A stretch of 35,578 bases of DNA from contig RFFQ01000187.1 in assembly GCA_003697105.1 (NCBI GenBank), positions 1 to 35,578 on the forward strand. Reading direction: 5' to 3'. Within the stretch, counting starts at the first letter, position 1. Each line of letters begins with the position of its first letter. Source of the DNA: Gemmatimonadota bacterium (GTDB taxonomy: Bacteria; 4572-55; J002). The translations under genes were made by a program, and so were the position numbers. Shown here piece by piece: positions 1-35,578 of the stretch. The notes under the pieces are model-generated. The model had not been told where the DNA came from and ran no database searches. It saw nothing but the letters and a program-made list of their open reading frames with translations.

Positions 1-67
1 TCAAACGAGGCAATGACCATGGCAAATGGCTGCCCAAAAAACGATAAAGTGGTACCAAATGTGTCAT
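1..67 (-). CDS. possible N-terminal stub of a gene running off the window edge
   Basis: From an ATG at 67-65 on the minus strand the frame stays open to the window edge (22 codons, beginning MTHLVPLYRF). A purine-rich stretch (ggaagaaag) lies just upstream, and a TTGAAA-17-TACTTT promoter-like pair lies at 145-117. The piece is too short to recognise a family and the start is not supported by conservation. It could equally be non-coding sequence. Confidence 0.2.
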   Translation of the reverse strand, partial: MTHLVPLYRFLGSHLPWSLPRL

Positions 68-116
68 GTCTGCTTTCTTCCAAATTTAGAACGAGAAAAG
101 GAGCGGATTGTTCTAG

Positions 117-145
117 AAAGTAGAAGAAAGTGGACTTTTTTTCAA
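117..145 (-). promoter_or_regulatory. weak sigma70-like promoter candidate
   Basis: On the minus strand TTGAAA (145-140) and TACTTT (122-117) are separated by exactly 17 bases. They point toward the possible gene start at 67. The boxes match consensus only partly and the region is AT-rich, so chance is a real alternative. Confidence 0.3.
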
Positions 146-333
146 GTTTTGTCGTGTACTATGGGCAGTGCCATACGCCCTTCGACGGTATCGACATCCA
201 CAACAAAAGAGGTCACGATAATCTGCACCGCTTGCAAACTCCGAGCAAAATCACCAAGAGCATAATAATTGGCGGCTTGTGCATCGGGATTGTTGGCAAG
301 GGCGCTGTAGGAGTTGCTATATGCGATCCGGTA
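142..333 (-). pseudogene. possible coding remnant (C-terminal fragment, no start)
   Basis: Directly after the stop of the 829-residue gene (TAA at 339-337, then TGA at 336-334) the same minus-strand frame stays open for 63 codons to a TGA at 144-142. The translation (starting YRIAYSNSYSALANNP, with ANYYALGDFARSLQAV in the middle and ending LPIVHDKT) has protein-like composition, and the first half looks helical and TPR-like. There is no upstream ATG and no ribosome binding site. It may be the tail of a deleted gene, or chance. I do not recognise the family. Confidence 0.3.
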
Positions 334-336
334 TCA

Positions 337-2826
337 TTAGGGATGTGCCACCACTACCGTCTGGGTTTTCACCGTGGTGCCAAGAGTTATCGCGCAAATA
401 TAGAGATGATCCGGTACGACCTTCCCGTTACGGTCGCGACCGTCCCACAACACCCCAATCGCGGCGTCTTCAGGTGTAAATACGCGATTATCCACCAGTG
501 TTCGCTGCAATCGACCGGCGATATTGTAAATTTGGATGGTTACCGGACGTGGTTGATCTAATGAGAACCAGATTTGAGCCACTTCTCCGGTAGATGGGGC
601 AAATACTCGCGGTAGCACATCTACCTGTGCTGTGGTGATCGAAAATATCTCTGAAAAGACGGTATCGGAGCTATTCAAGGGGTCGCTTACGGTCAAACGT
701 AATTGCCCCTGCCGCTCCGAACCATAACCGGAGGTATCCCACACGTAGCGTCCATCATTGACCGCCATCGGTTGGGCTTCGGCATCAAATGGGTTCAATG
801 ACCGCCACGAAACGCCTCCATCGTTGCTATAATCGATCTGAATGGTTAAATCCTCCGGTAAATGATCGCTATCAGTCGCTTCCCACAAAATCTCTTGTAA
901 CCCAGTCCAGACCGTATTAGGTGTCATGGGGCGGCGCAATGTCGCTTGCGGGGCGTTATTGATGGTGTTGATGGAGAACTGTTTTTTGCCAGTCCATCCC
1001 GAACTCAAACCGGAGGCATCCACTGCCCGGACCCAAACTTCATACAATTGGTCTTCTAGTAAGGGTTCACTTGTCCAGCGGGTCACTCCGCTAACCATCT
1101 GATCCACTTCGGTTTCGATCTTTTGAAATTTAAAAATTTGAATTTGGTAGCGCATGGTTTCGGGGGTATCCAGCGGGTCTGGATCGTTGTTGAATTGCCA
1201 GCGCACGGTGACCACCGGTTGGTTCGCATCGGGTTCTGGGATGACATCTAGCGGAGTAGCGGGTGCCTCCGGCTGAACATCCACCACAAACGACTGCGTT
1301 GATGACCATCGCGCGGAAGAATCCCCTTGAGCATCTACAGTACGCACGCGATAATACCAGCGTTGGTTATCCTGCAAAGGATTATCCGGTTGCCACATCG
1401 CTTCACCGGGGGGAGTGAGCACATCGATTGCAACCGGGTTAAACGTTGGTTCCACCGAAAGTTGCAAGTGATATTGTATCTCCAGAGGCGTATTGACCGG
1501 ATTCCATTGGATCCGTGGACGCGGTGTTCGGATAATCTCATCATTTGCGGGTGAAAAGCCACCTTGGACAACTACCGGACGGAGCTTAAGCCAGCGGGCA
1601 AAAATATCTCGGGAATGCTCCCAAACAACCCACACCCGATTATTAACCACGTCCACAGCGAGTTGCGGTGAGCGATGAAACCCAATGGGTTCATTCACCT
1701 GCATCACCGATGACCAGACTTCCGTACCGTAGGGACGATAGCGGTAATAAATATCACTGGAATCCGCGGTATTACTTTGCCAAGTTACCCACATGTTTAG
1801 TGCCGGATCGACCACAATTCCCGGTAACGTGTCATCTCGACCGGGTAATTCTACGGAGATGGGTTCATCCCAGACGTCTGCTTGTAGGGATTGTAGCCAG
1901 ATGTCCCGCGCACCGGATTCCCCGCGAGCCCACGCCAGCCACACTTGACCGTGTTCCGTGATAAAAATCGCTGGGTCTGTATCGTGGCTCCCATCCGGGG
2001 TCAGTTGCCCTTCTGGCAAAGATGGATCGGGACCGGAGAGCGGTTGCCAACCTTCCGGTGTATGCCGGTAAGCAAACAGGGCACTCCCGCGGGGCCTCTC
2101 AAATGACGCGACGACCCAGGGTTGGTACGTTTGGGGATGCACCGCAATTGCCGGAAAGGAGCCGCTCGAAATCTGGTGTTCCGCAACAACCACCGGGTTA
2201 CCTTGCCACCGCCCGGGGAAACCATCCACATACTGTTGTGCCATCACCGAAACGGTATCGGGATGGGAATCTATCTCCGCATTTAACCGGCGATACCAAA
2301 CTGCCCAAATATCGGGTCTGGTGCGGCTGGCAGCGATGTTTGTTTGCATATCCCAATCCTCACCAGAGGATGAAAAACTATGGGGACCGCGCCAAGCTCC
2401 GGTCTGGGGATAAAAACTCCGGTCATATAGGCGGCTGGCGATGTTTGTCTCTTGCCAGAGTAACATGATCCCCCCCAAGGCACTGATGGCGACTTTCGGA
2501 TGTTCGTTTGAGCTATAATCGGAGAGTTGTCCTTGGCTATAATGACTTTCTACCGGCGGGGGGTACTCCCAATTTTGACCATTGTCGGTTGAGAATTTCG
2601 TAAATGTGAGTGATTCTGTTGCATCACCTTTGCGCTGCCAAGTTATCCAAATTGACCCATCCAGTGCTGAAATAGCCAGATGGGGCATATCATTTAGCCA
2701 ATCGGATGTTTCTACGGCTAAATTATTGGAGCCCACCAACCGCTCATCAACCGGAAATCCCGGGACGGGGATCACCAGTTGAGTGACAGATACCCATATC
2801 AATGAGATTAATATCGTGCGGATCAT
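337..2826 (-). CDS. secreted propeller / fibronectin-like protein with C-terminal FlgD Ig-like domain
   Basis: An 829-residue exported protein of unknown exact role. Residues 1-23 form a signal peptide (hydrophobic TILISLIWVSVTQLVI). Residues about 40-420 carry at least six spaced strands of the type xxWVxWxxxxxxxxI (for example IWITWQRKGD, VWLAWARGES, MWVTWQSNTA, VWVVWEHSRD), as in sialidase/BNR-like beta-propellers. Three fibronectin/Ig-like modules follow at about 430-520, 530-640 and 640-735. The last 90 residues match the FlgD Ig-like type (VTIQIYNIAGRLQRTLVD, then GVLWDGRDRNGKVVPDHLY), which ends many secreted proteins in FCB-group and related phyla. The ATG overlaps the stop of the upstream repeat-protein gene as ATGA, and no clear Shine-Dalgarno is seen, so translation is probably coupled. 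Likely cell-surface or extracellular; ligand unknown. Confidence 0.85.
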   Translation of the reverse strand: MIRTILISLIWVSVTQLVIPVPGFPVDERLVGSNNLAVETSDWLNDMPHLAISALDGSIWITWQRKGDATESLTFTKFSTDNGQNWEYPPPVESHYSQGQLSDYSSNEHPKVAISALGGIMLLWQETNIASRLYDRSFYPQTGAWRGPHSFSSSGEDWDMQTNIAASRTRPDIWAVWYRRLNAEIDSHPDTVSVMAQQYVDGFPGRWQGNPVVVAEHQISSGSFPAIAVHPQTYQPWVVASFERPRGSALFAYRHTPEGWQPLSGPDPSLPEGQLTPDGSHDTDPAIFITEHGQVWLAWARGESGARDIWLQSLQADVWDEPISVELPGRDDTLPGIVVDPALNMWVTWQSNTADSSDIYYRYRPYGTEVWSSVMQVNEPIGFHRSPQLAVDVVNNRVWVVWEHSRDIFARWLKLRPVVVQGGFSPANDEIIRTPRPRIQWNPVNTPLEIQYHLQLSVEPTFNPVAIDVLTPPGEAMWQPDNPLQDNQRWYYRVRTVDAQGDSSARWSSTQSFVVDVQPEAPATPLDVIPEPDANQPVVTVRWQFNNDPDPLDTPETMRYQIQIFKFQKIETEVDQMVSGVTRWTSEPLLEDQLYEVWVRAVDASGLSSGWTGKKQFSINTINNAPQATLRRPMTPNTVWTGLQEILWEATDSDHLPEDLTIQIDYSNDGGVSWRSLNPFDAEAQPMAVNDGRYVWDTSGYGSERQGQLRLTVSDPLNSSDTVFSEIFSITTAQVDVLPRVFAPSTGEVAQIWFSLDQPRPVTIQIYNIAGRLQRTLVDNRVFTPEDAAIGVLWDGRDRNGKVVPDHLYICAITLGTTVKTQTVVVAHP

Positions 2827-4328
2827 GAATAAAAGACTTTCGCTTGGTCTTGCAGGTGCTTATGGACAATCAGGGGTGTTGTGGGATTTTCCCGTAAGGC
2901 GCTATAGACGGAGGGGTCTTGTACCCATTTTTCATTCTGGGCGATTGCCCAGAGCACAATTTCCGGTGTTTTTTCGCGTCCGGCAAGCATCAAGACATCT
3001 TCTTTTTTCATCAACGGGTTGTTCAGAGCGGATTTGACCACATTCCCATCGGGATCGGTGATCAGCACATCTAAAATCAGACGGATATTGGTCTGCGCCG
3101 CGAGTGCCACCCGGGAGCTATATGGCAACCCTCTCACTTTTTTTGCGAGGGCAATCCGGGCTCGCCGGCGGATTTCGGGGCTAAGTTCCGGTAAACGGGT
3201 GATTTCTAGCAAATCCTGCTGAGTTAGGTCGGGTAACAAGGGGATCGAAATCTCCGGCGGGGTATTGGGGTTACGGGTCAGTGCCAATTTAATGGGGTAC
3301 ATGGCACTCCATTTTTTATTTGCGGCAATAACGCGCAAGAGTTCCGGTGTGGTACTGCGGCGGTTGGTGAGCAGAATAATTTGATGATCGCGCAAACGGG
3401 GATTGGCTAAAACGTGCTTGAGGACTTCAGGCTCGCGGTCGTAAATCAGGAATTGGAGCCATTTTTGGTCGCCTTTTTTTGCCAGTGCGATTCGTTCGCC
3501 GGTCATTAAGTGCTTGGTCTGTTCTCGGGCATCCTCTACGGCACTATCGCTCAACATTTCGTGGAGGAGTTCATCCGGCGGGGCTAAATCCTCTGTGTCA
3601 TGGATGATGCGCACCGGTGCCCAGAGTGTTTTCATGGTATCTAACTGGTACGAACCATCGTCTAATCGATCAAATCCTTGTTCTTGCAATCGTTTACCAA
3701 GTTGGGCGTACACTTTGCGGATAATGCCCACATTATCCCCTTGTAAAAAGAGTTCTGCCAAGGCGTAGGGTTGGATCCGAATCTGTTTCAGGCTCTCAAA
3801 TCCATCTGCTTGGCAGGTGTTATACAGATGTTTAAGTAGATGGAGCATTCCCAATGGGGATCGACTCAGCTTGAGTTCGGTAGCAAAACCGCGAATGACT
3901 TGCATCAAACAGGGGATCAATTCTGCCAGCATCCGTGCTGATCGATTGAACAAGCGCGGAAAATCGGTCATCAGTTGCCAGACATTGAGATAGCCTTGGT
4001 GCAGGGTTTCTTCCAGCATCTGTTGCCAGCGCCGTTCCCCGATCAATTGGCTGATTTCGTACTCGCAAAGCAGGCAGAGCAAAACCCGCTCGGCATCCGG
4101 GTCTTCCCGGATCGCTTCCTCGTAGATCGAATGCAGGAGGATGGGCACATCTTCTAACGGCTGATCTTCCAATGCCATCGCTAACCCTTTGATGATGGCG
4201 TAATTTTCGGTATGAATGGAGAGATCGTGGATGAGTTGGAGAGCTTCTTGACGAAGGCGCAGGGGACGCTCCCACTTGAGTACCCATTCGGATGAGGAGC
4301 GCGGGGTCGGGGTCGCATGAGGAGACAT
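2823..4328 (-). CDS. cytosolic LRV/HEAT-like repeat protein
   Basis: A 501-residue protein without signal peptide. The start is the ATG at 4328, preceded at 7 bases by GGAAGGAA; a TTG 33 bases upstream in the same frame is unlikely. The first ~270 residues are alpha-helical without a family I recognise. From about residue 280 there are helical units with the leucine-rich-variant flavour: REPEVLKHVLANPRL, TTPELLRVIAANKKW, KLALTRNPNTPPEIS, NVVKSALNNPLMKKEDVL, EIVLWAIAQNEKW. Such alpha-solenoids usually bind other proteins; no catalytic motif is visible. It is the promoter-proximal gene of a pair, with its TGA overlapping the ATG of the secreted 829-residue protein. A second, exported LRV protein lies at 10434-12608. 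Confidence 0.8.
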   Translation of the reverse strand: MSPHATPTPRSSSEWVLKWERPLRLRQEALQLIHDLSIHTENYAIIKGLAMALEDQPLEDVPILLHSIYEEAIREDPDAERVLLCLLCEYEISQLIGERRWQQMLEETLHQGYLNVWQLMTDFPRLFNRSARMLAELIPCLMQVIRGFATELKLSRSPLGMLHLLKHLYNTCQADGFESLKQIRIQPYALAELFLQGDNVGIIRKVYAQLGKRLQEQGFDRLDDGSYQLDTMKTLWAPVRIIHDTEDLAPPDELLHEMLSDSAVEDAREQTKHLMTGERIALAKKGDQKWLQFLIYDREPEVLKHVLANPRLRDHQIILLTNRRSTTPELLRVIAANKKWSAMYPIKLALTRNPNTPPEISIPLLPDLTQQDLLEITRLPELSPEIRRRARIALAKKVRGLPYSSRVALAAQTNIRLILDVLITDPDGNVVKSALNNPLMKKEDVLMLAGREKTPEIVLWAIAQNEKWVQDPSVYSALRENPTTPLIVHKHLQDQAKVFYS

Positions 4329-4354
4329 GAGCCATTTCCTTCCGAATATCAATC

Positions 4355-4383
4355 TTGACAACCCAGTTGAACACGCCTATTAT
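4355..4383 (+). promoter_or_regulatory. sigma70-type promoter for the TPR gene
   Basis: TTGACA at 4355-4360, 17-base spacer, TATTAT at 4378-4383. The predicted start, near 4390, gives a leader of about 30 bases before the AAAGGAG and ATG at 4421. It lies in the 92-base gap between divergent genes. Confidence 0.7.
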
Positions 4384-4420
4384 TTAATATCTTTTCAAAA
4401 AAAAGTAAAGGAGCGTAGGC

Positions 4421-4978
4421 ATGTCCAAAAAACGAATCCGTTTGCTGGTGTTGGTTGGTGTGCTGGTTTGGAGTGCGCAATATGTGCCGGGTACAATTCG
4501 CTGGGTCGATTCGCAAATGGCGATTGTCTTTGCACAACGCGCATTACAAGAAGGGGATCAAGCGGCGGCGCTCAACTGGTTGCAACGGTGTACCTCTTTG
4601 AACCCTCAGCATACCCGTGCGTACCGCTTAATGGGCGAAATTTTCTACTTTCAAAAGCGTTGGGCGGAAGCGGTTCGTGCCTACGAAAAAGCAGTAGCGG
4701 CGGGCAGTACCGATGCTGTCATGTTCAATAATCTAGGCTGGACGCTGATCGAACACGATCTCGACTATGAAAAAGGCATTGAATACGCCAAACGGTCACT
4801 GGAACTCGATCCCGACAAAGCGTACACCGAGGATACCCTCGGTTGGGGTTATTACAAACTGGGTGATTATGAGCAAGCCCTTTATTGGGTGGAAAAAGCC
4901 TACCAACGTGCCCCCCACGAACCAGAATTGAAAACACACTACGACGTGTTAGTTGATTTGGTCAAACAGGAGCAGTGA
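4421..4978 (+). CDS. membrane-anchored tetratricopeptide repeat protein
   Basis: A 185-residue protein. Residues 7-24 are a single hydrophobic segment after a basic KKRIR start, so it is either an uncleaved anchor or a signal peptide. TPR-type helix pairs follow at about 32-65, 66-98, 100-133 and 134-167, with the usual pattern of W/L, G/A and terminal P (ALQEGDQAAALNWLQRCTSL, GEIFYFQKRWAEAVRAYEKA, LGWGYYKLGDYEQALYWVEK). This is a protein-interaction scaffold, with no enzymatic motif. The AAAGGAG ribosome binding site and a good promoter at 4355-4383 make it a single-gene unit. It is divergent from the repeat-protein pair and convergent with gcvPA. The partner is unknown. Confidence 0.85.
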   Translation: MSKKRIRLLVLVGVLVWSAQYVPGTIRWVDSQMAIVFAQRALQEGDQAAALNWLQRCTSLNPQHTRAYRLMGEIFYFQKRWAEAVRAYEKAVAAGSTDAVMFNNLGWTLIEHDLDYEKGIEYAKRSLELDPDKAYTEDTLGWGYYKLGDYEQALYWVEKAYQRAPHEPELKTHYDVLVDLVKQEQ

Positions 4979-5040
4979 ATCGTGGTCAGTGAACAGGTAG
5001 CAACTCCTCAACTCAAGAAACTCCCCAACTCCCAAACTCC
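4979..5040. repeat. short degenerate CAACTCC-type repeats between convergent genes
   Basis: Between the TPR stop and the gcvPA stop, the segment from about 4999 holds five imperfect tandem copies of (C)AACTC(C) separated by 1-4 bases. No hairpin or T-run terminator is visible here although both genes end at this spot. Low-complexity drift is the simplest explanation. Confidence 0.35.
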
Positions 5041-6387
5041 TTAATATCTCCGTAGAAACTCGATAAATGCATCCATTTCCGCTTTGGAGCGTTTTTCGGT
5101 AACGCAAACCAGCATAGAATGCTTAAATTCGTCGCCGTAAAACCGGTCAAGGGCGATACCAGCATGAATCTTCTCTGACAGGGCATCTGTGATGATTTGC
5201 GAGGCGGGCACGGGTGTTTTAACGACAAATTCTTTGAAGAAGGGTGTCTTAAATTGCAATTGGAATGCAGCCAAATCGGCAATGCGGGCGGCTAAATAAT
5301 GGCTTTTTTGCAGGCAATGGTGCGCCACATCGTACATGCCTTGTTTCCCCATCAAACACATGTAAACCGTTGAAGCTAAAGCGACCAACCCTTGATTTGT
5401 ACAGATATTAGATGTTGCTTTTTCCCGCCGGATGTCTTGTTCGCGGGTACGTAAAGTCATGGTATATGCCCGTTTCCCGTTTAGGTCAACGGTTTCGCCA
5501 ATGACCCGGCCGGGCATCTTGCGCACATATTGGGTTTTGCAGGTGAAAAATCCCAGATGCGGTCCGCCAAAACTTGCCGGATTGCCCAACGCTTGGCCTT
5601 CGCCAACGGCAATATCAGCATCGTATTCCCCCGGCGGCATGAGGATAGGTAAGGAGATGGGGTCCACCACCGCAATAAACAACGCTCCAGCATCATGGGT
5701 AACTTGGGCTAATGTTTTCATATCTTCCAAATGTCCGAAAAAATTCGGGTGTTGGACAATCACGCAGGCAGTTTTCTCATTGAGGGTCTGTTTCAAGGTG
5801 TCAATATCCGCGCTGCCATTGTCGGTAAATGGTACCTCGATGACGGTGGCATCCACTGCCGTGTTGTAGGTCTTGACGACCTCAATGTAATTCGGATGTA
5901 CAGATTGCAGAATGACAACTTCATTGCGTTTCCGCAGTAAATTTTGTGCCATTAAGGAGGCTTCGGCGGCGGCAGAAGCACCATTGTAAAGCGAGGCATT
6001 GGAAATATCCATGCCGGTAAGTTCACACATCAAACTTTGATATTCAAAATTGACTTGCAATGTTCCTTGAGCCACTTCCGGTTGGTAGGGGGTGTACGCC
6101 GTGTAAAACTCTGAGCGCAATAACATATGGTTTACGGCTGCCGGAGAGTAATGATCATAAGCACCCCCGCCCAAAAAGGACACAAACTGGGACGAATCCG
6201 CGTTGAGACTCGCCAAATACTTCATCAATTTTGTTACTTCAATTTCGGAAAGGGCGTCCGGTAGATTAAGCTCGGAGGTTAACTGAATCTCATCGGGGAC
6301 ACTATCCAGTAAATCTTGAAAGGACTCCACGCCGATAACGTTCAGCATTTCCCGACGCTCGGAATCAGTAATAGAGAGAAAAGGCAT
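5041..6387 (-). CDS. gcvPA: glycine dehydrogenase (decarboxylating) subunit 1, split P-protein
   Basis: A 448-residue protein, the usual length of the N-terminal half of the glycine cleavage P-protein. P-protein decarboxylates glycine and passes the aminomethyl group to the lipoyl arm of GcvH; the PLP-binding lysine lies in the partner subunit GcvPB. Family features visible: the start MPFLSITDSERREML, FLGGGAYDHYSPAAVNHML, EFYTAYTPYQPEVAQGTLQ, QSLMCELTGMDISNASLYNG, the EGQALGNPASFGGPHLGFF stretch, and REQDIRREKATSNICTNQGL. TAGGAG sits 7 bases before the ATG. It is the last gene on its strand after an outer-membrane protein; gcvPB, gcvT, gcvH and lpd are not in this window, so it cannot form a complete system from here alone. 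Cytosolic. Confidence 0.95.
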   Translation of the reverse strand: MPFLSITDSERREMLNVIGVESFQDLLDSVPDEIQLTSELNLPDALSEIEVTKLMKYLASLNADSSQFVSFLGGGAYDHYSPAAVNHMLLRSEFYTAYTPYQPEVAQGTLQVNFEYQSLMCELTGMDISNASLYNGASAAAEASLMAQNLLRKRNEVVILQSVHPNYIEVVKTYNTAVDATVIEVPFTDNGSADIDTLKQTLNEKTACVIVQHPNFFGHLEDMKTLAQVTHDAGALFIAVVDPISLPILMPPGEYDADIAVGEGQALGNPASFGGPHLGFFTCKTQYVRKMPGRVIGETVDLNGKRAYTMTLRTREQDIRREKATSNICTNQGLVALASTVYMCLMGKQGMYDVAHHCLQKSHYLAARIADLAAFQLQFKTPFFKEFVVKTPVPASQIITDALSEKIHAGIALDRFYGDEFKHSMLVCVTEKRSKAEMDAFIEFLRRY

Positions 6388-6516
6388 CTTAAGACTCCTA
6401 GAGATAACGAATAGTATAAGTTTGAGACCTTTGGTTTTTCAGATATTTTTACGGGATTTACGGAATCCTTAAAATCCCAGCAGAACTAAACTTTATAATT
6501 TACGATGTAACGGGAT
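6388..6516. other. intergenic region upstream of gcvPA with AAATCCCGT repeats
   Basis: On the minus strand AAATCCCGT occurs twice, near 6515-6507 and 6458-6450, and an inverted partner (GGGATTT on the minus strand) lies between them, near 6478-6472. A hairpin GGGATTT/AAATCCC is possible but has no T-run, so it is not a convincing terminator. A TATACT-like box lies near 6416 with only a weak -35, so gcvPA may have its own weak promoter or depend on read-through from the upstream barrel-protein gene. Confidence 0.3.
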
Positions 6517-7737
6517 TTAATACCATTTGCGCCGTTTACCCCATTTTTCGCTACCCGAAATTGAGATAGCAATGCGGGTAATGGTTTCTTCGACCGTGTT
6601 CGGTTCAACACTTCCCCGTTTACCCCACTGCACCGCCACATCGACGATTCCAAACCGCCCTTTGAGCGGCATCCCCCACCCGATGGAAAAAAAATGCTCG
6701 CGGATTTTATCACCATCCGCATCTTTGTAATAATAGGGTTGGGTGTAATAGCCGGCACGGAGCGGCATCCGCAGGAAATAATTACGGCGCGGGTCAATAC
6801 TGGGTAGATACTCCACCCCGACTGAAAATCGTGCGGTGTCAATATATTCCAACTGGTGACTCTGCTTACCGTTAATTTCAAACTCAGACCAATTGGTGAC
6901 AACCATATCTGCCGCCACTTTCAGATTCGCCATGGCTTTATAATACGCTCCCACCCCATATTGGGACGGAATGGTGGCCTCATGTTGTTGGGTTATCGGC
7001 TCGGTGGAATAGATCGCCGTGATTTCGGTCTCCTGATCCAAAGTTGCCTTGGGGGCATATATCCCGCCGAGAGCCAGATCATCATGAAGACGCCATAAAA
7101 AGCCACTGTACATCCCCATACCGGTTATTTTTGCCTGAATGTGGTCTTCGGAATCGACAAAATCGGGGTTGGCGAAATCGCGGTACCACGTTTGATCGGT
7201 GGTGCCAAAATAATACTTTAACCCGAGGCCAAATGCCAACCGCTGCCATTTACCGGCAACGCTCAAGCGCACCGAATAAAGACCGCCGCTACCCTCAATA
7301 TCACTGCGGTAAGGCTCATCTTCATCCAAAAATGTTTTTGAGGTCAGATAATCATAATCGGTCTCTTGCACATACCCCAGTGACATGGAATAGCGGCTCG
7401 GTAAGGGGATGCTCAACTTAAAATGGGGAAACAACGAGCCATTGAAATGCGTTTTTGTCACCGCATCCTGCACGGCATAACGTTCAGGTTGGTAGGTAAA
7501 TGAGGCAGTCGTCAAGGATTGCAAAGAGGAGAGTGCCGGGTTCAATACACTTAAATTTTGATCATCTGCTACACCCAATGTCACCGTGCCCATACCCATG
7601 CTCCGGGCGGTGGCACCATAAATCGACTCTCCCAGCCCGTTGATGGAAAAAATAGACTCACTGCGTCCGGAGGAAGGAATCCCCAGCACCCCGATAAAAA
7701 AAACGATGAAGACCCAACGCGGTACAAATGAATACAT
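6517..7737 (-). CDS. outer-membrane beta-barrel protein (PorV/FadL-like)
   Basis: A 406-residue protein. Residues 1-27 form a signal peptide (WVFIVFFIGVLGIPSSG). The mature start GLGESIYGATARSMGMGTVT followed by DDQNLSVLNPALSSL is the signature of a broad family of outer-membrane barrels related to PorV and FadL. The remainder is alternating beta-strands with aromatic girdles (YSMSLGYVQETDYDYL, WQRLAFGLGLKYYFG, RFSVGVEYLPSIDPRRNYF, LRAGYYTQPYYY), and the chain ends in an aromatic residue after a basic KWGKRRKWY. The cargo or role cannot be read from sequence; transport or assembly of surface proteins are both possible. It follows the lipoprotein gene by 41 bases on the same strand, probably in one transcript with tatA. 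The ribosome site is weak (AAAGG). Confidence 0.85.
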   Translation of the reverse strand: MYSFVPRWVFIVFFIGVLGIPSSGRSESIFSINGLGESIYGATARSMGMGTVTLGVADDQNLSVLNPALSSLQSLTTASFTYQPERYAVQDAVTKTHFNGSLFPHFKLSIPLPSRYSMSLGYVQETDYDYLTSKTFLDEDEPYRSDIEGSGGLYSVRLSVAGKWQRLAFGLGLKYYFGTTDQTWYRDFANPDFVDSEDHIQAKITGMGMYSGFLWRLHDDLALGGIYAPKATLDQETEITAIYSTEPITQQHEATIPSQYGVGAYYKAMANLKVAADMVVTNWSEFEINGKQSHQLEYIDTARFSVGVEYLPSIDPRRNYFLRMPLRAGYYTQPYYYKDADGDKIREHFFSIGWGMPLKGRFGIVDVAVQWGKRGSVEPNTVEETITRIAISISGSEKWGKRRKWY

Positions 7738-7778
7738 TCACATAACCTTTTTTTCTGAAGACGGATAGATAAATGGTG

Positions 7779-9149
7779 TTAATTTTCCCACGGATCACGT
7801 GGGGGAACGGTGTAATGAATTTTCAAGCGAGGTTGTAAGGTGGGCTCTGCTTCCCGGGTAAATATCCGGCCCACGCTGAAATTGGCGCCTTCCCACCCGG
7901 AACGCAACATGAATCCGAAGTTGGATTCCGGCTGGAGGCTCCACAGTTGCACCAAATTGGTGATACGATACCGCAAGGTATCAATTTTACCGGGGGTAAT
8001 TTCAATATCCAACCCGGCGACCTGCTGGCTGATACCAAAATCAAGCTCAGTGGTGTTGGTATCTTCATCCCATGCTTCTTCCAGCGGTAACAACAGCACA
8101 TTCATATAATCAATGGAGACAAACAGCGAATCATCACGATACGTTTTATCATACATACCGGACATGGTGCTATCGGCAAAAAGAGTCAACTCAGCATAAT
8201 TGATGGTCGCATCGGTGGGGATGATGTCCCTGAGGTCAAACCGCATCAAACCGCGATAGTACTGCCCGCTGTTTAACTCCAGAAACGGTTGTTGACCCAC
8301 GCCGGTGGGCGTAATGGGTTTAACAATATACCCATCATCATAGGAGGTGGCAGAACTGCCAATATTGGTTGTCGAAACCCGCATCTGATCCACGGCGATG
8401 GTATCTTCCCCGGTCGTTTTCACGTAATTATACCGGATCGAAATTTTAGGATAGCTGGCTTGGTAGGGGATATTGGCATCAACGCGTTCCACATCCCCGG
8501 CATATACATGTACCATGGATTGCATATTTTCGTCTGGCACAATCGCCAACGCATAAAACCGGTCGAGGGTGTCTTGAAACGTGGGATACCATTTCTCCAA
8601 AACAGAACTAATATCAATCCCGATAGAATCACCAGCCACCGCCGGATGGATGGTAACCGTTTGAGTCACGATGGGTTCTTCCGCAAATGTTCCCCCCGGG
8701 GTATCCCACAAGCTGTCAAGTGCGGCATTTTCCCACGAAAATTCATAAGGATTAAACGGTTGGGTGACTTCATAAACAGAAAATGTAAACGGCACGGAGT
8801 CACTTTGCGCATAGCCGTATAAGGTCAGGGTCGCTTCCACCCATTGCACCCGTTCCCGAACGATTGCTTGGGTCCCCAGATCACCGGGCGGTTCATCAAA
8901 GCGCAAAAACGCACGGGCTTCTGTATCGCCGAAACGCCCGAATGCGAGTGAGGATTTAATCCCCACATCACCGGAAAACTCCGCCCGGTAATACGTATCT
9001 TGGGAAGACGGGGTCAATTCAACGACGAGCGGTGCGGTTTCTTGCAACTCCGACAGGTCATAACCGACCGTATTCTCGGTATCCTCACTACAAGAGATAA
9101 CACCACTAGAAATCAACAACAAGGATAGTATTAACCGGTAAGCTCGCAT
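7779..9149 (-). CDS. exported lipoprotein, beta-rich, unknown function
   Basis: A 456-residue protein. I place the start at the ATG at 9149, which overlaps the tatA stop by one base (TGATG); the preceding TTG codon in frame is an alternative. A lipoprotein signal is clear: basic MRAYR, hydrophobic LILSLLLISSG, then lipobox VISC. The mature part resembles two DNRLRE/TGF-propeptide-like beta-domains, each with an ARAFLRFD- or RGLMRFDL-type strand followed by an EATLTLYGYAQSD- or YAELTLFADS-type strand and later F/YPxxxxRY strands. Such domains occur in cell-surface proteins of uncultured Gram-negative phyla. No enzyme motif is visible. The barrel protein immediately downstream suggests a shared role at the outer membrane. 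Confidence 0.75.
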   Translation of the reverse strand: MRAYRLILSLLLISSGVISCSEDTENTVGYDLSELQETAPLVVELTPSSQDTYYRAEFSGDVGIKSSLAFGRFGDTEARAFLRFDEPPGDLGTQAIVRERVQWVEATLTLYGYAQSDSVPFTFSVYEVTQPFNPYEFSWENAALDSLWDTPGGTFAEEPIVTQTVTIHPAVAGDSIGIDISSVLEKWYPTFQDTLDRFYALAIVPDENMQSMVHVYAGDVERVDANIPYQASYPKISIRYNYVKTTGEDTIAVDQMRVSTTNIGSSATSYDDGYIVKPITPTGVGQQPFLELNSGQYYRGLMRFDLRDIIPTDATINYAELTLFADSTMSGMYDKTYRDDSLFVSIDYMNVLLLPLEEAWDEDTNTTELDFGISQQVAGLDIEITPGKIDTLRYRITNLVQLWSLQPESNFGFMLRSGWEGANFSVGRIFTREAEPTLQPRLKIHYTVPPRDPWEN

Positions 9150-9367
9150 CAATTGTTAATTTCTCCATTTGATTTATTCTGATTATTGGATTCGATTTCA
9201 TCGGGTCGATTGATTTCACGTTCGATCTCATTCACCCCACGCTTAAACTCGGAAATACCTCTCCCAAAGGAGCGGGCAATTTCCGGAATTCGCTTGGCGC
9301 CAAAGACCAGTAAAACGACCAGAAAAATCAGAAACATCTCTCCCATTCCAAGTCCACCAAACGGCAT
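9149..9367 (-). CDS. tatA: Sec-independent protein translocase subunit TatA
   Basis: A 72-residue TatA/TatE-type protein. One N-terminal transmembrane helix (residues about 8-24, EMFLIFLVVLLVFGAKRIPE) is followed by the conserved FGAKRIPEIARSFGRG hinge and amphipathic helix and a charged, Asn-rich tail. TatA oligomers form the pore by which TatC-bound, folded twin-arginine substrates cross the inner membrane. I chose the ATG at 9367, because GGAGG lies 5 bases upstream; the in-frame ATG at 9379 overlaps that ribosome site. tatC and tatB are not in the window. It leads a run with a lipoprotein, a barrel protein and gcvPA. Confidence 0.93.
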   Translation of the reverse strand: MPFGGLGMGEMFLIFLVVLLVFGAKRIPEIARSFGRGISEFKRGVNEIEREINRPDEIESNNQNKSNGEINN

Positions 9368-9417
9368 ATTAACCTCCATTGAAAAACGTGAAAGACAAGG
9401 GTTAAACTCGTTGTGGG

Positions 9418-9446
9418 AAGGTAACAGGGTCAGGCATAAAAGTCAA
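9418..9446 (-). promoter_or_regulatory. possible promoter of the tatA run
   Basis: Minus-strand TTGACT (9446-9441), 17-base spacer, TACCTT (9423-9418), located just after the truB stop and about 50 bases before the tatA ATG. The -35 is good and the -10 is poor. Confidence 0.4.
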
Positions 9447-9454
9447 TCAAATTC

Positions 9455-10357
9455 TCATAAAACGCGTTCTAGGGTCAGTTGGCCGGTCTCGCAATAAGTT
9501 GCCACCGCCACTAGCTGGCCGGATTCGGCGTCAAGGCGGACAATCGCCGGTGCGGAGATGTCCGGCGGTAAGTAAAGCAGGTCGTTTAGGGCGGGAGATA
9601 CGCCATTTTTCACACGCGAAACCACTGCCTCGGGAATAATCACGCGAGGAAGGTGCGCCAGTGCCTGATCGGGGGGAATCAGAACACCGGTGAGTTCTGG
9701 AGGAGGACATTGCGTCGAATCATTAGCAATAGAATCCATAGGGATAGAATCCGTTAGCGAAAAATGCCCGATCTGCGTGCGGACTAACCCGGCAAGATAA
9801 CCGCCACAACCCAAATGTTGTCCTAAATCATGAGCGAGAGAGCGGATGTACGTTCCGGCAGAGCAATGCACGCTAAAAGTCACTTGCGGCAACGCCACCT
9901 GAATATCCCGTATCGCATAGATCGTTACTTGCCGTTTGGGTACTGCCACAGACCGGCCTTGACGCGCGAATTTATATAGTGGTTTTCCGGAAACTTTAAT
10001 CGCAGAATAGACCGGCGGTTGCTGTTCAATCTGTCCCATAAATTGGTGTAATGCGGTGCGAATACGCGCAGGCGTCACATCCGGCGGAAGCGGTATTTGG
10101 CATACAATATCTCCTTCTGCATCGTACGTGGTGGTTTCCACCCCAAGATGCACCGTAGCGCGATAGGTTTTATCGGTCGGTAGAAAGCGGATCAACTTGG
10201 TGGAGCGCCCTACCGCAACCAGTAACACTCCGGTTGCTAAAGGGTCCAAAGTCCCGGAATGCCCGACCCGCCGGATACCGGTCAATTGGCGTATCCGGGC
10301 GACGACATCATGCGATGTAACGCTTTTGGATTTATTGATGTTTAGAAAGCCATCCAT
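9455..10357 (-). CDS. truB: tRNA pseudouridine(55) synthase
   Basis: A 300-residue enzyme that isomerises U55 to pseudouridine in the T-loop of tRNAs. Family motifs: MDGFLNINKSKSVTSHDVV at the start; GHSGTLDPLATGVLLVAVG, in which Asp38 is the catalytic aspartate; TYDAEGDIV; PPVYSAIKVSGKPLYKFARQG; and CSAGTYIRSLAHDLG. A normal-length C-terminal RNA-binding part follows. The ATG lacks a strong Shine-Dalgarno (GGAG lies about 15 bases away). It follows the periplasmic LRV gene by 76 bases on the same strand. The usual truB neighbours (rbfA, infB, ribF, rpsO) are absent. Cytosolic housekeeping gene. Confidence 0.96.
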   Translation of the reverse strand: MDGFLNINKSKSVTSHDVVARIRQLTGIRRVGHSGTLDPLATGVLLVAVGRSTKLIRFLPTDKTYRATVHLGVETTTYDAEGDIVCQIPLPPDVTPARIRTALHQFMGQIEQQPPVYSAIKVSGKPLYKFARQGRSVAVPKRQVTIYAIRDIQVALPQVTFSVHCSAGTYIRSLAHDLGQHLGCGGYLAGLVRTQIGHFSLTDSIPMDSIANDSTQCPPPELTGVLIPPDQALAHLPRVIIPEAVVSRVKNGVSPALNDLLYLPPDISAPAIVRLDAESGQLVAVATYCETGQLTLERVL

Positions 10358-10433
10358 AGGGGGTTATCTCATCTCCGGGAAACCATACTGAGTGTAATGT
10401 GCTGATACCATTTTTGGGTGGAACGTACCGCTA

Positions 10434-12608
10434 TCATTGTGCCATCTTCTGCAAAATATATTCTCGCAAGTCATCCGGTAAAAGCGAATTGGAGAGTAGA
10501 GCGCCCCAGACCACCCGATTTTCATCATTTGCCAGTTTTTCCAAGGCTGAGATTGGCGTCCGTGGATGCTGAGCCACATCTCGCCGGACGGTTTCTGCTG
10601 GGTCCCATGCCATCTGGGCTAAAATATCCGGGGTAATATTGGGATGTGCCACAAGGACCTTGCGTACTTGCGGGTCTTCATCTTCTGCCAGTTGCCGCAT
10701 CTGGTTATAGGGTAAATGGGGGTTGCGGGCTAAAAACTGCCGTACGGAAACCGCTGGATCACCTGCCAACAGCTCCAGCACGAAGGGAATATCCGTAAAA
10801 TAGGCAAGTTTTTCGCGCACTGCCGTCTCGGGGTCACGAACCATGAGGACTGCCAGCTCCTCCGGTAAGTTAGGGTTTTGGGCAAGAGCGCCTTTCACCA
10901 GCCGAAAATAATCCGTATTCAGCAAATAATTGATGAGTTCCGGTTCGGTATGTGTTTTAGCAATCAGGGTTTGGTATGTGGTATTGAGGCTACTCATCTT
11001 TTTCAAGGTTTCCAGAGGCGTTTGGGGGTGGACACAGACCGCCAACCCCACTTCGAGGCGAGGGTCTTTGCTTAATTGAGTTAAGACCACAGGGAAGGTA
11101 TTGGGATTTTCAGCCACGGCAATGCGTACCATCATCTGTTTATCTGTGGCAAGTTCGCGCAAAGTACGAGTCGCCGTTGTGGGATGTTGGGCGATAGCGA
11201 TCCGCACAATGTCAGCCGAATCGGGCATCATTCGATTCAGTTGTAAAGCGGAGATGGCGGGATGCCGAGCCGCCGCTAACCGTACCAAAACATCGGTATC
11301 TGTCGCCAGTGTTTCAAGGGGTATTTCGGCGGCGGGATGGATCCGCGCTACCCGCCGGATACGCGGGTCGGTGTCCTGAGTCAACGATTTGACCACCTCC
11401 ACTGGGGTATTGGGGTGCATTGCCACCGCATAGCGCAATTGCCAATCTTCGTGGGTGGCAAAAGAGGTGAGCAACTCGGCGGGTGTCTTTAAGTCCCACA
11501 CCACAGACCGTTGAAATTCGGTGACATCTTCTAGTGCCACCAAATGGAGTCGGTAATACCCATCGTATTTGGGATCGTTTAAAATATCGCGCCGGTTGAT
11601 TTCGTGCCGGGCGGCGCGTTCCAATTGCGGGGCGGGTAAAGGCAGGCTTTGTTCGACCAGTTCATCCACCAGCGAGCGTTCCAAGCGATAATGCGTCACT
11701 AAATCTCGAATAAACGGGTCTTCATCCTCAAGTAATATATTGAACACCGACGCTGGTAAATTGGGATTTTTGGCTAAATTTCGCCGTACCTGAATGGACT
11801 CATCCCGGGCTAATATTTCCAAGATTTCCGGGGGGGTACGCTCATGTATCGCCACCAAACTTCGGATGGTATCGGATTCTTCAGCAACCATCCGCTGATA
11901 ATCCACTAGGGTTTGGGTATAATTTTCGAGCAAGGTGTTTAAAGCGATTTCGCGCACCGCCGGATTGGGATCGTTGAACAATTGCCGTAAGACGGTCGCC
12001 GGAGTGAATGGGTTCGCCGCAACGGCTTCTTTCACGGGTTGGTGCAATAAGGAGCGTCCAAATCGATAATCTTTCCGGTCCACAATCGTGGTTTCATCCA
12101 TCGCAAGCCATGCCAGTACCGAAAGGGGGGTATTCAGGTGTTTTGCGACCGCTACCCGTACATCCAGTGAATCATCACTCGCAAGAACCTCGAGTACCGC
12201 GGGCATCAGCAGGCGGTTGCGGGCTAAGGATTCGCGGACTCTTTTAGAGGGGTCTGATGCCAGTACCACTAACACGGAATCCGGGGTTAAATGGTGTTGG
12301 GCAATCATCGTCCGAATATCTTCCGGGCAGTTGGGTGAAGCAATAAGCTGTGCCTGATGTTCCGGCATGTTCGCCAAAATAATAAGGCTTTCCAACGGCA
12401 ATTGGGCGATATACGCCGGAGGGAGGGCGAGCAGGTCTTCGGTTTGCCGGTACACCCGCCGGTCTCCAAACGAATAGTGATAATGTGTCTGGATAAACTG
12501 GATGCAATCTTCAACAGAGGTAGGGGTATAGCGTTGATCCGCCGCGAAGAGAACAGCAGATAAAATAAAGCCGATCAACAGAGTCGTCATAATAATCCAA
12601 TAACGCAT
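10434..12608 (-). CDS. exported long leucine-rich-variant (LRV) repeat protein
   Basis: A 724-residue protein. Residues 1-23 form a signal peptide (MRYWIIMTTLLIGFILSAVLFA, cut near A/D), so the solenoid should be periplasmic or surface-exposed. From about residue 60 to the C-terminus it is built of roughly 26-residue units with the pattern L-A-x-D-x-x-x-x-V-R-x-x-V-A-x-N/H-P-x-T-P, for example SDDSLDVRVAVAKHLNTP, RDESIQVRRNLAKNPNLP and TDKQMMVRIAVAENPNTF. I estimate 18-22 units. LRV repeats form right-handed helical superhelices; no iron-sulfur cysteine cluster like that of Azotobacter LRV is visible, since cysteines are few and scattered. AAGGAG lies 10 bases before the ATG. The gene is divergent from tex and upstream of truB. 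Function unknown; a binding scaffold is the likeliest role. Confidence 0.85.
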   Translation of the reverse strand: MRYWIIMTTLLIGFILSAVLFAADQRYTPTSVEDCIQFIQTHYHYSFGDRRVYRQTEDLLALPPAYIAQLPLESLIILANMPEHQAQLIASPNCPEDIRTMIAQHHLTPDSVLVVLASDPSKRVRESLARNRLLMPAVLEVLASDDSLDVRVAVAKHLNTPLSVLAWLAMDETTIVDRKDYRFGRSLLHQPVKEAVAANPFTPATVLRQLFNDPNPAVREIALNTLLENYTQTLVDYQRMVAEESDTIRSLVAIHERTPPEILEILARDESIQVRRNLAKNPNLPASVFNILLEDEDPFIRDLVTHYRLERSLVDELVEQSLPLPAPQLERAARHEINRRDILNDPKYDGYYRLHLVALEDVTEFQRSVVWDLKTPAELLTSFATHEDWQLRYAVAMHPNTPVEVVKSLTQDTDPRIRRVARIHPAAEIPLETLATDTDVLVRLAAARHPAISALQLNRMMPDSADIVRIAIAQHPTTATRTLRELATDKQMMVRIAVAENPNTFPVVLTQLSKDPRLEVGLAVCVHPQTPLETLKKMSSLNTTYQTLIAKTHTEPELINYLLNTDYFRLVKGALAQNPNLPEELAVLMVRDPETAVREKLAYFTDIPFVLELLAGDPAVSVRQFLARNPHLPYNQMRQLAEDEDPQVRKVLVAHPNITPDILAQMAWDPAETVRRDVAQHPRTPISALEKLANDENRVVWGALLSNSLLPDDLREYILQKMAQ

Positions 12609-12782
12609 GTAGTGTATCTCCTTGATGGGGGAAACAAAACGGAACGAATTCGCCGATTACGGAAGCAATCAATAACCATATTGGTACTAAAATTCAATAA
12701 AAAAATGATTGACGCCCGGTGACTTGCCCGCTATAGTAAGCGCCTCATTTTTTAGGACACTCACTTTTCAGGAGCCGATGTG
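12609..12782. other. divergent intergenic region between LRV gene and tex
   Basis: This 174-base gap carries the tex promoter (12709-12737). On the minus strand TTGAAT-17-TATTGA near 12699-12671 could serve the LRV gene, but it is a weak match. No hairpin of note. Confidence 0.35.
12709..12737 (+). promoter_or_regulatory. sigma70-type promoter for tex
   Basis: TTGACG at 12709-12714, 17-base spacer, TATAGT at 12732-12737. The predicted transcript start near 12744 leaves about 40 bases to the start codon, with AGGAG at 12770-12774. Confidence 0.65.
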
Positions 12783-14954
12783 ATGATCACTATTTCGCAC
12801 CAACTCGCCCAAGAGCTTCATTTACCCGTAGTTGCGGTTCAAAATACGCTTGATTTAATAGCAAACGGGGCGACTATCCCCTTTATTGCACGTTATCGTA
12901 AGGAAAAAACCGGAAATTTGGATGAGACAATCCTACGCCAGATCGTAGATCGCCACCAGTATTTGACCGAATTAGAAGACCGCAAACAGACCATCTTACG
13001 CGCCATTTCGGAACAAGGTCTGCTGACCGATAGCTTGCGGGAACAGATCGAGACATGCCAGCAAAAAACAATGCTGGAAGATTTATATCTGCCTTACAAA
13101 CCGAAAAAGCGCACCCGCGCCACGGTTGCCCGCGAAAAGGGTCTGGAGCCGCTGGCGGATGCCATTCATGCTTTGAATATAGAGCAAAAACATGGCGACC
13201 AACCCTCAATTTTAATTGACCTTGCCCAACCGTATTGTTCTGAAGAAAAAGGCGTTTTGACAGTAGAAGAGGCATTACAAGGGGCATCCGATATTCTGGC
13301 AGAACGCATCAGCGAACAGGCGGATATCCGGGCTTATTTGCGGAATTACCTATCCCGCAAAGCTGACCTTGCCACGTCGATCCATCCAGATTATCCCGAA
13401 GGAAGTACAAAATATGAGATGTACCGCCAGTTCCGAATCCCCATAAAGGACGCCCAACCCCACCATATTTTAGCCATGTTTCGCGGCGAGAAAGAGGGAA
13501 TTTTATCGCTACAAGTGGAATTTGATGCGGCAATCGTCCAAGCCTATTTACAGCGTAAAATCATCGCAACCCCCCACCCGGAAATTGTCGCGTTTTACCA
13601 GACGATGCTTAAAGATGCCTTTGACCGGCTCTTAAAAAATTCGTTAATAACGGAAGTGCGGCAGATGAAAAAAGCAGAAGCCGACCGGGCATCCATTCAG
13701 ACATTTGAGAAAAACTTGCGCCAATTGTTGCTTGCCAGCCCAGCAGGAATGAAACCCACGTTGGGAATCGACCCCGGCTTTCGGACGGGATGTAAAGTGG
13801 TCGCCGTTGATGCTACCGGCAAATTGTTGGAATACCAGACCATTTTCCCCCATACGGGCGGTTATAAACGGGCAGAAGCGGCAGAAATCATCAAACAAAT
13901 GATTGATCGCCATCACATTGAACTCATCGCGATTGGCAATGGTACTGCCGGACGCGAAACCGACCGGTTTATCCGGGAAGTGTTGCAAGAAGTTGACCGC
14001 CGGCCGGTAAGCGTGATGGTCAATGAAGCGGGAGCGTCGGTCTATTCTGCCAGTCCGGTTGCCATTGAGGAATTCCCCGATCAGGATGTAACGGTACGGG
14101 GAGCGGTCAGTATTGCCCGGCGCTTACAAGACCCTTTGGCAGAACTGGTCAAAATCGATCCCAAATCGATTGGAGTGGGGCAGTACCAGCATGATGTCGA
14201 TCAAAAACAGCTCAAAAAGAAATTGGCAGAAACCGTAGAAAGCTGTGTAAATTATGTGGGAGTGGATTTAAACACCGCCTCTACGGAACTTCTAAGCTAT
14301 GTTTCTGGGATCACCAAAGGTTTGGCAAAACACATTGTAGCATACCGCAATGAACAGGGAGCATTCCGGAACCGGCAGGAACTGTGGAAAGTACCCCGCT
14401 TCGGCGCAAAAGCGTTCGAGCAGGCATCTGGATTTTTGCGGATTCGCAACGGCGACAATCCGCTGGATAATACAGCGGTTCACCCCGAACGGTACCCCGT
14501 GGTGGAGCAAATCGCTAGAGACCTGAATCTCGATTTAACCGATCTGGAAGCCCTCGCCGCCGGCATCAAATCGGTTGATTTAAACACCTATTGCACCGTA
14601 GAGGTCGGAAAATTGACCTTGATGGATATTGTCACGGAATTACAAAAACCGGGGCGAGACCCGCGAGCGGAATTCCGGTACGCCTCGTTTAATGAAAATA
14701 TCAACGACATCAAGGACTTAAAAGAAGGGATGGTCTTAGAGGGTGTGGTGACAAATGTGACTAATTTTGGGGCGTTTGTCGATATCGGAGTTCATCAAGA
14801 TGGGCTGGTTCACATTTCCCAGTTGGCGAACCGCTTTGTAAAAGACCCGACCCAGATCGTCAGTGTAGGTCAGGTGGTTAAAGTAAAAGTCCTGAAGGTG
14901 GATGAAACATTAAAGCGGATCACCCTTTCCCGGCGCCAAGTTACCGAAAAATAG
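12783..14954 (+). CDS. tex: Tex-family transcription accessory / RNA-binding protein
   Basis: A 723-residue protein of the Tex/Spt6-core family: nucleic-acid-binding, linked to transcription processes, cytosolic. Visible order: an N-terminal helical Tex domain (ANGATIPFIARYRKEKTGNL; MLEDLYLPYKPKKRTRA); a YqgF/RuvC-like domain at about 325-455 (TLGIDPGFRTGCKVVAVD, AIGNGTAGRETDRF, VMVNEAGASVYSAS); a helix-hairpin-helix region at about 490-560 (LLSYVSGITKGLAKHIV, FGAKAFEQASGFLRI); and a C-terminal S1 domain at about 645-718 (GMVLEGVVTNVTNFGAFVDI). I prefer the ATG at 12783, 8 bases after AGGAG; GTG at 12780 is directly in front and equally in frame. Full length, single-gene unit with its own promoter. 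Confidence 0.96.
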   Translation: MITISHQLAQELHLPVVAVQNTLDLIANGATIPFIARYRKEKTGNLDETILRQIVDRHQYLTELEDRKQTILRAISEQGLLTDSLREQIETCQQKTMLEDLYLPYKPKKRTRATVAREKGLEPLADAIHALNIEQKHGDQPSILIDLAQPYCSEEKGVLTVEEALQGASDILAERISEQADIRAYLRNYLSRKADLATSIHPDYPEGSTKYEMYRQFRIPIKDAQPHHILAMFRGEKEGILSLQVEFDAAIVQAYLQRKIIATPHPEIVAFYQTMLKDAFDRLLKNSLITEVRQMKKAEADRASIQTFEKNLRQLLLASPAGMKPTLGIDPGFRTGCKVVAVDATGKLLEYQTIFPHTGGYKRAEAAEIIKQMIDRHHIELIAIGNGTAGRETDRFIREVLQEVDRRPVSVMVNEAGASVYSASPVAIEEFPDQDVTVRGAVSIARRLQDPLAELVKIDPKSIGVGQYQHDVDQKQLKKKLAETVESCVNYVGVDLNTASTELLSYVSGITKGLAKHIVAYRNEQGAFRNRQELWKVPRFGAKAFEQASGFLRIRNGDNPLDNTAVHPERYPVVEQIARDLNLDLTDLEALAAGIKSVDLNTYCTVEVGKLTLMDIVTELQKPGRDPRAEFRYASFNENINDIKDLKEGMVLEGVVTNVTNFGAFVDIGVHQDGLVHISQLANRFVKDPTQIVSVGQVVKVKVLKVDETLKRITLSRRQVTEK

Positions 14955-14977
14955 ATTTATATATCTATATAAGTTAT

Positions 14978-15005
14978 TTGACAACCATCCAAAATGACGT
15001 ATATT
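14978..15005 (+). promoter_or_regulatory. sigma70-type promoter for the haem sensor kinase
   Basis: TTGACA at 14978-14983, 16-base spacer, TATATT at 15000-15005. It lies between the tex stop and the kinase GTG, giving a leader of about 58 bases. Confidence 0.65.
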
Positions 15006-15069
15006 GCCGGAATTATCCGTCGATTTATAGATTTAGTACACCCTGATACACCCCTTTTGAGAGAAAATT

Positions 15070-16695
15070 GTGAACCCGCAGAATACCACCGCATCTGCCG
15101 ACTCATCAACCGAACCGGTAATCCTCAAAGAAGAAAAATTAGCCCTGATCCTGCTCTTTTTGATGGTGTTAGGATTAGGGTTTTATATGATTTACGATAT
15201 GATGAGTATTTCCCACACGTTGTTGGAAGAACACCAGCAACGCGCTGAGACCCTAGCGGAGACGATGATGGTTGGCATCCGCACGACAATGCTTTCAGGG
15301 CAAGCCGACCATGTGCAGGATTTAGTAAAGGGTGTTCACGAGCGGGTAACCACCATTGAAAAGCTCCGTATTTACAATCAGGATGGGCAGGAAGTGTATT
15401 CTGACGTGGTACCCTCCCCGAGTCATCCATTGAACACCACTCCTGCGATTCAAGATAGTGTAAACCTTTTATTAAAAACCGGTCAGCCGCTCCGGTTTAT
15501 CCAAAAAATTGACGGCATCAACTATTTAACCCAGTTAAAGCCACTACACAACGCAACGCCCTGCCAAACCTGCCATGATCCGGCACATCCAGTAATTGGG
15601 GTGGTGGAAGTTTCGACCTCTTTAGCTCCGGCATCCCGGCGAATGGCCCAGACCGGAGTTTATGCCCTGTCCGTGATTTTGGCGGGCTTAATTTTGGGGG
15701 GAATTGTATTACGGTTGCTCTATATCTCCAAACAAAAGCGAACCGCCGAGCTTCAGGAACATAACCGGATTGTGCGGGAATACGCAACGGAACTCGAAGT
15801 GCAGAAGGATCATTTGGCAGAAATGGTGGCGGAACGCACCGCCGAACTTCAAGAAAAATTACAGGTGATCCAGCAACAGCAACGAGAACTTAAGGAACAT
15901 CAAGCGCAACTAGTTGAAAATGAAAGGCTTGCCACACTCGGGGAAATGGCAGGCATGATCACCCATGAAATTAACAATGCGATCAGCGGGTTAGGTGCCC
16001 CCCTTCATCTCATTAAAAGTATACCCCCACTGGACGAAGAGACCATCTGGCACTGTTGGGAATCCGATCAGGAAGGAACAGAGTTGAAAGCCTATTTGGA
16101 ACAGTGGCGTCAACAGTGGGACACCATCCAAGAAGGGTTGACTTTAATCGAATTGACAGATAAACGGACCCGGACGATTGTGCAGGATGTTCGTAATCTT
16201 ATCGGTGGGCAAAGTCGCGTGCTACGCCCAACGAATATCTGCCACGTGTTTCGGGAAACCGTGCGCTTGCAACAGCGCCGTTTGGAAGATATACGAATCG
16301 AAGAGAACTTTAGCGCCGAAAGCATCAACATCGTTGCCACTAGTGGCGAATTAGGACAAATTTTTACCAATTTTCTGATCAATGCCGCTCACGCCTTGGA
16401 ACAAGTTGAACATCCAACGATCACGGTTCAGATTACCCAGCGGGAAGACAAAAGTGTTGATATTCGTTTTAGCGATAATGGATGTGGGATGCCGCCCGAA
16501 GTACAAGCTCGTATTTTTGACCCTTTTTACAGTACCAAAGGGGAAAAAGGCACGGGGCTCGGGCTTTCTACGGTACGGCGAATTATCGAAAAATATCAAG
16601 GCTCGATTCGGGTAGAAAGTGAACCGGGTAACGGAACAACCTTTATCCTGTGGTTGCCCTATGACTATAGCATGCCCCATCCAGAAGCAGCATAA
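15070..16695 (+). CDS. sensor histidine kinase with periplasmic c-type haem motif
   Basis: A 541-residue membrane kinase starting with GTG (weak GAGAG upstream). TM1 is at about 24-45 and TM2 at about 196-217; the ~150-residue periplasmic part between them carries Cys165-Gln-Thr-Cys168-His169, a CxxCH covalent haem c attachment site, followed by DPAHPVIGVVEVS. This matches the plan of Geobacter haem-PAS sensors (GSU0935/GSU0582 type). A long coiled coil (about 225-285) leads to the H-box GEMAGMITHEINNAISG with His299, an atypical insertion after it, the N-box IFTNFLINAAHALE, and G boxes DNGCGMPPE and GEKGTGLGLSTVRRIIEKYQ. It should sense redox state, a gas or a small ligand through the haem and autophosphorylate. 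No response regulator is adjacent, so the partner is elsewhere. Haem attachment would need a cytochrome c maturation system. Confidence 0.9.
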   Translation: MNPQNTTASADSSTEPVILKEEKLALILLFLMVLGLGFYMIYDMMSISHTLLEEHQQRAETLAETMMVGIRTTMLSGQADHVQDLVKGVHERVTTIEKLRIYNQDGQEVYSDVVPSPSHPLNTTPAIQDSVNLLLKTGQPLRFIQKIDGINYLTQLKPLHNATPCQTCHDPAHPVIGVVEVSTSLAPASRRMAQTGVYALSVILAGLILGGIVLRLLYISKQKRTAELQEHNRIVREYATELEVQKDHLAEMVAERTAELQEKLQVIQQQQRELKEHQAQLVENERLATLGEMAGMITHEINNAISGLGAPLHLIKSIPPLDEETIWHCWESDQEGTELKAYLEQWRQQWDTIQEGLTLIELTDKRTRTIVQDVRNLIGGQSRVLRPTNICHVFRETVRLQQRRLEDIRIEENFSAESINIVATSGELGQIFTNFLINAAHALEQVEHPTITVQITQREDKSVDIRFSDNGCGMPPEVQARIFDPFYSTKGEKGTGLGLSTVRRIIEKYQGSIRVESEPGNGTTFILWLPYDYSMPHPEAA

Positions 16696-16752
16696 CCTTG
16701 CTAAATAAAGCGGGAATCCCTTTCTGTGACGTTTCCATCATCGATTTTCCGC

Positions 16753-16781
16753 TTGACAAGCCGCTACCCCCGACGTATATT
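16753..16781 (+). promoter_or_regulatory. promoter of tRNA-Arg (possibly also glmS)
   Basis: TTGACA at 16753-16758, 17-base spacer, TATATT at 16776-16781, ending 22 bases before the tRNA. This is one of the strongest matches in the window, with the same CTTGACAAG context as the promoter at 20258. Confidence 0.75.
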
Positions 16782-16803
16782 CCACCACCTAAATTTTAAT
16801 GGT

Positions 16804-16880
16804 GCGCTCGTAGCTCAATTGGATAGAGCATCTGACTACGGATCAGAAGGTTTGGGGTTCGAATCCCTACGAGCGCGCCA
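16804..16880 (+). tRNA. tRNA-Arg (anticodon ACG), CCA encoded
   Basis: A full cloverleaf can be folded. The acceptor stem GCGCTCG (16804-16810) pairs with CGAGCGC (16870-16876), then discriminator G and an encoded CCA (16878-16880). The D arm is GCTC/GAGC. The anticodon stem TCTGA/TCAGA holds the loop CTACGGA, so the anticodon is ACG, expected to be edited to ICG and read CGU/CGC/CGA. The T loop is TTCGAAT on a stem with one G-T pair. The A-to-I step needs TadA, not seen here. Confidence 0.96.
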
Positions 16881-16932
16881 TATCTCAGTAATACTATGTG
16901 AGATGAGCGAAAACGGCTACCATTACTGACCG

Positions 16933-16968
16933 GGATTTACTTCGTATGTATGAAGTAAATCCTTTTTT
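16933..16968 (+). terminator. intrinsic terminator between tRNA-Arg and glmS
   Basis: A perfect 11-bp stem GGATTTACTTC (16933-16943) / GAAGTAAATCC (16952-16962) with an 8-base loop, followed by six T (16963-16968). It ends only 4 bases before the glmS ribosome site AGGAGG (16973-16978). Upstream, ATCTCA (16882)/TGAGAT and CAGTAAT (16886)/ATTACTG (16922) can form overlapping, mutually exclusive stems. Confidence 0.88.
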
Positions 16969-16982
16969 ATTTAGGAGGTACC

Positions 16983-18803
16983 ATGTGCGGAATTGTAGGC
17001 TATATCGGAACGAAACCAGCATTACCCATTTTGCTCGAAAAGCTGGAAAACTTGGCATATCGTGGGTATGATTCCTCCGGCATTGCCATTATTGAAGGGG
17101 GTCAATTTTATTTGGAGAAAATGGCAGGTAAAATTGACAATCTAAAAGCCAAAGTCAACATCGATTCCCCGGGTACCGTTGGGATCGGGCATACTCGATG
17201 GGCAACTCACGGTGAACCGACAGACATCAACGCCCACCCCCACCCCGACGGGTCTGGAAATATCGTGGTGGTGCAAAATGGAATCATCGAAAATTATCTG
17301 GAATTGAAAGAGTGGCTTCAAGAAAAAGGGCATGTGTTTGTCAGCCAGACGGATACCGAAGTTGTGGGGCATTTGATCTCCGAATTTTACGACGGTGACA
17401 TTGAGACGGCGGTTTTTCAGGCGATTCGTAAATTAGAAGGATCATTTGCCTTAGCCATTTTGGATAAGCGTACCCCGGAGAAAGTTATTGCCGTACGCTT
17501 CAACCCGCCGCTGGTGATCGGTTTGGGTGAAGACGGAAATTACCTTGCTTCGGATATTCATGCTTTGTTAAAATACACTCGGGAGATACTCGTGGTTAAG
17601 GATGAGGAGGTCGCCGTGTTGACTCGCGATCAAGTGCGGTTATACCGTTTTGACGGTACCGAAATCACGGATCGAGCGCCCCTTCATGTGGATTGGTCTG
17701 TAGAAATCGCCAAAAAAGAAGGATATCCCCATTTTATGCTCAAAGAAATCTACGAGCAGCCCACCACCGTTGCCGATACGATTTTGGGACGTTTACTAGA
17801 TGATGGTACGGTGGTATTGGATAATGTGCATTATCGTCAATATCATTTACAGCAAATTCGCCGGATCAACATGGTCGCTTGCGGTACCGCGTATCATGCC
17901 TGCTTGGTTGGCAAGTACGTCTTGGAAGACTTTTTACGCATTCCTGTTGATGTGGACATTGGCTCGGAATTCCGCTATCGTGATCCGCTTGTCGGGGAAG
18001 ATTATCTAACCATTGTCATTAGCCAATCGGGGGAAACCGCCGATACCATTGCCAGCTTAAAAGAAGCAAAAGCGAAAAAGTCACGGGTGATGGCGATCAC
18101 CAATGTGGTGGGCAGTACGATTTCCCGAATGGCAGATGACGTGCTTTATACCCGCGCCGGACCCGAAATCGCCGTAGCATCCACCAAAGCGTTCACAGGG
18201 CAATTAACCGCCATCTATCTGACCATGTTATATATGCTCCAACATCTGGGTGAGCGCCGTCTGAACCAACCTTTGTTTGATGGATTACGGCATTTGCCCG
18301 GACAAATCCAGCAAATATTGGATAATCATGACCAGATTAAACAGATCGCCAAAAAATTAAAAGATAAAGACAATTGTTTTTTCATCGGACGAAATCTGGA
18401 CGAACCCATTGCGCGGGAAGGGGCATTGAAGCTCAAAGAAATTTCCTACATCCACGCCGAGGCATACGGCGCCGGCGAGCTTAAACATGGCACCATCGCC
18501 CTGATCGAAGAGGGTATGCCGGTCATTGCGCTCGCCAGCCAAGACAAAGTGTATGATAAAATGGTGAGCAATATTCAGGAAGTGGTCGCCCGCAAAGCCT
18601 ACGTCATTGCCGTTGCACCCGAAGATGCAACGGATATTGAGAAACATGCCAGTGACGTTATCCGCATTCCACGAACCCACCCCCTACTAATGCCCGTGTT
18701 AGTCACAATTCCACTGCAATTGCTGGCATATTATACGGCGGTAGAACGTGGGTGTGATGTCGATCAACCGCGGAATTTGGCGAAAAGTGTTACCGTTGAA
18801 TAG
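16983..18803 (+). CDS. glmS: glutamine-fructose-6-phosphate aminotransferase (isomerising)
   Basis: A 606-residue enzyme making glucosamine-6-phosphate from fructose-6-phosphate and glutamine, the first committed step to UDP-GlcNAc. The N-terminal glutaminase domain starts with MCGIVGYIGT (Cys2 is the nucleophile once Met is removed) and continues with LAYRGYDSSGIAI, GHTRWATHGEPTDINAHPH and VVQNGIIENYLELK. Two SIS sugar-isomerase domains follow (RINMVACGTAYHACLVGKYV; TIVISQSGETADTIASLKEA; FFIGRNLDEPIAREGALKLK; AEAYGAGELKHGTIALI), ending in the typical DQPRNLAKSVTVE. AGGAGG is 4 bases before the ATG. It is followed 54 bases later by glmM. There is no room for a glmS ribozyme upstream. I see only a weak candidate promoter (TTACTG/TATGTA) between tRNA and glmS, so read-through of the terminator may set expression. 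Confidence 0.98.
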   Translation: MCGIVGYIGTKPALPILLEKLENLAYRGYDSSGIAIIEGGQFYLEKMAGKIDNLKAKVNIDSPGTVGIGHTRWATHGEPTDINAHPHPDGSGNIVVVQNGIIENYLELKEWLQEKGHVFVSQTDTEVVGHLISEFYDGDIETAVFQAIRKLEGSFALAILDKRTPEKVIAVRFNPPLVIGLGEDGNYLASDIHALLKYTREILVVKDEEVAVLTRDQVRLYRFDGTEITDRAPLHVDWSVEIAKKEGYPHFMLKEIYEQPTTVADTILGRLLDDGTVVLDNVHYRQYHLQQIRRINMVACGTAYHACLVGKYVLEDFLRIPVDVDIGSEFRYRDPLVGEDYLTIVISQSGETADTIASLKEAKAKKSRVMAITNVVGSTISRMADDVLYTRAGPEIAVASTKAFTGQLTAIYLTMLYMLQHLGERRLNQPLFDGLRHLPGQIQQILDNHDQIKQIAKKLKDKDNCFFIGRNLDEPIAREGALKLKEISYIHAEAYGAGELKHGTIALIEEGMPVIALASQDKVYDKMVSNIQEVVARKAYVIAVAPEDATDIEKHASDVIRIPRTHPLLMPVLVTIPLQLLAYYTAVERGCDVDQPRNLAKSVTVE

Positions 18804-18857
18804 AAGCGAGAGACAAAAGACGCACTGACCTTTGAACCTTAAATTTAAAGACGAGTT

Positions 18858-20216
18858 ATGAGAACATTATTTGGAACAGACGGTATTCGAGGTGTGGCAA
18901 ACACCTATCCCATGACACCGGAATTGGCGTTGCGTGTTGGACGCGCCGTGGGGTATCTATTTCACCGGGAAGAAGGACGCCGTCATAAAATCATCATCGG
19001 TAAAGACACTCGTATTTCCGGTTATGTGTTGGAAAATGCGCTCACAGCAGGCTTGTGCTCCATGGGCGTCGATGTATTTTTGGTTGCCGTCTCGCCGACA
19101 CCCACAGTGGCGCATTTGGTGCGGAGTTTCAATGCAGATGCGGGGATCATGATCTCCGCCTCGCACAATCCATTTACGGATAACGGGATCAAGCTGTTTT
19201 CCCGTCAAGGTTACAAATTGCCGGATGAGATGGAAAAACGGATCGAAGAACTGGTGCTTGGGGATGAAATCGATAATATCCGCCCCACCGGTAAGGATGT
19301 TGGCAAAGCCTTTCGCATCCGGGATGCCGTTGGACGGTACATTGAATTTGTAAAAGCCACCCTAGACCCCGGCACCAGCTTTGAGGGGCTGAAAATTGCC
19401 GTCGATTGTGCCAATGGCGCCGCTTACAAAATCTCACCCATGGTTTTGGAAGAACTTGATGCCCAAGTTGTGGTTATTGGCAACAAACCCAATGGGCTAA
19501 ACATCAACGACCAGGTGGGTTCAACCCATTTGGAGGCGGTACGGCAAGTGGTACTAGATCACGGGTGTGATTTAGGCATTGCGCATGATGGGGACGCCGA
19601 CCGGACACTATTTATTGACAGTGACGGAAATGAAGTTGATGGAGATCAGATTATGGCCATTTGTGCCTTACATCTGGCGGAACGGGGTCAATTAGCAAAA
19701 AACACCTTAGTAACCACCGTGATGAGCAATTTAGGGTTGCGTCTGGCAATGGAAGATGCCGGTATTCACACGGTTCAAACCCAAGTCGGTGACCGGTATG
19801 TGCTGGAAACGATGCGCCAACACGGCTATAACTTGGGAGGTGAGCAATCCGGGCATGTCATCTTCCTAGACCACAATACCACAGGTGATGGGATTCTCAC
19901 GGCATTGCAAGTGATTCAGATCGTCCAACATCGTGGAATGCCATTAAAAGACCTCGCCAGCAGGTGCATGACTCGCTTTCCCCAAATTTTATTGAATACT
20001 CAGGTGAAAGAGAAAACCCCGTTGGAAAAGATGCCCGCTGTGATGCAAGCCATCCACACCGCCGAGCACCAGTTAGGAAAACGGGGGCGCGTGCTGGTTC
20101 GCTATTCCGGCACCGAAAACAAAGCCCGCGTCATGGTTGAAGGGGAAAATGAAACGGAAATTCGCCAACTGGCAGAATCGATCCGCAATGAAATTAAAGC
20201 GGAAATCGGGAGTTAA
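18858..20216 (+). CDS. glmM: phosphoglucosamine mutase
   Basis: A 452-residue enzyme converting glucosamine-6-phosphate to glucosamine-1-phosphate, the step after GlmS. Motifs: MRTLFGTDGIRGVANTYPMT at the start; phosphoserine loop GIMISASHNPFTDNGIKLF with catalytic Ser102; metal loop AHDGDADRTLFIDSDG; sugar-binding GGEQSGHVIF; phosphate loop VRYSGTENKARVMVEG. Length is standard. The ribosome site is weak (GACGAG). Co-transcribed with glmS; glmU, which completes the pathway, is not in the window. Cytosolic. Confidence 0.98.
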   Translation: MRTLFGTDGIRGVANTYPMTPELALRVGRAVGYLFHREEGRRHKIIIGKDTRISGYVLENALTAGLCSMGVDVFLVAVSPTPTVAHLVRSFNADAGIMISASHNPFTDNGIKLFSRQGYKLPDEMEKRIEELVLGDEIDNIRPTGKDVGKAFRIRDAVGRYIEFVKATLDPGTSFEGLKIAVDCANGAAYKISPMVLEELDAQVVVIGNKPNGLNINDQVGSTHLEAVRQVVLDHGCDLGIAHDGDADRTLFIDSDGNEVDGDQIMAICALHLAERGQLAKNTLVTTVMSNLGLRLAMEDAGIHTVQTQVGDRYVLETMRQHGYNLGGEQSGHVIFLDHNTTGDGILTALQVIQIVQHRGMPLKDLASRCMTRFPQILLNTQVKEKTPLEKMPAVMQAIHTAEHQLGKRGRVLVRYSGTENKARVMVEGENETEIRQLAESIRNEIKAEIGS

Positions 20217-20257
20217 GCGTCCATATTCCAGCCGGTTGCAGGGCTTCGCGATTCTGC

Positions 20258-20286
20258 TTGACAAGCGATCCACTTTGTGATACTCT
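20258..20286 (+). promoter_or_regulatory. sigma70-type promoter for the STAS gene
   Basis: TTGACA at 20258-20263, 17-base spacer, TACTCT at 20281-20286. It lies 54 bases before the STAS start codon, in the gap after glmM. Confidence 0.6.
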
Positions 20287-20339
20287 TGCCAAACCATTGC
20301 CGGATAACGAATTTTATCACCATAAAGTGAGGCAAAACG

Positions 20340-20750
20340 ATGCAGGTTCACGAGGCATTCACCGAATACGGGCTTACCACGGAAATCGGTTATTACGACA
20401 CCAATAAAACCGTTATTGTCATCAGTTTTACGGGCGTTTTGGATATGCTCAGTGCCGAGGTGGTTTTTGTGAAACGCCGCGCTACCCTCAAAGAATGGTT
20501 TGAAAACAAGCCGGATACGCAACGAATTGTGTTTGATCTGTTTCACTTGGATCACATCAATTCATTTGCCATCGGGCATCTGACCCAATTTTATCTTGCC
20601 TTGTACAAACGCAAAATTCCGGTGACGCTCGTAATTGACCCTGAGAGTACCGTTTATCAGATTTTAGATTACTGCGGATTATTTGAGCTGCACGGCTTGC
20701 ACGTCCAGCGGAAAGATTTAACGGAAGGGCTGGAGCCTTTAGGCGGGTAA
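20340..20750 (+). CDS. STAS-domain protein (anti-sigma factor antagonist type)
   Basis: A 136-residue protein that is one STAS domain with a short N-terminal extension. The core shows the RIVFDLFHLDHINSFAIGHL strand-helix segment, in which Ser75 occupies the place of the phosphorylatable serine in SpoIIAA/RsbV, followed by KRKIPVTLVIDPESTVYQIL and GLFEL. Such proteins release a sigma factor or another target from an HATPase-type kinase when unphosphorylated. GAGG lies 9 bases before the ATG. Its last 12 bases overlap the end of the Ser/Thr kinase gene on the other strand. That kinase is a tempting partner, but this is inference. Divergent at several typical positions (no D-S-S-G motif). Confidence 0.8.
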   Translation: MQVHEAFTEYGLTTEIGYYDTNKTVIVISFTGVLDMLSAEVVFVKRRATLKEWFENKPDTQRIVFDLFHLDHINSFAIGHLTQFYLALYKRKIPVTLVIDPESTVYQILDYCGLFELHGLHVQRKDLTEGLEPLGG

Positions 20751-21734
20751 CGTGGCGATAAACGCCGAAAACGAAGCGTACGTAGCGATATTATCCGCAA
20801 AAATATCCCGGAGAGACTTCAAAAATAAAATCGCCGATTGAGGGCGTTGACCCGGTTGGAAATGTAAACAACTGTGGACAATGCCCCTTTCTTTTTCTGG
20901 AAGCGCGGCGGCATTGAACATGGCGGTCACCCATGCCTCCTGTTGTTGGCTATCTTCAATAAAGGTCTGGAACTGACTGGCATCGAGGTGTCTCCCGCGC
21001 GAATCTAATTGAAAAATAGACTTACCCGCCAGTACTTCCAACAGAATAATGCCAAGGGAATAAATATCGGCGGCGGGGGTCACCTTGGCCCCACTAAAAC
21101 ATTCTGGGGCACTGTACCCCATCGTCCCAGCGCCGAGGGGAACATGGGGAAAATCCGTTGCCGGGAAACGGTGCGACTCACGGAACACATGTGCAAAACT
21201 GAAATCACAACATACCAAATCGCCATCCGCCGAAACCAAGATATTTTCCGGTTTAAGGTCGCAATGCACCAAGCCGACACGTTCAAAATACGCCACAGCG
21301 TGTGCCAGCTCGCACAAAATATAGCCGGCGAGTGCTTGTCGTTCTGTTTCATTCGTAATGGTGGCAAGTGCCTTCATTACGGGACGTAGTGTTCCTCCGC
21401 CGAATGCCATCCGAAAATACGGAATCCGAGCCAAAGGTTTGCCCATGTGCTGGCGGTCAATCCGGTGTCCCAAAAACCGGCAAAATGAGGTTGTTTTGAC
21501 CACATACTGGCAGTTAAGACGCCACAGCAACTCCGCTTCACGTTCAAATTTGTGTTTGAGGTCGGGGTCAGAAGCCGGTAACATCACCTTGAGAACATGG
21601 GTACGCCCTTCAAAATCAACTTTGTAAATCTCTGCCATGCCTCCAAGACCCAATTGTTCTAAGATGGTGTACTTCAAAAAGGTATTATCGGCATCGATTA
21701 ATATCTCACCGGGTTTAAATCGATAAATTTTCAT
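20739..21734 (-). CDS. Hanks-type serine/threonine protein kinase, soluble, atypical motifs
   Basis: A 331-residue cytosolic kinase with no transmembrane or PASTA segment. Visible: glycine loop LGLGGMAEIYK (28-38); Lys49 in HVLKVM; Glu67 as the likely helix-C partner; catalytic loop HCDLKPENIL (157-166) with Asp159, Lys161 and Asn164; metal-binding CDFSFA (176-181); GTMGYSAPE (203-211); and DIYSLGIILLEVLAG. Odd points: HRD reads HCD (a non-RD kinase, not expected to need activation-loop phosphorylation), and DFG reads DFS, replacing an almost invariant glycine. All catalytic residues remain, so activity is likely but not certain. Its ATG overlaps the Nudix stop as ATGA, so the two are translationally coupled. 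It ends tail-to-tail with a STAS gene. Confidence 0.9.
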   Translation of the reverse strand: MKIYRFKPGEILIDADNTFLKYTILEQLGLGGMAEIYKVDFEGRTHVLKVMLPASDPDLKHKFEREAELLWRLNCQYVVKTTSFCRFLGHRIDRQHMGKPLARIPYFRMAFGGGTLRPVMKALATITNETERQALAGYILCELAHAVAYFERVGLVHCDLKPENILVSADGDLVCCDFSFAHVFRESHRFPATDFPHVPLGAGTMGYSAPECFSGAKVTPAADIYSLGIILLEVLAGKSIFQLDSRGRHLDASQFQTFIEDSQQQEAWVTAMFNAAALPEKERGIVHSCLHFQPGQRPQSAILFLKSLRDIFADNIATYASFSAFIATLPA

Positions 21735-22315
21735 ACCCTATCCATTGCAGGAAGCCGTTCCAAAAAATGGGCAATAATTTTGCCGGTCAATCCCCACACA
21801 GTGTAATGGCGCCACTCATAAAAATGCACCAGATAGACCTCCCCGTCGTGCCGCCATTTTCGGATATGGTGAATCGCCGGGTCGCGAAGTTCATGTAACG
21901 GAATGTTAAGTAGATGATCAATTTCGCGGGGGTTCGGAATCAACGGCACTTGAGATGAAATCACCCCGACAAAAGGTGTGACAATGTACGTTGATCCGCG
22001 AGATTGGACATCATCCAACTGCCCGAGGATGTCGATCTGGTTGGGCGAAACACCAATTTCTTCTTGCGTTTCGCGGAGTACGGTCTCCAACAGATTTTCA
22101 TCGTGCTCATCCATGCCCCCGCCGGGACAACTAATCTGCCCCTTATGAGTTGGCAGGGTCTCTGTGCGTTGGGTGAACAATACTTGGCACTGTTCCGGCA
22201 GGTCGATCAATGTCACCAACACCGCGGCACGTTTCCAACCGTTGGGAACCAGCAGTGTACGGGGCGGGTGTCGCGCCAGCATATCCCGGATTTGTTCGTA
22301 AAATTGCGGATCCAT
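21731..22315 (-). CDS. Nudix hydrolase, CoA pyrophosphatase (NudL/UPF0035) type
   Basis: A 194-residue protein. A complete Nudix box GX5EX7REUXEEXGU runs from Gly67 to Val89 (RETQEEIGV at 81-89). Just before it, LFTQRTETLPTHKGQISCPGG fits the extra motif of the CoA pyrophosphatase subfamily, which cleaves CoA or acyl-CoA to 3',5'-ADP and phosphopantetheine. Subfamily assignment is by motif only. The gene starts 9 bases after the mfd stop and runs into the kinase gene by a 4-base overlap, so mfd, Nudix and kinase probably share a transcript. No strong Shine-Dalgarno. Confidence 0.88.
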   Translation of the reverse strand: MDPQFYEQIRDMLARHPPRTLLVPNGWKRAAVLVTLIDLPEQCQVLFTQRTETLPTHKGQISCPGGGMDEHDENLLETVLRETQEEIGVSPNQIDILGQLDDVQSRGSTYIVTPFVGVISSQVPLIPNPREIDHLLNIPLHELRDPAIHHIRKWRHDGEVYLVHFYEWRHYTVWGLTGKIIAHFLERLPAMDRV

Positions 22316-22324
22316 CGTCTGTTT

Positions 22325-25300
22325 TCAATTCACGCGACGTTGTGACTCGTTAGAGGTCTCACAGGATTGCCATTTTAGCAAGACACGTTTGGCAATATCG
22401 ATGACCTCCATTTCGGTACGTGTTCCATAGTTTATCGTAATGGCAAAGGGGTCACCTGCTTGGAAATGGAAGGGGACACCTTTTTCATCCAGAAAAGCCG
22501 AGACCCGTGCAAAGGTTTCGGTCGGTGGCAATTTTTGCGGTAAAAATTCGTAGTAAATCTCCCCATTTTTGATGCGTACCACCGGAATCCACGCCGTAGC
22601 CGCCAGAACACGAATTTCCATAGAGCCAAGTAACAATTCTGCCGGTTCGGGAATTGCGCCGTACCGGTCTCGCAGTTCCGCACGCAATTCGGTGATTTCA
22701 TCCAACCGGCGGGCGGTGGATAAGCGTTTGTAGATCATAATTTTCTGCCGGTTGTCGGCGATATACTCATCGGGAATATACGAATCGATGGCAATACGAA
22801 CATCCGGTTCTAGGAACGGCTCTTGATCATCGCCTTTTAATTCGCGGACAGCATCTTCCAGCAATTCGCAGTATAGGTCAAACCCGACCTCTTCGATATA
22901 GCCACTCTGTTCCGCTCCGAGCAAATTTCCCGCACCCCGAATTTCGAGGTCACGGAGGGCAATTTTCAGCCCGCTTCCCAGTTCGCTGTATTCCTCAATA
23001 GCCTGCAATCGTTGTTTTGCGGCAGGGGTCAAGGCACCTTCTGCCGGTGTCAGAAAATAGGCATACGCCAACCGTGTGGAACGCCCCACCCGCCCGCGCA
23101 ACTGGTACAACTGCGCCAAGCCAAACCGGTCTGCCCGATTAATGATGATCGTGTTCACGTTTGGAATATCCACTCCATTTTCAATGATCGTGGTACAAAC
23201 CAACACATCAAACCGGTGATCCAAAAAATCCACCATCTGTTTTTCCAACTGATGACCTCTCATCTGTCCGTGAGCAATCCCAAACCGCACTTGAGGCAAA
23301 AGCTTATGGAGATAACCCGCCATGGCTTGAATGGATTGGACACGATTATGCAGGAAATAGACTTGCCCGCCGCGATCCACTTCGCGCATGATGGCATCAA
23401 TAATAACCTCATCGGAAAAAGGCACCACTTCCGTGCGAACCGGTAAACGTCCTTGCGGAGCGGTATTGATGATGCTCATATCGCGGACACCCATCATTGA
23501 AAAATGCAGAGTTCGGGGGATGGGTGTAGCTGTCATGGTCAAGACGTCAACTTGTTTGCGCAGTTGTTTCAAATGTTCTTTGTGAGTCACGCCAAAGCGT
23601 TGTTCTTCATCGATAATCACCAAGCCGAGGTCTTTAAATTTCACATCTTTTTGCACTAGCCGGTGCGTACCGATCACAATATCCACTTTCCCTTCTTCCA
23701 ATTCGGCAATGATACGTTTAATGTCTTTGCTATAACGAAAGCGGCTCAACATCTCAATTTTGACCGGAAAATCGGCGAGCCGTTCTTTGAAGGTCAACCA
23801 GTGTTGTTGGGCTAAGATGGTGGTCGGGACAAGAACCGCCACTTGTTTGCCATCTAACACTGCCTTAAATGCCGCTCGAATCGCCACTTCTGTTTTACCG
23901 TAGCCCACATCACCACAAATGAGCCGGTCCATGGGGGCGCTTTTTTCCATATCATGTTTCACATCCTCGATGGCTTCCAGTTGATCCGGCGTTTCTTCAT
24001 AGATAAATGAGGCTTCCAGTTCGCGTTGCCAAACGGTATCCACGGTGTACGAATGTCCCCGCTTGGTTTGTCGCTCTGCGTAGAGTTTGACCAACTCGTC
24101 TGCCATATCCATAATGCCTTTTTTGGCACGTGCTTTAACTCGCTCCCAAGCGGTACCCCCCAGTTTGGTCAGGGAGGGCAGAACCCCATCTTCTCCCATG
24201 GAATATTTGTGGACATATTTGATTTGGTCCACCGGCACAAACAGCTTATCATTATCTTTGTAGGCAATTTCAAGACAATCCGTGATGCGATCATCAATGG
24301 CGATGCGCTTAATCCCCCAGTAAACGCCAATGCCATAGTTGACATGCACCACAAAATCACCCTCGTTAAGCATATTCAAGCCCGAAATCGCTTGACCGGT
24401 TTTAAATTTACGCAAATGTCGCCGTCGCCGGTAACGATTGAAGATCTCCCGGTCTGTGAAAACCGCTAACTTCACTTCAGGGAAAACAAACCCTTTATGA
24501 AGTGTTCCGACCCGAAGGGTCGCCTCCACCGCCCAATCTTCTACAATCTCCTGCATTCGCTCAACTTGACCTTTATTATCGCAATAAATAAACAACCGGT
24601 ATCCAAAGCGATGCAGTTCGGTCAGCTTTTCCCGCAACATCTCCAAATTTCCATTCAGCGGTTCTTGCGCTTGAACATCTAGTTCAATTTCCAATTGGGA
24701 TTTATGGCGTCCGGGGGCATTGAGATAGAGCCGCTGATACTGTTGAAATCGCTCTTCTAGCCGGTGGTAGGGTTCGTAAATGTCATGGGGTAACGGTACA
24801 TCACGTCCTTTCCGCACTGCTTCATTATACAGATATTCGACTTCATCAGCAATGGTGCCGCCGATACGTTTCAGTTCTTGGGGGCGATTCAGCAGTAGGA
24901 TCGTTTCAGAAGGAAGGTATGATAACAATGTGGCGTCGGACGGGATATTCATTTGAAGTTCCCGGCGCGGTAGGATTTTCACCTGATTCAAGGTACGGAC
25001 GGACCGTTGCGTCACAATATCAAATTCTCGAATCGAATCGATGGTTTCTCCAAACAATTCAATTCGTACCGGATTTTCATTTCCGAACGAATAAATATCG
25101 AGAATCCCCCCGCGGAGGCTAAACTCACCGATACCTTCAACCATCGGAACCCGCTCAAACCCAGAAGTCACCAACGTTTCTAAAAGATATTCCAGATCGA
25201 TATCCTCATCACGGGCGAGATGAATAGTAGCAGCCCGAAACGTAGCCGGAGCAACTACTTTTTGGAGGATTGCCCGAATGGGAGTGATTATAATTCGGGG

Positions 25301-25639
25301 GGTGCCCTCAACTAGCGAGCTTAGCGCTTCTGTTCGAGCCGCAATCAAGGCATCATTGGGTTTTTGGGTGTCATAAGGCAGGGCTTCTAACGCAGGATAG
25401 AGCAAAATACGGTCTGGATCGGCAAAAATACTAAGGTCATCAAAAAAATCTTCAGCATCTTCCTGCGTTTGGGTAATAAACAAGCACGGGCGCCCGGTAT
25501 GCACAAAAAGGTAGCTGGCAAGCGCCACCGGCAAAGAGGCTTTGGCATGCCGTACCCACTGTTCTGGAGTTTGTTGAAGTAAATTTTGAACGAGAACCGA
25601 AAATGAGGGATTATCTTGAAATAAAGCTGTATTTTTCAT
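22325..25639 (-). CDS. mfd: transcription-repair coupling factor
   Basis: A 1104-residue SF2 translocase that removes RNA polymerase stalled at DNA lesions and recruits UvrA. Order: UvrB-homology module (about 1-330, [17 protein letters not shown]); RNA-polymerase-interacting CarD-like domain (about 420-500, [20 protein letters not shown]); helicase domain with Walker [16 protein letters not shown] (about 572-586), Walker [12 protein letters not shown] and [15 protein letters not shown]; second lobe with [20 protein letters not shown] and [17 protein letters not shown]; then the C-terminal TRCF domain. All expected modules are present. The ATG at 25639 has no Shine-Dalgarno and begins 9 bases after a terminator-like hairpin and T-run. 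A short unrelated tail ([12 protein letters not shown]) follows the last domain. Confidence 0.97.
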
Positions 25640-25648
25640 AGCAAATAG

Positions 25649-25683
25649 AAAAAATAGGGTACATTTATAGATGTACCCTATTT
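25649..25683 (-). terminator. intrinsic terminator after the STAS gene, directly upstream of mfd
   Basis: On the minus strand a perfect 13-bp stem AAATAGGGTACAT (25683-25671) / ATGTACCCTATTT (25664-25652) with a 6-base loop runs into TTTTTT (25654-25649). It closes the sensor/partner-switch operon. The mfd ATG at 25639 lies 9 bases beyond. The loop reads CTATAA, so a TATAAA-like -10 sits inside the hairpin, with only a poor -35 (TTTAAT) 17 bases upstream. Confidence 0.82.
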
Positions 25684-25713
25684 GAAATTAAATCAACGAA
25701 TTCAAAGAAAACG

Positions 25714-26070
25714 TTATAGAGAATTAATCGCGTCGTCAATCGTATCCTGAAAATTCAAGATACTAGTAGCACCAACAATATCAAAAATTTCAAACACATT
25801 TTCATTCACCGCGGCAAGGATGAATTTACCCCCTTTTTGCACCACTCGTTTGTTGTAATCAATGATATTTCCTAACGCCGTACTATTGAGGTACTTCAAC
25901 TGTTCAAAATCGGCGATAATATTGACGACCCCGGAATCATTAAGGAGTGAGATAATCTGGTCGGAAACCGCCTGAATATTCGTGGCATCCAACGAACCTG
26001 AGAAATGCATAATTTTAGAATCACTGCGTCCTGCAACATCTTCCTGAACAATTTGGATATCTGTAGCCAT
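25714..26070 (-). CDS. STAS-domain anti-sigma factor antagonist
   Basis: A 118-residue single STAS domain. The segment NIIADFEQLKYLNSTALGNI carries Ser63/Thr64 at the phosphorylation position of the RsbV/SpoIIAA family, followed by KGGKFILAAVNENVFEIFDI, a canonical ending. When unphosphorylated it should bind the HATPase-type kinase or another switch protein. GGGAGG lies 11 bases before the ATG. It is the last gene of a four-gene run whose preceding gene, 28 bases upstream, encodes a STAS-HATPase fusion and is the natural kinase for it. A terminator follows. No sigma factor gene is linked. Confidence 0.9.
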   Translation of the reverse strand: MATDIQIVQEDVAGRSDSKIMHFSGSLDATNIQAVSDQIISLLNDSGVVNIIADFEQLKYLNSTALGNIIDYNKRVVQKGGKFILAAVNENVFEIFDIVGATSILNFQDTIDDAINSL

Positions 26071-26098
26071 CTATAAAATGACCTCCCTTGAGATGAAC

Positions 26099-26929
26099 TT
26101 ATAGTGTAAAATATTCATTTTCTTGTTTTTTAAATTTCACAATATGGATTTTGGTACCGGGGCCACTTCGGGTATCTATTTCCAGCATATCGGCGAGCAT
26201 TGCCACAATTGGCAATCCACGTCCTCGTTTTTCGACACTGACTTTGCCCTGCTCGGTAAATTGAACTTTTGCCACGGCGCGCCTCAACCCTTCGGCACTA
26301 TCTTTGGAAGCGCCTTTATCTTCAACAACCAAATCCATTTTATCATTATCGATAGTACAGCGCACATTGATCACCGAGTCACTCTCTTTTGAGCCATGTT
26401 CGATAGCATTATTGCAAATTTCATCCACAATCGTCTGAATCCGGTAGGCTTCTTTTCCTTCAAAGCCACGCATGGAAGCGATATTGGAAATAAAGTCCCG
26501 AACACAAGGCACAAAGTCGAGCGAGCTGGGAAAGGCAAGGGTGATAGTTTCTACCCGGGCGGCTTCTTCAAATTGCTGTACGGCATTATACACCGCGGGA
26601 TAAATATCAAACAGTTTATGCACACCCATCACGTGCAGGGCTTTTTCAACCGCCGGTGTAACCCCCGCTAAAATCAAATTTCCTTTCGCCGCCACGGCTT
26701 GCCCCCGGAAACCCATCAGCACTCCCAAAACCGAACCATCAATGTGATTCGTCTGGGTTAAGTCCGCAATGACCTGAAATTTTTTTTGGGCAACTAAATC
26801 TGCAATAATGGCGTTTAATTCTGAAAGCGCTTCCACATTGACCCGTTCACCAAAAGTCAACACGGGTATATCTGGGTTTGTCGGAGCGGGAACAACTTCA
26901 ATGATGTGTTTTGTGGGGTTCATTGCCAC
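26099..26929 (-). CDS. fusion of STAS antagonist and RsbW-like HATPase kinase
   Basis: A 276-residue protein. Residues about 20-120 are a STAS domain (FQVIADLTQTNHIDGSVLGV with Ser66 at the phospho-site; AAKGNLILAGVTPAVEKALH). Residues about 128-270 are a GHKL ATPase of the anti-sigma kinase group: N-box IVDEICNNAIEHGS (168-180), G1 VVEDKGAS with Asp204, G2 KRGRGLPIVAML (234-245) and RSGPGTKIHIVKF. Normally these are separate partners; here antagonist and kinase are on one chain, so self-inhibition or self-phosphorylation is possible. I favour GTG at 26929 (GAGGG 8 bases upstream) over ATG at 26923. It lies 14 bases after the PATAN sensor gene and upstream of a free STAS gene. No sigma factor or PP2C phosphatase is seen in the window. 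Confidence 0.9.
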   Translation of the reverse strand: MAMNPTKHIIEVVPAPTNPDIPVLTFGERVNVEALSELNAIIADLVAQKKFQVIADLTQTNHIDGSVLGVLMGFRGQAVAAKGNLILAGVTPAVEKALHVMGVHKLFDIYPAVYNAVQQFEEAARVETITLAFPSSLDFVPCVRDFISNIASMRGFEGKEAYRIQTIVDEICNNAIEHGSKESDSVINVRCTIDNDKMDLVVEDKGASKDSAEGLRRAVAKVQFTEQGKVSVEKRGRGLPIVAMLADMLEIDTRSGPGTKIHIVKFKKQENEYFTL

Positions 26930-26943
26930 TGATTTTACCCTCT

Positions 26944-28434
26944 TTAGGCAGATTTCACTTCAACCAAGCCGGATGAGACCAAACTGTACATGACTTTGTA
27001 TGTTTCAAATTCCGCATGAGTACTTCGCGCTAGGATGTTTTTGACGACCCGTTCTTGCTGGATCAAGGCAATAATGTTCATTTCTTCCGAGGTTAATTTA
27101 ATCTCCCGCTGGGCATCAGAGGGTTGCGGCAACACCACCAGTTCCGCATTCACACTTGGAATTAACTGTTTGATAACATCCATTTCATCCGTTTGGCGAG
27201 CACCTTCCATGAGCAAATGTTGCCAGTGCATTTTCACAGTTCGTTCTTCTTGTGTCACACCCGCCTCAAATATAAATGAACCTTTGCTCCATGTAAAGAA
27301 CGAATATACAGCTTCTTCACCCGACATCCGGTCATCAAGCAGGGCATGAACAATATCCCCATTTTCAAAGAAAATTTCCCCTTTTCCGTTGGGCGAATCC
27401 AGTGTCAGTTTGCCGGTCATTTGGGACGAGCAGATCGTATTGATCAAATCTGGGAAACTGAACACTTCCAACGTGCCTTCCAGACCCAACGCTTTACGGG
27501 CGATTTCTTTAATTCGAGTTTTTAAGGAGACCCGCATTTCATCAAATTTTTCAGCCAAAATACCGACTTCATCTTTGGTATGAACTTCTACGGCATGTTC
27601 GAGGTCACCTCCGGCGATAACCAACGCTTCATCCACAAGGTGTTTAATGGGTTCGGTCACTTTGCTTCCCACCCAACGCGCAATGACAAACGATAAGATG
27701 ATAATGATCAACGTAACCACAATCACAAACAAGATGCTTTTCAGTGTGCTGCGCCGTGCTTCTTGTTCCATACGGGCAATATCTTCTTCCAGTTTTTCAT
27801 ACGATGCCAAATACCGCACGGTATACAAGTGACCAATACCTTCTGCTTCAATTACGGGAAAGACCAAATCCAGCGCCCGAATTTCGCGCCCGTTAATATC
27901 GATAGTCGCTTCCAAGTCCACATCAGGTTCTTTTCCCTGAATGCGCTTCTTGAGTTCGGGGTCACCGGTAATTTCACGCGATCCTTCATAGCGCATCCCC
28001 CGGCCTTTTAACTCATCCCGAGAATCAAAAAGAATTTTTCCCGTGGATGAATATATAATCACGGCTCCGTTATCCACATCCGCATTATTGTCTAAGAGCC
28101 GTTGCATCGGTTCAACGAAAAATTCTTTATATGCCTCTTCAGGGGTCCCATCATAAAACGGCGGCTGGAAGTTATAGTTTTTTTCGTAAAGGTCAATAAT
28201 TTCTTGAGTCGCAAAGCGAGCAAATAAGCGGGTACGGGCTTCCAAGTCGGTTTTCATCTCGCTGCGTTTTTGTTCCAACTGGGCTTTATTCTCTTGATTT
28301 TTCAGATAGATCAGCACGCCGGCATTGATCACCGCACTCACAATAACCAGAGAGCTAATAATGGTGATCAAACGGGGGGTTAAACTGCGTTCCCAGATAT
28401 TATGCCATAGTCGCAAGAAGGGATTTGACTCCAT
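26944..28434 (-). CDS. two-TM sensor with periplasmic domain, HAMP and PATAN (DUF4388) domains
   Basis: A 496-residue inner-membrane signalling protein. TM1 is at about 22-43 (LITIISSLVIVSAVINAGVL). A periplasmic Cache-like domain spans about 44-225 (AVIIYSSTGKILFDSRDELKG; LVFPVIEAEGIGHLYTVR). TM2 is at about 231-252, and HAMP follows at 253-306 (VTEPIKHLVDEALVIAGGDL). A PATAN/DUF4388 domain occupies about 317-420 (LEGTLEVFSFPDLINTICSS; GKGEIFFENGDIVHALLDD; GEEAVYSFFTWSKGSFIFEA), then a helical, winged-helix-like tail. There is no kinase, cyclase or methyl-accepting domain, so output must be by protein contact. AAAGGA is 7 bases before the ATG. It is placed between the binding-protein lipoprotein and the STAS-HATPase gene, so it probably carries the signal across the membrane. 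Confidence 0.88.
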   Translation of the reverse strand: MESNPFLRLWHNIWERSLTPRLITIISSLVIVSAVINAGVLIYLKNQENKAQLEQKRSEMKTDLEARTRLFARFATQEIIDLYEKNYNFQPPFYDGTPEEAYKEFFVEPMQRLLDNNADVDNGAVIIYSSTGKILFDSRDELKGRGMRYEGSREITGDPELKKRIQGKEPDVDLEATIDINGREIRALDLVFPVIEAEGIGHLYTVRYLASYEKLEEDIARMEQEARRSTLKSILFVIVVTLIIIILSFVIARWVGSKVTEPIKHLVDEALVIAGGDLEHAVEVHTKDEVGILAEKFDEMRVSLKTRIKEIARKALGLEGTLEVFSFPDLINTICSSQMTGKLTLDSPNGKGEIFFENGDIVHALLDDRMSGEEAVYSFFTWSKGSFIFEAGVTQEERTVKMHWQHLLMEGARQTDEMDVIKQLIPSVNAELVVLPQPSDAQREIKLTSEEMNIIALIQQERVVKNILARSTHAEFETYKVMYSLVSSGLVEVKSA

Positions 28435-28479
28435 TAGACGGTCCTTTCTGATAAAAGATGCACCAAGTTACCAACAAAT

Positions 28480-30228
28480 TTACCGGATCGCAAAGTTATA
28501 CGGTTTATTATAGTTTTGAAGCATTCGAGTTTGGACGCGTGCGGCGGTGGTGAGTGCTTCTTGAGGACTTTCGACATCGTTAATCACTTTATTAATGGTC
28601 GCCACTTGAACTTCTTTCCAATCGATTTCCCACGGTTTAAACCACATTCCCGCATATTCGGCTTGTTCCACAAAGGGTTCGAGTAATGGATTCTCTCGTC
28701 GAGCAATTTCTCCGGCATCCCGGCGGGTAGGAGAGCGTTTGGTCTCGCGAAAATAATGTAACATGTTGTCGCGTTCCGCGCAAAATTTAATAAAATCCCA
28801 CGCGACTTCAGGGTGTTTGCAATCTTTAGAAACCACTTCGCCCCAGAACGTCGCATGGGCATACTTATTATTTAAGTCGATTTGTGGAATAGGCGCTACG
28901 CCAAAATCAATACCGGCATTGATAAATCCCCCGGCATACCATCCACCCGACATCACCATCGCACATTTACCCTCAATGAATGCTTGACGTTCTGGTGGGG
29001 CATCCGCCGACCAGATATTATATTTTTTAACAAAATCGGTGTAAAATTCAAGAGCTTCTACAAATTTAGGCTGATCTACGAGGGATTTCTTCAAATCAGG
29101 AGATACGGGTGGTTGCCCCATTTGTACGGCAATCATCTCCAGCAAGTTATGATCTTGCGAAACATTACCGACCGATCCGATTGCCGCACCATATACTTCC
29201 CCGTTTGTAGCTTTCTTTATTTGCAAACAATAGTTCAGGAAGTCATCCCACGTGCGAGGGGGACGTTCTGGGTCCAGACCTGCCCGCCGAAAAATCGTTT
29301 TATTGTAATATAAAGCAATCGTATTTGCGCCCAAGGCAATTGCCCAAAGCTTTTCATCAGGCGTATCCATATCAGTGGCAAAGGCGCGACGTACGAAGTC
29401 ATAGAACGTCTCAGCATATTCTTGTGGAGTCATCACAGACGGGGGAATCGGTTCCAGTTGGTCAATATAGTAAGGCAACCATGAGGCATGAATCTCAAAC
29501 ATATCCGGACCCAAACCCAATTCTAACGCCGGTAATAACTTTGATTGAAAATTCTTTTTGCTGATTTGCTTATATACGATATCCACATTTGGGTGCATTG
29601 CCTCATATTTTTCAATTAACGGGGCAAACACCTCCTCTTTTTCCCAAATTCGCCAATATTCTAAGCGAATTTTCGAGGTATCAACCTCAGCGAGTTCCAG
29701 TGCCACTTCATCAACAGGTTCAACAATCAAATTGGTGTGAAGCACGTCCGCCAGACTGGAGCCATCTTCCGCGTCATTTTGAACCGCAATAAACCCTTTA
29801 TTATCAACAAATAACGTTGTGGGTAAACTTTGAATTTCATACTTGGTTAAGAGGTCTGGTTCTCCCATTAGAATGGGATAAGAAATATTGTAAATCCGGG
29901 AAAATCGTGCGGCATCACGCGGGTCAGAATCAAACAAGATCGCCAGCACTTTGAGTCGTGCTTCATTACCGTTATAATATTTTTGGAGCGTGGATAAATC
30001 TTGCCGGATATCACTCTGGTCCACATCCGAACCAAAATAGATCAAACTGACAGAATTTTGAATTGTACTCGTCAGATTAACCTTTTCCCCGTTGACATCC
30101 GTCAGGGTAAAATCAACCACTTTATCGCCCAATTTTGCCCGGGACGAACAGCTACTCATGGTTAATGAGATGATGAAGATAAAAGCGAGGTAGCGTACAA
30201 AGGGGGAAAATGTGAGTATGGATTTCAT
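28480..30228 (-). CDS. lipoprotein fusing a cysteine-less thioredoxin fold to a family-1 solute-binding protein
   Basis: A 582-residue protein from the ATG at 30228; an in-frame TTG 30 bases upstream is less likely. A lipoprotein signal (VRYLAFIFIISLTMSSC) places Cys27 at the mature N-terminus. Residues about 31-165 are a thioredoxin/AhpC-like fold (LGDKVVDFTLTDVNGEKVNL; VLAILFDSDP; the cis-Pro loop SLPTTLFVDNKGFI with Pro136), but the active-site segment reads SLIYFGSDVDQSDIRQ, with no cysteine. Residues about 187-570 are an extracellular sugar-type solute-binding protein (YWRIWEKEEVFAPLIEKYEA; ELGLGPDMFEIHASW; ALGANTIALYYNKTIFRRAG; GKCAMVMSGGWYAGGF; ATFWGEVVSKDCKHPEVAWD). No ABC permease or ATPase is linked. 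First gene of the sensor operon, so a ligand-sensing role is inferred. Confidence 0.88.
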   Translation of the reverse strand: MKSILTFSPFVRYLAFIFIISLTMSSCSSRAKLGDKVVDFTLTDVNGEKVNLTSTIQNSVSLIYFGSDVDQSDIRQDLSTLQKYYNGNEARLKVLAILFDSDPRDAARFSRIYNISYPILMGEPDLLTKYEIQSLPTTLFVDNKGFIAVQNDAEDGSSLADVLHTNLIVEPVDEVALELAEVDTSKIRLEYWRIWEKEEVFAPLIEKYEAMHPNVDIVYKQISKKNFQSKLLPALELGLGPDMFEIHASWLPYYIDQLEPIPPSVMTPQEYAETFYDFVRRAFATDMDTPDEKLWAIALGANTIALYYNKTIFRRAGLDPERPPRTWDDFLNYCLQIKKATNGEVYGAAIGSVGNVSQDHNLLEMIAVQMGQPPVSPDLKKSLVDQPKFVEALEFYTDFVKKYNIWSADAPPERQAFIEGKCAMVMSGGWYAGGFINAGIDFGVAPIPQIDLNNKYAHATFWGEVVSKDCKHPEVAWDFIKFCAERDNMLHYFRETKRSPTRRDAGEIARRENPLLEPFVEQAEYAGMWFKPWEIDWKEVQVATINKVINDVESPQEALTTAARVQTRMLQNYNKPYNFAIR

Positions 30229-30287
30229 GTATAATGCCTTCTCCCAAGGAGGAATCAACTACGAGCTAAACCTTAGAACTGTGAATG

Positions 30288-30316
30288 ATTCTACACAATT
30301 TAGAAAATGATGTCAA
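30288..30316 (-). promoter_or_regulatory. strong sigma70-type promoter of the sensor/partner-switch operon
   Basis: Minus-strand TTGACA (30316-30311), 17-base spacer, TAGAAT (30293-30288). It leaves a leader of about 50 bases to the lipoprotein ATG at 30228. It is separated from the upstream xerC operon by a hairpin at 30408-30367. Confidence 0.75.
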
Positions 30317-30363
30317 GCAAAAAATCCATTGATACCGCGGCAGTTATGCCATATTGGTGCTTA

Positions 30364-30408
30364 TGAAAATACCGGAATAGCCGTAGATTATCCACTGTTC
30401 CGGTATTT
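30364..30408 (-). terminator. hairpin terminator after xerC
   Basis: On the minus strand a 14-bp stem (AAATACCGGAACAG, 30408-30395, with CTATTCCGGTATTT, 30380-30367; one G-T pair) encloses a 14-base loop and ends in a short TTTTC. The stem is strong but the T-run is poor. It also separates xerC from the next promoter. Confidence 0.55.
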
Positions 30409-30435
30409 GTATAATAAAAAATTATGTAAATAGTA

Positions 30436-31383
30436 CTACGCTCGGGGATGTGCCATATTATAGATTTCGCGCAAGCGTTTCGTGGCAACGTGGGTATAGA
30501 CTTCCGTACTGGCTAAACTTTCGTGACCCAACAGTTCTTGAATTGAGCGCAAATCGGCTCCCGCATCTAAAAGATGTGTGGCAAAACTATGGCGTAGGGT
30601 GTGGGGGCTAATATGGCTCACTTCTGCCAACTTTTCAATATGACGATTCAACATATATTGGACACTAGAAACGGTCAAGCGATTGCCATACCGGCTCAAG
30701 AATAGCGCATCATGATCAATTCGTATCCGGCGTCCATCTTTCCAATTTTGTTTCATCCCTTTCGCCCGTTCAATGTACTCTTCCCGGCGTGCTAAATATG
30801 CCCGCGTAGCCACAATAGCCCCCTCTCCCATAGGCACAATACGCTCTTTACGCCGTTTACCCAATATACGAACCAGATTTTGATCCAAATCTACATCACC
30901 TACATTCAACCCAACCAGTTCACTGACCCGTACTCCAGTACCATACATCATTTCCAGCATGGCACGATCCCGCAAACCCTGAACGGTATCTAAGTCTGGC
31001 ATTTCCACCAAGCGTGAAATTTGCGGCACATTTAAGAATTCTGGAAGTTTCTTTTCGATTTTAGGACTGGCGATCTGTGCTGCCACATTGATAGTAATCA
31101 CTTTCCGGTCACACAAAAAGTTAAAAAACGACCGTAACGTAGACAGCTTGCGGGCGATCGATTTCTTTGTGAAATCCTGTTCGTATAAGTCACTCATAAA
31201 TGCGCGCACATCTTGACGGCTAACCTGAGCATAATCGATGGGTTGGGTCGCATCCAGCCCCAGAATACGGCGTAACGAGGTCTCAAACTGTTCCAAATCT
31301 CGCCGGTACGCCACGATGGTGTGCTCCGAACAATTGCGTTCGTATTTCAAATAATCCAAAAAACGAGCGATCCACGTCTCCAT
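30436..31383 (-). CDS. xerC: tyrosine recombinase, XerC/XerD type
   Basis: A 315-residue site-specific recombinase for chromosome-dimer resolution at dif. I place the start at the ATG at 31383 (METWIARFLDYLKYERNCSE), with AAAGGAG about 11 bases upstream; the frame is open 114 bases further, inside the protease gene, but that extension does not look like family sequence. An N-terminal SAM-like DNA-binding domain (1-95) is followed by the catalytic domain with Arg152 (GTGVRVSEL), Lys176, His261 and Arg264 (SPHTLRHSFATHL), His287 (LLGHESL) and Tyr296 (STEVYTHV). Standard XerC/D length, 2 bases after the upstream stop in a housekeeping operon; not beside a tRNA or phage genes. XerC versus XerD cannot be settled here. 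Confidence 0.92.
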   Translation of the reverse strand: METWIARFLDYLKYERNCSEHTIVAYRRDLEQFETSLRRILGLDATQPIDYAQVSRQDVRAFMSDLYEQDFTKKSIARKLSTLRSFFNFLCDRKVITINVAAQIASPKIEKKLPEFLNVPQISRLVEMPDLDTVQGLRDRAMLEMMYGTGVRVSELVGLNVGDVDLDQNLVRILGKRRKERIVPMGEGAIVATRAYLARREEYIERAKGMKQNWKDGRRIRIDHDALFLSRYGNRLTVSSVQYMLNRHIEKLAEVSHISPHTLRHSFATHLLDAGADLRSIQELLGHESLASTEVYTHVATKRLREIYNMAHPRA

Positions 31384-31385
31384 AG

Positions 31386-32225
31386 CTAAAAGCTCCTTTC
31401 CTCTGGATAGATAAAGAGATGGTGCTGGGTCATTCGCGCTCGATTGTACGCTACCCGCGCCGCCCGAAATAGAAAGAAACCCAGTAAAATCAGCCAAACA
31501 CCGTTCAAAACATCTGGTTCAAACAGGAAAAAAAATCCTCCACCCATCAAGAAGCCTCCCACCAATTGCCCGGCAGCCGATGCGATTACAGTTGCCTTTT
31601 CAAAATTATGGAGCAACCGCCAGAGCATTGCCCGGAGTAAACGTCCACCATCCAAAGGAAATGCCGGTACTAAATTGATGGTTGCCAAAACAAAATTCAG
31701 GAGCATCACATACCCCAGCAACGCCACACATCCAGCGAGATACGAATTTCCACCGGTAATCGAACCGCTAATGATCTGATCAAAAGCCACCCAAAAATGA
31801 AAGGCAGGCACCCACAAAGGCAGAAGCAACCAACCGATTAGCAGGAGTAGCATCCCGATCCCAAAGCTACAAAGGGGACCGGCGATCGCAATAACAAATT
31901 CTGCGCCGGGCGTAGGCGGCTCTTGTTTAATTTGGGCAACACCGCCAAACATAAATAGAACAATACGGTGTACCCCAATCCCATACTTGATGGCAAAATA
32001 GCTGTGCGCCAATTCATGTAGCGTAATTGAGATAAAAAGCAGGGCGGCAGAAACAGCACCCAAGAAGAAAGCGATAGGAATATCAAACGGGGTATAAAAT
32101 GAAGTGGCCAGACTTACGGTGATCAGAACCATCACCACAAACCAGGAGACATGAAGTTCCAGATCGATGCCCATCGGACGTCCAATTTTCCACGAAGCAC
32201 CGATAACGAGTTCAGCAAAACGCAT
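31386..32225 (-). CDS. site-2-type intramembrane zinc metalloprotease (M50 family)
   Basis: A 279-residue polytopic protein. Zinc site SITLHELAHSYFAIKYG (His70, Glu71, His74) and the second conserved motif NLVPAFPLDGGRLLRAMLW, whose Asp is the third zinc ligand, define the family. About six hydrophobic segments are visible (for example 27-43, 50-70, 105-135, 165-185, 215-240, 245-262). There is no PDZ or CBS domain, as in the SpoIVFB-like/archaeal subgroup without CBS. Members cut transmembrane segments of regulators such as anti-sigma factors; the substrate here is unknown. AGGAG lies 11 bases before the ATG. It starts 6 bases after the phosphoesterase gene and is followed at 2 bases by xerC. 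Confidence 0.92.
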   Translation of the reverse strand: MRFAELVIGASWKIGRPMGIDLELHVSWFVVMVLITVSLATSFYTPFDIPIAFFLGAVSAALLFISITLHELAHSYFAIKYGIGVHRIVLFMFGGVAQIKQEPPTPGAEFVIAIAGPLCSFGIGMLLLLIGWLLLPLWVPAFHFWVAFDQIISGSITGGNSYLAGCVALLGYVMLLNFVLATINLVPAFPLDGGRLLRAMLWRLLHNFEKATVIASAAGQLVGGFLMGGGFFFLFEPDVLNGVWLILLGFFLFRAARVAYNRARMTQHHLFIYPEERSF

Positions 32226-32231
32226 GTAGAT

Positions 32232-32975
32232 TTAATCTCCTGTGGCCAGGCGTTCTGCCAGAAGATAGGGCAAATTTGCCGCCAGAATTTTTTGTTGGGC
32301 GGTCTTGATGTCATATTCAATGCGTTTGATCTGAACCGTGTGCGCTGTCGCATCAAAAACACAATATGCGGAAAGCGGATTCCGATCCCGAGGTTGCCCT
32401 ACGCTCCCAACATTGATGATATACCGGCTATCGGGCATTAATTCAATCACGTCGGTACCATTTTGGGCGGGGATGACATCGATCTCACCGTCACAAAATC
32501 GAATGACCATCGGGGTATGAGAATGACCAATGAAACAAATCTGTTCAGTGAAATTACGAAATTCATATTTGGCTTCATAGCGGGAGAAGATGTAGTTCCA
32601 CGCCTCGGGTTGCGAGGGTGTCGCATGCACGACCATAAAATTATCATTCTCAAAATGATGAGAGAGTTCTCGTTTACGTAAGTAGTTCATATTTTTTTTA
32701 CTCAGCACATCCCGTGTCCAAAGAACGGCATGTTTGGCATAGGGATTAAAGTGGCGAATATCCGTCAATTCTAGGGCGGCATAATCATGATTACCTGCCA
32801 ATACTACCGTGGCATTCTGACGTACTAACTCGACACACTCATTGGGATTTGCACCATAACCGACTACATCGCCTAAACAGATATATTCATCAATAGATTC
32901 ATCTTCATACGCTTTCAACACGGAGGTTAGGGCTTCCAGATTCCCATGAATATCCGAATATATTCCGTACCGCAT
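32232..32975 (-). CDS. calcineurin-like metallophosphoesterase (YfcE/PF12850-like)
   Basis: A 247-residue cytosolic phosphoesterase. Metal-binding motifs are in order: YSDIHGN (Asp8, His10), LGDVVGYG (Asp36), AGNHDYA, VVHATPS, GHSHTP. Together they give the dinuclear metal centre of the superfamily. The ICLGDVVGYGANPNECVELV segment is typical of a widespread bacterial group of unknown substrate (phosphodiester or protein phosphatase activity has been suggested for relatives). The start is the ATG at 32975, preceded by TAGGAG; the ORF could begin one codon earlier at TTG. It sits in a run with nusB and a site-2 protease gene. Confidence 0.9.
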   Translation of the reverse strand: MRYGIYSDIHGNLEALTSVLKAYEDESIDEYICLGDVVGYGANPNECVELVRQNATVVLAGNHDYAALELTDIRHFNPYAKHAVLWTRDVLSKKNMNYLRKRELSHHFENDNFMVVHATPSQPEAWNYIFSRYEAKYEFRNFTEQICFIGHSHTPMVIRFCDGEIDVIPAQNGTDVIELMPDSRYIINVGSVGQPRDRNPLSAYCVFDATAHTVQIKRIEYDIKTAQQKILAANLPYLLAERLATGD

Positions 32976-33042
32976 CAATTTCTCCTAAACTTATTCGATA
33001 GTTATAAAGGTCATGGTTAGTAAACTCAAAGCGGCGTGTAGA

Positions 33043-33549
33043 TCAGGCATTTAGCTCGCGTCGCACTCGATCTAGAATGCCATTGACAAACCGGCTGCTA
33101 TTTTCCGTGCTAAACTCTTTCGCCAATTCGATGGCTTCATTGATAGTGACTTTTACAGGAATATTCTTTCTCAAATAGATCATTTCGGCGAGGGCCATGC
33201 GCAAAATGACTTTATCAACCAAGGCAATACGGGGTAGGTCCCAATGTTCGGCAGAGCGTTCGATCCACTGATCAATTTCAGTTTGATGGTGAATTGCAAT
33301 GTCGAGCAATTGGGTAGCAAATGCTTTGGTGGGCAGGTCAAACACGGCATCTTCCTTGAATTCAGGATCATCTTCATACTCTTTCATTTGCCAAAACCAG
33401 GAACTAATTGCCTCCGGCGAACCACCCGTAACACTATATGAATACAGCATTTGCAGGGTACAACGACGTGCCAGATGTCGCTTTTGGAATCGCCCGCCTT
33501 TGGGTTTGGACGGATGCGATTTGGTATGTTCCGCTCGTTTAGTTTTCAT
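33043..33549 (-). CDS. nusB: transcription antitermination factor NusB
   Basis: A 168-residue RNA-binding protein that, with NusE (S10), binds boxA and supports antitermination of rRNA operons. Visible: a basic N-terminal extension, then RHLARRCTLQMLYSYSV, the helical core (LLDIAIHHQTEIDQWIERSA), and the conserved LPRIALVDKVILRMALAEMI, PVKVTINEAIELAKEFST and SSRFVNGILDRVRREL. Its first 11 bases overlap the end of the guanylyltransferase gene, so the two are translationally coupled. ribH, a common neighbour, is absent. Confidence 0.95.
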   Translation of the reverse strand: MKTKRAEHTKSHPSKPKGGRFQKRHLARRCTLQMLYSYSVTGGSPEAISSWFWQMKEYEDDPEFKEDAVFDLPTKAFATQLLDIAIHHQTEIDQWIERSAEHWDLPRIALVDKVILRMALAEMIYLRKNIPVKVTINEAIELAKEFSTENSSRFVNGILDRVRRELNA

Positions 33550-34609
33550 TTTCTGACTCTTTTTCGATATTTTCCAACAATCGTTTCACATCTTGTGCCC
33601 GATCTTTCGGACAAACTAAGGTAATATCATCTGTGCGGACAACGATTAAGTCCGAAATACCAATGGCGGCAATTTGCCCTTGATCCGCATAGAGTACCGA
33701 GCGTTTCACATCTAGCGTATGACAATCTCCGTGACGAACATTTCCGTGCGCATCCTTTTCGTACACACGCTCTAATGATGCCCACGATCCCACATCATCC
33801 CAATGAAAATCACCGGACACAACCGCCACATTTTGCGCTTTTTCCATGATACCATAATCAATGGAAATCGACTCGACCGCTTGAAAAAAGTGAAGTATTG
33901 CCGCGGGTTCATCCTTTGTATGGATTGCTGTTGAAAGTTCCCGCATTAAGGCATACATTTCCGGCAGATAGATTTCAAATGCCTGAGCAATCGTTGCCAC
34001 ACTCCAGACAAACATGCCACTATTCCATCGAAAATTACCGTGTCGCAAAAAGGAATGAGCGGTTTGTAGGTCTGGTTTTTCATGGAATTGGTCGGCTTTT
34101 GCCACAGTCACCCCATTTTGGATATCGATAGTCTCACCAACTTGGATATAGCCATACCCGGTTTCCGGACGGGTCGGCGGAATGCCAAACGTTACCAACA
34201 TGTTATCACGGGATGCGGTCGCCGCAGCGATTTGTAAAGCACTTAAAAAGGGTTTTGGTTGGGCAATATAATGGTCGGCGGGCAGAACTGCCATCACGGC
34301 GTCGGGATTCACAGCAAGTAGATAGGCAGTTGCAAACGCAATTGCCGGTGCGCTATTACGCCCCAAAGGTTCTGCTAAGACGGTGGTTTGGGGGTTTACT
34401 AGCGGGGTCACTTCCGGTACCAAATCTTGACTGGTTACAACAATGACTCGCTCCGGCGGAATACACGGTGATACCCGAGAGATGGTTTCTTCTAGCATAG
34501 TCTGCTCACTAAGGATCGGTAGCAGTTGTTTCGGGCGTTCCGGTAAACTTTTGGGCCAAAATCGAGTGCCTTTACCACCGGCAAGAATTATTGCGTATAA
34601 ATTCATCAT
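33539..34609 (-). CDS. manC: mannose-1-phosphate guanylyltransferase
   Basis: A 356-residue nucleotidyltransferase making GDP-mannose from GTP and mannose-1-phosphate for glycan synthesis. Motifs: YAIILAGGKGTRFWPKSLPE with RPKQLLPI (pyrophosphorylase loop), AVLPADHYI, TFGIPPTRPETGYGYIQ, FHEKPDLQTA, FRWNSGMFVW, and SIDYGIMEKAQNVAVVSGDF followed by WDDVGSWASL. The length fits the short form without the fused phosphomannose isomerase domain. Two ATGs (34609, 34606) are adjacent and no clear ribosome site is visible. It leads the operon with nusB, the phosphoesterase, the protease and xerC from the promoter at 34660-34688. No other polysaccharide gene is nearby. Confidence 0.95.
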   Translation of the reverse strand: MMNLYAIILAGGKGTRFWPKSLPERPKQLLPILSEQTMLEETISRVSPCIPPERVIVVTSQDLVPEVTPLVNPQTTVLAEPLGRNSAPAIAFATAYLLAVNPDAVMAVLPADHYIAQPKPFLSALQIAAATASRDNMLVTFGIPPTRPETGYGYIQVGETIDIQNGVTVAKADQFHEKPDLQTAHSFLRHGNFRWNSGMFVWSVATIAQAFEIYLPEMYALMRELSTAIHTKDEPAAILHFFQAVESISIDYGIMEKAQNVAVVSGDFHWDDVGSWASLERVYEKDAHGNVRHGDCHTLDVKRSVLYADQGQIAAIGISDLIVVRTDDITLVCPKDRAQDVKRLLENIEKESENEN

Positions 34610-34755
34610 TATTCAAAGACAGTTTCGGTACTAAAGGATGTAAACATAGAACATATAAGAGTGTAATAGTTTCGCGAATGCTTGTCAACGATAAACAACA
34701 CTAAAAATAAATTAAAGTAAATTTTATAACCACAAATTTGGTATATTTCGTATTT
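34610..34755. other. AT-rich intergenic region with the manC operon promoter
   Basis: A 146-base gap, clearly more AT-rich than the genes. It contains the promoter at 34660-34688. No hairpin terminator is visible for the pseudouridine synthase gene that ends at 34756. Confidence 0.4.
34660..34688 (-). promoter_or_regulatory. sigma70-type promoter of the manC-nusB-xerC operon
   Basis: Minus-strand TTGACA (34688-34683), 17-base spacer, TACACT (34665-34660). The -35 is perfect and the -10 matches at four of six positions. It lies about 50 bases before the first ATG. Confidence 0.6.
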
Positions 34756-35475
34756 CTAATCCCACCGTTGAATCTGTTTCCACGCAACGGTTAAATCTTT
34801 CGGCAGATTGGCTTCATATAAAACCATCTGTCCGGTGCGCGGGTGAACAAACTGGAGCCGTAACGCATGAAGCGCCACTCGCGCCAGTAACGGGCGTTCT
34901 GCCGCTTTGCCACGATAATTGGGCTTAATTTCTGAGAGATAAAAGGCATCTCCTCCTCCGTAGAGGGCATCGGCGGTAATGGGATGCCCTAGTGCGGCTA
35001 AATGCACTCGTACCTGATGATGCCTACCCGTTTGGGGGTAAACTTGTACCACGGCAAAATGGCGTGTGCGGGCAATAACTTCGTAATAGCTGAGCGATGA
35101 TTTTCCACGAGAATGGATTATCATTTTACCGGGTCGTTTGGGGTCTTCAGCAATCGGTAAATCAATATTCCCGGAGGACTCTACCGGAATACCCCGAACC
35201 AGTGCCCAATATGTTTTGCGGACGGTGCGTTGTTGAAATTGTAAAGAAAGGGATCGGTGCGCCTCGGGTGTTTTCGCAAACACCATCACCCCGCTCGTCC
35301 CTACATCTAGCCGGTGTACAACTGAAGCCGTGGGTACTATCTTTTTCAATTCCTCATCCAGATTGGGTTTATTGGCATCCCACCGATCTGGGACGGTACG
35401 CAATCCGGCAGGTTTACATACGACGAGGACACTATCATCTTCGTCAATAATGGGAATTTGTAATCTTTTTGGCAT
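34756..35475 (-). CDS. RluA-family pseudouridine synthase
   Basis: A 239-residue enzyme converting uridine to pseudouridine in rRNA or tRNA. The catalytic motif HRLDVGTSGVMVFAKT carries Asp57. Other family stretches: DDSVLVVCKPAGLRTVPD, RTVRKTYWALVRG, YPQTGRHHQVRVHLAALGHP with ITADALYGG, and LHALRLQFVHPRTG. There is no N-terminal S4 domain, so it is the short type (RluA/TruC-like) and not RluC/RluD. The target site cannot be told from sequence. The ribosome site is weak. Neighbours are the manC operon downstream, separated by an AT-rich gap. Confidence 0.92.
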   Translation of the reverse strand: MPKRLQIPIIDEDDSVLVVCKPAGLRTVPDRWDANKPNLDEELKKIVPTASVVHRLDVGTSGVMVFAKTPEAHRSLSLQFQQRTVRKTYWALVRGIPVESSGNIDLPIAEDPKRPGKMIIHSRGKSSLSYYEVIARTRHFAVVQVYPQTGRHHQVRVHLAALGHPITADALYGGGDAFYLSEIKPNYRGKAAERPLLARVALHALRLQFVHPRTGQMVLYEANLPKDLTVAWKQIQRWD

Positions 35476-35578
35476 TTAAACTGTCTTATCACCTGACCTG
35501 TGAGAATTTTCTTTTTAGGTCGGTATTTTTGTGTTAAATAATGGGATAACCCTTTTCATACTAACCAAATTAGCAAGA
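35476..35578. other. upstream region at the window edge
   Basis: About 100 bases upstream of the pseudouridine synthase ATG. I see no convincing promoter pair or structure; the segment is AT-rich and may hold the promoter for that gene. Confidence 0.3.

Follow-up and report, generated by a model that had tools for sequence, protein, structure and literature searches.

Organization of the Locus

The window, that is, the whole stretch of 35,578 nucleotides analyzed here, lies in contig C69 of a draft genome (G000; 4.18 Mb, 97% complete) and harbors a block of four minus-strand genes (30228-25714) encoding a solute-binding lipoprotein, a HAMP-PATAN membrane protein, a STAS-HATPase fusion and a free STAS protein. 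All four reading frames lie where the preliminary description of this DNA had put them, with gaps of 45, 14, and 28 bases that agree with the reported range of 14–45. The promoter and terminator proposed to bracket the block (30316-30288 and 25683-25649) are likewise present, as a promoter-like TTGACA-17-TAGAAT element 5' of the first gene (30288..30316, minus strand; 11 of 12 consensus matches) and a 13-pair intrinsic-terminator-like hairpin that runs into a T tract (25652..25683, minus strand). Since a consensus scan of the region as a whole returned promoter-like sites at a rate not above chance (12 found, 10.6 expected), it is position that supports the promoter-like site, and the terminator call rests on position, the 13-pair stem and the T tract. 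A XerC-like recombinase is encoded upstream of the block and Mfd downstream. Elsewhere in the window, genes for a further STAS protein (20340-20750, plus strand) and a eukaryotic-type Ser/Thr kinase (20739-21734, minus strand) converge and overlap by 12 bases at their 3' ends, and two leucine-rich-variant/HEAT-like repeat proteins with a motif resembling LA.D....VR..VA.NP.TP are encoded at 2823-4361 and 10434-12608.

Domain Composition of the Encoded Proteins

The first gene (28480..30228, minus strand) encodes the solute-binding lipoprotein. Its open reading frame spans 28480-30258, and the signal peptide favors the ATG at 30228 as start, yielding a protein of 582 aa. The identification of this product as a binding-protein lipoprotein is sustained by an SBP_bac_1 domain (residues ~185-575; Pfam, 2.6e-36) and by a lipobox-like MSSC27 in the signal peptide, but the preliminary description overlooked an N-terminal AhpC-TSA/ResA-like (TlpA-like) domain (residues 34-148; Pfam, 2e-9), the best solved relatives of which are ResA proteins. 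The only cysteines of the whole lipoprotein are residues 27, 334, 422, 470, and 483; the ResA/TlpA-like domain is thus cysteine-free, lacks the CxxC active site of ResA/TlpA thiol oxidoreductases and therefore cannot carry out thiol redox chemistry. The solved relatives of the SBP_bac_1 domain bind sugars and glycerol phosphates, and family membership suggests that the ligand is probably a sugar-like solute. The ortholog in a second species of the phylum (G001, L070:6560-8032) is 55% identical over the solute-binding part, has neither the TlpA-like part nor the lipobox, and carries a C-terminal LysM domain, so that a lipid anchor in one species and LysM in the other apparently represent two different means of envelope tethering. 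Both genomes also encode a second binding protein without a neighboring permease (L192:4536-5882 on C77 of G000; L195:4546-5730 on C16 of G001); at 46% identity, this orphan provides a yardstick for the 55% of the binding domain in the operon.

The second gene (26944..28434, minus strand) encodes a protein of 496 aa with two predicted transmembrane (TM) segments (~22-40 and ~234-252) enclosing a periplasmic domain of ~190 residues, followed by a cytosolic HAMP domain (254-305; Pfam, 7.8e-10), a PATAN/DUF4388 domain (319-418; Pfam, 7.5e-27) and a conserved tail to residue 496, in full agreement with its earlier reading as a two-TM HAMP-PATAN protein. In the G001 ortholog (L070:8193-9644), PATAN and tail are 61% identical, HAMP 50%, and the periplasmic domain 32%. 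The helix-then-mixed-sheet pattern predicted for the periplasmic domain would fit a Cache-like fold, a hint taken from a structure model that, like that of the lipoprotein, was built from a two-sequence alignment and is too poor for fold search or complexes (pLDDT 52.7 and 38.1, respectively). A cytosolic PATAN protein is encoded directly 3' of accA in both genomes (L137:4055-6265 on C48 of G000; L138:4732-7110 on C44 of G001), and this adjacency is a second PATAN linkage conserved between them.

The third gene (26099..26929, minus strand) encodes a 276-aa fusion of STAS (Pfam, 8.9e-11) and HATPase_c_2 (4.2e-21) domains, and the fourth (25714..26070, minus strand) a free STAS protein of 118 aa (1.2e-15), both as previously assigned and both devoid of TM segments. 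The HATPase_c_2 domain of the fusion retains the N-box E/N pair (E170/N174), the D-x-G motif (D204-x-G206) and a G-x-G-L motif (GRGLPIV), features that mark a kinase of the RsbW/SpoIIAB type, and its best solved relative is RsbW (6m36). The free STAS protein is RsbV/SpoIIAA-like, with acceptor Ser/Thr residues at the place of SpoIIAA Ser57/Ser58: Ser63 and Thr64, which had been singled out beforehand as candidate phosphorylation sites, fall within the segment that matches the phospho-site region of SpoIIAA (LNSTALG against MDSSGLG) and are kept in the G001 ortholog (L070:10655-11047; 54% identical). The HATPase part of the fusion kinase is 44% identical between the two species and its fused STAS domain only 27%, the acceptor position of the latter being occupied by Ser in the window, Pro in G001 and Glu in a genome from another phylum (G101). 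Because the free STAS protein keeps its Ser/Thr residues and the fused STAS domain keeps no acceptor, the former is the likely substrate of the fusion kinase, and the latter would probably serve for docking or as a scaffold instead of being phosphorylated itself.

Conservation and Genomic Distribution

G001 (L070:6560-11047), the one further species of the phylum that was searched, carries all four genes on one strand and in an unchanged order; it belongs to the same class and to a different family. Overall identities amount to 55% for the binding domain, 45% for the HAMP-PATAN protein, 37% for the fusion kinase and 54% for the free STAS protein, the best-kept cytosolic parts being PATAN (61%) and free STAS (54%). 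The flanks differ, with XerC and Mfd in G000 and FolD upstream and PP2C phosphatases downstream in G001, and the four-gene linkage looks selected because its order is kept between different families with different flanking genes.

No equivalent four-gene cluster was found in 384 further genomes, in which the neighbors of many weaker matches were read in part. Across all 386 genomes, including G000 and G001, a full-length, single-frame STAS-HATPase match of comparable strength was found elsewhere only in G101. The next-best candidates (G238, G046, and G345) were rejected as fusions, their STAS and HATPase domains being encoded by separate genes. The nearest relatives of the binding protein outside the phylum are at most 33% identical. 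For the HAMP-PATAN protein, the one match among the named genomes, in a Limisphaerales bacterium, is confined to HAMP, and its best match outside the phylum (G349) has the HAMP-PATAN architecture alone, accompanied by neither binding protein nor kinase.

Phosphatases and Output of the Switch

The preliminary description depicted a self-contained pathway with no linked phosphatase, transporter or sigma factor. In the window, no phosphatase gene is indeed linked to the block, but in G001 two genes for membrane SpoIIE-type PP2C phosphatases lie directly 3' of the free STAS gene, after a gap of 81 bases. In both products, a pair of TM segments encloses an extracytoplasmic region, and HAMP and GAF domains are present as well. 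The first of them (L070:11129-13522) reads GSNFLD, IGIVFTKG, and FTPG where active phosphatases read GGDYYD, IGDVSGKG, and YTDG, and is likely a pseudophosphatase, its metal-binding residues having been lost; the second has intact metal-binding motifs. A tandem PP2C pair of the same kind is encoded in G000 on a separate contig, C112 (L133:11709-7059), its first member (L133:9361-11709) retaining the metal-binding residues. The second members of the two pairs group as sisters (support 96/97) in a phylogeny of 29 SpoIIE domains, in which the first members form long branches within the same clade, their exact place being unsure. Furthermore, G101 encodes a SpoIIE-type PP2C, a HATPase, a STAS-HATPase fusion and a STAS protein in one gene row. 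The 4.3-kb contig that carries this row contains neither PATAN nor binding protein, and a search of the G101 genome with profile A1 returned only a HAMP-type match. The G101 fusion (L186:1121-2406), which adjoins the second, stand-alone HATPase, has apparently lost its D-x-G motif, so that one of the two G101 kinases may be inactive.

Given the downstream pair in G001, the matching pair in G000 and the gene row of G101, PP2C phosphatases appear to be the customary companions of this kinase/STAS pair, and a self-contained module that lacks a phosphatase cannot be upheld as a general description. The linkage further suggests that the PP2C pair would act on the STAS protein of the operon. As judged from its gene content, the system looks like an ordinary kinase/STAS/PP2C core that this lineage has supplemented with a putative solute-binding receptor and HAMP-PATAN relay, both of them encountered with the core in a single phylum to date.

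In the G000 draft (97% complete), six TIGR02937 matches comprise RpoD, ECF-like and divergent forms, one of the six, on C98, not being cleanly readable; none was recognized as a SigB/F-type sigma factor. A SigB-type output was set aside on this account, and the STAS protein probably has a target other than a SigB/F-type sigma factor. At the locus itself, no stressosome genes (RsbR, RsbS or RsbT) adjoin the operon.

Proposed Signaling Pathway and Alternative Explanations

The observed domains, catalytic residues, conserved linkage and phosphatase pair can be accommodated in a pathway whose direction, protein contacts, dephosphorylation step, ligand and target we infer as follows. An envelope-anchored, sugar-type binding protein would convey the presence of its ligand to the periplasmic part of the two-TM HAMP-PATAN protein, and HAMP would pass the resulting state to the PATAN domain. 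PATAN would in turn contact the STAS-HATPase kinase, probably via the fused STAS as docking or scaffold part, and the kinase would phosphorylate Ser63/Thr64 of the free STAS protein. The membrane PP2Cs would remove the phosphate, acting in trans in G000 (C112) and from the same gene row in G001, and the free or phosphorylated STAS protein would then bind its target. The arrangement of TM segments, periplasmic domain, HAMP and PATAN is a receptor layout without an enzyme, which is why the HAMP-PATAN protein would have to work through direct protein contact, the simplest partner being the kinase of the adjacent gene.

That the operon is an envelope-sensing partner-switch module, with a signal running from the binding protein via HAMP-PATAN to the kinase/STAS pair, has in our estimation an even chance of being correct. 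Precedents in which binding proteins feed other receptors (PMC9602780) or a Ser/Thr kinase (GlnH-GlnX-PknG; PMC9769921) count in favor of this module. The restriction of the full gene set to two known genomes, the occurrence of the HAMP-PATAN architecture alone in G349 and the finding that adjacent genes for binding proteins and sensor kinases are not always functionally linked, with no interaction in Pseudomonas cases (PMC11113362), count against it. So does the literature on PATAN proteins, which describes them as effectors of motility with binding partners such as PilB1 (PMC7690835) and not as kinase regulators. The more specific claim that the solute-binding protein drives the STAS/HATPase switch via a non-enzymatic TM-HAMP-PATAN relay is put forward tentatively, as somewhat less likely than not.

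The direction of signaling could also be reversed. HAMP domains are able to work in both directions, and inside-out logic of the LapD type would serve as a model for a PATAN protein that is a client of the switch: the membrane PP2Cs would be the sensors, the switch would act on PATAN, and the signal would travel outward via HAMP to the binding protein or an envelope process. The TM segments, extracytoplasmic region, HAMP and GAF domains of the G001 phosphatases, which could sense unaided, agree with such a scheme, as do the G101 switch, beside which a PP2C but neither PATAN nor binding protein is encoded, and the role as effectors of the PATAN domains known so far (PMC7690835). It is nevertheless at odds with the receptor-type layout of the protein, in which a cytosolic domain follows the periplasmic domain and HAMP, and with the higher conservation of the binding domain (55%) than of the periplasmic domain (32%), as would be expected of a ligand binder, and we consider it unlikely.

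Transport offers another reading of the lipoprotein, which might mainly serve a permease encoded elsewhere and be coupled to the switch in expression without being its receptor. Among its nearest relatives outside the phylum, MalF/MalG-type ABC permeases adjoin 9 of the 10 loci with neighbors read, and this prevalence indicates that the binding domain would have been recruited from transport. The preliminary description had raised the case of a binding protein regularly encoded beside ABC permeases; this holds outside the phylum and in neither species within it, no permease adjoining the four genes in the window or in the G001 locus, in accordance with the reported lack of a linked transporter. 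In G000, a MalF/MalG-type permease pair on C10 has neither binding protein nor ATPase in the 11 kb read, and it could be thought to depend on the lipoprotein. Its G001 counterpart (L194), however, has its own binding protein and ATPase, yet the switch-linked binding protein is kept in that species, and the orphan on C77 could serve the C10 pair of G000. Moreover, a LysM domain, or a lipid anchor with an extra domain, would be unusual for a transport-only protein in a diderm. A mainly transport function is quite unlikely; the binding protein of the operon may still have a transport role, alone or additional. It is very unlikely, finally, that the binding protein and the three signaling genes are neighbors without direct functional contact, as the non-interacting Pseudomonas pairs might suggest (PMC11113362), against which stands a gene order that two families with unlike flanking genes have in common.

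Comparison With Known Systems

Under the envelope-sensing scheme, the conserved linkage suggests that a switch whose usual input comes from phosphatases can be set by an extracellular nutrient. The inputs of known partner switches had been summarized beforehand as cytosolic stressosomes or PP2C phosphatases, which is broadly true, but the RsbU of Chlamydia senses a periplasmic ligand and conveys it to the partner switch through a PP2C phosphatase (PMC11619594). Phosphatases or stressosomes set most known partner switches; a binding-protein receptor that works via PATAN would give such a switch a nutrient input from outside the membrane, at the level of the kinase. If true, it would also constitute a new receptor class for binding proteins and assign to PATAN, for the first time, the control of a GHKL serine kinase, giving a testable partner to a domain (DUF4388) that is widespread and has almost no literature.

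In its logic, the operon comes nearest to the GlnH-GlnX-PknG system of Corynebacterium and mycobacteria, in which a binding lipoprotein, a non-enzymatic TM protein, a soluble Ser/Thr kinase and a small phosphorylated effector follow one another (PMC9769921). PknG, however, is a Hanks-type kinase and its effector OdhI an FHA protein, whereas the operon encodes a HATPase_c_2 kinase with a predicted STAS substrate; GlnX has four TM helices and neither HAMP nor PATAN, and the system involves no STAS protein, HATPase kinase or PP2C. By parts, the nearest systems are RsbU/RsbW/RsbV and SpoIIE/SpoIIAB/SpoIIAA, which share the GHKL serine kinase, a STAS protein with Ser/Thr and membrane-sensor PP2Cs. 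The operon differs from them in a kinase that carries a second STAS domain and in the additional HAMP-PATAN and binding proteins and, unlike SigB/F partner switches, it comes from a genome in which no SigB/F-type sigma factor was found. The cyanobacterial proteins PixE, PixG, LsiR, and PatA likewise use PATAN as a protein-contact module (PMC7690835), but they are cytosolic PATAN-CheY response regulators, and the PATAN domain of the operon is instead fused to TM segments and HAMP.

Binding proteins are known to activate chemoreceptors, sensor kinases, c-di-GMP enzymes and Ser/Thr kinases, a list of receptors that does not include partner switches (PMC9602780), and no binding protein or PATAN domain tied to a partner switch was found in the open-access literature. 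As in the operon, the genes for such binding proteins lie beside those for receptors with a periplasmic domain; the receptor proposed here would differ in being non-enzymatic and in having a STAS/kinase switch as its partner. It is therefore the combination that is new, the core parts (kinase, STAS, and PP2C) and signaling through binding proteins being already known.
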